Source of the DNA: Weissella halotolerans DSM 20190
GTDB lineage: Bacteria > Bacillota > Bacilli > Lactobacillales > Lactobacillaceae
Length of the DNA: 64,000 nucleotides
Direction: 5' to 3'
NCBI RefSeq assembly: GCF_000420365.1
Contig: NZ_ATUU01000002.1
Span: 1-64,000 of the forward strand
Shown here: piece after piece, positions 1 through 64,000 of the stretch
Position numbering within the stretch: the first letter of the stretch is position 1
Layout of the letters: every line of letters starts with the position of its first letter
The notes under the pieces: model-generated
What the model saw: only the letters and a program-made list of their open reading frames with translations
What the model was told of the DNA's origin: nothing
The model's database searches: none
Position numbers and translations under genes: made by a program

Positions 1-151
1 ACGTGTTACTCACCCGTTCGCCACTCCTTGTATAGTTCTACGTCAGTATTGAGCAAGCTCTCTAAATCAGTAGAACGACAAGGCGTTCGACTTGCATGTA
101 TTAGGCACGCCGCCAGCGTTTATCCTGAGCCAGGATCAAACTCTCATTTTG
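1..151 (-). rRNA. rrs: 16S ribosomal RNA, 5' end (partial)
   Basis: The minus strand carries the universal 16S start region: the complement of positions 126-144 reads as the conserved 27F primer site (AGAGTTTGATC at 134-144), followed by the conserved GCGTGCCTAATACATGCAAG segment. Only about the first 150 nt of the small-subunit rRNA are inside the window; the gene continues beyond base 1. E. coli position 1 maps to about base 151. The first variable region resembles Weissella/Leuconostoc relatives from memory, which I could not check. Confidence 0.97.
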
Positions 152-300
152 AGAATTTGAGTAGTACTCAAATTATGTTGTTGTTTAACAGATGTTAAAC
201 GAATTTACTAGCGAATTGACTTCGCAAATGTTTGCACCACATACGTGGTGACCCTACACATTTGTTATATCGAAACGATATTCAGTTTTCAATGATCTAC
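152..300 (-). other. rrn leader with boxA-like element and a train of short hairpins
   Basis: This stretch is transcribed ahead of 16S and holds no gene. The complement of 281-300 carries the TTGAAAACTGAATA-type sequence seen ahead of 16S in many lactic acid bacteria, taken here as a boxA-like antitermination element. Five short perfect inverted repeats follow one another: 267-272/276-281, 235-240/245-250, 211-215/221-225, 183-190/193-200 and 154-163/165-174. They probably fold as consecutive hairpins and may serve pre-16S processing. Confidence 0.7.
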
Positions 301-337
301 AAATTGTTGACTGCTTTAATAGCGACAACAGAAATTA

Positions 338-365
338 ATTATACACGTCTTAAAATAGATGTCAA
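338..365 (-). promoter_or_regulatory. rrn promoter P2
   Basis: On the minus strand, consensus TTGACA (360-365) is separated by 16 bp from consensus TATAAT (338-343). This is the promoter nearest to 16S. Confidence 0.85.
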
Positions 366-424
366 CACCTTTTTTAAAGGACAGTACATATATTATCTGC
401 AACGCTCACCTGACAACTCGTATT

Positions 425-453
425 ATATTACAGAGTTTATTAACAACTGTCAA
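425..453 (-). promoter_or_regulatory. rrn promoter P1
   Basis: On the minus strand, TTGACA (448-453) lies 17 bp from TAATAT (425-430). Tandem strong promoters are normal for rRNA operons. P1 begins fewer than 20 bp after the stop codon of the upstream protein gene. Confidence 0.75.
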
Positions 454-470
454 CCTTTTAGGGAAAAGTT

Positions 471-863
471 TTAGTGTTTGCCTTCATCAAACCCGGCCAC
501 CGCCGTCATATCAACACTTTTTAATAACTCGCGGACATCACGGGCATTCATAAATGCTAAGCCGACTGCATGAAGCCGCTCAAAATCAATGGCTTCAATA
601 TTCACCGGCGTAAACGTAAATAAGGAGATTGGCCCTACTTGGAGACTAGCATCATGCCAAACTGCTAATTCAGATAACCGTAAATTTTCAATTGACAACC
701 CTAAATCACTTTTAAAGCCCGTTAACAATGAGCCCAAAGCCGTTTCATTTTTGTGCTTATGCATTTTAACTGTATAAAACCGTGCCCTAGGTGCCTGTTC
801 AGTAACTAAAAAAAAGGACTGATCACCCCGGGTAAACACAACCGTTCCTGCTACTAATGACAT
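471..863 (-). CDS. Nudix-like protein with degenerate catalytic box, function unknown
   Basis: A 130-residue soluble protein. The fold order looks like a Nudix domain: an N-terminal beta-strand pair (AGTVVFTRG and SFFLVTEQ), then TALGSLLTGFKSDLGLSIEN at about residues 41-60, which sits where a Nudix box would be and keeps the LGLS..NLRL ending, then strands and a C-terminal helix. The Nudix catalytic REXXEE acids are absent (LLTGFKSD instead), so hydrolase activity is unlikely. It is the last gene of a ppiB-S1 protein-this gene set, with 12 bp to the S1 gene, and sits directly upstream of the rrn promoters. The Nudix relation is my inference from pattern only; it could be another small alpha/beta family. 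Confidence 0.75.
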   Translation of the reverse strand: MSLVAGTVVFTRGDQSFFLVTEQAPRARFYTVKMHKHKNETALGSLLTGFKSDLGLSIENLRLSELAVWHDASLQVGPISLFTFTPVNIEAIDFERLHAVGLAFMNARDVRELLKSVDMTAVAGFDEGKH

Positions 864-875
864 TACTTTCTCCTC

Positions 876-1265
876 TTAACCTCGTAATCGCTGTAAACTT
901 TCCTGAATTGCAGTCGGCATAGCCTGTTTTATAGTTGAAAAGCCTAGCTTAACATGCCGATTAGTCCAAAAATAATGGGGGCCCTGTTTGCCTATTCGTC
1001 GATAATCTAATCTAGCTAGCCGCTCTCGCTCACTTAGACCACGTCTGGATAGTGAAATTTTTTGACTATATTCATCAATATTTAACACCAACACTTCGAC
1101 TTCTTCTCCCAGTGCTAACTCATCTCGAACATGTTGAATAAAGGCTGACCGACACTCAGAAATATGAATTAGTCCTTGATGTTCTTTGTCCAACTGCACA
1201 AAAGCCCCATATGGTTGAATGCCGGTCACGGTACCTTTTAGTACATCGCCAATCTGATAACCCAT
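876..1265 (-). CDS. cvfD: S1 RNA-binding domain protein, CvfD/YugI (GSP13) family
   Basis: A 129-residue protein with an N-terminal S1 domain at about residues 4-72 (GDVLKGTVTGIQPYGAFVQL, then GLIHISE, then KISLSRR) and a basic C-terminal tail. Length and layout match the small single-S1 proteins CvfD of streptococci and YugI of Bacillus, which act as post-transcriptional regulators or ribosome-associated stress proteins. I chose the start at 1265 because a GAAGGGAAG ribosome-binding site lies just upstream; the open frame runs on to 1448, but that extension overlaps ppiB and has no domain. It follows ppiB by 52 bp. Confidence 0.85.
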   Translation of the reverse strand: MGYQIGDVLKGTVTGIQPYGAFVQLDKEHQGLIHISECRSAFIQHVRDELALGEEVEVLVLNIDEYSQKISLSRRGLSERERLARLDYRRIGKQGPHYFWTNRHVKLGFSTIKQAMPTAIQESLQRLRG

Positions 1266-1317
1266 ACATCTTCCCTTCTGCACGTTATCCTGCTGTCTAA
1301 TTTCTCTATCAACAATA

Positions 1318-1899
1318 CTACATGACCGTCGCTTTAAGTAAGCGAACAGGCTCTTTAGGCTGGTCAGCAAAATCAACCTTAACCTTAGCAATGGCCTCAA
1401 CGATCTCCATTCCTTGTTGAACTTGCCCAAATACGGTGTGTTTACCATCTAACCAAGGTGTACCACCATGTTGACGATATTCATCAACCACCTCTTTATC
1501 TTCATGATTAGCTAAATCCTGTAGCATTTGCTTAGGCACACGACTGGCTTCCACAATAAAAAATTGAGAGCCATTTGTATTAGGCCCAGCATTGGCCATC
1601 GACAAAGCACCGCGAAAATTATGTAAGTCAGAACTAAATTCATCCTTAAAGGGTTTATGCCAAATTGATTCTCCACCCATTCCCGTTCCGGTTGGATCAC
1701 CCCCCTGAATCATGAAATCGTTAATCACCCGATGGAAGATGGTTCCGTCATAATAACCTGCTTCTACTAATCCAAGAAAATTTTCAACCGTCTTCGGTGC
1801 TTCTTGTTCAAACAATTTTACTTGGATATCACCCAAGCTCGTTGTCAATTGGACTCGTGGCCCCTTTACTTGTTCAAGGTTAAGTTGTTTTAATGTCAT
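1318..1899 (-). CDS. ppiB: Cyclophilin-type peptidyl-prolyl cis-trans isomerase
   Basis: A 193-residue cyclophilin that catalyses cis-trans isomerisation of X-Pro peptide bonds. The catalytic segment [14 protein letters not shown] is at residues 55-68 with Arg57, and the core strand SQFFI is at 111-115. There is no signal peptide or lipobox, so it is a cytoplasmic PpiB rather than an exported foldase. It heads a small operon with the S1 protein gene and the Nudix-like gene, and a promoter with an extended -10 lies about 50 bp upstream. The roughly 30-residue insertion between residues 118 and 150 ([18 protein letters not shown]) is common in Lactobacillales members of the family. Confidence 0.95.
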
Positions 1900-1946
1900 C
1901 TTTTCACCCTTTTATAGTTTAATTTTTAGTTAACAGTATCTTCGTT

Positions 1947-1955
1947 ATTATATCA
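1947..1955 (-). promoter_or_regulatory. Promoter of ppiB operon (extended -10)
   Basis: On the minus strand the sequence TGATATAAT gives a perfect -10 with the extended TGn element. No convincing -35 was seen. Confidence 0.6.
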
Positions 1956-2035
1956 TACTCTGCGCTCACTACTTGGTTGTGCTAGACTAATTCATGACTC
2001 TTATCAGACATAATCTTAATCAGTGGAGTAACAAC

Positions 2036-2674
2036 ATGGCACACATTATTGATATTTTTCTACACTTAGACCAACATTTATCGACCTGGGTTAATATTTT
2101 AGGCCCTTGGTCCTACGCCCTTTTATTTGCAGTCATCTTTATCGAGACTGGGGCCGTCATCCTACCTTTCCTACCTGGTGACTCCCTTTTATTTGCGGCC
2201 GGCGCAACTGCAGCCCTACCCCACAATGTGCTCGATCCTTGGGCCCTATTGCTATTATTCTGGGTTGCCGCTTTAAGTGGCGATTCACTAAACTTTGTTC
2301 TCGGTCGTAAAATTGGGCTGCCCTTAGTGCGACATCCCTTTCTTGGGCGCTTTATCACGGAGAAAAATTTGGAGGATACCAAATCTTTCTTCATTAAGCA
2401 TGGTAAATTAGCCATCATTCTCGCCCGTTTCCTACCAATTATCCGGACTTTAGCCCCCTTTACCGCTGCCCTATCTGGTTATCCCTATCGACAATTTATC
2501 ATGTTGGATACAATAGCCGCAACGCTTTGGGTTTTCATTGGCGTTTGGTGTGGCTATTTCTTTGGTCAAGTACCGTTCATTCAACAACACTTTTCACTAG
2601 TAATCTTAGGAATTCTTTTTATAACTATTTTACCTGCTGTGATTGGGGCTATTCGAGCACGCTTGAACAAATAA
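2036..2674 (+). CDS. DedA family membrane protein
   Basis: A 212-residue polytopic protein of the DedA/SNARE-associated family, whose members are implicated in lipid-carrier flipping (undecaprenyl phosphate or phosphatidylethanolamine) and membrane homeostasis. The hallmarks are a FLPGDS loop near residue 46, GDSLNFVLGRKIG, and the conserved ARFLPIIRTLAPFTAALSG segment near residue 130, with hydrophobic segments throughout. The start at 2036 is preferred over the upstream ATG at 1994 because CAGTGGAGTAACAAC gives a ribosome-binding site at normal spacing. It is a single plus-strand gene between two minus-strand operons, closed by a shared terminator. The substrate cannot be told from sequence. 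Confidence 0.9.
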   Translation: MAHIIDIFLHLDQHLSTWVNILGPWSYALLFAVIFIETGAVILPFLPGDSLLFAAGATAALPHNVLDPWALLLLFWVAALSGDSLNFVLGRKIGLPLVRHPFLGRFITEKNLEDTKSFFIKHGKLAIILARFLPIIRTLAPFTAALSGYPYRQFIMLDTIAATLWVFIGVWCGYFFGQVPFIQQHFSLVILGILFITILPAVIGAIRARLNK

Positions 2675-2685
2675 GATAACCTACG

Positions 2686-2733
2686 AGAAGTAAAAAAGAG
2701 GACTGTCAGTCGACAGTCCTCTTTTTTACTTCT
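2686..2733. terminator. Bidirectional terminator between dedA and rpoZ
   Basis: A perfect 22-bp inverted repeat (2686-2707 with 2712-2733, 4-base loop). A and T runs on both sides allow it to stop transcription from dedA on plus and from the rpoZ operon on minus. Confidence 0.9.
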
Positions 2734-2745
2734 GCTCTTTATCAG

Positions 2746-2961
2746 CTAATCGTCTAACTTACCAGGTACAGGATCAATAATAACATTCCCAGCTTCAATC
2801 TCTTCAAATGCTTGCCCAATCGGTTTTACCGACTTAAATTCTGGCAAGGTAGGCAAAGCACCTTGTTCTAATTCATGTGCCCGTTGTGAACCTAGAGCAA
2901 TTAACTTATATCGTGAATCTACACGCTCTAACAACTTATCAACTGATGGATATAAAATCAT
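2746..2961 (-). CDS. rpoZ: RNA polymerase omega subunit
   Basis: A 71-residue omega subunit, which helps assemble and stabilise core RNA polymerase. The [16 protein letters not shown] segment (about residues 16-31) is the family's conserved core helix, equivalent to SRYTLVxxxAKRARQL. The length is normal for lactic acid bacteria. The start overlaps the gmk stop by 4 bp, so the two are translationally coupled. It is the last gene of the folD-rpoZ operon and is followed by a strong terminator. In relatives the next genes are priA and fmt; here the conserved order ends at rpoZ. Confidence 0.93.
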
Positions 2962-3578
2962 AATTTTTCAAACTCCTCTATCATTGAAATATACTCTGGC
3001 AATACTCGCTCCACACGTAAGCGCTCAATCTTGATAATGTCCTTAATACGATCAACGGCTGCAGCAACCTCGTCATTGACAACGGCATAATCATAATTTT
3101 TCATCATCCGAATTTCAGAAGCTGCCGTTTGAACGCGACGATTAATGACATCTAGATTTTCAGTTCCGCGTCCAATCAAACGTGTCTTTAACGAACGTAG
3201 ATTAGGTGGTGTCAAAAAGATGTAAGCCCCTTCTGGCATTTTTTCCTTCACTTGCAAGGCACCCTGGACATCAATTTCAAGAAGCACGTCTTTTCCTGCC
3301 GCTAAAGTTTTTTCGATATAAGCCTTAGGGGTACCATAATAATTTCCCACATACTGGGCATATTCAAGCACCTCATTATGTTTAATGGCATCCTCAAATT
3401 GCTCGCGGGTAACAAAAAAATAATCTTCGCCGTCAACCTCGCCAGTTCGAGGCTGACGGGTCGTCATAGAAATCGAGTATTGAAAATCAATATCTGGTTC
3501 TTCAAACAAAGCCTTCCGAACTGTTCCTTTACCAACGCCAGACGGACCTGACAAGACAATTAAAACGCCACGCTTCAT
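2958..3578 (-). CDS. gmk: Guanylate kinase
   Basis: A 206-residue kinase converting GMP and ATP to GDP and ADP, needed for GTP and (p)ppGpp pools. The P-loop GPSGVGKGT is at residues 11-19; the GMP-binding [19 protein letters not shown] is at about 34-52; the lid region RLIGRGTE is near 133. I chose the ATG at 3578 because AGAGGAG lies 10 bp upstream and the protein then has the family length; ATGs at 3587 and 3638 are possible in frame. It has its own candidate promoter in the gap after recN and is coupled to rpoZ. Confidence 0.94.
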
Positions 3579-3619
3579 GGTCGACATACTCCTCTTCAAG
3601 TAAAAACTAAGTAACTTAC

Positions 3620-3648
3620 ATTGTACTCCTTTAGGCAACGATATACAA
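3620..3648 (-). promoter_or_regulatory. Internal promoter for gmk-rpoZ
   Basis: On the minus strand TTGTAT (3643-3648), a 17-bp spacer and TACAAT (3620-3625) lie in the 78-bp recN-gmk gap. This would let gmk and rpoZ be expressed apart from the upstream operon. Confidence 0.6.
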
Positions 3649-3656
3649 TCTTCCGG

Positions 3657-5336
3657 CTACTTATCCTGACCACTCGCTAACAAGGTACGTGCATTTTCCT
3701 TAGCCGCTGCAGTCAACTTATCCCCTGATAGCATGCGTGCTAATTCATCAATTCGACCAGTCTCATCAAGCGTGGTAACCATTGTTTGTGTGCGTCCCGC
3801 ATCCACCTTTTTTTGGATAAAGAAATGATGGTCAGCCAGTGCTGCCACTTGAGGTAAGTGCGTAATAGTTAACACCTGTGAATGCTGCCCAATATCTGCA
3901 ATTTTTTCCGCAATCGCTTGGGCAACCCGTCCAGAAACACCTGTATCGACTTCATCAAAAATAATCGCTGTGGTCCCCTGTTCCTGAGAGAAGATGGTTT
4001 TAATTGCCAACATCATTCGTGATAGTTCACCACCCGAAGCAATCTTAACTAACGGTTTTGCTCGTTCACCCTCATTGGTTTTAATGTAAAATTCGACTTG
4101 ATCACTACCAGTGAGCTGTAAATTCTCAGTTGGCTTAATGATAACCGAAAATTCAGCCTTAGCCATATAAAGATCTCTTAGCTGTTCGTGGATTTGGTTA
4201 GTAAGTTCTTTTGCCGCTACTTGTCGCTTTTTATGCAGCTGATTAGCAAGTTCCTCGGATCTTTTTTTAGCTCCTTCAACCTTTTCCTTAAGTCCCTCCA
4301 CCGATTGGTTTTCGCCACTCATTGCATCTAGTTCTGCTTCTACCTTGGCCTGGTGTGCCAAAACTTCTGCTACTGTTGCTCCATATTTCTGTTCAAGTCC
4401 TCGAATTAAATCTAAACGTGACTCAACTTCGCGTAACCGTGCAGGATCAAATGCAAGACTATCTTTAACTGATAAAATATCAGAAGAAACATCCTGCAAA
4501 TTATAGTAAACTTCGCGCATATTTTCTGCTAAATGACCATATTTAGGAGATAAATCTTCAATCCCTTCTAGCGCTGCCAGAGCAGTTCCAATGCTTTGCG
4601 ACCCATTGGGCTCCCAGTCACCATCAAGTACCTCATGTGCTTTCGACAAACCTTCAAGTACATCCTGAAAATTGGATAACTCCTGATATTCAGCCGTTAA
4701 ATGCTCCTCTTCATCTGGTTGCAAATCAGCAGCCTGTAACTCATTAACTTGAAACGTTAACATGTCTAAACGTTGCGCCCAAGCATGTTCGTCTGCTAAG
4801 TGTTTTTTTAATGTTTGTGTAAGCTGTTGGTAGTCCTGATAGGCCTGCTGATAAGCTGTTAATACCGGTCTTATTTTTTTTGCACCATACTGGTCAAGGA
4901 GCCGGATATGTTGATCAACCTGCATCAACTCTTGCTGTTCATTTTGTCCATAGATATCCACCAGATAATGTCCAATTTGCTTGAGTAAACTTGCGTTGAC
5001 TAAGGTTCCATTGACGCGAATCACGTTTCTACCCGTCCGATGTAATTCGCGATGAATTAATAGTTGTTGGTCATCAAGCGGGATACTATGTTCTTGCAGA
5101 AGCGCTTGCAAGTCGGTTGAAGGCTGTAGATCCAACAAGCCTTGAATTACAGCCTTATCTGCACCTTCACGAATATAATCCTGTGATCCACGACCGCCTG
5201 TTAACAGACCAACTGCGTCAATGATAATCGACTTTCCAGCCCCTGTCTCACCAGTTAATACCGTCATACCAGGTTGAAAACTAATATTTAACTTTTGAAT
5301 AATTGCAAAGTTTTGAATAGATAGTTCTTGTAACAT
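3657..5336 (-). CDS. recN: DNA repair protein RecN
   Basis: A 559-residue SMC-like ATPase acting early at DNA double-strand breaks. The Walker A motif TGETGAGKSI is at residues 28-37. Long charged coiled-coil arms occupy about 150-370. The ABC-type signature SGGELSRMMLA and the Walker B IIFDEVDTGVSG lie near residues 437 and 460. Full length and intact. It follows argR by 22 bp in the conserved folD-rpoZ operon; recN next to argR and tlyA is standard in Firmicutes. Confidence 0.96.
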   Translation of the reverse strand: MLQELSIQNFAIIQKLNISFQPGMTVLTGETGAGKSIIIDAVGLLTGGRGSQDYIREGADKAVIQGLLDLQPSTDLQALLQEHSIPLDDQQLLIHRELHRTGRNVIRVNGTLVNASLLKQIGHYLVDIYGQNEQQELMQVDQHIRLLDQYGAKKIRPVLTAYQQAYQDYQQLTQTLKKHLADEHAWAQRLDMLTFQVNELQAADLQPDEEEHLTAEYQELSNFQDVLEGLSKAHEVLDGDWEPNGSQSIGTALAALEGIEDLSPKYGHLAENMREVYYNLQDVSSDILSVKDSLAFDPARLREVESRLDLIRGLEQKYGATVAEVLAHQAKVEAELDAMSGENQSVEGLKEKVEGAKKRSEELANQLHKKRQVAAKELTNQIHEQLRDLYMAKAEFSVIIKPTENLQLTGSDQVEFYIKTNEGERAKPLVKIASGGELSRMMLAIKTIFSQEQGTTAIIFDEVDTGVSGRVAQAIAEKIADIGQHSQVLTITHLPQVAALADHHFFIQKKVDAGRTQTMVTTLDETGRIDELARMLSGDKLTAAAKENARTLLASGQDK

Positions 5337-5358
5337 TCTTCACCTCCTGGCCAATGCG

Positions 5359-5817
5359 CTATTTGCTTATCGCTGAACCTAACACGGCCTGCATAAATTC
5401 TTCTGCCTGTCGTGACTGACGCAAAATCACTAGAACACCTGCATCATCACCAATCATGCCAAAGATATCCGGATAGTTTCCAGCGGCTAAAGCCATTTTT
5501 AAAGCTGGCCCCGAACCCGGCGCTACATTAAACATGACCATGTTACCTTGACAGTAGTAACTGGTTCCTTGTTCAGCCAAAATACGCTGTAGTTGACCAA
5601 CATAGTCTGCTGGTGTCATAACCGCATAGGCAAAGCCACCATCAGATTGGGGAACTTTCGTTAGATGTAAGTCTGCAATATCACGTGAAACGGTCGCTTG
5701 GGTCACTGCCCATCCCTTGGCATTTAATTTTGCCACCAAGTCTTCTTGCCGTCTAATTTGTTCTTGCATGACTAATTCGCGAATAGCCTGTTGACGAGCC
5801 TGTTTATTTTTCCGCAT
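5359..5817 (-). CDS. argR: ArgR family transcriptional regulator
   Basis: A 152-residue arginine repressor homologue. The N-terminal winged helix-turn-helix covers about residues 1-70 (QATVSRDIADLHLTKVP is the recognition region). The C-terminal oligomerisation and arginine-binding domain contains GDDAGVLVILR with the usual GD-D pair. The start at 5817 is chosen because AAAGGA lies 8 bp upstream; it overlaps the tlyA stop by 14 bp. No arg genes are in the window. In this operon position the copy is conserved across Firmicutes and may act as a co-regulator rather than the sole arginine repressor. Confidence 0.92.
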   Translation of the reverse strand: MRKNKQARQQAIRELVMQEQIRRQEDLVAKLNAKGWAVTQATVSRDIADLHLTKVPQSDGGFAYAVMTPADYVGQLQRILAEQGTSYYCQGNMVMFNVAPGSGPALKMALAAGNYPDIFGMIGDDAGVLVILRQSRQAEEFMQAVLGSAISK

Positions 5818-6652
5818 CCTCTTCTTCCTTTCGATGCGCATTTAACTGTTGATGAGCTGCAGTCACCACGGCCTGCCGTTGTACAGGATCAATGGTACTA
5901 GCCCCACCATCTAAAACTAGCTGAGCTAAGAACTCAATATTTCCTGAACCACCTTTAATGGGGGAAAAGTCTAAATTAGTTAGACTAAAGCCATTCGCTT
6001 TTGCATAATCGGCTACCTGGTCAATCACAGCTAAGTGAGTCAGCGCATCTTTAACAATCCCATGTTTACCAACAGCTTGGCGACCAGCTTCGAATTGAGG
6101 TTTAATCAAAGCCGCTACCTGTCCTTGCTTAACTAAAATCGTAGCGAGGGCTGGGAGAATCAAGTTTAAGGAAATAAACGACACATCAATTGTGGCTAAG
6201 TCAGGTTGCCCAGCAGTGAACATGGACGGCGTAGCATACCGAAAATTGGTGTTTTCCATTACGACGACCCGTGGATCAGAACGTAGTGACCATACCAACT
6301 GGTTGGTGCCAACATCAAGTGCATAGACTAACGAAGCCCCATTCTGAAGTGCTACATCTGTAAAGCCACCAGTAGAAGAGCCTATATCTAAGACTGTTTT
6401 ACCAGTGAAATCCAAGTGAAAGACCTGCGTCGCCTTTTCTAACTTAAAACCACCTCTTGAAACATAGGGCATGGGCGTCCCTTTGATGTGTAGCTCTGTC
6501 GTTACTGGAATTTTTTGACCAGCCTTATCTAGCCGCTCTTCATTGGTCCCCAGCACTTCGCCAGCCATCACTGCCCGTTTGGCCTGTTCTCGTGAATGAA
6601 ATAGGCCTTGCTGAACAGCCAGGACATCAACTCTTTCCTTTTCTATTTTCAT
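5804..6652 (-). CDS. tlyA: TlyA family rRNA 2'-O-methyltransferase
   Basis: A 282-residue protein with an S4 RNA-binding domain (about 3-65) fused to a FtsJ-like methyltransferase. The SAM motif LDIGSSTGGFTDV is at residues 88-100; ATIDVSFISLNLILP gives the catalytic Asp, and LIKPQFEAG the catalytic Lys. Characterised TlyA proteins 2'-O-methylate 16S and 23S rRNA cytidines and some are haemolytic; which sites are used here is not visible. It sits between ispA (11 bp) and argR (overlap), as in many Firmicutes. It is also called yqxC. Confidence 0.93.
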   Translation of the reverse strand: MKIEKERVDVLAVQQGLFHSREQAKRAVMAGEVLGTNEERLDKAGQKIPVTTELHIKGTPMPYVSRGGFKLEKATQVFHLDFTGKTVLDIGSSTGGFTDVALQNGASLVYALDVGTNQLVWSLRSDPRVVVMENTNFRYATPSMFTAGQPDLATIDVSFISLNLILPALATILVKQGQVAALIKPQFEAGRQAVGKHGIVKDALTHLAVIDQVADYAKANGFSLTNLDFSPIKGGSGNIEFLAQLVLDGGASTIDPVQRQAVVTAAHQQLNAHRKEEEDAEK

Positions 6653-6663
6653 GTTTTCTCCAT

Positions 6664-7521
6664 TTACCTTTTTAGTGGTTCAAAATAGTTTAAAAATGCT
6701 GTCAATAAGTCTGGGTCAACCCCAGTATTGGTTAAGTCAGTTAGGGCTATCTGTGCCTGATGCACCTGCTCTGCTAACATCTTAGCTGCCCCATCCAGGC
6801 CTAAAATATTAGGATACGCTTGTTTATCTTCACGACCATCTTGTTGCCAATCATCCAAATCATCTTTTATTTGAAAGGCTAGCCCAAAAGCAGCCCCATA
6901 CTGCTTTAAGGCTGTTAATTGGGCTTCGTCGGCCTGACTCATAATGCCACCCGCCTTCAGTGCATAAACAATCAGAGCGCCGGTCTTAGCACGATGCACC
7001 GCCTGTGCTTGGTCCAGTGTGATTTCTGTTTGCCCAGTATAGGCCATATCAAGTACTTGACCAGCCACCATGCCTCGACCACCACTTGCATCTGCTAGGG
7101 CGGCAATCAATGCCAATCGCTGGTGTTCACTCAAATCCTTTGCCTGACTAAGCCAGTCAAAGGCTAATGGCTGTAAAGCATCCCCTGCTAAGATAGCACT
7201 GGCTTCATCAAATGCGACATGGGTTGTTGCCTGACCACGTCGGAATTGATCATTGTCCATGGCAGGTAAATCATCATGGATTAAACTATAAGCATGGATT
7301 AATTCAACTGCATCCACAGCCTGTAAATAGGGCTTAGGATCCAAACCAAAACTTTTAATTACCGCTACTGTAAGTAAGGGCCGAAGCCGCTTACCGCCCC
7401 CCATAACCGCATACTCAATTGGGGCTAATAACCGGTTTAACTCAATACTTTGCTTCAGCTGCGACCTTAATTGTGCATTAATTTGAGGTTGCCAGATATT
7501 ACGAAATTCAGTCAATGTCAT
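6664..7521 (-). CDS. ispA: Polyprenyl (farnesyl) diphosphate synthase
   Basis: A 285-residue trans-prenyltransferase that condenses isopentenyl diphosphate with allylic diphosphates, supplying farnesyl diphosphate for undecaprenyl carrier and quinone side chains. First Asp-rich motif DDLPAMD is at residues 83-89, second (KDDLDDW) at 219-225. Basic residues GGGKRLRP at 41-48 bind diphosphate. There is one small residue pattern before the first motif typical of C15 products, but chain length is inferred. It follows xseB by 5 bp. Confidence 0.93.
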   Translation of the reverse strand: MTLTEFRNIWQPQINAQLRSQLKQSIELNRLLAPIEYAVMGGGKRLRPLLTVAVIKSFGLDPKPYLQAVDAVELIHAYSLIHDDLPAMDNDQFRRGQATTHVAFDEASAILAGDALQPLAFDWLSQAKDLSEHQRLALIAALADASGGRGMVAGQVLDMAYTGQTEITLDQAQAVHRAKTGALIVYALKAGGIMSQADEAQLTALKQYGAAFGLAFQIKDDLDDWQQDGREDKQAYPNILGLDGAAKMLAEQVHQAQIALTDLTNTGVDPDLLTAFLNYFEPLKR

Positions 7522-7526
7522 GCTGC

Positions 7527-7754
7527 TTACCCTGCTGGTTTAAAGTCATTCGTTTCACCTTGCTCATCAACAATTTTAGCAAGGCTTTGCTCGGCATCTT
7601 GAAGCGTCTTTTGTAATGACCGACTTAGGGCAACCCCTTTTTCAAAAGCCTGCAAGGCTTCTTCCAATGGGACATCTCCCTTTTCAAGCTGGCTCACAAT
7701 GTTCTCTAATTGCGTTAAATCCTCTTCGAATGTATGTTCTTTATTTTCCGTCAT
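7527..7754 (-). CDS. xseB: Exodeoxyribonuclease VII small subunit
   Basis: A 75-residue helical protein that binds the XseA large subunit. The conserved pattern [19 protein letters not shown] and [13 protein letters not shown] covers residues 7-48. Its start overlaps the end of xseA by 14 bp, which favours matched synthesis of the subunits. Confidence 0.94.
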
Positions 7755-9015
7755 TTTTTTCTCTCTTTTCTACTACCGTGGCTTCTATCTGGCCATCTGC
7801 TAATTCAATCGTTAATGGCTCTGTTAGGCTAACGTCTTGTATGCTCCGGATTAGCTGCCCCTTTTGTTCTACTAAACCATACCCCCGACTCAATACGGCA
7901 AGTGGGCTAACCAATTGCAGCCCACTAACCGCCTGTCTGAGCGTCTGCTTTTTATGTTCCAACATCGATTTCATCGCTACTGGCAAACGTGGTGCTAACA
8001 AATCAAAACGCTGCTGATCTGGTGCTAATCCCTTAGCCATCATCCGTTGTAATTGAGCACTAGCTAAATCAATCCGCTGCGCATAACCTTCATACAAGCG
8101 GCGTGGATCTTGTAGTACATAGCTCTGTTGTAGGTGTTGTAATTTATCACGGTCTTGGCTAATTTGCCCCTGCAAAACGTGCACAAGTCGTTGCCGTAAT
8201 TGTTCAATGCCTAACCATAAATCTGCTAGGGGAACTGGTGTCGCTAATTCCGCCGCTGCCGTTGGCGTAGCCGCCCGTTGATCAGCAACATAATCAGCAA
8301 TCGTTGTATCCGTTTCATGACCCACAGAACTGATGACCGGCATGGGCATTGTTAATAATTTATTGGCCAGTTTCTCGTCATTAAAAGCCCATAAATCTTC
8401 AATGGAACCCCCTCCCCGGCCAATAATCAGTACATCTGCATCGCTAGTAGTGGCCACTTGGTCCAGCCGCTTTATAAGTTCGGGGACGGCTTGTGCGCCT
8501 TGTACCGCTGCAGGATATAAATCCACCTCTGCAATTGGATAACGGCGTTTTACCGTCGTCAAAATATCACGGATGACCGCCCCACTAGGTGACGTGATAA
8601 CCGCTATTTTCTTTGGAAAACGGGGGATTGGTCGTTGCAACTGATTAAAGACACCAGCCTTTTGTAGTCTCGCCTTCAATTGTTCATAAGCTTGATAGAG
8701 AGCCCCAATACCATCAGGTTCTAACTTTTCAATAATTAAGCTATATGACCCATTGGGTGCATATAAGTCCACATGACCATATGCATTCACCTTCATGCCT
8801 GCCTCTAAGTCAAAGGGTAACTTGGCAAAGTCACGTTTAAACATCGTTGCATTTATTACAGCGTGTTCATCTTTAAGCGAAAAATATTGATGTGTTGGTC
8901 GCCGCCTAAAATTTGACACTTCACCCGTTACATAAATATGCGCTAAATATGGATCTTGCGTAAACTTACGCTTTAAATACTGTGTTAAGGCACTAACTGT
9001 TAAATATTCTGCCAT
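7741..9015 (-). CDS. xseA: Exodeoxyribonuclease VII large subunit
   Basis: A 424-residue catalytic subunit that degrades single-stranded DNA in both directions to oligonucleotides. The N-terminal OB fold is at about residues 1-100 ([15 protein letters not shown]). The catalytic core holds [35 protein letters not shown] and [10 protein letters not shown] between about 195 and 250, and a coiled-coil arm follows. It overlaps folD by 16 bp upstream and xseB by 14 bp downstream. Confidence 0.95.
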
Positions 9016-9890
9016 CCTTGCTCCAATTCAATACCATGATGCCGTGCTGCCAGCTCAACTGTCGTTTCTAATAGGGTTGCAATCGTCATTGGTCCAACCC
9101 CACCCGGAACTGGCGTAATTTTACTTGCTAGCTGGCTGACTGCCTGAAAATCAACATCTCCAACTAACGAGCCATCATCCATACGATTAATACCGACATC
9201 AATCACAACTGCTCCGGGTTTAATGTCTTCACCTTTCAATAGGTTTGGGTGTCCTGCCGCGACCACCACGATATCAGCGGCTTGAACTAATTGCCGTTTG
9301 AGTGCTGAAGGGGTACCACGGTGGAGCAGGCTTACTGTTGCGCCTGCCTTTGCTAACAAGGCAAACATTGGCCGTCCAACCAAGATTGACCGCCCAATGA
9401 CAACCGCATTTTTCCCATCAAGTGATACCCCTTCATGAGCTAACATCGTCATCACACCGCGGGGGGTATTCGCAACTGGATAAAATTCATTTCGCCCGGC
9501 AAATAAACGGCCTATATTTTCAGGGTGAAAACCATCCACATCTTTAGCCGGACTAATCGCGGCTTGAATAGTCTCCTCGTTTATATGCGCAGGTAAGGGG
9601 CTTTGAACTAAAATGGCATCAACCGTTGGGTTCTGATTTAAATAATCAATTTTAGTCAAGAGCTCAGCTTGAGTGACCGTCGTGGGATAATGTAGTGTTT
9701 CTGCAACCACCCCAACTTTTTTAGCAGCACGTTCTTTATTACGTACATAAATTTGACTAGCTGGATCGTCCCCAACCAAAATGACTGCTAAGCCCGCTTT
9801 TACGCCCACTTGCGCTAACCGTTCTGTTTGTTGACTAACCGCTGTGCGCAGTTCTTTGGCGATTGTTCGTCCATCAATGATTTCAGCCAT
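9000..9890 (-). CDS. folD: Bifunctional methylenetetrahydrofolate dehydrogenase/cyclohydrolase
   Basis: A 296-residue FolD that interconverts 5,10-methylene-, methenyl- and 10-formyl-tetrahydrofolate with NADP. The catalytic region SQIYVRNKERAAKKVG is at about 45-60 with the key Lys, and QSPLP at about 96-100; PAKDVDGFHP and the NADP-binding GRSILVGRP (about 164-172) follow. PGGVGPMTIA is the C-terminal signature. It heads the nine-gene operon and is preceded by its own promoter. Confidence 0.96.
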   Translation of the reverse strand: MAEIIDGRTIAKELRTAVSQQTERLAQVGVKAGLAVILVGDDPASQIYVRNKERAAKKVGVVAETLHYPTTVTQAELLTKIDYLNQNPTVDAILVQSPLPAHINEETIQAAISPAKDVDGFHPENIGRLFAGRNEFYPVANTPRGVMTMLAHEGVSLDGKNAVVIGRSILVGRPMFALLAKAGATVSLLHRGTPSALKRQLVQAADIVVVAAGHPNLLKGEDIKPGAVVIDVGINRMDDGSLVGDVDFQAVSQLASKITPVPGGVGPMTIATLLETTVELAARHHGIELEQGWQNI

Positions 9891-9940
9891 TTTCCACCCC
9901 CACTTTACCTGTATTTATTCAATATACTTGCATAAAGTTT

Positions 9941-9969
9941 ACTATACCACCACCAGGGTAGCAACTCAA
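9941..9969 (-). promoter_or_regulatory. Promoter of folD-rpoZ operon
   Basis: On the minus strand TTGAGT (9964-9969), a 17-bp spacer and TATAGT (9941-9946) lie about 50 bp before folD. Confidence 0.65.
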
Positions 9970-9981
9970 CCAAACATAAAA

Positions 9982-10021
9982 AAGGTCAATTGTCACTCAT
10001 CGAGTAATCAACTGACCTTTT
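9982..10021 (-). terminator. Terminator after the ECF S-component gene
   Basis: The minus strand reads AAAAAGGTCA, a loop, then TGACCTTTTTT: a hairpin followed by a T-run directly after the stop codon of the gene ending at 10026. A and T runs on both sides make it symmetric. Confidence 0.75.
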
Positions 10022-10025
10022 TAAA

Positions 10026-10550
10026 TTAGTGTTTCTTCATCCAATGATAGCCGTAGATAAAGAGTGTGCCAACAATGCCAACACTTAACGTATTAACTAG
10101 TGCCGCTACGCCACCCTGTAGAAAAACATAACGCCAAGCTGATTGGTAGACTAAATAATCGCCAAGCGGTGCTAAACCACCCCAAACTAATCCGTTAGCC
10201 AATGCTTGCCAGCCATTAAACCGTACTATTTGTTGCCAAGTTAGTGGTTGTGTTAATAATTCCAACCGCTGCACGACCAAACCAATTAACAGTCCAAAGA
10301 CCCCATCAGCTACGACCCAGGTCCACCAAACATTCGTGTAGTTTAAACTATCGTAGAGTAAATGGCCAAAAAAGGCTACAAATGGCGTCCACACCGCGCC
10401 TAATGAAGTTGCTGCTAATACTAACCCTCCTTGTGCTAAAGAAGCTTGTGTATTGGGCATCCAAGTTGCCACACTGGTAAATTCATAAAGTAGGCAAATA
10501 CCGCCAGCGGCTATGACTATCTCTACCAGTCGTCTCAGAAAGTCCTTCAT
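10026..10550 (-). CDS. ECF transporter S component, UPF0397-like
   Basis: A 174-residue membrane protein with about five or six hydrophobic segments. The run WMPNTQASLAQGGLVLAAT, then FVAFFGHLLYD, then WWTWVVADGVFGLLIGL resembles the UPF0397 group of substrate-binding (S) components of energy-coupling-factor vitamin or cofactor importers, judged from memory. No EcfA or EcfT genes are nearby, so it would have to share an ECF module encoded elsewhere, as group II transporters do. The start at 10550 follows the preceding stop in the string TAAGATG, with GGAAGGG as ribosome-binding site. The substrate is unknown. Confidence 0.75.
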   Translation of the reverse strand: MKDFLRRLVEIVIAAGGICLLYEFTSVATWMPNTQASLAQGGLVLAATSLGAVWTPFVAFFGHLLYDSLNYTNVWWTWVVADGVFGLLIGLVVQRLELLTQPLTWQQIVRFNGWQALANGLVWGGLAPLGDYLVYQSAWRYVFLQGGVAALVNTLSVGIVGTLFIYGYHWMKKH

Positions 10551-10551
10551 C

Positions 10552-11046
10552 TTACCCTTCCTCACTCTCGGTTTCAGTCACCACAGTCGCTTCACTAGCA
10601 CGTTCTTCTTCCATCGCCTGGTTAATCAGTGCTATCTTTTCATCAAAATAGGCTGCAATTTTAGCTGCTACTGAATCAAGGTCATCTAAAAAACCGGTTA
10701 CCGTAGCTGCTTGGTCAATTCGTAACCCGGATTGACTTACTAAGGGATGCTCAACAATCATATAAACATTCACTTCACTAGCCGGATTATTGATCACAAT
10801 CTTACTAATCTGATTAACATAGCGTAAAGGGAGATTAATCAAATTGCTCTCCAATCGTAAATGAATCGGTTCATCACCACTAATGACTAATTCTGCTCCC
10901 ACTAAATCCCCAGCTGTTAATGCCTGGCGAACAAATGCCAATAATTCATCTAAATCGATTGTTGCTTGGTCAGGCGCAATAAAGCTGGCTTCACTAATCG
11001 TATTCGCATTTAATGCCTCAATTAAGTCGTTACCCGTTAATTGCAT
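10552..11046 (-). CDS. Hypothetical acidic protein
   Basis: A 164-residue soluble, acidic protein with no cysteine and a Glu-rich C-terminal tail (about 148-164, ending SEEG). Alternating hydrophobic residues in the middle (LVGAELVISG, IHLRLESNLINLPL, SKIVINNPASEVNVYMIVEH) suggest a beta-rich core followed by a helix. I do not recognise the family. Its stop codon abuts the start of the ECF S-component gene (TAAG then ATG), so the two are co-translated and may act together. A moderate promoter lies upstream. Confidence 0.75.
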   Translation of the reverse strand: MQLTGNDLIEALNANTISEASFIAPDQATIDLDELLAFVRQALTAGDLVGAELVISGDEPIHLRLESNLINLPLRYVNQISKIVINNPASEVNVYMIVEHPLVSQSGLRIDQAATVTGFLDDLDSVAAKIAAYFDEKIALINQAMEEERASEATVVTETESEEG

Positions 11047-11072
11047 TATGCATCTCTCAATCTCTAGTTTTA

Positions 11073-11101
11073 TTAGTACCAGTCTACCACATACCGCCCA
11101 A
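11073..11101 (-). promoter_or_regulatory. Possible promoter for the 11046 gene pair
   Basis: On the minus strand TTGGGC (11096-11101), a 17-bp spacer and TACTAA (11073-11078). Both boxes are only partly consensus. Confidence 0.4.
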
Positions 11102-11130
11102 CTCGTCAGCCATCCCTACCTTAGCTGGTC

Positions 11131-11844
11131 TTACTTTTGTAATTGACTAGCGGCAGCTTCATCCAAAATAACGGTTACGTTGGCATGGTTTTGCAAAGCG
11201 CTCGCAGGCACCGCCTCTGTTACCGGCCCTTCAATCATTTGTGCTACGGCTTGTGCCTTATTTTCACCATAGGCCACTAAGACTATATGCTTAGCCTGCA
11301 TAATACTAGCAATTCCCATTGAATATGCGTATTTTGGTACCTCATTTGGGTCAGCAAAAAAGCGCGCATTAGCCGCAATCGTTGATGGTGTCAACGCCAC
11401 CTTATGCGTTAATTCTGAAAATGCCGTTCCTGGTTCATTAAAGCCAATATGTCCATTAACCCCTAGGCCCAGCAATTGTAGGTCAATAGGATTGTTTTCA
11501 ATAATGCGATCATAACGGCTTGTTTCAGCTTCTGCATCTGTTGCCAAACCATCAGGTAGATAATTGTGCTTAAATGGCTTTTGATTAAATAAGTGTTCTT
11601 GCATGAAATAATGATAGCTTTGGGGATTAGTAGCTGATAGACCAACATATTCATCTAAGTTAATCGAAATTTTATCTGAAAAATCTAAATCCGATGCCGT
11701 CAATGCCTGGTAAATCGTAATAGGTGACGAACCTGTTGCCAGCCCAAACACGTTTGCTCCTGCATCCAATGCGTCTGCAAACAGCTGATAGCCTGCTTGT
11801 CCACCGGCCTGCTGGTCCTTCACAATTTTAATATCCATCGTCAT
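11131..11844 (-). CDS. nagB: Glucosamine-6-phosphate deaminase
   Basis: A 237-residue sugar isomerase-deaminase converting glucosamine 6-phosphate to fructose 6-phosphate and ammonia, feeding amino sugars into glycolysis. Substrate phosphate loop ATGSSP is at residues 36-41, the Asp-Glu pair at 64-65 (NLDEY), and the catalytic GHIGFNEP at 131-138. It is the short form without the allosteric C-terminal tail, as in Bacillus and lactic acid bacteria. GGGAGG lies 8 bp before the ATG at 11844. The promoter is flanked by GntR/NagR-type operators, so induction by amino sugars is likely. Confidence 0.96.
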
Positions 11845-11874
11845 AATCGAAGCCTCCCATATTCCTCTTTTTTG

Positions 11875-11906
11875 GTATAGACCAATTATAACCGATTGGT
11901 CTATAC
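11875..11906 (-). promoter_or_regulatory. Paired NagR (GntR/HutC-type) operators over the nagB promoter
   Basis: A perfect 12-bp inverted repeat, GTATAGACCAAT (11875-11886) and ATTGGTCTATAC (11895-11906), with an 8-bp spacer. Each arm resembles the DasR/NagR (YvoA) dre motif TGGTCTAGACCA. The nagB -10 (TATAAT, 11885-11890) sits between the arms and the -35 (TTGCAT, 11909-11914, 18 bp away) just beyond, so repressor binding would block RNA polymerase. Confidence 0.75.
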
Positions 11907-11933
11907 TAATGCAAGAAAAATTTTAAACACTAA

Positions 11934-11968
11934 AAGGGCCTTACCTAGCCAGCTAGGCAAGACCCTTC
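11934..11968 (-). terminator. Terminator after thrS
   Basis: On the minus strand AAGGGTCTTGCCTAGC, a 2-base loop region and GCTAGGTAAGGCCCTTTT form a near-perfect hairpin with a short T-run, downstream of thrS and ahead of the nagB promoter. Confidence 0.75.
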
Positions 11969-12004
11969 AATTAGTCTAATTGGACCATCATAGTCTTTAG
12001 TTTA

Positions 12005-13969
12005 TTATGCTTGTGATACTGATTCAACAGGTCGTGACTTGCGCGCAATATCAGCTAACAGATCCTGTTCAAAGGCATCCCAGGCCTCCGTATTGGTCTT
12101 CTTTGAACCAAAGCGACGCACAGTTACTGACTCATTGGCAACCTCGTCATCCCCGACAACCAAGGTATAGGGTACCTTGGCCGTCTGAGCATCTCGAATC
12201 AAGTAGCCCATCTTCTCATTACGGTCATCATAACTAGCACGAATACCCTGCTTAACTAAACGTTCCTTCAAAGCTTGTGCATAGTCACCATGGGCCTCAC
12301 GATTGACTGGTATGATGCGCACTTGTTGTGGGGCTAACCAGGTTGGAAAGGCCCCTTTGTACATCTCAGTCAAATAAGCTGTAAACCGTTCCATGGTCGA
12401 GATGATTCCCCGGTGAATCATTACTGGCCGGTGCTTTTCACCATCAGCCCCCACATAGGTTACATCAAACCGCTCGGGCAATAGGAAGTCTAACTGAATC
12501 GTTGATAGGGTTTCTTCGCCACCTAAAGCCGTCTTAATTTGTACATCCAACTTTGGACCATAAAAGGCTGCTTCACCTTCTGCTTCAAAGTAATCTAAGC
12601 CCAAATCATCCATAGCCGACTTCAACATCGTCTGAGCCCGCTCCCACATATCGTCATCATCAAAGTACTTTTCCGTATTCTCAGGATCGCGATAAGACAA
12701 GCGGAAGCGATAGTCTGTAATGTTAAAGTCCTTGTAAACATCTACCATCAATTCAAGAATCTTCTTGAATTCATCTTCAATTTGATCCAGCGTTACGAAG
12801 GTATGCCCATCATTCAAGGTCATTTCACGTACCCGGGATAAGCCAGTCAAGGCGCCTGACTTTTCATAACGGTGCATCATGCCAAGCTCTGCCACTCGGA
12901 AAGGCAAGTCCCGGTACGACCGTGGCTTATGCTTATAAACCATGATATGTGATGGACAATTCATTGGCCGCAACTCTAAGAATTCACCATCGCCCATATC
13001 CATTGGTGGGAACATATCTTCTCTGTAATGATCCCAATGGCCTGATTGCTTATATAGATTCAAATTCGACAAGATAGGGGTATTCACATGCTGATAACCA
13101 TCCTGGACTTCACGATCTACAATATAACGCTCTAGGGTCCGTCGAATTGCTGCCCCATTTGGTAACCAAACAGGTAGGCCCGCTCCTACTTCTTGCGAGG
13201 TAAAGAAGAGATCTTGGTCAGCACCGATTTTACGATGGTCGCGTTCCTTGGCTTCTTTACGGCGCTCCAACTCATCAGCTAAGTCTTGTTCATTCCAAAA
13301 GGCAGTTCCATATATGCGCTGGAGCATTGGATTGGATGATTTTCCGCGCCAGTAGGCACCAGCTACTGAAGTCAATTTGAAGTGCTTCAACCAGCCAGTT
13401 GATGGTACTAGCCCACCCCGATCTAATTCAACATGTTCCCCTTGCACAGCAATGGTAATCTTTTCATCGGCTGGCAAGTCATTAATCAACTCAATCTTAT
13501 AAGGGTCATCCTTGAACATTTCCAATGCTTCGTCACGAGAGATTTCACGAGAGACAATGGGCAGATTTTCAGCTACAATATCACGCATTTCCTGCTCAAT
13601 AGCTGGAAATTGGTCCACCGTAATCTGACCATCAGGCTTATCAGTATCATAATAAAAGCCATTATCAATATAAGGTCCCACTCCAAAATGCATATTAGGA
13701 TAGAGACGCAAGAGGGCCTGCGCTAATAAATGCGATGCTGAATGCCGCAAAATGTCTAAGGCTTCAGGATCATCCTTGGTGATGAGGGAAAAATCACCAC
13801 CTTCTTTAATTGCATCATGCATACCGACATAGTGACCATTAAGTTTAGCTGATACTGACTTTTTAGCCAAGGACTTTGAAATGCTGTTAGCTATTTCTAA
13901 AGGCGTCGTATCACTTGGGAATTCTTTAACCGCCCCATCTGGAAATACAATCTTTACTAATTCTGCCAT
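12005..13969 (-). CDS. thrS: Threonyl-tRNA synthetase
   Basis: A 654-residue class II synthetase. An N-terminal TGS domain covers about residues 1-63, then an editing domain with [11 protein letters not shown] (HxxxH), the catalytic core with class II motif 1 ([15 protein letters not shown]) and the zinc-binding Cys in [13 protein letters not shown], and a C-terminal anticodon-binding domain. It charges tRNA-Thr and clears Ser-tRNA-Thr. Expression is controlled by a T-box leader immediately upstream. GGAGATAG precedes the start at 13969. Confidence 0.97.
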
Positions 13970-14007
13970 TTATCTATCTCCTTTATTTATTCATTGCTCA
14001 ATATATC

Positions 14008-14236
14008 AAAAAACGCCCCGTTGCTATATAGCAACGGGACGTTTTACCGTGGTACCACCCGAGTTCACCAGTCTAAACTGGCCTCAATGACGATTCGTAA
14101 CGTGAATCAACGGGATTAGTTGGCTAATCCACTCGGAAGGAGTACCACAAAAGACGTGCTGACCCATTCGCATCCCCAGGGCTTTCTGTACAGTCGTTTC
14201 ATTCTGTGACATATCTTCGTCAACGTTTTCTATCTG
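14008..14236 (-). promoter_or_regulatory. T-box riboswitch leader of thrS
   Basis: The conserved T-box GGGTGGTACCACGG lies on the minus strand at 14047-14060. It is followed by a strong terminator hairpin (AACGTCCCGTTGC with GCAACGGGGCG, then a T-run ending at 14008). The 5' part carries a long stem I region. Uncharged tRNA-Thr should stabilise the antiterminator. I could not fix the specifier codon by eye. This fills the 300-bp gap before thrS. Confidence 0.93.
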
Positions 14237-14241
14237 CACTT

Positions 14242-14250
14242 ATTATAACA
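14242..14250 (-). promoter_or_regulatory. Promoter of the thrS T-box leader
   Basis: On the minus strand TGTTATAAT, a perfect -10 with the TGn extension. The -35 region is weak. Confidence 0.65.
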
Positions 14251-14272
14251 GACCCCCGCCAAAAAGAAAGCG

Positions 14273-14728
14273 CTAGTTTTTTAAAGCCTGCACTAAGGAA
14301 CGGGTAAACTCTTCAATGGCTGGTTGATCACTGGCTGTCGGATTTAAATTGATTTTCAACGAAGGTGCACCCTGCTGCCCACCGGCAGCTAACAACCGAG
14401 TCGTAAAAGCATCCACTGCTGTACAAAAATCTTGACCATAAAAATCATCACCTGACCCGGCCACCCCAAAAACAACCCCGCCTAAATCAACCTGGCTTAA
14501 ATCATCATAAAAGTCCAAGGCTTCTTCGGGTAATGAACCCTGATCAAACGTATAAGGTACAATCACCAACAAGGGTGTATTAACGGCCGTTATAGTCAAT
14601 GGATCCACTAATTCCAAGGCTTGCTTCACCGTAGTTAGGCCAGCTAGGTGCAATTGGTCAATTATGCGGTCTGCCAAAGCTTCATTATTACCAGTAATCG
14701 TAGCGTATAATACCGTTGCTTCTACCAT
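14273..14728 (-). CDS. Flavodoxin
   Basis: A 151-residue flavodoxin, a soluble FMN electron carrier. The FMN phosphate-binding loop TITGNNE is at residues 10-16, replacing the more common T-x-T-G-N-T with a second Asn. The isoalloxazine loops fall at about 58-66 (PYTFDQGSLP) and 88-100 (GVAGSGDDFYG). It follows mutL by 32 bp and probably shares its transcript; no functional link to mismatch repair is known. The electron partner is unknown. Confidence 0.88.
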   Translation of the reverse strand: MVEATVLYATITGNNEALADRIIDQLHLAGLTTVKQALELVDPLTITAVNTPLLVIVPYTFDQGSLPEEALDFYDDLSQVDLGGVVFGVAGSGDDFYGQDFCTAVDAFTTRLLAAGGQQGAPSLKINLNPTASDQPAIEEFTRSLVQALKN

Positions 14729-14760
14729 TAAGTTACGGCTTCCTTTCTACCAACAACGCC

Positions 14761-16794
14761 CTAGAAGGGATGCTGATCATAGTCAATCCAGGATTCGTGG
14801 CGATCCTGAATGCGCTTAAACATTTTTTCCATATCTGTAAGTGAAAAAGAGACAACCACGGGTCGACCATGGGGACAGTTAAACGGATTCTCGGTCTGGG
14901 CAAGCTGGTCAAGTAAGCCCTGAGCTTCATACCGATTTAAAGACCAATTCGCTTTAATCGACCGTTTGCAAGCCATCATAATAGCCGTCTTTTCCCTAAA
15001 GGCAGCCACCGTAATCGACTGATCCCGCAAGAGCCAATCGATCATTTCGCGCACTGTAGCCTCCTCTTGACCGGCTGGAAACCAACCTGGGTGTTCACGC
15101 AAAATAAAGGTGTGTTCCCCAAAGGGGGCTAATTCAATTCCTACTGCCGCCAACTGTGATAACTGTCCTTCAATTTTAAGGGCATCTAAAGCTGAATACT
15201 CGAGCACAATTGGAACTAATAACTGCTGTTTTTCCTGCCCTGCCTGACCAATCACTGCCCGATAATGTTCGTACTTAATGCGCTCTTGGGCAGCATGCTG
15301 GTCAATAATATAAAGGCCACCTGTCCCTTGGGCTAACAAAAAGGTTCCATAGACTTGACCAATATACGTCAGATCTGGAAATCGTTCGCTATTATCGGTA
15401 ACTGTCTGTGACTCAGTACCTACATCTGGTGTCCCAAACGAAAGCAAAAGACCGTCATCTGCTAGTCCGGCTGCCTGTTGGTGCTGATTATCTTTTCCAA
15501 ACGCTGGCAGCAAAGGAACATCCTGATATCGCTTTACAAAGGCCTGCACATCAGCATTCGCCAAGTCCGACCGTTGCCTAATAAGCACTGGGGTCAAGTG
15601 GCTATGTTGTTCAACTAATTCTTTTGGTAACACTACCCTGGTAGTATCTGGTTGAGCCGGTGCTTTTGAAGCAGGCTGCATCTGCCCTTCTAATGCAGTT
15701 GATTGCTTCTGTCGCGATACATCATTGAGTGTCGTTAAAAAGGAGGCCCTGGTCTGACTAGGCTGTTTTTGATCCTGATAATTCTGATAGCCATCAGGAA
15801 TTAAATTTTCCTGTTGAATCCGCAATCGTACGGTTTCTTCGATAAAGGCCTCTAACTCATCTTCTTTTGAAAGTCGCACTTCATTTTTTTGTGGGTGCAC
15901 ATTTACATCCACTAAAGTCGGATCCATTTCTATTTGAAGGGCGGCAATTGGATAACGCCCCACCATCAATTTTGATCCATACCCTTTAATGAGGGCATTA
16001 GTTAACTGAAACTGTTTAACAAAGCGACCGTTAATCAGAATCGCAATATAAGAACGATTAGCCCGGGTTAATTCAGGTAAAGACGTATACCCACTTAAGC
16101 GAAAGTCATTATCTTCTGCTTGCAGCGCTAGCATTTTTCTGGCCTGTTGCACACCATAAATCGCTGCTAGGACCTGCTGTAGGTCACCATTACCAACAGT
16201 CCGCAAAATTTCCTTATGCCCATGCCGCAAACGCAGGGCGACCTGAGGATAACTCAAGGCTAGGTGATTAAGCACTTCTACAATTTTTGCTAGCTCAGTC
16301 GCCTGCGATTTTAAATATTTTAACCGGGCCGGTGTATTGAAGAACAAGTTTTTCACCGTCACATCAGTTCCTTTACGAGCCGCAGCACTCCCCGCCTCAA
16401 GTAGGGTTCCACCTTCATAATGAACTTGCATACCTTGACTAGCATCTTGCTGGGCCGTTACGAGTTGAACATCACTAACTGAGGCAATGGAGGGTAAGGC
16501 TTCCCCGCGAAACCCTAACGAGGCCACGTGAAACAAATCTCGTTGCGTTAGTATTTTTGACGTTGCATGGCGCTGAAAAGCCAACTCTACCTGGTCATTT
16601 TTTATGCCATCACCATCATCAATTACGCGAATTTTAGAAACGCCTGCATCTTCCACGATAATATCAATATGCTCTGCATGGGCGTCAATTGCATTTTCGA
16701 CCAATTCTTTAACTACCGACGCCGGACGCTCCACCACTTCACCAGCCGTAATTTGATTAGCTAGTACTTCAGATAACATTTGTATTTGTGCCAT
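14761..16794 (-). CDS. mutL: DNA mismatch repair protein MutL (endonuclease type)
   Basis: A 677-residue MutL. The N-terminal GHKL ATPase has ELVENAIDA, DDGDGI, HATSKI and GFRGEALPSI within the first 105 residues. After a linker at about 340-450, the C-terminal dimerisation domain contains DQHAAQERIKYE starting at residue 498, which fits the latent endonuclease pattern DQHA(X)2E(X)4E, along with ACKRSIKAN and CPHGRP for metal binding. It should therefore nick the daughter strand itself, in line with the absence of MutH in this lineage. It lies 17 bp after mutS. Confidence 0.96.
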   Translation of the reverse strand: MAQIQMLSEVLANQITAGEVVERPASVVKELVENAIDAHAEHIDIIVEDAGVSKIRVIDDGDGIKNDQVELAFQRHATSKILTQRDLFHVASLGFRGEALPSIASVSDVQLVTAQQDASQGMQVHYEGGTLLEAGSAAARKGTDVTVKNLFFNTPARLKYLKSQATELAKIVEVLNHLALSYPQVALRLRHGHKEILRTVGNGDLQQVLAAIYGVQQARKMLALQAEDNDFRLSGYTSLPELTRANRSYIAILINGRFVKQFQLTNALIKGYGSKLMVGRYPIAALQIEMDPTLVDVNVHPQKNEVRLSKEDELEAFIEETVRLRIQQENLIPDGYQNYQDQKQPSQTRASFLTTLNDVSRQKQSTALEGQMQPASKAPAQPDTTRVVLPKELVEQHSHLTPVLIRQRSDLANADVQAFVKRYQDVPLLPAFGKDNQHQQAAGLADDGLLLSFGTPDVGTESQTVTDNSERFPDLTYIGQVYGTFLLAQGTGGLYIIDQHAAQERIKYEHYRAVIGQAGQEKQQLLVPIVLEYSALDALKIEGQLSQLAAVGIELAPFGEHTFILREHPGWFPAGQEEATVREMIDWLLRDQSITVAAFREKTAIMMACKRSIKANWSLNRYEAQGLLDQLAQTENPFNCPHGRPVVVSFSLTDMEKMFKRIQDRHESWIDYDQHPF

Positions 16795-16811
16795 TAGCTT
16801 ACCTGCACCCC

Positions 16812-19484
16812 CTACTTACCAAGTTTGGCTTGCCACTTGCTAACTTGAAGCAAGGTTTCAAGTGGTGTCATATTGGCCAAATCAAGTGTTTTTAGCTCAG
16901 CTAACACGCTTTCATCTTGATCACTTGCTATATCAAATAAGGCCAGTTGACTTGGTTGCTCACTATCACTAGTTGATTGATGCGTTTCAACTGCCAGATT
17001 ATCTGGCGTAACGGAACTTGGATAAGCAACCATTGGTTCCGCTAGTGAAGAATTAGTACTATTTTTTTCAGCCTGTGATGGTAAGAGTTGACTTTCCTTT
17101 TGATCACTGGCTTCCAAATCCTGCAAAATTTCACTAGCCCGCTTAATTAATTGCTCAGGTAAACCAGCTAACTTAGCCACATTAATCCCGTAACTCTGAT
17201 CAGCTGGTCCTGGTAAGACCTTATGTGAAAAAATCAGTTTTCCATCCTCTTCAGTTGCGCCAACATGAACGTTTTTTAAATGAGGTAGGGTCGTATCTAA
17301 GCTAGTTAATTCATGATAATGTGTTGAAAAAAGTGTTTTGGCCTGCGTATGATCATGCACATATTCAATAATGGCCTGGGCTAAAGCCATGCCGTCATAG
17401 GTAGCCGTTCCTCGTCCCAACTCATCAAACAAAATTAACGAGTGTGGACTCGCCTCTTGTAGTGCTGTGTTAGCCTCTGCCATTTCAACCATAAAGGTCG
17501 AGTTACCCGAAATCAAATCATCTGCAGCCCCAATTCTAGTGAAAATATGATCAAAAATAGGTAACTTAGCGCTCGTCGCTGGTACAAAAGAGCCAATTTG
17601 TGCCATCACTACCGTCAATGCCAATTGTCGCATATAAGTGGACTTCCCCGACATATTAGGGCCAGTAATCAACATAATTGTTTCGTCCACTGGCATCACC
17701 ACATCATTTGCCACAAAGGCTTGATGGCCTAGTACTTTTTCCACAACTGGATGCCGACCATCCTTAATCTCAATTTCAGTCTCGTCTGTCAATTGAGGCC
17801 TTACAAAATTAAATTGTTCAGCAACGGTAGCCAAACTCTGTAAAACATCTAACCGCGCCAGGTTGGCCCCAAGTTTTTGTAGTCGCGTAATATTCATTTT
17901 GATAGTATCGCGCAGCTGGGTAAATAAGTCGTATTCAAGTTCACTTGACTGTGCCTGCGCCTCTAGAATTAACTGTTCATGTTCTTTTAATTCGGGTGTA
18001 ATAAAGCGTTCGGCATTAACCAATGTTTGCTTACGCGTATACCGATCAGGGTCTAGACGATCAATATTAGCCTTCGTCACTTCAATATAGTAACCAAAGA
18101 CCTTATTATAGCCAATTTTCAACGAGTGGATACCCGTTGCTTCACGCTCACTAGCTTCCAAATCAGCTAACCACTGTTTACCATGTTGCATGGTATAGCG
18201 GTACTCATCAAGCTTGGCATTATACCCATCTTTAATCAGTCCACCTTCTTTAACTGATACTGGCGGATCATCTGTAATCGCCTGACTAATCAGCTCTTGG
18301 ATATCAGATACGGGATCTAAGTCCGCCAAGGGGGTGCCAAAAATATGTTGATCCATGGCTTGTAGCGTCAGCATAATGGCCGGTACCTGTTCTAGTGAAT
18401 GGCTTAATTGTAAAAGATCACGTCCATTGGCACTTCCAAAGGCAACGCGGCCAGCCAAACGTTCTAGGTCGTACACCCCTTGTAAGGCCTCTTGCAACGC
18501 AGCCCGACCAAAGTAGTCATCTAATAATCCCCCGACAATGTCGTACCGTCCCTCCAAGGCCGTCCGATCAAGTAAGGGTTGTTCAATCCACTGCTTTAAA
18601 AGGCGCCCTCCCATGGCCGTCTTTGTCAAATCTAATAACCACAATAGCGTACCTGAACGTTGTTGCGTGCGGATATTACTTGTTAATTCTAAATTGGCCC
18701 GTGAATGTCGATCCAATTCCAAATACTGGGCAATATCATAGCCTTTAGCCACCTGTAAATGGTCCAAAGAGCGTTTTTGCGTCGCCATCAAATATGCTAA
18801 TAACAAGTCAGCACTATGTTTTTGAGCTGGCTGAGCTAAGTCTTGCACCAGATAATCCAATTGATGGTCCGCTAACCCCTCACTCTGATATGAAACTAAA
18901 ATACCAAGATTCGTAAGCGTGGCCATTAAATCATCAGGCAAGGTAACATCGGTAACAATCTCCTTAGTTTCTAGCCGACTTAACTCATTCATCACATTGC
19001 CTGTGGTCGCAACCGTCGTCGCCTCTAATTCTCCGGTTGATAAATCAGCATAAGCCAACCCGAACTGACCAGTTGGCAATTGGCTCAATGCAACCATATA
19101 GTTATTTTCTTTTGCTGCATCCGCAGAGGTTTTCATGCGTGTGCCTGGCGTTACTAACTGAATGACCTCCCGCTTAACCATTCCCTCGGCTTGAGCGGGA
19201 TCTTCCATCTGTTCAACGACCGCAACTTTATAGCCCTTATCAACTAAAATATCAATGTAGCTTTGGGCTGCGTGATGGGGCACGCCGGCCATGGGAACTG
19301 GTTGCGCTGAATTTTTATTACGCTGCGTTAGGGTTAATTCAAGTAGCTTGGCCCCTAAAATCGCATCCTCATTAAACAATTCGTAAAAATCGCCCAAACG
19401 ATAAAACAGTAAGGCGTCTGGGTACTGGGCCTTAATTTCATTATACTGTTGCATCATTGGTGTTACTCTTGGTTTTTTGGCCAT
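16812..19484 (-). CDS. mutS: DNA mismatch repair protein MutS
   Basis: An 890-residue mismatch-recognition ATPase. The mismatch-stacking motif F-Y-E is at residues 33-35 (GDFYELF). Walker [11 protein letters not shown] is near residue 610, followed by STFMVEMAE and [14 protein letters not shown]. The last about 110 residues are a poorly conserved Ser- and Gln-rich linker and a short C-terminal helical tail ending in the MutS tetramerisation/clamp region. It overlaps nothing and has an 81-bp upstream gap after yceD that may carry its promoter. Confidence 0.97.
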
Positions 19485-19565
19485 TTCTACTCCTTTTCTT
19501 CCCTTGAGGACCCACTTAGTGAAAAAAGCTCACTGGCTTATTCAACCAATCAGCGTTTTACTAAC

Positions 19566-20117
19566 CTAATCAGCTTGACCGTCTTGCTCTAATAAGCTAG
19601 CCAATCCTGCTAATGGTGTATTGGGCTTACTTTGCTGCGCAGCTGTTTCTTCAGTTGTGACCGCCCAATCAGTTCCTTGTGGTAATTTAGAACTAGCCGC
19701 TTCATCCGGTGTCAGTACACGCGTTGGCAAGGCTAGCATCAACGATTCTAATAAGGCGGTACCTAAATCAACCGTCTTTTCAACCAAGCTTACATTAACT
19801 TGCTGATCAAAACGTGCTAATTGTTCTTCGTTGTCAACAAACCATTCATCAATCTCATTATGTATGGGTAAGGCAACAGGAGTTAGGGAACGACTAGAAG
19901 GTAGGGTTACTACCGTATCAGCGCTACCAACAGCTGATATACGACCAGCCTCATCAGCTTCGATAATCACATCTACCGTAACTGGCTCCATTGAAATCAC
20001 GCGATCGGCAAATCGGTCTGCCAACAAAGCAGATAAATCAACCGTCTCCTGCACCCGCATACCACTAGCAGGAATCTTTTTTAAGTTAGCCAACGGCCAT
20101 TTTAAAGACGTTTGCAT
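19566..20117 (-). CDS. yceD: YceD/DUF177 family protein
   Basis: A 183-residue protein of the DUF177 family, which in other bacteria and plastids supports 23S rRNA accumulation. The central part with EADEAGRISAVGSADTVVTLPSSRSL and the acidic ending DEWFVDNEEQ fits the family, although the usual paired cysteines are missing. The start at 20117 follows AAAGGAG at 10 bp. It is 4 bp after tmcAL. In most genomes rpmF (L32) follows directly; here mutS does. Confidence 0.85.
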   Translation of the reverse strand: MQTSLKWPLANLKKIPASGMRVQETVDLSALLADRFADRVISMEPVTVDVIIEADEAGRISAVGSADTVVTLPSSRSLTPVALPIHNEIDEWFVDNEEQLARFDQQVNVSLVEKTVDLGTALLESLMLALPTRVLTPDEAASSKLPQGTDWAVTTEETAAQQSKPNTPLAGLASLLEQDGQAD

Positions 20118-20121
20118 GTGC

Positions 20122-21324
20122 TCATTTCTCCTTTTTATCTCTGATAATCGGTTGCCGTCCTGTATCCTGTGTAAATTGTTGCTGCAAAGCTTGACGCGCG
20201 AAGTGCTGATATACCTTACCAACTTGATAGTCTAACTGTAATCGGCCCTGGACATCTTCTTGTGTCACCCGACTAATTAAAGGTATAGCCAGCTTTTTCT
20301 TACGTTCATGTAGATATTGCTGCCCCCGTGCAGTAACACCCAGTAACCGCAAGTATGGATGCTGCCAAACTGCCTGTATTTGTTCTGGCCGCACTTGTAA
20401 AACAGTATATAGTAAAAGTCGCTGCATCCGTGCCTTCGTATAACGACGGCTCTTAAATTGCGCCAGAAAGTCTTCATAGCTGGCCCCTTGATAATAATCC
20501 ACCAACTTTTTTAGACGTGGGGCTAACCCATCATTTAATTGGTAAATTGTCTCAAGTTGTGCCACCGAACTCGTTAAAACTTGATAACGTAGGGCATCAA
20601 ACCAAGCCCCTGCAAAAGGATGGACCTCTGGTCCTTTTTTGGCTAAAGCCAACATCTGTGGCGCAACATATTGAGCGACATTCGTCATGCCCTTACCTTG
20701 TTCAATTTGGCGGCGCAAAGCAGTCGCACTTGCAATTTGGCCCCCAAATGGAAGCCTAACATCATGATATTGGGCTTGCTGTCGCTGAATTGGATGTAAT
20801 TGAATCTGATCCGCTAAGTTTAAGTCTACCCGGGCCTGAGCATAGGCAAAGCCCAACAAGTCATTTGGCTTAGTCAAATCGACTCCTAATTGTTCCACTA
20901 ACAATTGATTAAACTGACTGGCAAAGGTCTGTCGATAATCGCTTTGAAAATGTTCGTGATCTTGTGTAACAGTCTTAGCCGCACGTGCTAAAGCACCAAA
21001 GTCATAGTCAGCATGTTCCGCCCCAAAAACCAAGTCAGCTACGCCAATGGCGGCTAACAGTTTCACAGCCCCATAAGCAAACAGATGGGCCGGCTGAACT
21101 GCATAGGCAAAGGGTAATTCTAAAACGATATCGACTCCTTGATTTAAAGCAATCTCTGCCCGTTGCCATTTATTAAAAATAGCTGGTTCCCCTCGTTGAA
21201 CATAATTACCACTCATCATTGCAATCACAACATCTGCTTGGGTCAATTGCTTAGCTTGCTGAATATGATAACGATGGCCATTATGGAAAGGGTTATATTC
21301 TGTAATTAAACCAACTGCTCGCAT
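20122..21324 (-). CDS. tmcAL: tRNA(Met) cytidine acetate ligase (TmcAL/YlbM)
   Basis: A 400-residue nucleotidyltransferase-fold enzyme that makes N4-acetylcytidine at the wobble base of elongator tRNA-Met from acetate and ATP. GLITEYNPFHNGHRYH at residues 5-20 contains the nucleotide-binding HxGH, and MMSGNYVQRGEPA follows at about 37-49; DLVFGAEHAD and the C-terminal helical domain complete the family pattern. It is located in the usual yqeM-tmcAL-yceD order. Confidence 0.93.
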   Translation of the reverse strand: MRAVGLITEYNPFHNGHRYHIQQAKQLTQADVVIAMMSGNYVQRGEPAIFNKWQRAEIALNQGVDIVLELPFAYAVQPAHLFAYGAVKLLAAIGVADLVFGAEHADYDFGALARAAKTVTQDHEHFQSDYRQTFASQFNQLLVEQLGVDLTKPNDLLGFAYAQARVDLNLADQIQLHPIQRQQAQYHDVRLPFGGQIASATALRRQIEQGKGMTNVAQYVAPQMLALAKKGPEVHPFAGAWFDALRYQVLTSSVAQLETIYQLNDGLAPRLKKLVDYYQGASYEDFLAQFKSRRYTKARMQRLLLYTVLQVRPEQIQAVWQHPYLRLLGVTARGQQYLHERKKKLAIPLISRVTQEDVQGRLQLDYQVGKVYQHFARQALQQQFTQDTGRQPIIRDKKEK

Positions 21325-21327
21325 GTC

Positions 21328-22074
21328 TTATTCCTTTGTCACATTGAAAAACCAACGGGTAGCCCCAGCTAAATCATCTTGCTTACCATAATTGGCACTT
21401 ACTTGAATATTTGAAAAACCGGCCTTAGTGAGCAAGTGTTGATAGGTTGCCAAAGGATACGTCCGTTCCATATGAAATTCTTGAACCTGTTGATAACCAT
21501 CAATTTCCTCTTGGTACATAAAAAATGTTAATTCATGTTCTATCTGATGCGCCACTTCAGGTACTGCAAAAGAGGACCACATAAATGCCGTTTGCTCATC
21601 GTGCCAGTTATACATATACCCTGGATAAATGTCGTCAGTCTGCTTAGGGGTAATTACGTCAAAAATAAACTGCCCACCTACTACCAAGTGCTGTGCTACC
21701 TGTTGAAAGGTCTGCAGAAGCGCCTGTTCATCAGCTAGGTAATTTAACGAATCCGCAAAGCAAGTTATTGTCTGAAAAGTCAGCTCCAACCCCGACCATT
21801 CTCGCATATCACCTTGAATCAAGGGCAATTGAACCCCTGCTTCTTGTGCATGTTCAGCCGCCAAGGTTAACATTTCTTCAGATAAATCAAAATTCATAAC
21901 CTCTGGAAAGCCAGTCTGCTTCATCATGATGGCTAGCCGTCCGGCCCCGCCGGCAAGTTCTAATAATGGACCTTCCGGTTGACGAATCACCTGGTGGGCA
22001 TACGCCAACCAGTCCTCATAAGCTTCTTCATCAAACAACTGATCATATAAACGGGCAAAGGTTTGATAATTCAT
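21328..22074 (-). CDS. yqeM: Class I SAM-dependent methyltransferase, YqeM family
   Basis: A 248-residue Rossmann methyltransferase. Motif I LLELAGGAGRLAI is at about residues 38-50, the acidic loop MNFDLSEEML at about 60, and DMREW at about 88. The substrate is unknown. The gene starts on the last base of rsfS and sits 3 bp before tmcAL, in the conserved ribosome-assembly cluster, which suggests an RNA or translation-factor target; that is only an inference from context. Confidence 0.9.
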   Translation of the reverse strand: MNYQTFARLYDQLFDEEAYEDWLAYAHQVIRQPEGPLLELAGGAGRLAIMMKQTGFPEVMNFDLSEEMLTLAAEHAQEAGVQLPLIQGDMREWSGLELTFQTITCFADSLNYLADEQALLQTFQQVAQHLVVGGQFIFDVITPKQTDDIYPGYMYNWHDEQTAFMWSSFAVPEVAHQIEHELTFFMYQEEIDGYQQVQEFHMERTYPLATYQHLLTKAGFSNIQVSANYGKQDDLAGATRWFFNVTKE

Positions 22075-22445
22075 TAAAACGCTACTTTCTTAGCTAACCA
22101 AGGACTAACATCAATCTCTGCTGCTTGACTCCATAACTTTTCCAGTTGATAAAAATCACGACTCTCCCGTTTGAAGATATGCACAAGTAAATCACCATAG
22201 TCCAAGAGTACCCACTGGGCAGCTTGTCGTCCTTCTTGGCGCAAAAGTGCAAAACCGGCAGCAGCCATTTTGTCTTCAATTTCATCAGCGATGGCGACTA
22301 CTTGGCGTTCGCTTGCTGCATCCATGATTAAATAGGTATCAGTAACCGAACTCAACCCATTTACATTTAAGGCCATCATATTCTCAGCCCGTTTATCGTC
22401 TGCTGCCATGACCGCAACGGCCAAGGGCGTTTTTTCATGCGTCAT
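22074..22445 (-). CDS. rsfS: Ribosomal silencing factor RsfS
   Basis: A 123-residue RsfS (Iojap) protein that binds L14 on the 50S subunit and blocks subunit joining when nutrients fall. The family core SVTDTYLIMDAASERQVVAIADEIED (about 32-57, here split in my reading as strand plus helix) and WVLLDYGDLLVHIF (about 87-100) are intact. It overlaps yqeK by 4 bp. Confidence 0.94.
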   Translation of the reverse strand: MTHEKTPLAVAVMAADDKRAENMMALNVNGLSSVTDTYLIMDAASERQVVAIADEIEDKMAAAGFALLRQEGRQAAQWVLLDYGDLLVHIFKRESRDFYQLEKLWSQAAEIDVSPWLAKKVAF

Positions 22446-23056
22446 TTTTCAACACTCCATTCATTATAAGTCAAAATTGTTAATGGATAGACCGGCTTAC
22501 CATTAGCCACTAAAAAGGCCAAGGTATGCCTGGTTTGCCAACCAACACTCGCTCTTAAATCTTCAAAGGCTAAGGCCCGTGCTTCGTCTACACCTGGAAA
22601 GTCTCGTCCCATCTCAACATAATCAGCCATATAGAGAATCTGACTGAGGGTCGTCATATAAGGAGCGCCCGTTGTATGCTGTCGAATGGCATCTAGAATG
22701 GGTTGGTTTTGAATGTCTAATTCATCAGCCACTATTTCAGCGCCCACAATACCATGCCAGATTGCTGAATTCCATGCTTTCAAATTTGGGTCAAGTTGTT
22801 TTGCATCAATAAAATCCAAAAATTTTTGTGTGGACTGCTCCTTTGCATAGTCATGTGTAAGTGCAGCCACGGATGCCTGTTCTAGATCGACACCCCATTG
22901 TTTGGCCAAACGTAATGCCATCTCTTCGACACGCAAAATATGTTCAAAGCGTTTTGGAGAGACTTGCTTGGCTACTCGTTGGACCAAATCCGCCCGGGAT
23001 CGAGGGTAATAACGTCCGCGATAAGTTGGTAGACTAACTTCATTCAGCTGTGTCAA
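22442..23056 (-). CDS. yqeK: HD-domain nucleotide phosphohydrolase YqeK
   Basis: A 204-residue HD-superfamily enzyme; characterised YqeK proteins hydrolyse diadenosine tetraphosphate symmetrically to ADP. Metal ligands are visible in FEHILRVEEMA (His), ALTHDYAKE (His-Asp), WHGIVGAEIV, AIRQHTTG and ADYVEMGRDF. It overlaps the end of nadD by 17 bp, as in most Firmicutes. Confidence 0.92.
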   Translation of the reverse strand: MTQLNEVSLPTYRGRYYPRSRADLVQRVAKQVSPKRFEHILRVEEMALRLAKQWGVDLEQASVAALTHDYAKEQSTQKFLDFIDAKQLDPNLKAWNSAIWHGIVGAEIVADELDIQNQPILDAIRQHTTGAPYMTTLSQILYMADYVEMGRDFPGVDEARALAFEDLRASVGWQTRHTLAFLVANGKPVYPLTILTYNEWSVEK

Positions 23057-23672
23057 GATATAAGCCCTCCTTAAAAATATACGCCGCCACCATATCAGGA
23101 ACTAAATAGCGAATGCTGCGGTGTTCCTTGATTCGTTGACGAATATCCGACGAGCTAATGGCGACATTAGGAACCTGAACCCATTCAACAGGATAGTCAC
23201 TCCTTACTGGTTGCTCAGGGCGATTGACACCCACAAAGTGAACTCGTTCAACTAGGTCGTCAATGCGGTACCATGTCTTTAAGTAGGCTACTTCATCCCC
23301 ACCTATAATAAAATAATAGTCATTCTCCGGATGGGCTGCTTCTAGTGCTACTACTGTGTCGTAACTATAGCTCTTGCCACCACGCTCAATTTCTGTCATT
23401 TCTAGACCAAACTTACTATTGCCCATGATAGCCGCTTTAACCATCATTGCCCGCATCATCGGATCCACCGCCGTCTTAGCATCGACGTGCGGCGGCTGGG
23501 CATTTGGCATAAATAAAACTTGGTCAAGATTAAGCTCATTAGCTACCTGATCGCCAATCATTAAATGGCCAAAATGTGGTGGGTTAAACGTACCACCTAA
23601 AAGTCCGATTCGCCGGTGCGCTTTAGACACAACCTGCGTTTGACTCATTGTAGTTGTTTTTGCTTCCATCAT
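23040..23672 (-). CDS. nadD: Nicotinate-nucleotide adenylyltransferase
   Basis: A 210-residue enzyme making deamido-NAD from nicotinate mononucleotide and ATP. GLLGGTFNPPHFGHL with the (H/T)xGH motif is at about residues 24-38; ISSSDIRQRI near residue 177 is the second ATP-binding motif. The ribosome-binding site is weak at either candidate ATG (23672, 23669 or, in frame, 23648), so the first about 8 residues are uncertain. It follows yhbY by 33 bp. Confidence 0.93.
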   Translation of the reverse strand: MMEAKTTTMSQTQVVSKAHRRIGLLGGTFNPPHFGHLMIGDQVANELNLDQVLFMPNAQPPHVDAKTAVDPMMRAMMVKAAIMGNSKFGLEMTEIERGGKSYSYDTVVALEAAHPENDYYFIIGGDEVAYLKTWYRIDDLVERVHFVGVNRPEQPVRSDYPVEWVQVPNVAISSSDIRQRIKEHRSIRYLVPDMVAAYIFKEGLYLDTAE

Positions 23673-23705
23673 TGCTTAATTACCTTTATGCCTTTACATC
23701 CACAT

Positions 23706-24023
23706 TTATATTGCTGCTACCGCCTGAGAGTAATGACGATGGTTTTTGTCATGGGATACCCCAAACAAAACCAAAGTATGTCCAATTGTCTGCACAACCT
23801 GTATGTCACTATGCTCTTCAATGAAGGCTTGCAAGGTAGCCACATCGACGCCCGCATTTGGCAAGATATTGACTTTAAATAATTCACGTTTATCAATTGC
23901 TGTCTGCAATTGGTCCAGCCAAGTTTGCGTTAAGCCTTGTTTGCCTACCGAAAAAATAGGCCGCATTGAATGGGCTTGGGCCCTTAAATAACGCTTTTGC
24001 TTACCTCTTAGTATCATGGTCAT
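23706..24023 (-). CDS. yhbY: Ribosome assembly RNA-binding protein YhbY
   Basis: A 105-residue CRM-domain protein associated with pre-50S particles. The family signature LRGKQKRYLRAQAHSM at about 5-20 and the GKQGLT motif (GxxG-type RNA-binding loop) at 27-32 are present. It starts one base after the yqeH stop. Confidence 0.94.
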   Translation of the reverse strand: MTMILRGKQKRYLRAQAHSMRPIFSVGKQGLTQTWLDQLQTAIDKRELFKVNILPNAGVDVATLQAFIEEHSDIQVVQTIGHTLVLFGVSHDKNHRHYSQAVAAI

Positions 24024-24024
24024 A

Positions 24025-25167
24025 TTAAATCATCGCCTTTCTAGTTAATACGCTAACGCCTTTAGGTGCCCAACCAGCAACTACTGTATTAGCAGGTACT
24101 GTTAACCAACCAAGTCCCTCAATGACGACATCCGTTTTCATCGTGGTCTTAAATTCATGTCGCTGTAATGGTGGTAGGTTTACCAATTCATCTTCACTAG
24201 GTGGGACTAACAAACCACCTGCATGCTGCTCGTAAAAACGGTCAGCATTCGTGAGCTTAGTCCGATGAACCATCAGATTATTATCAAAATAGGCCGTGAA
24301 GCCAGCGCGTGCACCCTGAATAAAGTCAAAGCGGGCCAGAGCACCAGCAAAAAGTGTTTGCCCAGCATTTAACTGGTAGGTACGGGGCTTAATTTCCTTT
24401 TGTGGCGCAACATATTTTAAATCTTTGGCTGATAGATAGTGGGCCATTTGATCTGCATGAATCACGCCCGGCGTATCAATGAGATTTGTTTCATCATCTA
24501 AAGGAATCTCGATTCGATCTAAGGTTGTCCCCGGGAACCGAGATGTTGTAATCACTTCTTGCCGTTGTCCAGTCACTTCGCGAATAATCTGATTAATGAG
24601 CGTAGACTTGCCAACATTGGTTACCCCGACTACATAGACGTCTTGGCCATGCCGAGCTTGCTCAATTTGATCTAGCAAAGGGCCAATGTCATCCCCGGTC
24701 TTGGCAGAAGTCAACATAATTTCTTCAGGATGAATACCAGCAATATTCACCTGCTGTCGTATCCAATCTTTGACCTTAGACCGCCGGACAGAATGTGGTA
24801 ATACGTCAACTTTGTTACCTACTAATAAAATGGGATTATGACCAACAAAGCGATGCAAGCCTGGAATAATCGAACCAGCTACATCAAAAACGTCAACCAC
24901 ATAGACCACAAGCGCCTTCGTATCGGCAATCTGACTCAGTAAACGCCGGAAATCATCATCGGTTAAATCTACTGGTTGGATTTCATTGTAATGACGTAAA
25001 CGAAAACAACGTTGGCAAAGAACTTCTTCCTTATCAAAGCCTTTCTTTAAGGCAGATAATGGCGTGTACCCCACCGCCTTTGGATCAGTTGTCTGAATCT
25101 TAGCACCACAACCAATGCAACGTAAATCATCAGCTAACAATGCCTTTACTTCTGTATCACTAATCAA
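24025..25167 (-). CDS. yqeH: Ribosome biogenesis GTPase YqeH
   Basis: A 380-residue circularly permuted GTPase required for 30S maturation. A Cys4 zinc finger at the N-terminus (CIGCGAK at about 17-23 and CQRCFRL at about 51-57) precedes G4 (LVGNKVDVLP) then G1 (VGVTNVGKSTL) and G3 (LIDTPG), the permuted order. The C-terminal treble-clef-like domain follows. It overlaps yqeG by 8 bp. Confidence 0.96.
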   Translation of the reverse strand: MISDTEVKALLADDLRCIGCGAKIQTTDPKAVGYTPLSALKKGFDKEEVLCQRCFRLRHYNEIQPVDLTDDDFRRLLSQIADTKALVVYVVDVFDVAGSIIPGLHRFVGHNPILLVGNKVDVLPHSVRRSKVKDWIRQQVNIAGIHPEEIMLTSAKTGDDIGPLLDQIEQARHGQDVYVVGVTNVGKSTLINQIIREVTGQRQEVITTSRFPGTTLDRIEIPLDDETNLIDTPGVIHADQMAHYLSAKDLKYVAPQKEIKPRTYQLNAGQTLFAGALARFDFIQGARAGFTAYFDNNLMVHRTKLTNADRFYEQHAGGLLVPPSEDELVNLPPLQRHEFKTTMKTDVVIEGLGWLTVPANTVVAGWAPKGVSVLTRKAMI

Positions 25168-25687
25168 TCGTCTTCCTCCAGGTTAATTCTGAATGTTGTT
25201 TTAACATCCGTTTTTTGATGCCTTTTTCAATAAAGCGATTCGCTCTCGTATTCCACTGATCAGTTTCAATCAAAGGCTTAACTAAAATACTCCGTATACC
25301 AGCCCGGTTGGCCGCCACAATATCGGTCAAAAGCTGATCACCCACCATCACCACTTCAGTTGCTGATAGGTCTAGTCTTTTTAAAGCACGTTTTAATCCA
25401 ATTGTCGTTGGCTTATAAGCCCGGGCAACAAAGGGAAGCGCCAATGGTTCAGCAACGCGTCCTACCCGTGCGACCGAATTGTTAGATACGACCATCACCG
25501 GAATATGTGCTGCCTGCATCTTAGTCAACCAATCATGTAGTTGATCAGTCCCATCGGGGTTATTCCAAGCAATCAAGGTATTATCTAAATCCGTCAAAAC
25601 TGCCTTAATGTGCTGGGCCTTTAATTGAGCTGGTTCTAAATAATAGATGGCATCTAAAAGCCATGTGGGCCTAAACAAATCAGTCAT
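25160..25687 (-). CDS. yqeG: YqeG family HAD phosphatase
   Basis: A 175-residue HAD subfamily IIIA phosphatase. The nucleophile motif LTDLDNTLIAWN is at about residues 31-42, motif II VVSNNS at about 67, and motif III/IV VMVGDQLLTDI at about 114. Its substrate is not known; in other bacteria the family includes PgpP-like phosphatidylglycerophosphate phosphatases, which is an alternative role. First gene of the yqeG-yceD cluster, with its own promoter. Confidence 0.92.
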   Translation of the reverse strand: MTDLFRPTWLLDAIYYLEPAQLKAQHIKAVLTDLDNTLIAWNNPDGTDQLHDWLTKMQAAHIPVMVVSNNSVARVGRVAEPLALPFVARAYKPTTIGLKRALKRLDLSATEVVMVGDQLLTDIVAANRAGIRSILVKPLIETDQWNTRANRFIEKGIKKRMLKQHSELTWRKTID

Positions 25688-25722
25688 TTTCTATCCTTTA
25701 TACTTTCGTAGTCTTAATGTTC

Positions 25723-25751
25723 ATTATACGCTAGTTCTGCAGGCCAATAAA
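25723..25751 (-). promoter_or_regulatory. Promoter of the yqeG-yceD cluster
   Basis: On the minus strand TATAAT (25723-25728), a 17-bp spacer and TTTATT (25746-25751). Confidence 0.6.
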
Positions 25752-25762
25752 GCTGACACATG

Positions 25763-25798
25763 AAAAATACGGTCATGCCAGCGCATCACCGTATTTTT
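25763..25798 (-). terminator. Terminator after ddl
   Basis: An 11-bp perfect stem AAAAATACGGT/ACCGTATTTTT (25763-25773 and 25788-25798) gives a T-run on the minus strand. It is symmetric, but the only gene that needs it is ddl. Confidence 0.85.
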
Positions 25799-25819
25799 TA
25801 AACGTTTATCTCGTTATGA

Positions 25820-26977
25820 TTAGTCTTCGTCTGCTTCTTCAGTATGGTAACGCTTTGTTCCCACCTTTTCCTCACCAAGTTGGATGAAGTCATACGACAA
25901 CTTTGCCTGTCGTTCAAATTCAGCCAGGCCATAGGCAATAATTTCATCAATTAAATCTGCATAAGACAGTCCGGAAACTTCCCACATCTGCGGATAAAGT
26001 GAAATATTGGTAAAGCCAGGTAAGGTATTAGGTTCACCCAGGTAAGGAACATCATTTTCATCAACCAAGAAGTCCATACGGGCTAAACCAACTAGGCCTA
26101 AAGCCTTATAGGCATCCAGGGCCATTTGCGTAATTTCATCTCGCAAAGCAACCGGTAAACGAACTGGAATATCAAAAGTCACTCCTGACGCATCAACGAA
26201 TTTATTGTTGTAATCATACCAGACATCTGACTCTGGTACGACCACAGCACCCAACTTTGAAGCCCGTGGTTCTTCATTACCTAAGATGGAAATTTCAATC
26301 TCGCGCGGCCGTTGAATTGACGCTTCCACTAAGACCTTCGTATCATATTGTAAGGCTCCTTTAATGGCCTGCTCAAACTCAGCCGCGTTATTTACACGGT
26401 AAATGCCAACCGATGAGCCTTGCTTAGCAGCTTTCACAAATAGCGTTGATGTGCCAACAGCAGCAACAGCCTCTTCATAACTATAAGCAGTTGGATGCTC
26501 AGCTGTCACCAAGACATAAGCAGTATTGCGAATCCCCGCCTGATTCAAAATTCGTTTCGTCAAATCCTTATCAAAGGAAATAGCCGAGGCAGCGACTCCA
26601 CCACCAATATAAGGCTTTTTTAGTAAGCGGAAAAGTGCCTGAAGAGTACCATCTTCTCCTAAATTACCATGTACAACTGGATAGAAAAGATCAATTTGGT
26701 CAATTTGGTCAAGCGCTGCCACCGGGGCTAGCGGATTTGACAAGTCAAGCTTTTGCATGGCCTTAGCCACTGCAGTCGCCTCGTCTAGTTGACCTAGCAG
26801 GACCTGCATTGATAACTCAGGATCAATCATAATCCCATCTTTTGAAATCAGTACCACGGTCACATTGTACTTATCTTTATGCATGGCCTCATAAATATTT
26901 AAGGCTGAACGTTTCGATACATCATGCTCAGACGAATTACCGCCGAATAATAAAGTCACATTTAGTTTATTAGCCAT
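25820..26977 (-). CDS. ddl: D-alanine-D-alanine ligase family, predicted D-Ala-D-Lac ligase
   Basis: A 385-residue ATP-grasp ligase of cell-wall precursor synthesis. GGNSSEHDVS at 12-21, FVKAAKQGSSVGI at about 180-192, EIEISILGN at about 226-234, GLARMDFLV and EPNTLPGFTNISLYP are the conserved blocks. The omega-loop segment reads YDYNNKF with Phe at residue 260, where D-Ala-D-Ala ligases have Tyr (Y216 in E. coli DdlB). In Leuconostoc the equivalent Phe261 directs D-lactate use and goes with intrinsic vancomycin resistance, so depsipeptide ligation is predicted here. Single gene with own promoter and terminator. Confidence 0.95.
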   Translation of the reverse strand: MANKLNVTLLFGGNSSEHDVSKRSALNIYEAMHKDKYNVTVVLISKDGIMIDPELSMQVLLGQLDEATAVAKAMQKLDLSNPLAPVAALDQIDQIDLFYPVVHGNLGEDGTLQALFRLLKKPYIGGGVAASAISFDKDLTKRILNQAGIRNTAYVLVTAEHPTAYSYEEAVAAVGTSTLFVKAAKQGSSVGIYRVNNAAEFEQAIKGALQYDTKVLVEASIQRPREIEISILGNEEPRASKLGAVVVPESDVWYDYNNKFVDASGVTFDIPVRLPVALRDEITQMALDAYKALGLVGLARMDFLVDENDVPYLGEPNTLPGFTNISLYPQMWEVSGLSYADLIDEIIAYGLAEFERQAKLSYDFIQLGEEKVGTKRYHTEEADED

Positions 26978-27030
26978 CCAAACTACCCTTCTCTTTCGTC
27001 ATCTTTTGTTCCGTGTATTTCAGAAACTCT

Positions 27031-27039
27031 ATTATACCA
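27031..27039 (-). promoter_or_regulatory. Promoter of ddl (extended -10)
   Basis: On the minus strand TGGTATAAT: perfect -10 with TGn extension, about 50 bp before ddl. The -35 is not convincing. Confidence 0.6.
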
Positions 27040-27067
27040 TATCCAAGACCGTAACATTGGCCGGTCC

Positions 27068-28054
27068 TTAAGATAAATAATGGCGTTGTTCGTTTAAATA
27101 ATCATAAATAGGCTCTGGCAGATTCTCTTTTAGCATCAAATTTTGCAGGAGCGTAATCTGGTTATAAAAACGATTCCATCCCGCTGTATCAGTAGGCCGG
27201 CTTTCTTTAATCATGGCCTGGCGCCACTGCTTAAAGATGTTCAGGAGATAATCACTATAAAAAGAACTCATTTGCATTAAATTAACCATATACGTTGCTA
27301 GCCGTTTAAATTCACCGGCAAATAACGGTTGGTCTAATCGAATAACTCGTTCTAACAGCAAAGTAAGCAGAAAAATCTTATCTGCCCTAGTCATACTAGG
27401 ATCTTCAGCCAAAGCATCTAACAAAAGCGCTACATGGAAAAAAGCATGCGCCCATCCTTTATCATCTACAAATCCCCGGGTGTCTGTTTCTAAAACCAAA
27501 TAAACCGCTAAGGTATCGATTAACGTTTCCTGTAATTCCAATGGTAAAGGTTCCCCACCATTTTGGCGACTAGTAAAGATAATCATCATCAGTAAGTATA
27601 CACTGCTAGATCGTAAAAAGACTGCGTCTGATGCCTGCTCATCAATATGAGCTAATATCATCTCATCTCGCAAAAGATACCGCGCGAGTTCTTGCATTTG
27701 CTCTGCTGTTAAGATGCCCTGTTGTAATAGGTCAAGAATTGTTGCCATGGCTAAGTCATCCCGCACAGTTGGTTCTGTCGTCTTTAGTCCTGTCACTAAT
27801 TGTAAAAGTTCATTCGTTGCCACCGTCGTTAGGGTTTCTTGAGCTAATTGTGTCTGTAGATTAGTAGCTAACGAGCGTAGTGCCGCTTCGTCACTATCTG
27901 TTAGGCCTGCCACTGGCGTAGGCAGACCTGGTCTTAAAGCAGCTAACAAATTTCCTACATCTACGCGTAATGAATTAAACAAGTCCCCTTGGTAAATCGC
28001 ATGCCGCAAAGCTTGTACCTCATGGCGTACATCATCAATCGTATAGTCCATCAT
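27068..28054 (-). CDS. DUF2785 domain protein
   Basis: A 328-residue, mostly helical soluble protein of unknown function. The stretch RGFVDDKGWAHAFFHVALLLD (read here in parts, about residues 193-213) is the family's most conserved block. Hydrophobic helices with charged surfaces fill the rest, and there is no signal peptide or clear catalytic motif. The ribosome-binding site AAAAGGGGG serves two adjacent ATGs (28054 or 28051). It lies downstream of an EcsC-family gene, but a hairpin-plus-T-run separates them, so read-through would be needed for co-expression. Confidence 0.82.
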   Translation of the reverse strand: MMDYTIDDVRHEVQALRHAIYQGDLFNSLRVDVGNLLAALRPGLPTPVAGLTDSDEAALRSLATNLQTQLAQETLTTVATNELLQLVTGLKTTEPTVRDDLAMATILDLLQQGILTAEQMQELARYLLRDEMILAHIDEQASDAVFLRSSSVYLLMMIIFTSRQNGGEPLPLELQETLIDTLAVYLVLETDTRGFVDDKGWAHAFFHVALLLDALAEDPSMTRADKIFLLTLLLERVIRLDQPLFAGEFKRLATYMVNLMQMSSFYSDYLLNIFKQWRQAMIKESRPTDTAGWNRFYNQITLLQNLMLKENLPEPIYDYLNEQRHYLS

Positions 28055-28070
28055 TCCCCCTTTTCATTTA

Positions 28071-28108
28071 AAAAAGGCCTGTGCGGTTAATCATGCACAG
28101 GACCTTAA
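28071..28108 (-). terminator. Terminator or attenuator between the EcsC gene and the DUF2785 gene
   Basis: On the minus strand AAGGTCCTGTGC, a 10-base loop, GCACAGGCCTT and TTTT. The hairpin ends only about 20 bp before the DUF2785 start codon, and no separate promoter is visible between them. Confidence 0.75.
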
Positions 28109-28140
28109 TTGCACTATTCTTCACTAAATACATCTACCCT

Positions 28141-28875
28141 CTACTTAATTTTGTCACTAATAAGTTGCGAGCCTTCTGCGACAGAATTGATTGCTTTAGG
28201 CAGGACGATTCCATTCCCAAGGGCTACCCCGTCATTTAAAAACGTATTTTGAGCAATCATTGCGATTTTTTTCGTTGTCCAATAATCAATACCGCCACCA
28301 AAACTAGCTCCTACCACCGGAACTAATTTTCCTAGATTAACAATCCCTTTTTGGCCAAATTTCGTAACAAATCTAAATCCAACCTTCTGATTAATTTTAA
28401 CCAATACAGTTCCGGGCACTTTTTTAACAACCCCATTAGCAAGTTTATTAGTGAACTCAATACCAGATTTCTTAATTAGGTCAGCCACACTTGTTCCAAC
28501 TAACGTTGTATAAATTACCGTCTGCACCTGATCATTTCGTAAATCATACCCTCTAATTTTTGCAATGACAGCAATCATACGCATTTGGAACAACAATACA
28601 GAGGTAATATTTGCTGGCAACGCAACTGGTAACGTTAATACACCGCCAAACCCAGTAACAAAACCAGAAACAGCAGCTTTTGCTGTTTGAAACTGGATAA
28701 GTTTAGTTATCGCTGTTTCCTCATCGTACTTTTCTAAATAATCTGCTGCTAACTCATCCACGGATTTTTGCCCAGGAATACCCGATACTGTTTTTTCATA
28801 CATCCAATCTAGTGTTTCAACCATCTTATCTTGAGTAATTGGTAATCTACTCTGTTTTGTTTTTTCAGTCACCAT
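28141..28875 (-). CDS. EcsC family protein
   Basis: A 244-residue member of the EcsC family (named after the third gene of the Bacillus ecs locus). Features are an N-terminal charged helical region, a hydrophobic amphipathic segment with FVTGFGGVLTLPVALPANI (about 93-111), LLFQMRMIAVIAKIRGYD, and a Gly-rich hydrophobic GKLVPVVGASFGGGIDY near residue 192. The function is unknown; membrane association is likely. No ecsA or ecsB transporter genes are adjacent. Confidence 0.85.
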   Translation of the reverse strand: MVTEKTKQSRLPITQDKMVETLDWMYEKTVSGIPGQKSVDELAADYLEKYDEETAITKLIQFQTAKAAVSGFVTGFGGVLTLPVALPANITSVLLFQMRMIAVIAKIRGYDLRNDQVQTVIYTTLVGTSVADLIKKSGIEFTNKLANGVVKKVPGTVLVKINQKVGFRFVTKFGQKGIVNLGKLVPVVGASFGGGIDYWTTKKIAMIAQNTFLNDGVALGNGIVLPKAINSVAEGSQLISDKIK

Positions 28876-28913
28876 GCAACTAATCCCTTATTCATAATAT
28901 TAAAGATACCCTT

Positions 28914-28922
28914 ATTCTATCA
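28914..28922 (-). promoter_or_regulatory. Possible promoter of the EcsC-family gene
   Basis: On the minus strand TGATAGAAT, an extended -10 with one mismatch in the core box, about 40 bp before the start codon. Confidence 0.4.
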
Positions 28923-28943
28923 TTAAATTGCGTCCAAATAAAA

Positions 28944-28985
28944 AGCGAAAGTTTTTGACCGCTAGAACAGTCAAAGACTTTCGCT
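28944..28985 (-). terminator. Terminator after the KimA-like gene
   Basis: A 16-bp stem with one mismatch (28944-28959 and 28970-28985) followed on the minus strand by TTTTTATTT. Confidence 0.85.
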
Positions 28986-29021
28986 ACTCTCTTTATCTAC
29001 AATCGTTAAAATATCTTATGA

Positions 29022-30854
29022 CTACTCTTTTAAGTGGTAGTAATATATTGACACAATCAAATCTCTTCTTGCTAAGGCATTATGCAAGCGTAGGCTGTTT
29101 TGGTTGTGCAAAGCATTTTGCCAACCATAACGCGGAATAAAACGTGGAATCAAAACCGTTAGGGAATGATTACGTTCCTTAGCACTCTTTGAAATTTCAT
29201 CCACAAAGCGTAAGGCCGGTTCTGAAATTGACCGATAAGATGAATGAATGTCCACGTAACGAATATCTGGGAATTCCTTTTTAAACTCAACTCCCAAGCG
29301 ACGCTCCTTTTCTGGATTTGAATCAAAGGAGACGTGCATGGCAATGACTAAATCCCCGATTGACTTGGCATAATCAACCGCTTCTGCGGTAACCTTCGTC
29401 AAATTAGATACCAGAATAATCACCGTTGCACCATCATAATGATGGCGCTTAATTGGCTCCTTAGAGAGAACCCGTAATTCATTAGCAATCGTACGATAAT
29501 GCTTATTAATCGTCCAAAAAATCTTTACCAAAATTGGCATAATAATCAAATAGGGCCAAATCGAGGTAAACCGTAAGAAGAATAAGGTCAAAACCAAGGC
29601 AGCCGAGATAAGGGCACCAATAAAGTTAACGACGATTTTCATCCGCCAATTTCCCTCACGATGCCGCAACCAATGAATAATCATACCAGACTGTGAAAGA
29701 GTGAAGGGGACAAAGACACCAATGGCATAAAGAGGAATGAGACTATCAGTTGATCCCTTAAAAATAATAATAAGCAAGATAGCCCCAGTCGCCAATGACA
29801 TAATCCCATTAGAATAACTAAGTCGATCACCCTTATCCATATAAATGTGTGGCATGAACTTATCTTTAGCCAAATTATAGGCCAGTTGCGGAAAGGCCGA
29901 ATAACCCGTGTTGGCTGCAACAGCCAAAATCAAAGCAGTTGCCAACTGAAAGAGATAGAATAGTACCCCATGGCCAAAAGTCTGTTCACTAATCTGCGAT
30001 AGGACAGTTACCTGACTATTAGGCACAATACCATACCAATAGGACAAGAAAGTAATCCCTGCAAAGAATAAGGCTAAAATGGTGGCCATAATACCTAAGG
30101 TACCGGCTGCATTTTTGGCCTTAGGCTCCTTGAAATTTGGCACCGCATTAGAAATGGCTTCCACTCCTGTCAAAGATGAAGACCCACTTGAAAAGGCACG
30201 CAGGAATAAGACCAATGACATCCCTGAAAATGTCGTCCCTACAGCTGCTGTTGCGTGATAAGGAACCCGACCTGTAATGATGTTAAAGAAGCCCCAAGCA
30301 ATCATTAGCACCACCATCACTATAAATAGATAAACGGGAACCATCAAAAAACCGGCTGATTCACGAATACCTCGCAAATTTAACGCCATCAATAGCAGAA
30401 TTAAGCCAATGGCAATCCCAACGGTATAAGGATGCAAGGCCGGAATTGCTGAGGTAATGGCCTCGGTACCGGCTGCAACGGAAACCGCAACCGTTAACAT
30501 ATAGTCAACCAAGAGCGAGCCACCTGCTACCAAGCCAGCATTGCGACCCCAGTTTTGTGATGTTACAACATAGGCTCCCCCACCACCAGGATAAGCATGA
30601 ATGATTTGACGATAAGATACCGTTATGGCTGCCAATAAAATTAAAACCAGCAGTGCAATTGGTAATTGCCACCATAAGGCAGCAGTACCTGCTACCAATA
30701 AGGTAGCCACAATTTGCTCCGTTCCATAAGCCACTGATGATAAAGCATCTGACGAAAGTAGTGCTAAGGCCTTGCCCCTACTCAGGTGCTGTGATCCCTC
30801 ATCGAGCGTTTTTAGTGGCTTACCGATTATAAGCCGCTTTAGATAATGCCACAT
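29022..30854 (-). CDS. kimA: APC superfamily potassium importer, KimA (YdaO)-like
   Basis: A 610-residue transporter. About twelve hydrophobic helices occupy residues 30-450, starting with SSDALSSVAYGTEQI (about 34-48), which is the conserved first helix of the KimA group; YPGGGGAYVVTSQNWG follows. A cytosolic C-terminal domain of about 140 residues (GATVIILVSNLTKV, VIAMHVSF) resembles a universal-stress-protein fold. B. subtilis KimA is a high-affinity K+ importer inhibited by cyclic di-AMP. The ATG at 30854 is chosen because AGGAG lies 6 bp upstream; a TTG nine codons earlier is possible. No c-di-AMP riboswitch is visible upstream. Confidence 0.88.
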   Translation of the reverse strand: MWHYLKRLIIGKPLKTLDEGSQHLSRGKALALLSSDALSSVAYGTEQIVATLLVAGTAALWWQLPIALLVLILLAAITVSYRQIIHAYPGGGGAYVVTSQNWGRNAGLVAGGSLLVDYMLTVAVSVAAGTEAITSAIPALHPYTVGIAIGLILLLMALNLRGIRESAGFLMVPVYLFIVMVVLMIAWGFFNIITGRVPYHATAAVGTTFSGMSLVLFLRAFSSGSSSLTGVEAISNAVPNFKEPKAKNAAGTLGIMATILALFFAGITFLSYWYGIVPNSQVTVLSQISEQTFGHGVLFYLFQLATALILAVAANTGYSAFPQLAYNLAKDKFMPHIYMDKGDRLSYSNGIMSLATGAILLIIIFKGSTDSLIPLYAIGVFVPFTLSQSGMIIHWLRHREGNWRMKIVVNFIGALISAALVLTLFFLRFTSIWPYLIIMPILVKIFWTINKHYRTIANELRVLSKEPIKRHHYDGATVIILVSNLTKVTAEAVDYAKSIGDLVIAMHVSFDSNPEKERRLGVEFKKEFPDIRYVDIHSSYRSISEPALRFVDEISKSAKERNHSLTVLIPRFIPRYGWQNALHNQNSLRLHNALARRDLIVSIYYYHLKE

Positions 30855-30911
30855 ATGCTTCTCCTGCTTCCTCTTCTTCAATTAGATAATCCATATTTAC
30901 TCACACCCGTC

Positions 30912-30940
30912 ATTTTAGGACCATTCCTATAGGTTGTCCA
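30912..30940 (-). promoter_or_regulatory. Promoter of the KimA-like gene
   Basis: On the minus strand TGGACA (30935-30940), a 17-bp spacer and TAAAAT (30912-30917). A palindrome CCTATAGG lies within the spacer. Confidence 0.55.
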
Positions 30941-30968
30941 TCTTTTTTTGATTATTTCAGTCAGTAAA

Positions 30969-31004
30969 AAAAGCGTTAGGTTAACCTGATAACCTAACGC
31001 TTTT
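30969..31004 (-). terminator. Terminator after groEL
   Basis: A 14-bp perfect stem (30969-30982 and 30991-31004) with seven T residues on the minus strand. Confidence 0.92.
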
Positions 31005-31023
31005 AATTAACTTTAACTAAGGC

Positions 31024-32658
<1,635 letters not shown>

Positions 32659-32730
32659 TTACCTCTTTTTTGTTCTTTTTATTATTAAGTGATTGTTTAG
32701 TCTTAGCGATTTATTACCTGCGTTGCTCGA

Positions 32731-33006
32731 TTAAACTAGACCAATGATATCCTTCTCATGTACCACCAAGTAATCTTCACCATCAACAGTGATTTGAGAA
32801 CCAGCATACTTATCAAAGACAACCTTGTCCCCTCCCTTAATGGACTTAGGAGCTTCCATATCACCAACTGACTGCGTTGAAACCGCCACGACAGTACCGA
32901 TTACAGATTTCTCTTGTGCATTAGATGCCAACAAGATACCACCAACATTTTGTTCACTTTCTTCTTGAACTTGTAAAACGACACGATCTCCTAAAGGCTT
33001 TAGCAT
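32731..33006 (-). CDS. groES: Co-chaperonin GroES (Hsp10)
   Basis: A 91-residue co-chaperonin lid. [11 protein letters not shown] begins the protein; the mobile loop is at about 16-32 ([13 protein letters not shown]), and the [20 protein letters not shown] ending is typical. First gene of groESL. Confidence 0.97.
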
Positions 33007-33055
33007 TTTTCAATAACCTCCAAATACATAATCAGTTGCAATCAACATTAACGAG

Positions 33056-33082
33056 TTAGCACTCTTGATATCTAAGTGCTAA
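33056..33082 (-). promoter_or_regulatory. CIRCE operator (HrcA binding site)
   Basis: TTAGCACTC, nine bases, AAGTGCTAA. This is the CIRCE inverted repeat with a single change from GAGTGCTAA in the right arm. It lies just downstream of the groES -10, so HrcA would repress groESL until heat shock. Confidence 0.95.
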
Positions 33083-33094
33083 CTTACACTATTA

Positions 33095-33122
33095 ATATTA
33101 GCACAGCCGGGGAAAAAAACAA
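33095..33122 (-). promoter_or_regulatory. groESL promoter
   Basis: On the minus strand TTGTTT (33117-33122), 16-bp spacer, TAATAT (33095-33100). Confidence 0.6.
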
Positions 33123-33130
33123 CCCTTTTC

Positions 33131-33162
33131 AAAAAAAAAGTGACCTTTTATCAAAGATCACG
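33131..33162 (-). terminator. Terminator after the ABC-F gene
   Basis: On the minus strand GTGATCTTT, GATA-type loop, AAAGGTCAC and a run of nine T. Confidence 0.85.
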
Positions 33163-33168
33163 TTTTTC

Positions 33169-35103
33169 CTATTCTTGTTCTAACATTTCCAACTCTTCAC
33201 TTACTTTGGCCCATTCATTTTCTACAGTCGTTATTTTGCCATCTAAAGCTTCAATTTGCTCTGCCAGTGCAGTCAATTGATCTATGTCTTGCGCATTAGC
33301 AGGTGCATTTAACTCTTGTGTCAAGGTATCCTTATCAGCTGCTAATTGATCTAATTGCCCTTCAAGCTCAGTTAATTGGCGCTGTAGCTTACGTACCTGG
33401 CGCTGATGTGTCTTGTGGGCTTGACTATTTTGCTGCCTGGCGGGCTGATTTGTAGGCTGACTTTTTTCTGTTTGGGCTACTGTTGCTTGTACCGCTTTCT
33501 TTTCTAGGTAATAATCGTAATCCCCATCATAAAACTGAGTTCCAGCTGGAGTCAGTTCTACAATTTCACTAGCTACAGCATTGATGAAATAACGGTCGTG
33601 CGAGACAAAGAAAATGGTCCCATTATACTCATTTAAGGCCGTTTCTAATACTTCTCGCGAATCAATGTCTAAATGGTTGGTCGGCTCATCTAAAATCAAG
33701 AAGTTTGCTTTTTCTAACGATAGCTTTGTCAACAATAACCGCGCTTTTTCACCCCCAGACAGGGCTTTGACCTTCTTATCAACGGTCTCACCACTAAACA
33801 TGAAGGAACCTAAAATAGTTCGAATATCGCGTTCGGGCATTGTAGGATGCTCATCCCAGACCGTGTCTAAAACTGTCTTTGATGGGTCTAAAACAGCTTG
33901 TTCCTGATCATAGTAGCCCACTTCTACATTTGACCCTAGTTTTATGCTTCCTGCTATTGCAGGTATTTGGCCAAGGAGCGTTTTAATCAAGGTTGATTTT
34001 CCAATTCCATTTGGTCCTACTAAGGCGACAGCATGTTGTTTCATCACTTGGAGGTTGACATTTTTGGCCAAGGGTTTCGTTTGGTCATAACCCAACTCCA
34101 CATCAGTTACTTGTAATACCTCACTACCTGATTCCTGAGCTGCCTGGAAAGTAATATGGGCCACGCCACTTTCATTTTTAGGGGGCTCAATTTTTTCCAT
34201 TCGCTCCAGTTGCTTACGTCTCGATTGTGCCCGCTTTGTTGTGGATGCCCGTACAATATTTTTGGCAACAAAGTCTTCCAATTTCGAAATTTCAGCTTGC
34301 TGCTTTTGATAGGCTTTTTCTTCAGCCAATACCTTTTGTGCTTTCAAGGCCATAAACTGGCTATAATTACCATGATAATGGTCTAATTGTCCCGAGTGCA
34401 TATCGTAAATTTCATTGACTACCCGATCAAGAAAGTAACGATCATGAGAGACAATCACTAATGCCCCCGTGTAATTCTGTAGGTATTGCTCCAGCCAAGC
34501 TAGCGTTTCCATATCCAAATGGTTAGTCGGCTCATCTAAAATCAAGAGATCTGGTGTTTCTAACAACTGTTTGGCAATTGCCAATCGTGTCCGCTGACCA
34601 CCCGACAAAGTATTAATTTTCCGATCATAAAAAGCATCATCAAACCCAAAACCATGTAAAACACCACGAATCGCTGCATCGTATCCATAGCCATTTTGCT
34701 CATCAAAATCGTGCTGAGCCTGATCATACTCTGCCAGCAATTTTTGATAGTGTTCCCCTTCATAATCCACCATGGTGGCCATTTCAGTTTCCATTTTACG
34801 CATTTTATCTTCAAGCGCAATCACCGGTGCAAATGCAGTTAACATCTCGTTATACACAGATAAATCAGAATCTAATCCCGAATTTTGGGCCAGGTAAGCT
34901 AACTTAGTCCCTTTTTTTAAACTAACCTCACCTGCATCTGGTGCTTCTTGACCAATTAACATTTTCAATAAAGTCGATTTACCAGCTCCGTTGCGCCCGA
35001 CTAAGCCAATCCGTGCCTTGTCCTTTACTTGCATTGAAATATGTTCAAAAAACGTTTGCCCGTTAAAGCGGCGCGCTACATCATTTGCTTGTAATAAAAT
35101 CAT
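33169..35103 (-). CDS. ABC-F family ATPase, YdiF-like
   Basis: A 644-residue protein with two ABC domains and no membrane segments, so an ABC-F ribosome-associated ATPase. Walker A motifs are GRNGAGKST (about 36-44) and GPNGIGKST (about 360); signatures LSGGQRTRLAIAK and LSGGEKARLLLTK; Walker B LLILDEPTNHLDM and FLILDEPTNHLDI. A charged inter-domain linker with KAYQKQQAEISKLE at about 260 and a C-terminal coiled coil at about 555-644 match the B. subtilis YdiF layout. ABC-F proteins act on stalled or antibiotic-bound ribosomes; no drug-specific role can be inferred. Confidence 0.9.
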   Translation of the reverse strand: MILLQANDVARRFNGQTFFEHISMQVKDKARIGLVGRNGAGKSTLLKMLIGQEAPDAGEVSLKKGTKLAYLAQNSGLDSDLSVYNEMLTAFAPVIALEDKMRKMETEMATMVDYEGEHYQKLLAEYDQAQHDFDEQNGYGYDAAIRGVLHGFGFDDAFYDRKINTLSGGQRTRLAIAKQLLETPDLLILDEPTNHLDMETLAWLEQYLQNYTGALVIVSHDRYFLDRVVNEIYDMHSGQLDHYHGNYSQFMALKAQKVLAEEKAYQKQQAEISKLEDFVAKNIVRASTTKRAQSRRKQLERMEKIEPPKNESGVAHITFQAAQESGSEVLQVTDVELGYDQTKPLAKNVNLQVMKQHAVALVGPNGIGKSTLIKTLLGQIPAIAGSIKLGSNVEVGYYDQEQAVLDPSKTVLDTVWDEHPTMPERDIRTILGSFMFSGETVDKKVKALSGGEKARLLLTKLSLEKANFLILDEPTNHLDIDSREVLETALNEYNGTIFFVSHDRYFINAVASEIVELTPAGTQFYDGDYDYYLEKKAVQATVAQTEKSQPTNQPARQQNSQAHKTHQRQVRKLQRQLTELEGQLDQLAADKDTLTQELNAPANAQDIDQLTALAEQIEALDGKITTVENEWAKVSEELEMLEQE

Positions 35104-35111
35104 CTTTCTAC

Positions 35112-36449
35112 CTACTTCTTCTCTTGATGCTCTAGCAGTGATTGTCTAACCGCAGAAATAAAGTACAATGACCCCGTCAAGACAATCGTGCTAATACTTG
35201 GATCAGCCAATAAGGCTTGATAAGCACTTTGCCAACTTTTAGCAAAGTGGATGCCCGTCGTCTCTTTAAACCACGCTTGCACATCTACTAGCTGGACCGC
35301 TTGCCGCTTACTAGGGGCCTGAAAGGGCACCACGTAGAGTTTGCTATTTGGCAAAGTGGCCATCAAGGTCGACAACATTGCATGGACATTCTTATCTTCT
35401 AAGGCCGCAAAAATAATACCTACCTTTTGATTGGCATACGGTCCAGCTAAGGTCTTAGCCAAGGCTGCAATTCCGGCTTGATTATGAGCCCCATCAATGA
35501 TGGTCTGTTTAGGACTGTCTAACAGGGTCTCAAATCGACCAGGCCAGGTAACCTGTCCCAATGCTTGTCGAATCATGGCCGCCGTTATATCAATTCCTAA
35601 TGGTTTAGCTACTAAAAGGACCGTTTGAATAGCAATCGCTGCATTCTCCACTTGATAGTTTCCTTGCAAGGCTAAGCGAATATCCGTTAGCTTTAAGCCT
35701 GGATTTTGAAAATCAAAATATTGATTAACCAGATCAACCTGGTGCGGTTGGCTAGCCTGAAAATCAGTCCCCAATACATAAAGTGGTGCCTGCAAGGCAT
35801 GTGCTTTGCTCTCCACCACCTCTAGTGCCTCTTTGGGTAATGCACCCACCACTACCGGGCGTTGGCTTTGAATAATGCCAGCCTTTTGACTCGCAATCGC
35901 TGAAATGGTCGACCCAAGAATCCGCATGTGGTCTAAGCTAACTGTTGTAATGACTGAAATTAATTTATCTGGAATAATTTCAGTACTATCCCAAGTTCCA
36001 CCAATTCCAACTTCTAAAACCACCACGTCTACCGGCCGCCATTTGAAGTATAAAAACATGGCCGCTGTCACAATCTCAAACTCAGTTGGGCCAAGCTCCT
36101 CGCTTTGATCCAAGTCAGCTACAATGGGCTCAATAGTTTGCATAACCGCTAGTAAATCGTTATCACTAATTGGCCCCGCATTATCTTGAATTCGTTCATT
36201 AAACCGCATGATATAAGGTGAACTAAAGAGCCCTACGGTTAGCCCCGCCTGGCGCAATAGCTGCGCAATCATTTTACTAGTAGATCCCTTACCATTCGTC
36301 CCGGTGACATGAATAAAGCGCGATGCTCTTTCTGGATGTCCTAAGGCGGCTAATAGCGCCGTCAATCGTTTGAAGGATGGTGTCTTCTTAAAACGTTGTC
36401 GACTATGAATGAACGCAACGGCCTCCGCTACTGTCTTAACTTTTTGCAT
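35112..36449 (-). CDS. folC: Folylpolyglutamate synthase/dihydrofolate synthase
   Basis: A 445-residue Mur-ligase-family enzyme adding glutamate to folates. The P-loop HVTGTNGKGST is at about residues 47-57; the omega-loop FSSPYIMRFNERI at about 75; TAAMFLYF and VLEVGIGGTWDSTEI follow, and DGAHNQAG near residue 325 is the second domain motif. The ATG at 36449 is chosen because TAGGAG lies 5 bp upstream. It has a candidate promoter in the gap after valS and is 8 bp from the ABC-F gene, so the two share a transcript. Confidence 0.94.
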   Translation of the reverse strand: MQKVKTVAEAVAFIHSRQRFKKTPSFKRLTALLAALGHPERASRFIHVTGTNGKGSTSKMIAQLLRQAGLTVGLFSSPYIMRFNERIQDNAGPISDNDLLAVMQTIEPIVADLDQSEELGPTEFEIVTAAMFLYFKWRPVDVVVLEVGIGGTWDSTEIIPDKLISVITTVSLDHMRILGSTISAIASQKAGIIQSQRPVVVGALPKEALEVVESKAHALQAPLYVLGTDFQASQPHQVDLVNQYFDFQNPGLKLTDIRLALQGNYQVENAAIAIQTVLLVAKPLGIDITAAMIRQALGQVTWPGRFETLLDSPKQTIIDGAHNQAGIAALAKTLAGPYANQKVGIIFAALEDKNVHAMLSTLMATLPNSKLYVVPFQAPSKRQAVQLVDVQAWFKETTGIHFAKSWQSAYQALLADPSISTIVLTGSLYFISAVRQSLLEHQEKK

Positions 36450-36535
36450 ATTTACTCCTATCAGCACTCATTTTAAAGCCTACTATCTTATTACCAGGCT
36501 GCGTTGGTCCGCTGCCGTGACCCATCCACATGTCT

Positions 36536-36564
36536 AAATTACCTTTTCTCGTGGGAACCGTCAA
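36536..36564 (-). promoter_or_regulatory. Promoter of folC
   Basis: On the minus strand TTGACG (36559-36564), 17-bp spacer, TAATTT (36536-36541). Confidence 0.55.
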
Positions 36565-36611
36565 TTTTGTAGGCCGCCATTTTGCCACTAGTGTACGCAG
36601 ATTGACTTTAA

Positions 36612-36641
36612 CAAAAAAGCCAGTGCCTAAAGCACCGACCT
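36612..36641 (-). terminator. Terminator after valS
   Basis: On the minus strand GTCGGTGC, a TTTAG loop, GCACTGGC and TTTTTT, with two wobble pairs in the stem. Confidence 0.75.
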
Positions 36642-36664
36642 CATCGTCATCTGCGTGATGTTAA

Positions 36665-39331
36665 TTAACGGGCAGCCTCTAGCTCTGCTATCCGTTCTTC
36701 TGTGGCCTTTAACTTTGCCTGCCAGTCAGCTAACTTTTCACGTTCAGCCTTAACAACCTTTTCAGGAGCAGCAGAAACAAATTTATCATTAGCCAATTTA
36801 TGCTCACTGCGTTTTACTTCATTAGCAAACTTTTTAATTTCACCCTGCAAACGTTCAATTTCTTCATCTAAGTTGATCAATTCAGCCAACGGTACAAAGA
36901 CTTCGGCACCTGTAATCACCTTTGACATTGATAGCGCTGGTGCAACGATATCACTTGCAATAGTGACTGTCTTTGGCCGTACAAAGCGCGTGATATAGTC
37001 TTCATTATCCTTAAAGATCCGCTCTAAATTAGCATCATTTGTCCGGATTAAGACGTCGACTGGTGTTGACATGGGCGCATTTGCTTCTGTGCGGATCGTC
37101 CGCACAGCGGTAATCAAGTCAACCAAACTCTGAAAATCAGCCTCAGCACCCTGATTGCTTAATTCTGGATGCACAGTCGGATACCTTGCGGTGACTAATG
37201 AGTCAGCGCTTGGTTGCGGCATCTCTAGGAATATTTTTTCGCTTACAAAGGGCATGATTGGGTGTAACAAACGTAAGGTTTGGTCCAAAACATAGGCCAA
37301 AACAGCTTGTACCGTTTCTTTAGCTGTCTCATCCGTCCCACTCAATGTTTCCTTTGTCATTTCAATATACCAATCGGCAAAGTCATTCCAAATGAAATTA
37401 TAAAGGGCGCGACCGGCCTCACCAAATTCAAACTTATCAAAGTCTTTAGTCACCTTTTCAACCGTGTCATTTAGACGTGAAAGAATCCATTTATCCGCTA
37501 GTGATAGACTAGTCAAATCTGTTGGCAATTCGGCCTTGGTATCCTCTGCTAAATTCATAATGACATAACGGGCAGCATTCCAAATTTTATTAATAAAGTT
37601 CCAAGCAGCATCCATTTTGGCATAAGAGAAACGCACATCCAAACCAGGGGTTGACCCTGTCGCTAGGAACCAACGCAAAGCATCTGTTCCATACTGGTCA
37701 ATCACATCCATTGGATCGATTCCATTGCCCAATGACTTGGACATTTTACGACCTTGTTCATCCCGGATTAGACCGTGAATCAAAACATTCTTAAAGGGCC
37801 GCCGGCCAGTAAATTCCTTAGACTGGAACATCATCCGGGCCACCCAGAAGAAAATAATATCATAACCGGTAACTAACGTATCCGTTGGGAAATAGCGTTT
37901 AAAGTCTGCTGCATCCTCATTTGGCCAACCCATGGTTGAAAATGGCCAAAGGGCTGATGAAAACCACGTATCCAAAACATCGGGGTCTTGAACCCAATTT
38001 TCTATATCAGCCGGTGCGGTCTCTCCAACATACATTTCACCAGTATCCTTGTGATACCAGGCAGGAATTTGGTGACCCCACCATAACTGGCGTGAAATGA
38101 CCCAATCATGAACATTTTCCATCCAACGCGTAAAGGTTTCTTCAAAACGTGGTGGAAAGAAGTCAACGCGGTCATCACTTTTTTGCATATCTAAGGCCGC
38201 CTGTGCTAACGGTTTCATCTTAACAAACCACTGTGTTGATAGTCGTGATTCAACCTGTACGCCAGTCCGTTCAGAATGACCAACCGAATGAACAATTGGT
38301 TCAACGGCTATCATGTAGTCGCCAGCCTGTAAATCGGCTACCATCGCCTTGCGTGCCGCAAAGCGATCCATACCAACATACTTTCCAGCCGCCTCATTCA
38401 TGGTTGCATCTTCATTCATAGTATTGATACGTTGCAAATCGTGGCGATTACCAACTAAGAAATCATTTGGATCATGTGCTGGCGTAATTTTGACCATTCC
38501 TGATCCAAATTCGGGATCAACATATTCATCAGCAATAATTGGTACTTGACGGTTAACCAATGGTACGGTAACCGTTTTACCAACTAATTCTTTGTATCGC
38601 TCGTCACTTGGATGCACTGCAATGGCTACATCACCAAACATCGTCTCAGGTCGGGTTGTCGCAATTTCAATATAATGCTGACCTTGATATGTTTGTTCAG
38701 GGTCGGTAAAGGGATACTTAACATGGTAGAAGGCTCCCTCATCATCTTGATGAATCACTTCAATGTCTGACAAGGCTGTGCGTGCCTTTGGATCCCAGTT
38801 AATAATATATTCCCCACGGTAAATCAGGCCTTTATTGTATAAATCCACAAACACTTTCTTGACTGCATCTGATAAGCCTTCATCTAAGGTGAAGCGCTCC
38901 CGACTATAGTCAAGTGACAAGCCCATTTTAGCCCATTGGGCATGAATCGTATCAGCATACTCATTTTTCCATGCCCATACCTGATCAATGAATTTTTCAC
39001 GTCCTAAATCATAACGGGATACGCCTTCCTTAGCTAAACGTTGTTCAACCTTGGCTTGCGTGGCAATACCCGCATGATCCATTCCAGGCACCCATACAGT
39101 GTCATAGCCTTGCATCCGCTTTTGACGGATAATCATATCTTGCAATGTCGTATCCCAAGCATGTCCCAAGTGCAACTTTCCCGTAACATTAGGCGGTGGA
39201 ATAACGACTGAATAAGGCTTAGCCTTTTTATTAGCTGATGGTGCAAATCGCTGATCTTCCAACCATTTATCATAGCGGCCAGCCTCGACAGCTTTTGCAT
39301 CATATTTACCTGGCATATCAATATCACGCAT
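36665..39331 (-). CDS. valS: Valyl-tRNA synthetase
   Basis: An 888-residue class I synthetase. HIGH motif is in [15 protein letters not shown] (about 47-61), the editing domain in the middle has [10 protein letters not shown], and KMSKS is in [14 protein letters not shown] (about 532-545). The C-terminal about 70 residues are a coiled coil that binds tRNA. Starts at 39331 with AGAGGAAAATGT upstream. A T-box leader controls it. Confidence 0.97.
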
Positions 39332-39376
39332 ACATTTTCCTCTTCTTTCAACTGAATATTACCCGCAAGAAACCAA

Positions 39377-39611
39377 TAAAAAAGCCCCGAGCATGCAACT
39401 GCATCCTCAGGGCGATTAATTCGCGGTACCACCTGAATTAGGATCTCTTTAATCCTATCTCAATGACGACTTAACGCGTCGATCACGTTACTAGCTACTG
39501 AAATTCACTAATAAAGCCCATTAGCTACCTTAACAGGACGAACTGGTGTGCTTACACCTACCCACACTCGCTAAACAGGTCGTCACTCCTAACCTCTAAT
39601 GCTTTGCTCTA
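39377..39611 (-). promoter_or_regulatory. T-box riboswitch leader of valS
   Basis: The T-box GGTGGTACCGCGA lies on the minus strand at 39421-39433, followed by a terminator hairpin (GCCCTGAG...CTCGGGGC and TTTTTT at 39378-39412). Stem I has a candidate Val specifier codon GTA at 39526-39528. Uncharged tRNA-Val should favour read-through. This accounts for the long gap before valS. Confidence 0.92.
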
Positions 39612-39617
39612 AACCTT

Positions 39618-39645
39618 ATTTTACGGATTTTTCTTTAAAATGCAA
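39618..39645 (-). promoter_or_regulatory. Promoter of the valS T-box leader
   Basis: On the minus strand TTGCAT (39640-39645), 16-bp spacer, TAAAAT (39618-39623). Confidence 0.6.
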
Positions 39646-39742
39646 GTTCCTCTCAATAATCCACTAAAAAACTATTACCTAGTTTACAAGACTAGATAAC
39701 AACGTTATCATAATCTTATGACTTAAAAAGGAGATGATTAAT

Positions 39743-40381
39743 TTGAAAAACTTAACCTATCATGATCGGGCCGAGTATTGGAATACCCTCACCCATGCGC
39801 TAGGGGCCACTCTAGCACTAATTGCTGGCGCTTTTTTATTAAGCCGTGCCTATCTTGCCCAGGTTTCACCTAAAGCGATGTTAGCTTTAGTGATTTATAT
39901 TACTGGCCTGTGTGGCTTTTTACTAGCCTCAGCTTGTTACCATGGTTTAATCCATAGCCGTTATCGGAAGTTACTCCAATTTTTTGACCATAGTGGCATC
40001 TATCTAATGATCATCGCCAGCTATACTCCTTACACCTGGTTAGTTCTACCTAGTCACCTCGGTTGGCCAATTTGGTGGAGTATCGTTGGCCTAGCCCTAC
40101 TAGGGCTAACATATGATCGCTTTTTTGTCGGTCGTTGGCCGCTCGTTTCCGTCATTATCTACGTGGTGATGGGCTGGTTTATTCTCATTGCCTTGCCCGA
40201 TCTACACCAACTCTTATCACCTGAAGCCTTTTATTTATTACTTGCCGGTGGGATAACCTACACTTTAGGCGCAGTGTTCTATCTAAGTCCCAAGCTACCC
40301 TATGCCCATGTCTATTGGCATATCATGGTTGTCTTGGCGGCTGCGCTCATGTATAGTTCAATTTTAGTTACCCTTTTTTAA
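39743..40381 (+). CDS. Hemolysin III family membrane protein (PAQR-like)
   Basis: A 212-residue protein with seven hydrophobic segments. The family pattern is present: EYWNTLTHALGA near the N-terminus, SACYHGLIHS, FDHSGIYLMIIASYTPY, then the C-terminal YAHVYWHIMVVLAA whose His residues with the earlier ones form the predicted zinc site of PAQR proteins. The likely start is TTG at 39743, 9 bp after AAAAGGAG; an ATG three codons upstream touches the Shine-Dalgarno sequence and is unlikely. The role of bacterial members is unclear; haemolytic activity is not implied. Confidence 0.88.
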   Translation: MKNLTYHDRAEYWNTLTHALGATLALIAGAFLLSRAYLAQVSPKAMLALVIYITGLCGFLLASACYHGLIHSRYRKLLQFFDHSGIYLMIIASYTPYTWLVLPSHLGWPIWWSIVGLALLGLTYDRFFVGRWPLVSVIIYVVMGWFILIALPDLHQLLSPEAFYLLLAGGITYTLGAVFYLSPKLPYAHVYWHIMVVLAAALMYSSILVTLF

Positions 40382-40406
40382 TCAGAGCTGATCATCAAAA
40401 AAACTA

Positions 40407-40465
40407 AAAAATCCTACTAGTCAATAATCCCGTTAAAAACAGGACCATCACATAGTAGGATTTTT
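40407..40465. terminator. Bidirectional terminator between the hemolysin III-like gene and the 40464 gene
   Basis: A 13-bp perfect stem AAAAATCCTACTA (40407-40419) and TAGTAGGATTTTT (40453-40465) with a 33-base loop. It overlaps the stop codon of the minus-strand gene by two bases. Confidence 0.75.
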
Positions 40466-41168
40466 AATTACGACCAAATAACCGACCAAAAAAACGCGTA
40501 ATCACATTACCACCATTTTTGGTTGGCTGTCGTTGCGCTTGCGCTTGAGATGAGGTCTGATCAAGTTGCGCTTGAGAACGCTCGTATTGCTGATTACGTT
40601 GCTGAAACTCAGCAATCATATCATCCGTCACAATGGGGAAAGGTTGGGTCTTAGATGTTACCCCAAGACTAACCGAGTTGCGGCCCGTCTTCCCCGTCTT
40701 CTGACTACGACAAAAAAGAGTAACTTCCTCAGGCAAAATATCATCCGGTAAGCGCAATTCAAAATTTTGCTGCTCATCAATGACTGGTTCAATAATTTGA
40801 CCAGCTAATTCTATTTGAACCTCAACTGCTGACTGATTGACATATCCTTCAAGGTAGCGTTGACCGTTGCGAGTCGAAATCACCCCGGTAATAACTGGGG
40901 CCGGCAATTCGATTTCTACCGCTACTTGTTCTTTGGTTTCTATTTCATCTGGTAACATTGCTGAGACAGTAATGGTACCCGTACGTACATCAGCTGGTGC
41001 CTTTTGCACAAAATCTCCGTTTTGATCAGCCGAGATAACATCGGTTTTACCATCTGGATAAGCAATCGTAATTTGGGCTGCCGTCAGGCCAACATGACCA
41101 ATGACCGTTGTTCCCAAACTATTTGTTAGAGCAGAAGCCACTAAGTTTACGACTTTTCCCTCATTCAT
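40464..41168 (-). CDS. Hypothetical Ig-like beta-sandwich protein without signal peptide
   Basis: A 234-residue protein I do not recognise. Residues about 20-165 read like two bacterial Ig-like repeats: ITIAYPDGKTDVISADQNGDF, then PAPVITGVISTRNGQRYLEG with VEVQIELAGQ, patterns usually found in surface adhesins. However, there is no signal peptide, sortase motif or transmembrane segment. After a Gln/Ser-rich linker (about 190-215) the last 12 residues (VITRFFGRLFGRN) form a basic amphipathic helix that could touch the membrane. It is monocistronic between terminators and only one Cys is present. Confidence 0.75.
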   Translation of the reverse strand: MNEGKVVNLVASALTNSLGTTVIGHVGLTAAQITIAYPDGKTDVISADQNGDFVQKAPADVRTGTITVSAMLPDEIETKEQVAVEIELPAPVITGVISTRNGQRYLEGYVNQSAVEVQIELAGQIIEPVIDEQQNFELRLPDDILPEEVTLFCRSQKTGKTGRNSVSLGVTSKTQPFPIVTDDMIAEFQQRNQQYERSQAQLDQTSSQAQAQRQPTKNGGNVITRFFGRLFGRN

Positions 41169-41223
41169 ATATATAATCTCCAGTCTACAAGGTAACTAAT
41201 ATCAGTTTATAATAGTTTTTTCC

Positions 41224-41250
41224 AAAAGAAAAGGCAACGTCGCCGTTACC
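41224..41250 (-). terminator. Terminator after the usp gene
   Basis: On the minus strand GGTAACG, GCGA loop, CGTTGCC and TTTTCTTTT. Confidence 0.8.
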
Positions 41251-41293
41251 TCCATCTTTATTTAATCATTTTATTTTTTATTTAACACTCTGC

Positions 41294-41740
41294 CTAAGCC
41301 CGCACGATTAGGGTATCAACTTTTGCTGCCCGGGTAACGTACTCTGTAACTGATCCAATCAAAAGCCGTTCAATAGCATTCAATCCCGTTGCACCAATCA
41401 TAATTAAATCAGCTTCAAACTCTTTAGGCGCTTCAGTTGCAATTAGAGCCTTAGGGGATCCATATTCAATTTTATAGGCAACATTCTTAACCCCTGCCGC
41501 TTGCGCTTCTTTTACGTAAGCTTCTAAGGTTTCCTTAGCTGTTTGTGACACTTGATCAACCATCGTCGTTTGAAAGTCCGTAACGTTTTGGAAAGAACGC
41601 GTATCAATGACATGCAAAATTTGTAAGTGTGTACTTTCTCCATTCTGTAAAGCAACTTCAATTGCCTTATGAAAGGCAGCTTCCGCTTCTTTTGATCCAT
41701 CTACTGGAACCAGAATATTATGATATACCGTCTTTGTCAT
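41294..41740 (-). CDS. Universal stress protein (UspA family)
   Basis: A 148-residue Usp-fold protein. The N-terminal strand HNILVPVDGSKEAE is at about 7-20; the C-terminal ATP-binding pattern G-x2-G-x9-G-(S/T) is visible in GATGLNAIERLLIGSVTEYV (about 117-136), so an ATP-binding subtype. The start at 41740 is preferred because GAGGG lies upstream; the open frame extends to 41785. The function under stress is unknown. Confidence 0.9.
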   Translation of the reverse strand: MTKTVYHNILVPVDGSKEAEAAFHKAIEVALQNGESTHLQILHVIDTRSFQNVTDFQTTMVDQVSQTAKETLEAYVKEAQAAGVKNVAYKIEYGSPKALIATEAPKEFEADLIMIGATGLNAIERLLIGSVTEYVTRAAKVDTLIVRA

Positions 41741-41799
41741 CGTCCAACCCTCAACTTTCTTCTTTGTACGGTCATTATACCGCATTTGAAAGCGCTTTG

Positions 41800-42078
41800 C
41801 TAATGATTAAAGAGCTGATTTACCAAAATAAACCCTAAGATTGGCACCAGTAATGTACCTAAGATAAGCCCTAGGACTGGCCATAAGGAATGTGCGCCAA
41901 AGGCCATCAATAAGGCAGCCGTTGCCCCCCCAATCAGCAAGAAACTAGGCGCAAAAATAGTTGTTATCTGTCGCGACCGTGCTGAATCAAGACCTAAGAG
42001 CTGGTTGCGATTAAGCCATAAGTAACCTGCAATCACCCAGGTTAAAATAATATATACATCATATAAAATACTGAGCAT
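41800..42078 (-). CDS. Small hypothetical membrane protein
   Basis: A 92-residue protein with three predicted transmembrane helices (about 5-22, 41-62 and 67-88) and no recognised motif. AGGAGAAGGTAG precedes the ATG at 42078. It lies between the 6S RNA gene and the usp gene, on the same strand, and may be read from 6S RNA read-through, since no separate promoter is evident. Family unknown. Confidence 0.65.
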   Translation of the reverse strand: MLSILYDVYIILTWVIAGYLWLNRNQLLGLDSARSRQITTIFAPSFLLIGGATAALLMAFGAHSLWPVLGLILGTLLVPILGFILVNQLFNH

Positions 42079-42093
42079 CTACCTTCTCCTATT

Positions 42094-42292
42094 AAAAAAG
42101 TCACTGAGCATTCACCCAGTGACTGACAGACACTTACCGAGTGCCGTTAGTGGATTCTCCTGAGTTGGCTTCAGTTAAGAAAAGTGGGTGAATCAGCAGC
42201 TGGGCAAGCCCAGCTATCTACCATCCCCAAACTCGTAGGTTGTAAAGCAATTACAGTATATAGAATCACGCGTACACTTAAGAAATCTGCCT
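42094..42292 (-). ncRNA. ssrS: Probable 6S RNA
   Basis: The 275-bp gap after rarA holds a transcription unit without a reading frame. It has a TATAAT -10 (42299-42304) and ends in a terminator hairpin (42099-42124) with T-run. The roughly 199-nt RNA can fold as one long irregular hairpin: an outer stem (GGCAGA near the 5' end with TCTGTC), an internal unpaired region around AGGAGAATCC, GAGTTTGG with CCAACTC, and a tip AGCTGGGC/GCCCAGCT. Size, fold and location beside rarA match 6S RNA, the RNA polymerase decoy, in lactic acid bacteria. I could not run a covariance model. Confidence 0.7.
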
Positions 42293-42353
42293 GCTCTTAT
42301 TATAGAAGTTTTTTAGCTGAATAAAAAGGGTTGACTTACAAGAAATCTACTTT

Positions 42354-43643
42354 CTATTGCCCCTTCAAGCCATTTTTTTGTGCGGCCTTAAGCCGTAAAT
42401 AACGTTCCATATATGCTTGTTCAAGCTTGGAATTTCCCTCAGTTTGTAAGTACTGAACATCTGTCAATCCAGCCGGCAAATACTGCTGGGCAACCCAGTC
42501 ATTTGGGTAATTGTGCGGATAAAGATAATCATTGCCGTGCCCAAGGGCTTTAGCACCTTGATAATGGGCATCCCGCAAATGATCCGGTACATCGCCGGTT
42601 TGCCCCTTTCGTACATCAGCTAAGGCCTGATCAATTGCCCGGATACCCGCATTAGATTTAGCTGATAAAGCTAATTCAATAGTCGCATCCGCCAAAGGAA
42701 TTCTGGCCTCTGGAAAACCCAACTTTTCAGCAGCTTGAATACTCGTAACCGCCCGCTGGACCACAGCTGGATTGGCTAGTCCCACATCTTCATAAGCTAT
42801 AACTTGCAGGCGCCGGGCAATAATTGGTAAGTCACCAGCTTCAATTAACCGCGCTAAGTAATGCAAGGCTGCATCCACATCACTACCACGAATCGATTTT
42901 TGCAAGGCTGATATCACGTCATAATGTGCATCACCATTTTTGTCTGCTGATAAGGCTTTCCGTCTTAATACTTCTTCAATAATCGCTAAGGTAATATCAA
43001 CTTTCCCTTGTGCATCCGGTGGGGTTGACTTAACTGCCAGCTCTAAACCATTCAGTGCGGCGCGTAGGTCACCATTGGTTGCGGTCAACAAATGGTGTTT
43101 TGCCTCCGGTGATAAATAAGCATTGAAATTGCCCAAGCCACGTTGCTTATCCTTGAGTGCACGCTCAATAGTCACGTCAATATCATCAATGGTCAAAGGC
43201 TGCACTTGAAAAATTTGTGTCCGTGAACGAATGGCCGGATTAATCGATAAGTACGGATTTTCCGTGGTGGCCCCAATTAAAATAACTGCCCCGTTTTCTA
43301 GGTGTGGCAATAAATAATCCTGTTTGGTCTTATCAAGACGATGAATTTCATCTAAGAGTAACACAACGCCACCACTCATTTTTCCTTCTTCAATCACCAT
43401 TTGTAAATCTTTTTTGGTGTCAGTTGCTGCATTGAGTTTACGAAAGGCATACTTGGTCGCCCCAGCAATGGCACTGGCAATACTCGTTTTCCCAGTGCCG
43501 GGGGGGCCATATAAAATCATGGAAGATAATGTTTTCGCTTCCACCATCCGTCGAATAATTTTCCCAGGACCGACTAATGCTTGCTGACCAACCACTTCGC
43601 TTAGATCCCTAGGCCGCATTCGATATGCTAACGGTTGTTGCAT
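42354..43643 (-). CDS. rarA: Replication-associated recombination protein A (RarA/MgsA)
   Basis: A 429-residue AAA+ ATPase related to clamp loaders and RuvB, which acts at stalled replication forks. Walker A GPPGTGKTS is at about residues 46-54, Walker B LLLDEIHRLD at about 96, sensor 1 GATTENP at about 118, and the C-terminal tetramerisation domain ends with the family's conserved GYGKGYLYPH-like GHGNDYLYPHNYP. It follows yueI by 27 bp. Confidence 0.95.
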   Translation of the reverse strand: MQQPLAYRMRPRDLSEVVGQQALVGPGKIIRRMVEAKTLSSMILYGPPGTGKTSIASAIAGATKYAFRKLNAATDTKKDLQMVIEEGKMSGGVVLLLDEIHRLDKTKQDYLLPHLENGAVILIGATTENPYLSINPAIRSRTQIFQVQPLTIDDIDVTIERALKDKQRGLGNFNAYLSPEAKHHLLTATNGDLRAALNGLELAVKSTPPDAQGKVDITLAIIEEVLRRKALSADKNGDAHYDVISALQKSIRGSDVDAALHYLARLIEAGDLPIIARRLQVIAYEDVGLANPAVVQRAVTSIQAAEKLGFPEARIPLADATIELALSAKSNAGIRAIDQALADVRKGQTGDVPDHLRDAHYQGAKALGHGNDYLYPHNYPNDWVAQQYLPAGLTDVQYLQTEGNSKLEQAYMERYLRLKAAQKNGLKGQ

Positions 43644-43670
43644 GCCGGGTCACCTCTTTTCCTTTTCACT

Positions 43671-44111
43671 CTAAACATCAAATAATCTTTTATACCAAGG
43701 CTTGGTCTCACTTGTTGCTTGCTCGTCTGTTTCTACACTCTTTACCTGTTCAGCCAGATCAACTGCTTTAACATGCACAGCCCTAGGAGCCACCAATACT
43801 GCTGCCACGGCAGCTTTGGCATAAGCAGGATCCTCAACTAAAGTAAAGGGCCGCTTAGCTTGATTCGCTAACTGCATAAAAGTTGTTAGTTCCTCGTCGG
43901 GCAACTGACCATTTAGATATAAAGTTGCCGAAGGGTATTGGGCCAGGGCTGTTTGCCAAGCCTTCTGCATAGCCTGATTCAAAGGAGTCGCTTTCATCTG
44001 CAAGGCACAAACTCGTTCCCTAAAATTCCCCAAATAATGTCTTTGCTCATCTGGATTAAGTTTAGGCGTACCATACAACGCATTTTGTACATGTGGGTCC
44101 ATTTCAGTCAT
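43671..44111 (-). CDS. yueI: YueI family protein (DUF1694)
   Basis: A 146-residue soluble protein. The opening VQNALYGTPKLNPDEQRHYLG and FRERV, then YLNGQLPDEEL are typical of YueI. The function is unknown. The ending WYKRLFDV may be a short amphipathic helix. It is upstream of rarA on one transcript. Confidence 0.85.
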   Translation of the reverse strand: MTEMDPHVQNALYGTPKLNPDEQRHYLGNFRERVCALQMKATPLNQAMQKAWQTALAQYPSATLYLNGQLPDEELTTFMQLANQAKRPFTLVEDPAYAKAAVAAVLVAPRAVHVKAVDLAEQVKSVETDEQATSETKPWYKRLFDV

Positions 44112-44177
44112 GCTCTACCTCCCCTTGCTGCTTATCTTCTAGTAATTAACGTAAGTTTACCATACTTTGTGATATGT

Positions 44178-44216
44178 AAAAAAACGTGCCCTTACCCAAA
44201 GGAACACGTTTTTTAA
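44178..44216. terminator. Bidirectional terminator between the prfC unit and yueI
   Basis: AAAAAACGTGCCCTT with AAGGAACACGTTTTTT, imperfect at two positions, A/T runs on both sides; it ends the prfC-44221 transcript. Confidence 0.8.
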
Positions 44217-44220
44217 TTAG

Positions 44221-44430
44221 TTACGATAACACAAGTACAGAAATACCCGCTACCAAAACCGACATCATATACCCGCCAAAAATTAAATGCAGGGCATTGA
44301 ATAAACGAGGAAATGGTCTAAGTAAACGATGACCGGTAAAATAAACTAGCGTTGGTACAATCATGATAAAAGCAAAAATTTCAAAGCCCATTAACCAAGT
44401 TTGGGGCGTCATAGTTAGTAATGTGGTCAT
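44221..44430 (-). CDS. Small hypothetical membrane protein coupled to prfC
   Basis: A 69-residue protein with two predicted transmembrane helices (about 13-33 and 49-69) and a basic segment between them (HRLLRPFPR). Its start overlaps the prfC stop by 4 bp (ATGA type), so translation is coupled. A family is not recognised. Confidence 0.7.
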
Positions 44431-45998
44431 AGTTTCGCCTCCAATTCAACTTCTGGATATTTGTCCTTAAACCAGCGTTCAGCAAATTGGTTTTCAAATA
44501 AGAAGACTGGAGCACCATGGCGGTCCTTAACCAAAAGATTTCGAGATGAGGCCATCTGCCGATTTAACTGGTCTGGCTTAATCCACCGGGCAATTTTTGA
44601 CCCCATTGGCTCAAGGTTAACCTCTGTATTATATTCGTTTTCCATTCTAAATTGAAAGACTTCAAATTGGAGGGCCCCAACAGCTCCCAAAATATAATCA
44701 CCAGAATCCCATGCTTGATACATTTGGATTGTTCCTTCCTGAACTAACTGCTCAATGCCCTTATGGAAGGATTTTTGCTTGAGTACATTTTTAGCCTGAA
44801 CCCGCATGAAGATTTCTGGTGTAAAGGTTGGTAACTCCGCAAAGGTGACCTTACGCTTACCAGCATAAATGGTATCACCTATCTGAAAGTTTCCCGTATC
44901 ATATAACCCAATAATATCACCAGGAACGGCCGTCTCAACCTTCTCACGGGCATCAGCCATAAATTCTGTCACATTCGACAAACGTATTTTCTTACCATTC
45001 CGGGCTAAGCTAACGTCCATCCCCCGTTCAAAAGTACCTGAAACCACTCTTACAAAAGCAATGCGGTCCCGATGCTTGGGATTCATATTAGCTTGAATCT
45101 TAAAGACAAAACCAGAAAAAGTTGGGTCAGTAGGGGCAATTTCATCACCGTCCACCGTTGGCTTAGCTGCTGGCGCAGGGGCATACTGCATATAAGTTTC
45201 TAAAAAGGTTTCCACCCCAAAGTTAGTTAAAGCTGACCCAAAGAAGACTGGCGTTAATTTACCTTGCAAAACTGCAGTTTCACTAAATTCGTTACCAGCT
45301 GTGGTTAACATTTCTACTTCATCCTGGGTCTCAGCCCAAGCTGGACTTTGTTGAATTGAATTTGCTTGTTCCAAGTCCGTTCCAGCAGCATTAAGCGGCA
45401 AAAAGCGCTCCGCATCTGTTTTAGGATGATAGACTTCCACGCGATGATGATACAGATCAAACAACCCTGATAAAATCTTTCCTGAACCAATTGGCCAATT
45501 CATTGGGTAAGCTTCAATACCCAAGATTGTTTCTAATTCGTCTACGAGGTCTAAAGGTGGCCGTCCATCCCGATCTAGCTTGTTAAAGAAGGTAAAAATC
45601 GGAATATGACGTTCCTTAACAATTTCAAACAGTTTTTTAGTCTGGGGCTCAATTCCTTTGGCAGAATCCACGACCATAATAACTGAGTCCACGGCCATTA
45701 AGGTCCGATAGGTATCTTCTGAAAAATCCTCATGGCCTGGTGTATCTAAAATATTAATTCGCTTGCCTTGAAAATCAAATTGCAAGACCGATGAGGTCAC
45801 TGAAATACCACGTTTCTGTTCAATTTCCATCCAATCTGACTTGGCAAAATTACCTTTCCGCCCTTTAACTGTCCCCGCCTCACGAACAACGCCACCCAAG
45901 AGTAACATTTGCTCTGTAATGGTTGTTTTTCCCGCATCCGGGTGGGAAATAATAGCAAAAGTCCGGCGATTTTTAAAATTTTCTTCTTCAGCTGTCAT
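44427..45998 (-). CDS. prfC: Peptide chain release factor 3
   Basis: A 523-residue translational GTPase that recycles RF1 and RF2 after peptide release. G1 SHPDAGKTT is at about 18-26, G2 GISVTSSV near 65, G3 [13 protein letters not shown] near 85, G4 NKLDRDGR near 138. Full length. A promoter overlaps the upstream terminator; the 69-residue membrane protein gene is coupled downstream. Confidence 0.96.
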
Positions 45999-46057
45999 TC
46001 TATTTTTCGCCCTTAATCTTTAGTTTTTTTAACATTTCTTAATAAACTTAACAACTT

Positions 46058-46086
46058 AGTATACCGAAAAAAAAGGCTAGCTTCAA
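46058..46086 (-). promoter_or_regulatory. prfC promoter overlapping the upstream terminator
   Basis: On the minus strand TTGAAG (46081-46086), 17-bp spacer, TATACT (46058-46063). The -35 lies in the loop and right arm of the terminator of the preceding gene. Confidence 0.55.
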
Positions 46087-46096
46087 CCGCTAGCCC
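46069..46096 (-). terminator. Terminator after the 46138 gene
   Basis: On the minus strand GGGCTAGCGGTTGAAGCTAGCC followed by eight T: 7-bp stem GGCTAGC/GCTAGCC. Confidence 0.85.
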
Positions 46097-46137
46097 CTAA
46101 TTCACTTGATTTGCACCTGCCCAGCTTACGAATCAGC

Positions 46138-46734
46138 TTAATCTTCTTGTTCCTGTTGAGCGTCTTTTTTCTCAGTCGCTTTATCCGAAGGACTGGTATC
46201 TGACTGGTGCTCTTTCTCTCCTTGTTCCTTCTCTTTTTTTTCTTTTTCAGCTGCCCGCCGACTACTTTCCTCACTAGCCCGACTCTTAGCCCGCCGACTT
46301 TCATCGCGAGCAATTGATGACGCCTTAGCTGCCTGGGCTGCTTCTTTTGAGGCTTCACGGGCAGCTGTTTGCTTTTCCTTGGCAGCTGTTAAAACCGGCT
46401 TGACCGCTTTTTGAATAAGAGGTAACCCATCGTCGATTGCTAACGCTAGTTTAAACTGAGACACGGCACCATCCCAATCCTCATGGTTATAATCATCTTG
46501 GGCCGGAATAATATGGGCTAATTGTCGCAAGGCCGTATACGTCGTCGGCGTTTGCTTTTTCCCCTGGGCCGCCTCATAAGCCTTTTGCGCTGTTTTCCAT
46601 TTTTGACCCTTAACGGCCCGCTCTGCAATTTTTATCTCATGTTGATAAGATTGCTGGTCTTGGTAACGCATGAACCCGACGCCTGCTCCTACTAAGATAA
46701 TAATAAGCCCAATTGCAGCTACTATTTTTTTCAT
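46138..46734 (-). CDS. Membrane-anchored protein with charged coiled-coil tail
   Basis: A 198-residue protein of unknown function. An N-terminal hydrophobic helix (about 2-22, IVAAIGLIIILVGAGVGFM) would anchor it with the rest outside. Residues about 35-110 look like tetratricopeptide-type helices (AYEAAQGK, DWDGAVSQFKLALAI). From about 120 on the chain is Ala/Ser/Glu/Lys/Arg-rich and likely coiled-coil, ending in a disordered acidic tail. The ATG at 46734 fits AAAGAGAG at 9 bp; a GTG three codons upstream does not. Monocistronic with own terminator. A cell-wall or envelope role is a guess. Confidence 0.75.
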   Translation of the reverse strand: MKKIVAAIGLIIILVGAGVGFMRYQDQQSYQHEIKIAERAVKGQKWKTAQKAYEAAQGKKQTPTTYTALRQLAHIIPAQDDYNHEDWDGAVSQFKLALAIDDGLPLIQKAVKPVLTAAKEKQTAAREASKEAAQAAKASSIARDESRRAKSRASEESSRRAAEKEKKEKEQGEKEHQSDTSPSDKATEKKDAQQEQED

Positions 46735-46826
46735 AATATACACTCTCTTTCTCCACTCAGCTTAATTTCCCCATGCAGTCAGTATAACAAGGACCCTTTT
46801 TCGTTGAAAGCATCTTAAACAAAAAG

Positions 46827-46850
46827 AATGTGACAAATTTGTCACATTCC
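46827..46850 (-). terminator. Terminator after the nucleoside phosphatase gene
   Basis: A 24-bp perfect palindrome (two 12-bp arms at 46827-46838 and 46839-46850, GAATGTGACAAA and its complement) with TTTTTG following on the minus strand. Confidence 0.8.
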
Positions 46851-46860
46851 TTTTGTTACA

Positions 46861-47412
46861 TTAGCGACCTTGTCGTTGCTTAATTTCTAAGTAACGCCGA
46901 TACCACAAGTTAGCATATGCATCTGAAAAAGGCCCTCGACCACGATTAATCCAATCGACCAAAATTTTAACGTGTTCCTTTAAAATGAAGTCAATATCCG
47001 CTGAATAGTGCCAGCGTTGTCGGTGTGATTGATACTCGTCAGCATCTAGCAAACGACGTTCACCATCTGGGAATACTTTCACATCTAGGTCATAATCAAT
47101 ATACTTTAAGGCTTCTTTATCCAAAACGTAGGGTGAGGCCAAGTTACAATAATACGATATCCCAGCCGGTCTCAACATAGCGACAATATTAAACCAATAT
47201 TTACGATGAAAGTAAACAATTGCCGGTTCCCGGGTTACCCACCGTCGCCCATCATCCTCAATGACGACAGTATGGTCGTTTAATCCAATCACTTCATTCT
47301 CACTCGTTTTTAAAACCATCGTGTCACGCCAAGTTCGGTGCAGACTGCCATCATGCTTGTAGCTCTTAATCGTGATAAAGTCACCCTCCCGTGGTAGTCG
47401 ACTTGTCTTCAT
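46861..47412 (-). CDS. Nucleoside tri- and diphosphate phosphatase (DUF402, Ntdp family)
   Basis: A 183-residue DUF402 protein. Family motifs: [19 protein letters not shown] at about 10-28, [15 protein letters not shown] at about 62-76, YYCNLASPY near 87 and [18 protein letters not shown] (about 106-123), whose acids bind metal. The staphylococcal homologue hydrolyses NTPs and NDPs. Located beside recX, a common arrangement in lactic acid bacteria. Its biological role is unclear. Confidence 0.88.
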
Positions 47413-47490
47413 CCTCTGAGCCCTCTGCAGTTCTTAAACCAAATCTATCCCGTTTATTGTAGCACGATTCCCCCAAAAGTGTATACTAAA

Positions 47491-48303
47491 TCACAAATCA
47501 CGTAAGGTCGCGGCCTGCGTTCTTAACCAACGATCGATTTCATCAAATTGGTAGCCTTTACGGGCCAAGGCCCCTTTCACCCGACGCGTAAATTCATAAC
47601 CATCGTAGCGGGCATAGCGATCAAATGCCCGTCGTCCATCCCGATCTAAATTTTCCCATTCGTTCTCCGGATCAGCTTCATGATTGGCTTCGTAGTCTTG
47701 TAACGCCTCTTGAATTAACTGCGGATGATAACCTTGTTGCCGTAACTTTTGACTAACCTTTTGTATCGCCATTCGATGAGCATTCCGGCTCTGTTTAGCC
47801 ATTAAAGTTGCCACTTTATCCTCAAGCTGAGTTCTTTCATCATCAGCTGAATAATCCGTTAAAACATCCGTGATAATATCATTATCTACGCCCCATTCAC
47901 GTAATTTTTGCTTAGCTGCTAAAGGTCCTAACTTGTGTGAACGCTGCAATCCCCGTACATACGTTTCAGCAAACAGCTGGTCGTCTAACACATTGGCAGC
48001 CGACAGCCGCTCAATCACCCTTTTAATGACTGCTAGTGGAAAGTCCTGGTCGCGTAATTTTCGTATGACCTGCTGTTGAGACCGCATTTGCCCAGTAGCG
48101 TAGAGAAGGGCTTTCGTATAAGCTTTCTGCTCGTATTCAGCCTCTTGGACCCGCTCCAATTCGGTATCATCTAACTGACGTCCCTTAAAAAGATCAAACT
48201 GAATCAAAATTTTTTCATCAACTGCTAAGGCATATTCATCATCCAAGTAGATATTATATCGTCCAGGACGTCGCTGCTGGCGTACGCTGGTTACTTTAGC
48301 CAT
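47491..48303 (-). CDS. recX: Regulatory protein RecX
   Basis: A 270-residue protein of repeated three-helix units, the long form usual in lactic acid bacteria. It modulates RecA filament growth. Visible repeats: ALLYATGQMRSQQQVIRKLRD, ADETYVRGL-type LFAETYVRGLQRSHKLGPLA, and KVSQKLRQQGYHPQLIQEAL. The start at 48303 is chosen because GAGGGGGC lies upstream; the open frame extends to 48339 in the terminator region. recA is not in the window. Confidence 0.9.
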   Translation of the reverse strand: MAKVTSVRQQRRPGRYNIYLDDEYALAVDEKILIQFDLFKGRQLDDTELERVQEAEYEQKAYTKALLYATGQMRSQQQVIRKLRDQDFPLAVIKRVIERLSAANVLDDQLFAETYVRGLQRSHKLGPLAAKQKLREWGVDNDIITDVLTDYSADDERTQLEDKVATLMAKQSRNAHRMAIQKVSQKLRQQGYHPQLIQEALQDYEANHEADPENEWENLDRDGRRAFDRYARYDGYEFTRRVKGALARKGYQFDEIDRWLRTQAATLRDL

Positions 48304-48323
48304 TATTGCCCCCTCACTTAACA

Positions 48324-48352
48324 TAAAAAGCACCACCAAAGTGATGCTTTTG
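48324..48352 (-). terminator. Terminator after phoU
   Basis: On the minus strand AAAGCATCAC, TTTG loop, GTGGTGCTTT and T-run (one wobble pair). Confidence 0.8.
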
Positions 48353-48362
48353 CTTGTTGCTT

Positions 48363-49037
48363 TTATAGATAAGATGATGTCCCAGGATTGAGTTCGACAA
48401 TCTTACCAGTTCGCTTATAGATTAACCATTCAGCAATGTCCGTCACATAATCGGCTGTCCGCTTAATGTAACCAGCTACCACGATATAGTCAGTCGCAGC
48501 CGTAACGATATCAGGATCCTTTTCCATTACTGAAATTGCCATTCCCCGAATATCAGTTGTATCTTGGGTCACCTGATCAACTTCACCTTCCATTGACTCA
48601 GCCCCTTGAATATCATCGTTAACGTAAAAATCAAGTACGCGGTTAACCATGTTAGCCACCATCGTGCCAGTCTGACCAATTTTTTCTTCAATATTAGCCA
48701 CACGCTTATTGCCCTTCATATGAATAGTTGAAATTGCAATATTACGGGCATTATCTCCAATTCGCTCAAGGACAGAAACAGCCTTCAAAATCGTCACAAT
48801 TTCACGAAGATCAGTCGTGACTGGCTGATATAAAGCAATCATTTCAAAAGTCTTTTTTTCAATCGCAATTTCACGATGATTAATTGCCTTATCATCATCA
48901 ATGATTTCCTGGGCCTTTTGCCGATCATGATCTAAAAAGGCCTGCACCGACTGTTCTAAAGTCTCAGAAACCAGGAGGCCCATTTCCTTAAAAGAAGTAT
49001 CTAAATCTGCTAACTCTTCATCAAACATACGACGCAT
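48363..49037 (-). CDS. phoU: Phosphate signalling protein PhoU
   Basis: A 224-residue protein of two three-helix bundles, each with the E/D-rich metal-binding pattern (RIGDNARNIAIST at about 93-105 and KRTADYVTDIAEWL at about 195-208). It couples Pst transport to the phosphate response and limits uptake. GGGGG lies 7 bp before ATG at 49037. Last gene of pstSCAB1B2-phoU. No phoP or phoR sensor genes occur in this window. Confidence 0.95.
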   Translation of the reverse strand: MRRMFDEELADLDTSFKEMGLLVSETLEQSVQAFLDHDRQKAQEIIDDDKAINHREIAIEKKTFEMIALYQPVTTDLREIVTILKAVSVLERIGDNARNIAISTIHMKGNKRVANIEEKIGQTGTMVANMVNRVLDFYVNDDIQGAESMEGEVDQVTQDTTDIRGMAISVMEKDPDIVTAATDYIVVAGYIKRTADYVTDIAEWLIYKRTGKIVELNPGTSSYL

Positions 49038-49120
49038 CCGTTTTCCCCCTTATTTGTTGGTTGCACCTGCAACTACGTTTTTATTAGTTTAAACTTAATT
49101 ACCCCTGTGGTCAATCCTCT

Positions 49121-49879
49121 TTAACCAAAGCGACCCGAGATGTAATCCTGTGTCTCCTGCTTATCAGGATTCATAAAAATTTTCTTAGTAGCATTCACTT
49201 CAACCAGATGACCATCCATAAAGAACGCCGTCTGATCTGAAATTCTCGAGGCCTGGGACATCGAATGTGTGACGATAATCATCGCATACTGATCACGCAA
49301 AGACATTAAAGTATCTTCAACCTTATGTGATGAAACCGGATCTAAAGCTGCCGTTGGCTCATCTAATAGTAACACTTGAGGTTGCGTAGCTAACGCCCTG
49401 GCAATTGACACCCGTTGTTGTTGACCACCTGATAAAGATAAGGCTGACTTATGTAAACTATCCTTAACCTCATCCCAAATAGCTGCTTGTTTCAAAGACG
49501 TTTCGACACGTTCATCTAAGATTGCCTTATCTTTTTCACCAGATATTCGAATACCGAAGGCAACGTTATCGTAAATGGAAAAGGGAAATGGGTTCGGCTG
49601 TTGGAAAACCATGCCAATCTCTTTACGCAACTCTACCACGTCCATATTAGGGGCATAGATATCCTGGCCTTTAAAGGTGAAAGTTCCATTAACGGTCACA
49701 TAGTCAGTCAAATCATGCATCCGATTCAAGGTACGCAAATAAGTTGACTTTCCTGATCCTGAAGGCCCAATCAAGGCATTAATACCTGTTGGTTCATAAC
49801 TTAGATTGATGCCATGCAGGGCTTCTTTTTCGCCATAATATAAACGCACATTCCGTGTCTTTAAAATTTTATTTGTCAT
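49121..49879 (-). CDS. pstB: Phosphate ABC transporter ATP-binding protein (second copy)
   Basis: A 252-residue ABC ATPase. Walker [10 protein letters not shown] at about 38-46, signature [15 protein letters not shown] near 150, Walker [13 protein letters not shown] near 172. It pairs with PstC and PstA. It lies 9 bp after the other pstB gene; two tandem pstB genes are standard in Lactobacillales. Confidence 0.95.
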
Positions 49880-49888
49880 CTTTTCCTC

Positions 49889-50716
49889 CTAGCCAAAGTT
49901 TCCGTTAACATAATCAATCGTTAATTGGACCTTTGGCCGCGTGAAGATCTTACGCGTTTCATTGTACTCAAGCACCCTTCCCATATGGAAAAAGGCTGTA
50001 TAGTCTGAAATTCGTGCTGCTTGTTGCATATTGTGCGTCACAATAATGATGGTATAGTGCTTTTTCAATTCTAAGAGGGTATCTTCAATTTTTGCAGATG
50101 AAATGGGATCTAAGGCTGATGCCGGTTCATCTAACAATAAAATATCTGGCTTCATGGCAATCGCACGTGCGATAACGAGTCGTTGGGCTTGTCCACCTGA
50201 TAAAGATAAGGCCGATGCGTCTAAGCTGTCCTTGACTTCATCCCAAAGGGCAGCTTGTCGCAGCGAGTGTTCCACCATTTCATCCAAATAAGCTTTATCA
50301 GTAATACCATGCTGTTTCAGGGCAAAGGTGATATTTTCACGGATTGACTTGGCAAAAGGATTAGGCCGCTGAAAGACCATCCCAATATGCCGGCGCATCT
50401 CATAAACATCAATATCCTTGAAATTAATATCCAAGCCACGATACATGATCTGTCCCTTTACCGTAGCAACATCATCATTCATGCGATTCAACGATCGCAA
50501 GAACGTTGATTTTCCTGAACCCGAGGCACCAATTAAGGAAGTAATTTTAAAACGTTCAAAGCTTAAATCTGCATCATCTAGCGCTAACTTATCACCATAG
50601 TAGACTTGCATATCATGAGTTGAAATAGCAATTTCTTTTTCAGGACGCATCTCATAGATAAAGCGCTTAGGTTGTTCATCATAGAGGTGAAAACTCACAT
50701 TTTGATTCTCAGTCAT
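49889..50716 (-). CDS. pstB: Phosphate ABC transporter ATP-binding protein (first copy)
   Basis: A 275-residue ABC ATPase with a roughly 30-residue N-terminal extension compared with its downstream paralogue. Walker A GASGSGKST near 61, signature LSGGQAQRLVIARAI near 172, Walker B LLLDEPASALDP near 194. The paralogue pair differ at the signature (QAQR against QQQR), in keeping with old duplication and possible heterodimer use. Confidence 0.95.
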   Translation of the reverse strand: MTENQNVSFHLYDEQPKRFIYEMRPEKEIAISTHDMQVYYGDKLALDDADLSFERFKITSLIGASGSGKSTFLRSLNRMNDDVATVKGQIMYRGLDINFKDIDVYEMRRHIGMVFQRPNPFAKSIRENITFALKQHGITDKAYLDEMVEHSLRQAALWDEVKDSLDASALSLSGGQAQRLVIARAIAMKPDILLLDEPASALDPISSAKIEDTLLELKKHYTIIIVTHNMQQAARISDYTAFFHMGRVLEYNETRKIFTRPKVQLTIDYVNGNFG

Positions 50717-50730
50717 TTAACCACACCTTC

Positions 50731-51621
50731 CTATTTCGTTGCCGTTAACCGCTTATACAAGCTATTACTCAAGTAGCGTGCTAAGAAGTTAAAGAGCAGC
50801 ACTGCAATAATCAAGACTGCCGATGCTCCAGCAGAAACCGCAGCCGCATCTGGCATAATCCCTTCAGAATTAATCTTCCAAATATGAACCGCTAAGGTTT
50901 CAGCAGGTCGCATAATATTTAAAGGACTTGAAACATTAAAGGGGTTCCAATCGGCAAAATTCAAGGCAGGTGCTGATTGACCGGCCGTATAGATTAAGGC
51001 CGCCGCTTCACCAAAGACTCGACCGGCTGATAGAACAATTCCCGTCACAATGGATGGCAAGGCTGCTGGCAAGATAATATGCACAACTGTTTCCCACCGT
51101 GACAAGCCTAAGGCGGCTCCGGCTTCACGTTGTAAGTTAGGAATTGTACGTAGGGATTCTTCCACTGACCGCGTTAAGAGTGGCAAATTGAAAAAAGTTA
51201 GGGCAATCGCACCTGATAAAATTGAAAAACCAAGTTTGAATTGTACCACGAACAATAAAAAGCCAAATAGGCCAACTACCACTGAGGGTAATGACGAGAG
51301 AATTTCGATTGCAGTCCGTACCAGACCAGTTAAACGACTTTTCTGGTTAGCATATTCATTCAAATAAATCCCTGCTCCCAAGGCAATTGGAAAGGAAATC
51401 AACATCGTAATGAATAAAAGATAAAAGGAGTTAAAAAGTTGAACGCCAATTCCACCGCCAGCCGTAAAGGCCGTCGCTGGTGCTGTCAAAAAGTGCCAAG
51501 ATAAGTGTGGCACCCCTTGAATCAGAATATAACCTAATAAGGCCGCTAAAATAAGGATCACACTGCCGGCAATCACATAGAGCACAATAGTGGCAACTTT
51601 ATCTGCTTGCTTTGCATTCAT
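50731..51621 (-). CDS. pstA: Phosphate ABC transporter permease PstA
   Basis: A 296-residue permease with six predicted transmembrane helices and the cytoplasmic EAA loop REAGAALGLSRWETVVHIILPAA (read as about residues 184-206). GYILIQGVPHLSWHFL near the N-terminus is typical. It forms the channel with PstC, and is 2 bp after pstC. Confidence 0.95.
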   Translation of the reverse strand: MNAKQADKVATIVLYVIAGSVILILAALLGYILIQGVPHLSWHFLTAPATAFTAGGGIGVQLFNSFYLLFITMLISFPIALGAGIYLNEYANQKSRLTGLVRTAIEILSSLPSVVVGLFGFLLFVVQFKLGFSILSGAIALTFFNLPLLTRSVEESLRTIPNLQREAGAALGLSRWETVVHIILPAALPSIVTGIVLSAGRVFGEAAALIYTAGQSAPALNFADWNPFNVSSPLNIMRPAETLAVHIWKINSEGIMPDAAAVSAGASAVLIIAVLLFNFLARYLSNSLYKRLTATK

Positions 51622-51623
51622 AA

Positions 51624-52541
51624 CTACATCGCTCCTTTCTTAGCAATTGCCCGAATCACAGTGTTAAAGACCAATGACATCAACAAGAGAATTAAGGCTA
51701 AACTCCAAAGGGCATTATTCTCTAATGATCCCATCACGGTGTTACCAATTCCCTGTGTCAAAACAGACGTTAACGTTGCGGCTGGCGACGTTAAGTTTTG
51801 TGGCATCAAAGCGGCATTACCAACCACCATTTGAACGGCCAGTGCTTCACCGAAGGCCCGCGCCATGCCAAACACAACGGCAGTTAGGATTCCTGGCGTC
51901 GCACCACGTAGAATCACTTTATAAATCATTTGCCAGCGGGTAGCCCCTAAGGCCAGAGCTGACTCACGATAGTGTCGAGGAACTGCCTTTAAGGTATCAA
52001 CGGTCATTGAGGTTACCGTTGGTAAAATCATAACGAATAAGACCATGGACCCAGATAGGATACCAAATCCCGAACCGCCAAAGGTTGCCCGCATAAAGGG
52101 CACCAGAACTGACACACCGATAAATCCATAAACGACGGAAGGAATACCTACCAAGAGTTCCGTGACAGGACCTAAAATCTTGGCACCACGCTTAGGTGAA
52201 ATTTCGGTCATAAAGACGGCCGTGCCAATTGCAAAGGGGGTCGCGATTAGAGCTGACAAAAAGGTCACTAAAAATGAACCCGTAATCATTGGTGCTGCAC
52301 CAACGAATGCTTTACCATGAGCATCGACCTGACCAGGTGCCCACTTAGTGCCAGTCAAAAAGTCCCAAATATTGACCTTATTAACAAAAAATGTTGCCAA
52401 GCCTTTGGAAGCCACAAAATAAAAAATAGACACCACTACCACGACAATCAGCAATAGGGCTGAAAATGAAATGGCACGCCCAAACTTATCGCGCCGTGCC
52501 GCTTTCGATTCTTTTAACAAAGATTCTCGAATTTCGTCCAT
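51624..52541 (-). CDS. pstC: Phosphate ABC transporter permease PstC
   Basis: A 305-residue permease with six predicted transmembrane helices. Conserved pieces: LVGIPSVVYGFIG near 138 and the EAA loop RESALALGATRWQMIYKVIL near 200. It starts 2 bp after pstS. Confidence 0.95.
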   Translation of the reverse strand: MDEIRESLLKESKAARRDKFGRAISFSALLLIVVVVVSIFYFVASKGLATFFVNKVNIWDFLTGTKWAPGQVDAHGKAFVGAAPMITGSFLVTFLSALIATPFAIGTAVFMTEISPKRGAKILGPVTELLVGIPSVVYGFIGVSVLVPFMRATFGGSGFGILSGSMVLFVMILPTVTSMTVDTLKAVPRHYRESALALGATRWQMIYKVILRGATPGILTAVVFGMARAFGEALAVQMVVGNAALMPQNLTSPAATLTSVLTQGIGNTVMGSLENNALWSLALILLLMSLVFNTVIRAIAKKGAM

Positions 52542-52543
52542 GC

Positions 52544-53425
52544 TTACGACTCCTCTCTGACCATTTTTACATGGCCATTCATATCGCGTTCAACTTTCAT
52601 ATCATTGATTGAAATGTATCCCAGACTAGGTACCAACTTCTTTTGAATGTGGTCACTTTGTAAATAGGCAATAAAGTTAGCCACAGCTGGTCTTGGCTGG
52701 CCCTTGGTATACACATGCTCGTAGGCCCAGATAGGCCACGTATTATTGGCGACAGTTTGTTTACTTGGCTTAACACCAGCTAAGGTTGGTACGGTCACTG
52801 ACTTGTCTAAATAGGCAAAGGCTGCATATGATACCGCCCCTGGCGTAGTTGCAACAATCTGGCGAGCCATTCCTGATGAATCTTGTTCTTGTGCATCTGC
52901 AGACTTTGCGCCTTGCAGACCCCATTTTTCAAAAGTAGCTCGCGTACCAGACCCGTTAACCCGGTTAACCAAGACTACTGGCAGATTGGCCCCTCCAACT
53001 TCGCGCCAATTTTTAACCTTACCCGTAAAAATAGAGATTAATTGCTGCTGTGTTAAATCGTGCACCTGGGCTTTTTTATTTACCATGGGCGCAATCCCAA
53101 CGACGGCAACCCGATGGTCAACCAATGCATGCGCATCGATACCCTTTTTTTCACTAGCATACATGTCCGAATTACCTAAATCGACTGCGCCAGCCTGGAC
53201 CTGAGCTAACCCAGTTCCCGTACCACCACCTTGAACATTCACATATACGCCTAAATGCTTACTTGCATAATCTTCACCAGCTGCCTCAACTAAGGGTTGC
53301 AAAGCTGTCGAACCAACGGCTGTAATATTCTCACCATTTTGACTATCGCGATTAAGATAGCTCCAGCCAAAGAAGCTACCCAGTACCGCCACTACTATGG
53401 TGCCGATCAACCAACTGCGTTTCAT
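52544..53425 (-). CDS. pstS: Phosphate-binding protein PstS, without lipobox
   Basis: A 293-residue periplasmic-type binding protein. GSTALQPLVEAAG at about 38-50 and GGGTGTGLAQVQAG at about 67-80 carry the phosphate-binding Ser/Thr residues; NRVNGSGTRATFEKW follows near 157. The N-terminal helix (WLIGTIVVAVLGSFFGWSY) lacks a lipobox Cys; in fact I see no cysteine in the protein. It is therefore probably anchored by an uncleaved helix or released by signal peptidase I, unlike the lipoprotein form in Bacillus. The ATG at 53425 follows GGAGG at 9 bp. First gene of the pst operon. Confidence 0.94.
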   Translation of the reverse strand: MKRSWLIGTIVVAVLGSFFGWSYLNRDSQNGENITAVGSTALQPLVEAAGEDYASKHLGVYVNVQGGGTGTGLAQVQAGAVDLGNSDMYASEKKGIDAHALVDHRVAVVGIAPMVNKKAQVHDLTQQQLISIFTGKVKNWREVGGANLPVVLVNRVNGSGTRATFEKWGLQGAKSADAQEQDSSGMARQIVATTPGAVSYAAFAYLDKSVTVPTLAGVKPSKQTVANNTWPIWAYEHVYTKGQPRPAVANFIAYLQSDHIQKKLVPSLGYISINDMKVERDMNGHVKMVREES

Positions 53426-53463
53426 AAACGAACGCCTCCTCAATTTCTTCTTCTACCCTTTTT

Positions 53464-53522
53464 ATTATCCTGGTTCTTTGTAACCTGTAAATCACAGTTT
53501 TGTAAAGATAACCGTTACAAAG
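53464..53522 (-). promoter_or_regulatory. pst promoter and candidate regulator site
   Basis: On the minus strand TTTACA (53486-53491), 16-bp spacer, GATAAT (53464-53469). Around the -35 lie a second TTTACA (53501-53506) and a perfect 9-bp inverted repeat CTTTGTAAC (53476-53484) and GTTACAAAG (53514-53522). TT(A/T)ACA repeats are the kind bound by PhoP-type regulators, so phosphate control is plausible, though spacing differs from the Bacillus Pho box. Confidence 0.5.
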
Positions 53523-53526
53523 AAAA

Positions 53527-53558
53527 AAATCGTTCTCACCAACGTGAAAACGATTTTT
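53527..53558 (-). terminator. Terminator after the CadD-family gene
   Basis: On the minus strand AAAATCGTTTTCAC, GTTG loop, GTGAGAACGATTTTTTT: strong hairpin with one wobble. Confidence 0.9.
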
Positions 53559-53581
53559 AAAAGACCATATCGGCACATTTT

Positions 53582-54154
53582 TTAACCCATTAAGATCATA
53601 ATTCCTAAGATAATTAAAAGCGTGGGCATCAAAATTGATTGATACTTTAAAATCACCTGCTTAACCGCTGGTAAGTCAGCAATCCAGCGACCCAACAGTT
53701 GCCAAACAAAAATCAACATAATAAACATTCCCACCACTACCATTAACTGTGACATGGAATAATTACTAAACAATGGAATATAAACGCCAACATTGTCACC
53801 ACAATTAGCCAAGGTAATGCCAAACACTTCCATAAAAGTCACCTGATTAATTTTACTTTCAGATGACTTGGTGGAACGGTATTCTCTGTCTCGTAAATAT
53901 TGAGCCAGTGAATAAAGCCCTAGTCCTAAAGGAATCACACCCAATAAATTCAAATGGCTTAAATGAAATTGTTGAAGTGCAACCGCAATAAAGGCACTTC
54001 CGACAAAGACTAAGGTCAAAACCACGAATTGGGCTAGCACCACGTTAACTTTTTGTTTTTTGGTCCGCGCCTGTGCATAAAACAAGGTAACCAGGACCAA
54101 ATCATCTAAATTACTACCCACATAGGCCATCAAGGCCGAAATCAAATATCCCAT
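53582..54154 (-). CDS. cadD: CadD family cadmium resistance/efflux transporter
   Basis: A 190-residue membrane protein with five or six hydrophobic helices. GSNLDDLVLVTLFYAQ near 14-29 and the family hallmark FGITLANCGDNVGVYIPLF near 110-128 (Asn-Cys-Gly-Asp) identify it as CadD, a LysE-superfamily protein linked to cadmium resistance in staphylococci and lactic acid bacteria. The real substrate may be another cation. No cadC/cadX regulator gene is adjacent. Own promoter and terminator. Confidence 0.88.
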   Translation of the reverse strand: MGYLISALMAYVGSNLDDLVLVTLFYAQARTKKQKVNVVLAQFVVLTLVFVGSAFIAVALQQFHLSHLNLLGVIPLGLGLYSLAQYLRDREYRSTKSSESKINQVTFMEVFGITLANCGDNVGVYIPLFSNYSMSQLMVVVGMFIMLIFVWQLLGRWIADLPAVKQVILKYQSILMPTLLIILGIMILMG

Positions 54155-54204
54155 CCTACTATCTCCTTAAAAGGTTCACCCGCTAATAATTAATATACTT
54201 TACT

Positions 54205-54232
54205 ATTATCTCACACTTAAGCCAGTCTGCAA
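54205..54232 (-). promoter_or_regulatory. Promoter of the CadD-family gene
   Basis: On the minus strand TTGCAG (54227-54232), 16-bp spacer, GATAAT (54205-54210). Confidence 0.6.
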
Positions 54233-54275
54233 AAAAAATATAGTTAACCCAGGTAAAAACCTAGATTAACTATAT
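54231..54275 (-). terminator. Terminator after the 54306 gene
   Basis: On the minus strand ATATAGTTAATCTAGGT pairs with ACCTGGGTTAACTATAT with minor mismatches, followed by eight T. It overlaps the -35 of the cadD promoter by two bases. Confidence 0.85.
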
Positions 54276-54305
54276 CAATAAGCAGGATTTAACGGGGCAA
54301 AGATC

Positions 54306-54587
54306 CTAGTTCTTTGCAACTTCTAAAATTGCATCCGCAATTTTTTCGTTGACACCAGCGAAAACCTGCTTGGTTTGTGCAACATCTAACTTCTTCAGTT
54401 CAGCCGGCTTATAAGCACTATAAATTGTTGACTGTAATTCATCATCACGGTAAATGTCAATGTCGATACCCAACCCGTCTTCATCTGGATAGGCAGATAA
54501 TTCATAGGTATCTTCATTGTAGACAACCTTCAAACCATCGTAGTCAACATTACCGTCCAACTCAGCTAATAAATCTTGTTTTGTCAT
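54306..54587 (-). CDS. Small acidic hypothetical protein
   Basis: A 93-residue soluble acidic protein without cysteine. The middle (LKVVYNEDTYELSAYPDEDG, then IDIDIYRDDE) looks like a beta-hairpin-rich fold, ending with a helix (VNEKIADAILEVAKN). The ATG at 54587 follows AAAAGGGG at 9 bp; the open frame extends to 54662 without a better site. Third gene of a minus-strand trio of small charged proteins. Family unknown to me. Confidence 0.75.
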   Translation of the reverse strand: MTKQDLLAELDGNVDYDGLKVVYNEDTYELSAYPDEDGLGIDIDIYRDDELQSTIYSAYKPAELKKLDVAQTKQVFAGVNEKIADAILEVAKN

Positions 54588-54603
54588 GACGATTAGCCCC
54601 TTT

Positions 54604-54750
54604 TTAGATTTTATCTTGGCGTTCTGCTTCACGTTGTTCCTTAGAAGCTTCTTCAAATTCACCTTGCTTCATTTTACGCTCATACTTACGCTTCTCGTCT
54701 TCAACTCCGCGTGCATCAGCTGCTTCAAATTCATGGCGCTTTTCAGTCAT
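54604..54750 (-). CDS. 48-residue highly charged hypothetical protein
   Basis: A short frame reading MTEKRHEFEAADARGVEDE at its start and ending SKEQREAERQDKI. More than half of its residues are charged (Glu, Lys, Arg, Asp), it should form one long helix, and it lacks hydrophobic clusters. GAGGGTTAAGCAAA precedes the ATG at 54750. It sits tightly between two similarly small genes (5 bp from the upstream stop, 16 bp to the downstream start), which supports it as a real gene. Resembles hydrophilin or stress-protein style sequences; function unknown. Confidence 0.7.
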   Translation of the reverse strand: MTEKRHEFEAADARGVEDEKRKYERKMKQGEFEEASKEQREAERQDKI

Positions 54751-54755
54751 TTTGC

Positions 54756-54959
54756 TTAACCCTCGTATTCTCTTTCTTCAGCATGCAAAGCCTTTTCTTC
54801 ATAACGATCTTCTTTGTGCTCTTCATGTTCAGCATGGATTTCTTGGCCCTTATGAGCCTCCTTTTCATGCTTGTAAAGCTTGTCTTCAGCTTCCTTTTCC
54901 TTACCTAGTGCCTTGGACTCGCGATTTTCTGCTAAACCATCACGTAATGTTGCCATCAT
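54756..54959 (-). CDS. 67-residue His/Glu/Lys-rich hypothetical protein
   Basis: A 67-residue, almost wholly helical, hydrophilic protein. Residues about 30-60 contain six His spaced among Glu and Lys (for example KHEKEAHKGQ and HAEHEEHKEDR). Such runs can bind divalent metals, and a CadD-type transporter gene lies 0.6 kb away, but this is only suggestive. GAAGGGAG precedes two adjacent ATGs (54959 or 54956). First gene of the trio. Unknown family. Confidence 0.75.
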   Translation of the reverse strand: MMATLRDGLAENRESKALGKEKEAEDKLYKHEKEAHKGQEIHAEHEEHKEDRYEEKALHAEEREYEG

Positions 54960-55126
54960 GGGTTCTCCCTTCAATCTTTATTTATACTGTTAGAATACCA
55001 CTAACCCCGTCAAAAACCAATACGCGCTCAGCCACCCGCCTATGCTTTTACTTTTACTAGTTAAGCCGTATACTAGGAACTGTATTCAAATCAGGCCCAT
55101 TTATTAAATAAAGAGAGGTATCCAAT

Positions 55127-55348
55127 ATGACCCTTGATCCAACACCAAAACAAGAAGCTAAAGCTGCTCGTATTCATGAAGACGCTAAGTTAGCCATCAG
55201 CAGCGGTCAAACTGTTTTGCACCTTGGTGCAGATTTTTTTGATGATGATGCCGATGTTCAAGCAGTTAATATGCTCTTAGCCCATCAATCTGATGATACC
55301 CGTTCCATTGCCCATCGCGATGGTCAGGTTGATATTGTTGAAATTTAA
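55127..55348 (+). CDS. Small acidic hypothetical protein
   Basis: A 73-residue soluble protein with a His-containing middle and an Asp-rich loop (LGADFFDDDADVQ). AGAGAGG lies 8 bp before the ATG. It is transcribed away from the minus-strand trio across a 167-bp gap that contains a possible plus-strand -10 TATACT at 55068-55073 with a poor -35. Family unknown. Confidence 0.7.
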   Translation: MTLDPTPKQEAKAARIHEDAKLAISSGQTVLHLGADFFDDDADVQAVNMLLAHQSDDTRSIAHRDGQVDIVEI

Positions 55349-55434
55349 AGCCCTCCTTTTCGTTAACCCTCCTTTAAGGGAAGGACATTAGTATCGAGAG
55401 CCTTACCATTATTGTAAAGGAGATGTTATACTTC

Positions 55435-55875
55435 ATGCTGACATATGAAACAACGCTGGCTGGCTTAGATGCTAGCATCCATACATTGGACCAACGCTTA
55501 CGTCGATACAAGCGACTCGCTTTGTTCAGCCAACTTTTGCAACTCGTTCTTTCAACGAGTATCCCCATCCTGATTGCCTTAGTTGGTAAAGATGACCGCT
55601 TATTGGTCTTAATTGCAGTTTTTGCAGCCCTGATTACCTTTGTACAAGCCTTTGGGGCCTTTTATAACTTAAACGAAAAGATTCAACGTGATACAACAGA
55701 TTTAATGGTTTTACAAAAAGAGCGCTTATTGTTTCGAAGTCACTCCGCCCCTTATGATCAAACAGAGGCTTCCGATGTTCAAACCTTAATCCACGCGATT
55801 ACGACCAAAACACAGTCTGTCTTACCTGATTTTATTCGTGAAGCACCCCAAAAGAAAGGAACTTCCCTCACATGA
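55435..55875 (+). CDS. DUF4231-like membrane protein
   Basis: A 146-residue protein with two transmembrane helices back to back (about 31-50, LFSQLLQLVLSTSIPILIAL, and 55-76) flanked by cytoplasmic helices; the layout resembles DUF4231/SLATT proteins, some of which belong to nucleotide-sensing defence systems. That link is weak here: no effector-nucleotide synthase gene is nearby. The ATG at 55435 is chosen (AAAGGAG 12 bp upstream); an ATG at 55423 touches the ribosome-binding site. Its stop overlaps the next gene by 4 bp. Confidence 0.75.
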   Translation: MLTYETTLAGLDASIHTLDQRLRRYKRLALFSQLLQLVLSTSIPILIALVGKDDRLLVLIAVFAALITFVQAFGAFYNLNEKIQRDTTDLMVLQKERLLFRSHSAPYDQTEASDVQTLIHAITTKTQSVLPDFIREAPQKKGTSLT

Positions 55876-56210
55876 AAGAAAACAACGTTTTAGTCGTCAC
55901 TACGGAAAATATCCCTGGTTACCAAATTGACCAGGTCTTAGGTGAAGTTTTTGGTCAAACCACTCGTTCACGAAATGTGATTTCCGATTTTGGCCAGTCA
56001 TTTAAAGCAATGGTTGGTGGTGAAATCAAAGGCTATACGAAGTTGCAAACAACCGCTCGTCAAGAGGCGCTAGCTCGCATGCAAAAAGAAGCAGCTAACC
56101 TTGGCGGCAATGCTGTAATCATGTTTCGATTTGATAGTAACACCTCTTCACTTGGTGATTCGGTGAATGCTTATGGTACAGCAGTCAAAATTAGTCCCCT
56201 TTCGGTCTAA
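55872..56210 (+). CDS. YbjQ family protein (UPF0145)
   Basis: A 112-residue protein of the YbjQ family, small proteins that form pentameric rings. Family pattern: VVTTENIPGYQIDQVLGEVFGQ at about 8-29, ARQEALARMQKEAANLGGNAVIMFRFD at about 68-94, and the YGTAVKI ending. It is sometimes described as heavy-metal-binding, but a function is not proven. Translationally coupled to the two-helix membrane protein (ATGA overlap). Confidence 0.88.
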   Translation: MKENNVLVVTTENIPGYQIDQVLGEVFGQTTRSRNVISDFGQSFKAMVGGEIKGYTKLQTTARQEALARMQKEAANLGGNAVIMFRFDSNTSSLGDSVNAYGTAVKISPLSV

Positions 56211-56221
56211 GGCTGATATAT

Positions 56222-56257
56222 AAAAAACGGCTAATAACATTAGCCGTTTTTTATATA
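56222..56257. terminator. Bidirectional terminator between ybjQ-like gene and the 56251 gene
   Basis: AAAAAACGGCTAAT with ATTAGCCGTTTTTT; 14-bp perfect stem and A/T runs on both sides. It overlaps the stop of the minus-strand gene. Confidence 0.9.
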
Positions 56258-57333
56258 TCCAATTTATTCCATTGTTGGCGTTGTAACACCTGCCTACGTT
56301 TATTCATCAGGTTTAAGGTCAACCGATGACTAGTCCATAACCAAATATTAGCAGCTTGAAAGCGCACTTTTATCAGCCGTCCATCCTCAGGCTGATAAAA
56401 GTGCGTAATCTCTTCTTCAGGATTGCTTAACCACGGCATTAACTGACGCTGCCAATGCAACACGCTTTGTATGTCTAGACTAACTCCCTTTTGTTGCAGG
56501 TTAGCGGTAGTGATAGCGAATCCCGCTTGCCTTTTATAAATAGCTCGATTATAGAGATTCTGCTGCTGTTTTGCTTGGCTAAACCTTATGCCATGTGACT
56601 TCCAAAAGAACTGCCAATAATGCTTAATTCTTTTTCGGAGGAGCGGATAAGTCAGTTCGGGCTGCTGGCGAAACTCTAAGTAGCGAGGCGCTGGTTGACA
56701 AGCAATGCGCCCAGTACTGGGTCGATAATCCTGATCTGTATAACAAGACCAATCAGTTTGACTAACAAGGTGGTCGTGGCGGCCCTTACCCTGGCAATTC
56801 AATTGGTAGGCCACCACTTCCCCGTTAGCGGCCCGCAAGCCTTCAACGAGCGTCCACATGGTTTGTGTTGGATTGCTACATCCTTCTACCCACCTCAGTT
56901 GACCAGTTTTCATGTTCTCTACCTGGTAGCCAACTGGTTGTGCCTGATTAAAGCTACCTTTTTTAAAACTTCGTGTTCGCCAGGGAATCGTCATTCCATC
57001 GTTGCTCGCTGTTTGCACAAGCATCCATGGTAGATCAGCTGGTACAAGGGGGTTAATCTGCGGCTTCACTTCACGAAAATGGAGCTGATGTCCACCAATC
57101 TTCCAAAAGTGCTGCCCCCAAATAAGTTTCAGCCAATACCAATGAAGGGGGTTAATTGTTGCCAGACCAGCATCCACTAGCCACAAATGCCGTGCCCACA
57201 AGTGATGTCTATCAATCACATCCTCCACAGCTTGCCACATCATCTCTATGGATTGGCCTTCCCAAAAAACGCAGTGGTGACGCCCCACCTTCACTTTATC
57301 AGCATCAATAAACAAACTAAGCTGCTGCCGCAT
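56251..57333 (-). CDS. Trp-rich hypothetical protein
   Basis: A 360-residue soluble protein I do not recognise. It has about 20 Trp residues (near 5.5 percent), many in pairs or short clusters (HWYWLKLIWGQHFW at about 63-76, HYWQFFWKS near 240, NIWLWTSH near 330). The pI looks basic; no signal peptide, transmembrane helix or catalytic signature is visible. The ATG at 57333 follows AAAGGTGG. It is downstream of the HAD-yutD-yunD operon with a 51-bp gap, possibly on the same transcript. Clustered aromatic residues might suggest carbohydrate or nucleic-acid binding; this is speculative. Confidence 0.75.
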   Translation of the reverse strand: MRQQLSLFIDADKVKVGRHHCVFWEGQSIEMMWQAVEDVIDRHHLWARHLWLVDAGLATINPLHWYWLKLIWGQHFWKIGGHQLHFREVKPQINPLVPADLPWMLVQTASNDGMTIPWRTRSFKKGSFNQAQPVGYQVENMKTGQLRWVEGCSNPTQTMWTLVEGLRAANGEVVAYQLNCQGKGRHDHLVSQTDWSCYTDQDYRPSTGRIACQPAPRYLEFRQQPELTYPLLRKRIKHYWQFFWKSHGIRFSQAKQQQNLYNRAIYKRQAGFAITTANLQQKGVSLDIQSVLHWQRQLMPWLSNPEEEITHFYQPEDGRLIKVRFQAANIWLWTSHRLTLNLMNKRRQVLQRQQWNKLDI

Positions 57334-57384
57334 TAGTCCACCTTTCTGCATTAGATTACTAGTCAAACACTGGTAAGGTTTATT

Positions 57385-58152
57385 TTACAGCGTCCAATCA
57401 GCTAAACTGTCTACTGTATAAGTAGGTTGAATGGGCTCTTTGGCTACTGCTTTAGGGGTGGACAGGCCACTATAAACAAGTAGCGTATCAATATCAGCAT
57501 GGATACCAGCTAAAATATCTGTTTGATAATTATCACCAACCATAATCGTCTGTTTAGGATTAGCGTGAGCATACTGCATAGCAGCATCCATAATGAGTTT
57601 ACTTGGCTTACCAATCACTACCGGCTCAACCTGGGTTGCCGTTTGAATCGCCGCTGCAATTGCCCCAGTGCTTGGAATCATCCCCCGTTCACTAGGCAAA
57701 TTAGTGTCTGGATTAGTGACGATAAATTTAGCTCCTGCTCGAATAGCTAAGGTTGCCCGAGCTAAATCCTCATATACTAAGTTGCGATCTAACCCAACTA
57801 CGACTGCATCTGCTGGTTCCTGGGTGACCAAGTTGAAACCATGTTCTTGCAAGGCTGCTTGTAACCCATGCTCTCCAATCATTAATACCGACTGAACATT
57901 GGCTGCTTGCAAATAAGCTACGGTAGCCAGCGAACTCGTATAGACTTGGCCTGGCTCAGTCACAATGCCATGATGACGAGTTAAATTTTCAGCCACCTCT
58001 GCTGGCGTCTTTGTTGAATTATTCGTTACAAAAAGATGTTTAATCCCAGCAGCATTTAAGCGTTCAATAAATTGTTTGGCGGCAGGAATTCTTTCTTTAC
58101 CACGGTACATCGTACCATCAAGATCAATCAAATACTGTTGATAGTGCTTCAT
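57385..58152 (-). CDS. TIGR01457-type HAD hydrolase (NagD/YutF family)
   Basis: A 255-residue HAD subfamily IIA phosphatase. Nucleophile motif LIDLDGTMYRGKE is at about residues 8-20, motif II FVTNNSTKTP near 40, the C2A cap in the middle, and motif IV MVGDNYQTDILAG near 204. B. subtilis YutF belongs here. The physiological substrate is unknown (sugar phosphates or nucleotides are typical). It overlaps the yutD-like gene by 4 bp. Confidence 0.92.
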   Translation of the reverse strand: MKHYQQYLIDLDGTMYRGKERIPAAKQFIERLNAAGIKHLFVTNNSTKTPAEVAENLTRHHGIVTEPGQVYTSSLATVAYLQAANVQSVLMIGEHGLQAALQEHGFNLVTQEPADAVVVGLDRNLVYEDLARATLAIRAGAKFIVTNPDTNLPSERGMIPSTGAIAAAIQTATQVEPVVIGKPSKLIMDAAMQYAHANPKQTIMVGDNYQTDILAGIHADIDTLLVYSGLSTPKAVAKEPIQPTYTVDSLADWTL

Positions 58153-58760
58153 TTGGTCGTCTCCTTCGTCTCTTTGACCCGTTCCCGAACTTCGAAATGC
58201 CGCTGCTTACGTTTACCTTTGGCCTTCACTTCCACAGCTTGCCCCTTGCTACCTGGCTTATGTTGTCGTACCGGTCGCCGCTGTTCTCCAAGTTCTGCCT
58301 TCTCTTGATGGCCTTTCCCCTTACCACGGTGGCGCCGTCCTCGATGACGACGCTGATGGCCTTTAGCGGCCCCTTCTTCTTCAGCTATGGCATGAGGCGC
58401 CAAATTTTCTAAAACAAAATAAGGGGCTCCAAAATTCACTGTCTCATAGAGGTAATCATTTAAGGCCGTAATTTGTTGACTACGGGCTACGCCTGCTGTT
58501 CCAGCACGATAAAAGCCTCGCAAGCGCAACTGCTCTGAGGCAATATCCCCTAAAATAAAATCATACTTCTCTAGGAAATAACTAAAACGGGCAGCCAATT
58601 GTGGCTCCTTCAAAGCATCTCGATAATTTTCTACAATGCGATAAGCCCGGTCATTAATTACCAACCCTGTTGGGTCATCAGGGTCATGAACGATCGTCGT
58701 CGCTGCCTGACGTTCTAAAAACTGTGCGTCCGCTAACTCCTTCATTTTTTCACGATTCAT
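58149..58760 (-). CDS. yutD: YutD family protein with long basic tail
   Basis: A 203-residue protein. The YutD (DUF1027) domain covers about residues 20-130 (RIVENYRDALKEPQLAARFS, SYFLEKYDFILGDIA, DYLYETVNFGAPYFVLEN). The last about 65 residues are an Arg/Lys/Gly/His-rich disordered tail (RRHRGRRHRGKGKG), longer than in Bacillus YutD and likely RNA-binding. The function is unknown. It overlaps both neighbours by 4 bp. Confidence 0.88.
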   Translation of the reverse strand: MNREKMKELADAQFLERQAATTIVHDPDDPTGLVINDRAYRIVENYRDALKEPQLAARFSYFLEKYDFILGDIASEQLRLRGFYRAGTAGVARSQQITALNDYLYETVNFGAPYFVLENLAPHAIAEEEGAAKGHQRRHRGRRHRGKGKGHQEKAELGEQRRPVRQHKPGSKGQAVEVKAKGKRKQRHFEVRERVKETKETTK

Positions 58761-60151
58761 GAATCATGCTCTCCACTCTCTTTAGATTCTTTAGCTAAAT
58801 AAGCGCCCACTACTTCACGGAACACATGTTGATACATTAACTCATTCTTACCAGCTATTTCGAGGGTAGGAAAATAAGGAATAAACATATAATGTTCTAG
58901 GGTGCCAAGCCGGTAAACTCTACAATCCTCTACCGGTATGTCCTGCACGTATAACGTCCCTTGCGCATCTTCACGTAATCCGTCAAATAACACCTGACCA
59001 AAAGTATCACCGCGAAAGCCCATTCCATGAACCCGATGATTTACTAGGTAGGGTTGATTTTTATGAACTTCTTGCACCAAGCGCTTTAAGTCAGCTCCCG
59101 TTAATGTCGTCCGCATTGGATGCACTGCATGGGGCAACATCGTATGTAACTCATCGGCCGTTACCTCACCTGCTGGTAAGTCCGTTAAAAACATGCCCGT
59201 TGACAACATAACGAGATCCGTTTGGGTGTACCACTTCAAGGCGGCCACCCCCAAATCAATTACCCGGTGTGACGCCCCTAATGAGCGTTCATAAGGCGCC
59301 TCAAGTTTGGCAAATACCTTTTTAGCCAATAGGCGATGACCACGTTGTTCAAGTGCATCAATTTCTCCTTGATCATCAGGTAGGCTTGGTAAGTCATCTG
59401 TCTTTATCGTGCTTGCTTGTGCGCTTAGTACCTGATGATCAACTAAGGTCAAATGAATTTTACCAAGATGTTCTCCATACCGACCGGCTGCCGCTAACAG
59501 GGTTCCTGACCACCATTCACCCTCAGGTAGAAGATGATGCGTATGGGCACCGAGTATCAGGTCTATATCTGAATAACGGTCAGCTAGATAGCGATCCACT
59601 GGCAACCCTAAATGTGATAACAAGATGATAACATCTACTTGTTTGTGCAAATCAGCTAATAATTGCGGTAATACCGCATCGACTTCCTTTGGCAGCCAAC
59701 CTAAAAGAGGCAAGGTTAAAATAAAGGGCGCCGTTAGTCCTAAGACGCCCACCCGTGTACCAGCCGTAGTGGTTAAAATTTTCTTTTCAAACGCCCAGTC
59801 TGGTAACTGGCCTGAACCAGCATCTGTTAAATTAGCCACTAATACTGGAAATTGAGCATGTGTATACAGCCGATTAAGGGCATCATGATTCATCCCCAAG
59901 TCCTCGTTGTTACCAATTGTGACCGCATCATAATGAACTTCATTCATTAAGTCTACGTTGGCCTGACCCATGGTTGCTTCTGTTAACGCATTTTGTCGGT
60001 CTAAGGCGTCGCCAATGTCAAAGGTAAAGGTTTCTATCCCCTTTCGCTTCGCTAACCGGCGCTGGTTAGTTAAAAAACGGCGAATTTTTGGCCAGCGTTC
60101 TAAATGTGAATGCAAATCATTAGTGTGTAATACTTGCAACTCTTCCCGCAT
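58757..60151 (-). CDS. yunD: Bifunctional metallophosphatase/5'-nucleotidase (YunD-like)
   Basis: A 464-residue protein without signal peptide. The N-terminal metallophosphoesterase domain has LHTNDLHSHLERWPK (Asp-His ligands) at about 8-22, FDIGDALD near 47, IGNNEDLG near 80, LLSHLGL near 178 and ILGAHTHHLLPEG near 200. The C-terminal 5'-nucleotidase domain follows with GMGFRGDTFGQV near 371. Cytoplasmic location suggests nucleotide or cofactor salvage. First gene of the yunD-yutD-HAD operon, as in other Lactobacillales. Confidence 0.92.
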   Translation of the reverse strand: MREELQVLHTNDLHSHLERWPKIRRFLTNQRRLAKRKGIETFTFDIGDALDRQNALTEATMGQANVDLMNEVHYDAVTIGNNEDLGMNHDALNRLYTHAQFPVLVANLTDAGSGQLPDWAFEKKILTTTAGTRVGVLGLTAPFILTLPLLGWLPKEVDAVLPQLLADLHKQVDVIILLSHLGLPVDRYLADRYSDIDLILGAHTHHLLPEGEWWSGTLLAAAGRYGEHLGKIHLTLVDHQVLSAQASTIKTDDLPSLPDDQGEIDALEQRGHRLLAKKVFAKLEAPYERSLGASHRVIDLGVAALKWYTQTDLVMLSTGMFLTDLPAGEVTADELHTMLPHAVHPMRTTLTGADLKRLVQEVHKNQPYLVNHRVHGMGFRGDTFGQVLFDGLREDAQGTLYVQDIPVEDCRVYRLGTLEHYMFIPYFPTLEIAGKNELMYQHVFREVVGAYLAKESKESGEHDS

Positions 60152-60206
60152 AACTCCCCCTTTTAACCTTAAATAACCAGTTTTTGTTTGCTAGCATATT
60201 CTATCT

Positions 60207-60656
60207 CTAACGCAAACGTCCCTTGGCATACCCATGCAACCAATTTTCAAACAACTTAAAATTATCAGGATAAGCATTAGCGCCTAAATAAGTCTGCTGC
60301 TCACCTTCTTCATTTGTTAGCTGTAATCCCCATTCATCGGTAGGAGCAGCCACAACTTCACGCGATTCAAGGGGCCATTCTGCCACTAATTCGTGCATCC
60401 GGCGGTCAATATTCGACCATTGAATACTCACGTCCTGCCAATATTTAGTATACTTTTTCAACCTAGGCTGTGTTTCCACCTCACCTTGGTGTTTACGAAC
60501 AAAATCTACCCCAGGTTGTTCCAGCGACAATGGTGGTAAAACTGCTGTTTTTGGAATGGCTAACAAAAAAGCGTGGTCTGCTACCTTTTTCCCATAAATA
60601 CGATCAAATCCCGTCGTCAAATTCCCATGATAAAATTCAAAATACTTTAAGCCCAT
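60207..60656 (-). CDS. Hypothetical protein downstream of prolidase
   Basis: A 149-residue soluble protein I cannot place. GLKYFEFYHGNLTTGFDRIYG opens it; a middle segment has WSNIDRRMHELV and the end ENWLHGYAKGRLR. No cysteine, no transmembrane helix. It starts directly after the pepQ stop (TAAG then ATG), so it is co-translated with the peptidase, the same junction seen at 10550. Confidence 0.75.
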   Translation of the reverse strand: MGLKYFEFYHGNLTTGFDRIYGKKVADHAFLLAIPKTAVLPPLSLEQPGVDFVRKHQGEVETQPRLKKYTKYWQDVSIQWSNIDRRMHELVAEWPLESREVVAAPTDEWGLQLTNEEGEQQTYLGANAYPDNFKLFENWLHGYAKGRLR

Positions 60657-60657
60657 C

Positions 60658-61746
60658 TTATTTTCCTACTTTAATCAGTGTCGTTGGAATAGCTGCAGTC
60701 AAATTTTCATGCCCATCCTTCGTCACTAAAATATCATCTTCAATGCGTACCCCACCTTGGTCCTTCAAATAAACCCCTGGCTCGATAGTGACAATCATAT
60801 TTTCCTTTAAGACGTCTTCGTTAGAAGCAAATTTAGACAGTACCGGTCCTTCATGGATACTCAGGCCGATACTATGACCGGTTGCGTGATTAAAATACGC
60901 CCCCAACTCAGCCGCTTCAATGACATCACGGGCCGCCTTATCAACATCAGCTGCCAGTACTCCTGGTTTAACAGCCGCAATCGCCGCTTCTTGAGCAGCT
61001 AAAACAACTTGGTAAACCCGTTCTAAATTAGGATCAGGTTGCCCAAAAGACAGGGTACGCGTGATATCAGATGTATAACCATCAACATAGTAACCAAAGT
61101 CAATGGTAACTAGGTCGCCATCTTCAATTGCATTGTCAGTATAGGTTCCATGGGGCAAGGCACCCCGGCTACCAGCTGCCACAATCGTATCAAAGGAAAC
61201 CTTATCCGCGCCTCCCTCTTTCATCAATTGGTCCAAGCGGTTAGCTACCTCACGTTCGGTCATCCCAACCTGTAATTGCCCAATCAAAGTATTAAACGCC
61301 TCAACGGCCACTTGAGTACTATGACGGATTTTAGCCACTTCATCCGGCTCTTTCACTTCGCGAAGGGCCTCAATCAAATCGGGAATGGGGACAATATCAA
61401 CCCCCTCAAAGTTTTCATCTAGATAATCAAAATCGCGGAAGGGTAAAGAGGCTTCAAAACCAAGCTTACTAATCTTAAACCGTTTAGCAGCTGCCATTGC
61501 CACACCCCAATAGTTACGAGTTATCAGCAATTCAATGCCAGCATCAGCTAATGACTGACGGTACATGTCCTCATAGCGGTCATCTGTAATCACTGCCACC
61601 TGATCACGCCCAATTAAAACTAGACCGTCTCCGGTGCCACCGGTAAAGCCACTTAAATAGGCCATGTTCGTTCCTTCAGCGACTAAAAGGCCATCAATAT
61701 CTAATGGTCCAAATAGCTTTCGTACATTTTCTATGCGTGTCCTCAT
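60658..61746 (-). CDS. pepQ: M24 family Xaa-Pro peptidase
   Basis: A 362-residue metallopeptidase with a creatinase-type N-terminal domain (about 1-125) and a pita-bread catalytic domain. The five metal ligands are visible: Asp and Asp in TIDFGYYVDGYTSDITRT, His in HATGHSIGLSIHEG, Glu in TIEPGVY and Glu in GVRIEDDI. Cleaves X-Pro dipeptides or the N-terminal residue before Pro; PepQ or PepP specificity cannot be fixed from sequence. Own promoter with TGn-extended -10 (61774-61782). Confidence 0.94.
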   Translation of the reverse strand: MRTRIENVRKLFGPLDIDGLLVAEGTNMAYLSGFTGGTGDGLVLIGRDQVAVITDDRYEDMYRQSLADAGIELLITRNYWGVAMAAAKRFKISKLGFEASLPFRDFDYLDENFEGVDIVPIPDLIEALREVKEPDEVAKIRHSTQVAVEAFNTLIGQLQVGMTEREVANRLDQLMKEGGADKVSFDTIVAAGSRGALPHGTYTDNAIEDGDLVTIDFGYYVDGYTSDITRTLSFGQPDPNLERVYQVVLAAQEAAIAAVKPGVLAADVDKAARDVIEAAELGAYFNHATGHSIGLSIHEGPVLSKFASNEDVLKENMIVTIEPGVYLKDQGGVRIEDDILVTKDGHENLTAAIPTTLIKVGK

Positions 61747-61773
61747 GTCTTAGCCCTCGTTTCTTTATCCTTT

Positions 61774-61782
61774 ATTATAACA
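61774..61782 (-). promoter_or_regulatory. Promoter of pepQ (extended -10)
   Basis: On the minus strand TGTTATAAT, perfect -10 with TGn extension, 30 bp before the start codon. No clear -35. Confidence 0.6.
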
Positions 61783-61826
61783 AAGTTAGACCGTAATTTC
61801 TGAACGTTTGCCTTAAGTCAAACCCC

Positions 61827-62933
61827 CTAAGAAAAGGTTGAACTGGGGCCAACTTGCAGGTTAGCCACGTTCGTCCAATCAATGGTCACCCCCAAACCTG
61901 GTTCCGTTGGTAAATTCATCCTACCATCATGAATAGTCAATCTTTCTTTAATGATGTCCTTCTCAAAATAATGATCACTGGCCCCGATATCTGCTGGAAA
62001 AGGAGGGTAACCAGCCTTGGCTGCCAACACTAAGTCTAACGATCGACCTAACCCCGAGGCTAACATACCACCAATAAAAGGTAATCGATTAGCCTGTAAA
62101 ATGGCTGTTATCGCCTTTAAGGTATCCGTAACTCCACCTAATTTACCTTGTTTTAACGTATAGGCAGCTGCTGCATCTACTTGGAGCGCTTTCTCAACCG
62201 TCCTTAGATTGGTCAATGATTCATCTAAACTAATTTTAAGTTGCTGAAACTGGCCTTGTAACTGGTGAAACTCATGCAAGGTTGTATCATGAACCGGTTC
62301 TTCAATCAAGGCTAAGCCTGCCTTTTCCATCGCCCTTAACCAGCTTACCGTTGCTGGTTGATTAGACCAAGCAGCATTTGCATCCAAGGAAACCATTTGG
62401 TTTGGGAAATGTTGTTTAACGGCCTTAATTAAGGTTAAGGCCGTTTGAGGGTCAACAGCCTTAATCTTCACCCGCTGATAACCCTGCCTAATCACCTGAT
62501 TGAGCGCCCTTACTTGCTGCGTTTGAATGCCAATGGCTGCACTTACTGGGACTGACAATTGACTAACTGCTAACAGTTGCGCCAGACTTTGTTGCTTCAC
62601 CTTGCCATAGGCATCCCAAAGGGCCATCTCAACAGCCGCCTTTGCAAAGGCCGTCAGTCCATTTAACCCCTTTTGAAATTCATCTGGCTGATTAACTGTT
62701 TGTCCAACCAACCGGGGTAATACCTTTGCTAATTCCTGCCGTGCGCTTCTTTGATCTTGTTTGGCATAGGCTTGATCAGCAAAAGCTTGTACTTCACCAT
62801 AGCCACAGTCACCACTGGCCATTTTTAGTTCAATCAATTGTAATGGTCGCAAAGAGGTTGTCCCATGTGCCGTCATAAATGGCGTTCGTAAGGTCAATTG
62901 TAACGGCCACACTGTGATTTGTTCAATCTTCAT
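61827..62933 (-). CDS. menC: o-Succinylbenzoate synthase
   Basis: A 368-residue enolase-superfamily enzyme that dehydrates SHCHC to o-succinylbenzoate in menaquinone synthesis. Catalytic Lys pair RVKIKAVD is at about 160-166; metal ligands are Asp in SLDANAAW near 188, Glu in IEEPV near 214 and Asp in LDESL near 240; the second base is Lys in LKQGKLGG near 264. The ATG at 62933 follows GGAGG at 9 bp (a TTG one codon upstream is possible). Some family members are N-acylamino-acid racemases, but a menH-like gene lies close by. Two tRNAs separate menC from it. Confidence 0.92.
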   Translation of the reverse strand: MKIEQITVWPLQLTLRTPFMTAHGTTSLRPLQLIELKMASGDCGYGEVQAFADQAYAKQDQRSARQELAKVLPRLVGQTVNQPDEFQKGLNGLTAFAKAAVEMALWDAYGKVKQQSLAQLLAVSQLSVPVSAAIGIQTQQVRALNQVIRQGYQRVKIKAVDPQTALTLIKAVKQHFPNQMVSLDANAAWSNQPATVSWLRAMEKAGLALIEEPVHDTTLHEFHQLQGQFQQLKISLDESLTNLRTVEKALQVDAAAAYTLKQGKLGGVTDTLKAITAILQANRLPFIGGMLASGLGRSLDLVLAAKAGYPPFPADIGASDHYFEKDIIKERLTIHDGRMNLPTEPGLGVTIDWTNVANLQVGPSSTFS

Positions 62934-62979
62934 CAACCCGCACCTCCCGGAATCATCTGCGCCGCACCAAATGTTTTTA

Positions 62980-63022
62980 AAATAAAAAGGCCTAGCGCAC
63001 TTGCACCAAGCCTTTTTATTAC
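62980..63022 (-). terminator. Terminator after the tRNA pair
   Basis: On the minus strand AATAAAAAGGCTTGG...CTAGGCCTTTTTATT hairpin with T-run, just after the second tRNA and about 50 bp before menC. Confidence 0.8.
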
Positions 63023-63024
63023 GA

Positions 63025-63098
63025 TGTTCCTTGTTGGACTCGAACCAACGACCGGACGGTTATGAGCCGTCTGCTCTAACCAACTGAGCTAAAGGAAC
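63025..63098 (-). tRNA. tRNA with CAT anticodon (Met or Ile2)
   Basis: A 74-nt cloverleaf on the minus strand: acceptor GTTCCTT/AAGGAAC, D-arm GCTCAGTTGGTTAGAGC, anticodon loop CTCATAA in stem ACGG/CCGT, T-arm GTTGGTTCGAGTCCAAC. No encoded CCA. A CAT anticodon could be elongator Met, or Ile2 after lysidine modification; the CTCATAA loop and flanking bases fit the Ile2 form I know from Gram-positives, but identity is not settled. Confidence 0.9.
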
Positions 63099-63140
63099 AA
63101 GGTATCTGTTATTACCATCTACACAGCTATTACTAGCTGA

Positions 63141-63213
63141 TGTCCCCTCAGGGGCTCGAACCCTGGACCCAAGGATTAAAAGTCCTCTGCTCTACCAACT
63201 GAGCTAAGGAGAC
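63141..63213 (-). tRNA. tRNA-Lys (TTT anticodon)
   Basis: A 73-nt cloverleaf on the minus strand: acceptor GTCTCCT/AGGGGAC (one wobble), D-arm GCTCAGTTGGTAGAGC, anticodon loop CTTTTAA in stem AGGA/TCCT, T-arm CAGGGTTCGAGCCCCTG. No encoded CCA. Confidence 0.95.
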
Positions 63214-63240
63214 CACAGGTCATAACAAATGCCAGAATTT

Positions 63241-63246
63241 ATTATA
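63241..63246 (-). promoter_or_regulatory. Probable -10 for the tRNA pair
   Basis: TATAAT on the minus strand 28 bp before tRNA-Lys; the -35 is not clear. Confidence 0.45.
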
Positions 63247-63288
63247 CACGAAGACCTTGCAAAATGCACGGGTGAAGTTTGCTTCAAT

Positions 63289-64000
63289 CTATGTTCGCTC
63301 TATCAGCTTAGTAAATAGCTGGGGTTGTTCAAAGTGTACATTATGCCCGGCTTCAGCGACTATCACATGCTCCGCCTGCGGTAATGATTTTACCATTGCT
63401 TGCGCCAATTTAGTAAATTTATGATCTAATGCACCCGTTATTAAACGGGCTGGTACGCTTAACCTTGCTAACTGGGGCCACAAATTAGGCATTGTACCCG
63501 TCCCAAAGCCTAGTAGTGAGGCCGCCATATTAGCCGGGACGTGAGCTAGACGCTGCTGGCGCATTGCTTGCTGATCAGATAATGACCTTTGTTGCTGACT
63601 GGCAAACAAAGGTAATCCTTCCCAGTTTGTAACAAATTGTGCTAAGCCGTCTTTAAGTATTTGCTGGGCCCGGTCAGCATCAAGTGCTTGCCGCGCTAAT
63701 CGTTCCTCTTTCGTTACTAAACCTGGCGTGCCACTTTCTAAAATCAATTCTGCCAAATATTCTGGATGGGCTAATGCAAACCCCAACGCCAGCCGAGCAC
63801 CCATAGAATAACCGACTAACCTTAGCTTAGGTAAGCCTAACGCCGCTATGAAAGCAGTTAAGTCTGCCACTTGATTTGCCAAAGTAAGTTCATTAGCTGA
63901 TAGAACTGGATCACCAGGCGCAAATCCTTTTAAGGTCAAGTAAATACAACGGCCACGTGGCTGAATGGCCTTAAAGTCACGCCCACTGCCCAAAAAGCCA
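63289..64000 (-). CDS. menH: SHCHC synthase MenH (alpha/beta hydrolase), N-terminus beyond window
   Basis: The C-terminal 236 or so residues of an alpha/beta-hydrolase. The frame stays open to base 64000; the last in-window codons read GFLGSGRDF, which fits the oxyanion motif HGFLGS of MenH, so the TTG at 63993 is Leu and not a start. The nucleophile is Ser in VGYSMGARLAL, the acid Asp in ITGALDHKF, and the His in GHNVHFEQP. MenH makes SHCHC from SEPHCHC in menaquinone synthesis, the step just before menC. Confidence 0.9.
   Translation of the reverse strand, partial: GFLGSGRDFKAIQPRGRCIYLTLKGFAPGDPVLSANELTLANQVADLTAFIAALGLPKLRLVGYSMGARLALGFALAHPEYLAELILESGTPGLVTKEERLARQALDADRAQQILKDGLAQFVTNWEGLPLFASQQQRSLSDQQAMRQQRLAHVPANMAASLLGFGTGTMPNLWPQLARLSVPARLITGALDHKFTKLAQAMVKSLPQAEHVIVAEAGHNVHFEQPQLFTKLIERT

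Follow-up and report, generated by a model that had tools for sequence, protein, structure and literature searches.

Proteins of fewer than 70 amino acids are often overlooked by annotation. Those small charged proteins of bacteria that have been described include the CsbD-like and SASP-type stress and spore proteins, which are short, soluble and charged and have no enzyme fold. Charged single alpha-helices of the ER/K type occur as linkers. For the hydrophilins, the definition calls for a glycine content above 6% (PMC7448490). Here, we describe a locus of Weissella halotolerans DSM 20190 whose two conserved products, P1 and P2, have features of each of these and match none of their profiles above the cut-off. 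P1 and P2 are a selected, compact operon that the family libraries have missed. Its carriers live in sugary, salty and floral niches, and some are related to food.

Layout of the Locus

The window is the whole stretch of DNA analysed, 64,000 nucleotides at the start of contig NZ_ATUU01000002.1. The features of the locus are as follows.

54756..54959, minus strand: P1, 67 aa (66 aa from the second ATG), charged; 17 orthologues, purifying selection
54604..54750, minus strand: P2, 48 aa, charged; 18 aligned orthologues in five genera including Floricoccus; dN/dS 0–0.14
54306..54587, minus strand: P3, 93 aa, acidic; third gene, lineage-specific
54237..54276, minus strand: intrinsic terminator, 18-bp stem and T tail, 30 nt past the P3 stop
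54992..55000, minus strand: extended -10 element TGGTATTCT of the operon promoter, beginning 41 nt upstream of the P1 ATG

The coordinates, strand, lengths, spacing and terminator of the three genes are as an earlier sequence-only reading gave them, with gaps of 5 nt between P1 and P2 and 16 nt between P2 and P3. P1 begins with two successive ATG codons, the second of which is the start in most orthologues. That reading also described the first two proteins as more than half charged and free of cysteine, with six histidines in P1, and this is borne out. Asp, Glu, Lys and Arg make up 51% of P1 and 58% of P2, P1 has its six histidines, and neither protein contains cysteine or proline. Ranked by charge among the 300 open reading frames of at least 40 aa in the window, P2 comes first and P1 second. 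P3, unlike these two, is only 32% charged and lies near the order/disorder boundary in charge-hydropathy terms. Therefore, the phrase "extremely charged", which the title of the earlier reading applied to all three proteins and its body text to the first two, fits two of the three.

Several other frames in the window were noted. A divergent 73-aa acidic frame (55127-55348, plus strand) faces the P1 promoter; it has no Pfam match and a high codon adaptation (0.61), and it could be another small expressed gene. At 55438-56210 (plus strand), a SLATT/DUF4231-like gene overlaps the start of a gene of the YbjQ "putative heavy-metal-binding" family, and at 58149-58760 (minus strand), a YutD-like protein carries a long basic tail rich in Lys, Arg, His and Gly beyond its domain. 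An 82% DNA match within the same genome (C1:427570) was set aside as chance since it contains no related frame.

Distribution and Selection

Among 398 Lactobacillaceae genomes of 40 genera, a profile of P2 finds 17, which belong to four genera, and a profile of P1 finds the identical 17 plus a chance match (G284) that falls inside an apparent mevalonate-pathway gene. The carriers of both genes are four Weissella, two Convivina, nine Fructobacillus and two members of one further genus. Order-wide P2 matches in three genomes (G432, G427 and G051, E about 0.002) lie in larger frames and are not counted as relatives. When about 85,000 species genomes of bacteria and archaea were scanned at a sensitivity that reaches close relatives alone, two species of Floricoccus (Streptococcaceae) were added, both with P2 but no P1; their P2 has its own Shine–Dalgarno (SD) and a terminator-like sequence. 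The scan returned no other floral or bee genera of Lactobacillaceae. The uridine-kinase loci of a Fructobacillus (G028) and a member of the further genus (G066) contain no hidden P1 or P2. Searches of plasmid, phage and viral-contig collections, with a set of query proteins that varied by collection, found no relatives.

In close pairs, dN/dS is 0.09–0.22 for P1 and 0–0.14 for P2. The sequence-only reading had proposed that values near 1 should count against it, and since the range is 0–0.22, it is not refuted on that ground. P1 and P2 are genuine, selected and co-inherited small proteins. The trio that had been proposed as the unit does not hold together across carriers; the conserved unit is the pair P1-P2. 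On a tree of threonyl-tRNA synthetase (ThrRS), carriers are intermixed with non-carriers in the Weissella sub-group that has P3, so the operon has been lost or transferred more than once.

Operon Signals and Codon Adaptation

P1 precedes P2 in every locus; the two genes overlap by 1 nt at the closest and are 21 nt apart at the widest. Of 14 loci, 12 have an extended -10 element of the form TGnTAnnnT at -34 to -56 of P1, where shuffling predicts 2.3. The final P1 codons GAG GGG, which encode an invariant Glu-Gly, double as the SD of P2 in many species, and from this placement, we infer that the two genes are translationally coupled. The pair is a compact bicistron with one housekeeping-type promoter; the compact order, the SD within the end of P1 and the conserved extended -10 all support the co-expression that had been proposed. 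The flanking genes vary, with uridine kinase in Convivina, the further genus and several Fructobacillus and other genes elsewhere, and the pair has no fixed genomic partner gene across the carriers.

Codon adaptation in the window genome is 0.63 for P1, 0.72 for P2 and 0.59 for P3, against a median of 0.41 for the genes of the window, and resembles that of ribosomal proteins. It is raised for P1 and P2 in all four Weissella carriers, the others being scored with the codon table of the window genome. This suggests that P1 and P2 are highly expressed in the Weissella carriers. Abundance of that kind across genera was not confirmed in Fructobacillus, where P1 and P2 of one genome (G147) take the unexceptional ranks of 128 and 271 among 1059 genes.

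The Third Gene

P3 is a lineage-specific addition to the operon in one Weissella sub-group. Its orthologue in Weissella G026 is 37% identical and lies upstream of P1-P2, in an operon ordered as a 37-aa charged frame, P3, P1, P2 and a terminator. The 37-aa frame, MSDLKDLRDGAVERREEELNKSREAERKSEEKQHNAK (L061, G026:C1:746000-757500, minus strand), has the motif LRDGxxExRE in common with P1. Another Weissella, G020, which is close to G026 by ThrRS, has a decaying copy of the operon (L153, G020:C1:860001-880000, minus strand, at contig positions of about 864495-864900). There, a P3-like frame begins and soon meets a stop, P1 is missing, and P2 persists as a diverged 41-aa frame that is intact and has an SD. 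Since P3 adjoins P1-P2 in two different gene orders, a functional linkage within the sub-group is suggested. A Pfam match of P3 to DUF7348 is under the curated cut-off, and an AF2 model is alpha/beta at low confidence (pLDDT 54). A PDB match to AcrIF14 (E=0.13) is not significant, and partial matches in three genomes (G197, G321 and G326, E 0.006-0.008), in larger frames or with stops, were taken as chance.

Sequence and Predicted Structure of P1 and P2

P1 is conserved at its two ends, as (M)ATLRDGxxENRES at the N-terminus and HKxxRYxxxxxxxEKKxxEG at the C-terminus. P2 is conserved as HEFEAADAREVEDxKR...ERLxKQxxF...E.RE, with 14 positions invariant over five genera. The similarity of the window P2 is 68% to Convivina P2 and 62-66% to the P2 of its congeners. 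By the charge-hydropathy index, each of the 36 sequences of the two proteins comes out as disordered; cysteine is absent from them and proline nearly so. An AF2 model of P1 is a single long helix with no tertiary fold, at low confidence (pLDDT 64), and i/i+4 pairs of opposite charge are numerous. Neither a signal peptide nor a membrane segment is visible in either sequence. Neither of the two, nor P3, has a match above threshold in Pfam, NCBIfam, PHROG, PADLOC or PDB, with all alignment members of P1 and P2 run against both Pfam and NCBIfam, and full-text searches of open-access papers returned no description of the pair. Within the libraries and papers covered, the earlier statement that no such system had been described holds, and the pair is undescribed so far.

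Possible Functions of the Pair

Our tentative first choice, to which we give somewhat better than one chance in three, is that P1 and P2 are a soluble, disordered or single-helix pair that shields the cytoplasm from water stress or osmotic stress. As polyelectrolytes, net-acidic for the most part and either largely disordered or single-helix, they would work like hydrophilins and protect cytoplasmic proteins or hydrate the cytoplasm; P2 would provide a conserved helical contact surface, with P1 as its partner. Where the habitat is salty, sugary or floral, the pair would be advantageous; in other places it would be lost. The niches of Fructobacillus are fructose-rich (PMC9934391), Convivina lives in the bumblebee gut (cited in PMC9934391), and Floricoccus lives on plant surfaces (PMC10367601). 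The Weissella carriers are near W. viridescens, in the group named after W. halotolerans, a species that grows in 12% NaCl (PMC10758620). These habitats, together with the physicochemical traits, point to a protective role as a best guess, and the decay of the operon in G020 and its absence from other relatives fit a conditional, dispensable one. Against this, the habitat link is confounded by phylogeny, the species-wide scan brought up no further floral or bee genus of Lactobacillaceae, glycine is too low for a hydrophilin, codon adaptation in Fructobacillus is unexceptional, and the 14 invariant positions mean that P2 is conserved beyond the needs of a purely physical protectant.

That strict conservation makes it nearly as likely that P2 is a regulator or specific accessory subunit whose short helix docks on a conserved partner of the ribosome, RNA polymerase, protease or chaperone type, with P1 as its co-factor, although at somewhat under one chance in three this too is doubtful. 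The window P2 is as close to that of Convivina as to those of its congeners, its dN/dS is as low as 0-0.14, and Floricoccus retains it without P1, all of which suit a specific target. The known subunits, however, share no homology with P1 or P2, no partner gene accompanies them, and the patchy loss among close relatives argues against a core machine. Less likely, at about one chance in five, is that P1-P2 represents a class of micro-protein pairs of lactic acid bacteria that is so far undescribed, in which the conserved P2 helix would bind one specific conserved target, such as the translation or transcription machinery, and tune it in osmotic stress, while P3 would be a third component confined to its lineage. 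If P2 binds a partner, a new small regulator would be revealed, and if the pair is a stress protectant, its two short proteins would be easy to make and could serve the drying tolerance of starter cultures.

Another reading is that the chains, rich in His, Asp and Glu, buffer metals or protons and have CadD as their partner; a metal-buffering module beside a CadD-type transporter was one of the options of the sequence-only reading. In its favour are the six histidines of the window P1, the HxxH that occurs in 10 of 17 P1 sequences, and the CadD-family gene downstream in the window. It is now improbable, since the histidines are not conserved (two to seven per P1, with no invariant column, and no cysteine) and no linkage of CadD to the pair was seen outside the window. 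Judged by its position and the terminator, the CadD-family gene forms a transcription unit of its own, with 150 nt between it and P3; none was found beside P1-P2 in the other carriers, and the CadD relatives of W. viridescens are elsewhere in the genome. A toxin–antitoxin or other selfish small-gene pair, which tiny, tightly linked genes of patchy distribution could bring to mind, is more improbable still: such a pair should be obligate and mobile, but P2 stands alone in Floricoccus, the plasmid and phage searches made gave no match, PADLOC has none either, the genes are single copy, and they have no hydrophobic or catalytic part. Finally, the skewed composition and the silence of the annotation libraries might have indicated spurious frames or a low-complexity artefact; we leave that almost no room since the orthologues, the dN/dS well below 1 and the conserved promoter and SD speak against it, and codon-level conservation has already refuted it.

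Comparison with Described Small Proteins

P1 and P2 resemble the hydrophilins and LEA-like proteins of bacteria and yeast in being small, very hydrophilic, rich in charge, poor in cysteine and predicted to be disordered or helical. Their hydrophilicity index (negative Kyte–Doolittle mean) is 1.5-2.2 in every sequence, against the hydrophilin value of >1, so the term hydrophilin-like, as used in the earlier reading, stands to that extent. Formal membership does not, since glycine is 3.0-6.0% in P1 and 0-4.2% in P2. They also differ in having no LEA or WHy Pfam match, in being a paired bicistron and in the strong sequence conservation of P2. The curated Pfam and NCBIfam profiles of LEA, CsbD and other named small stress families do not recognise them. 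With the CsbD-like and SASP-type proteins, they share shortness, solubility, charge and the lack of an enzyme fold, whereas no profile match is above the cut-off, the best one to SASP-K having E=0.098 in one of 18 members. The single helix modelled for P1 and the many i/i+4 charge pairs are as in ER/K helices, although the model is of low confidence; P1 and P2 are also short and stand-alone rather than linkers.
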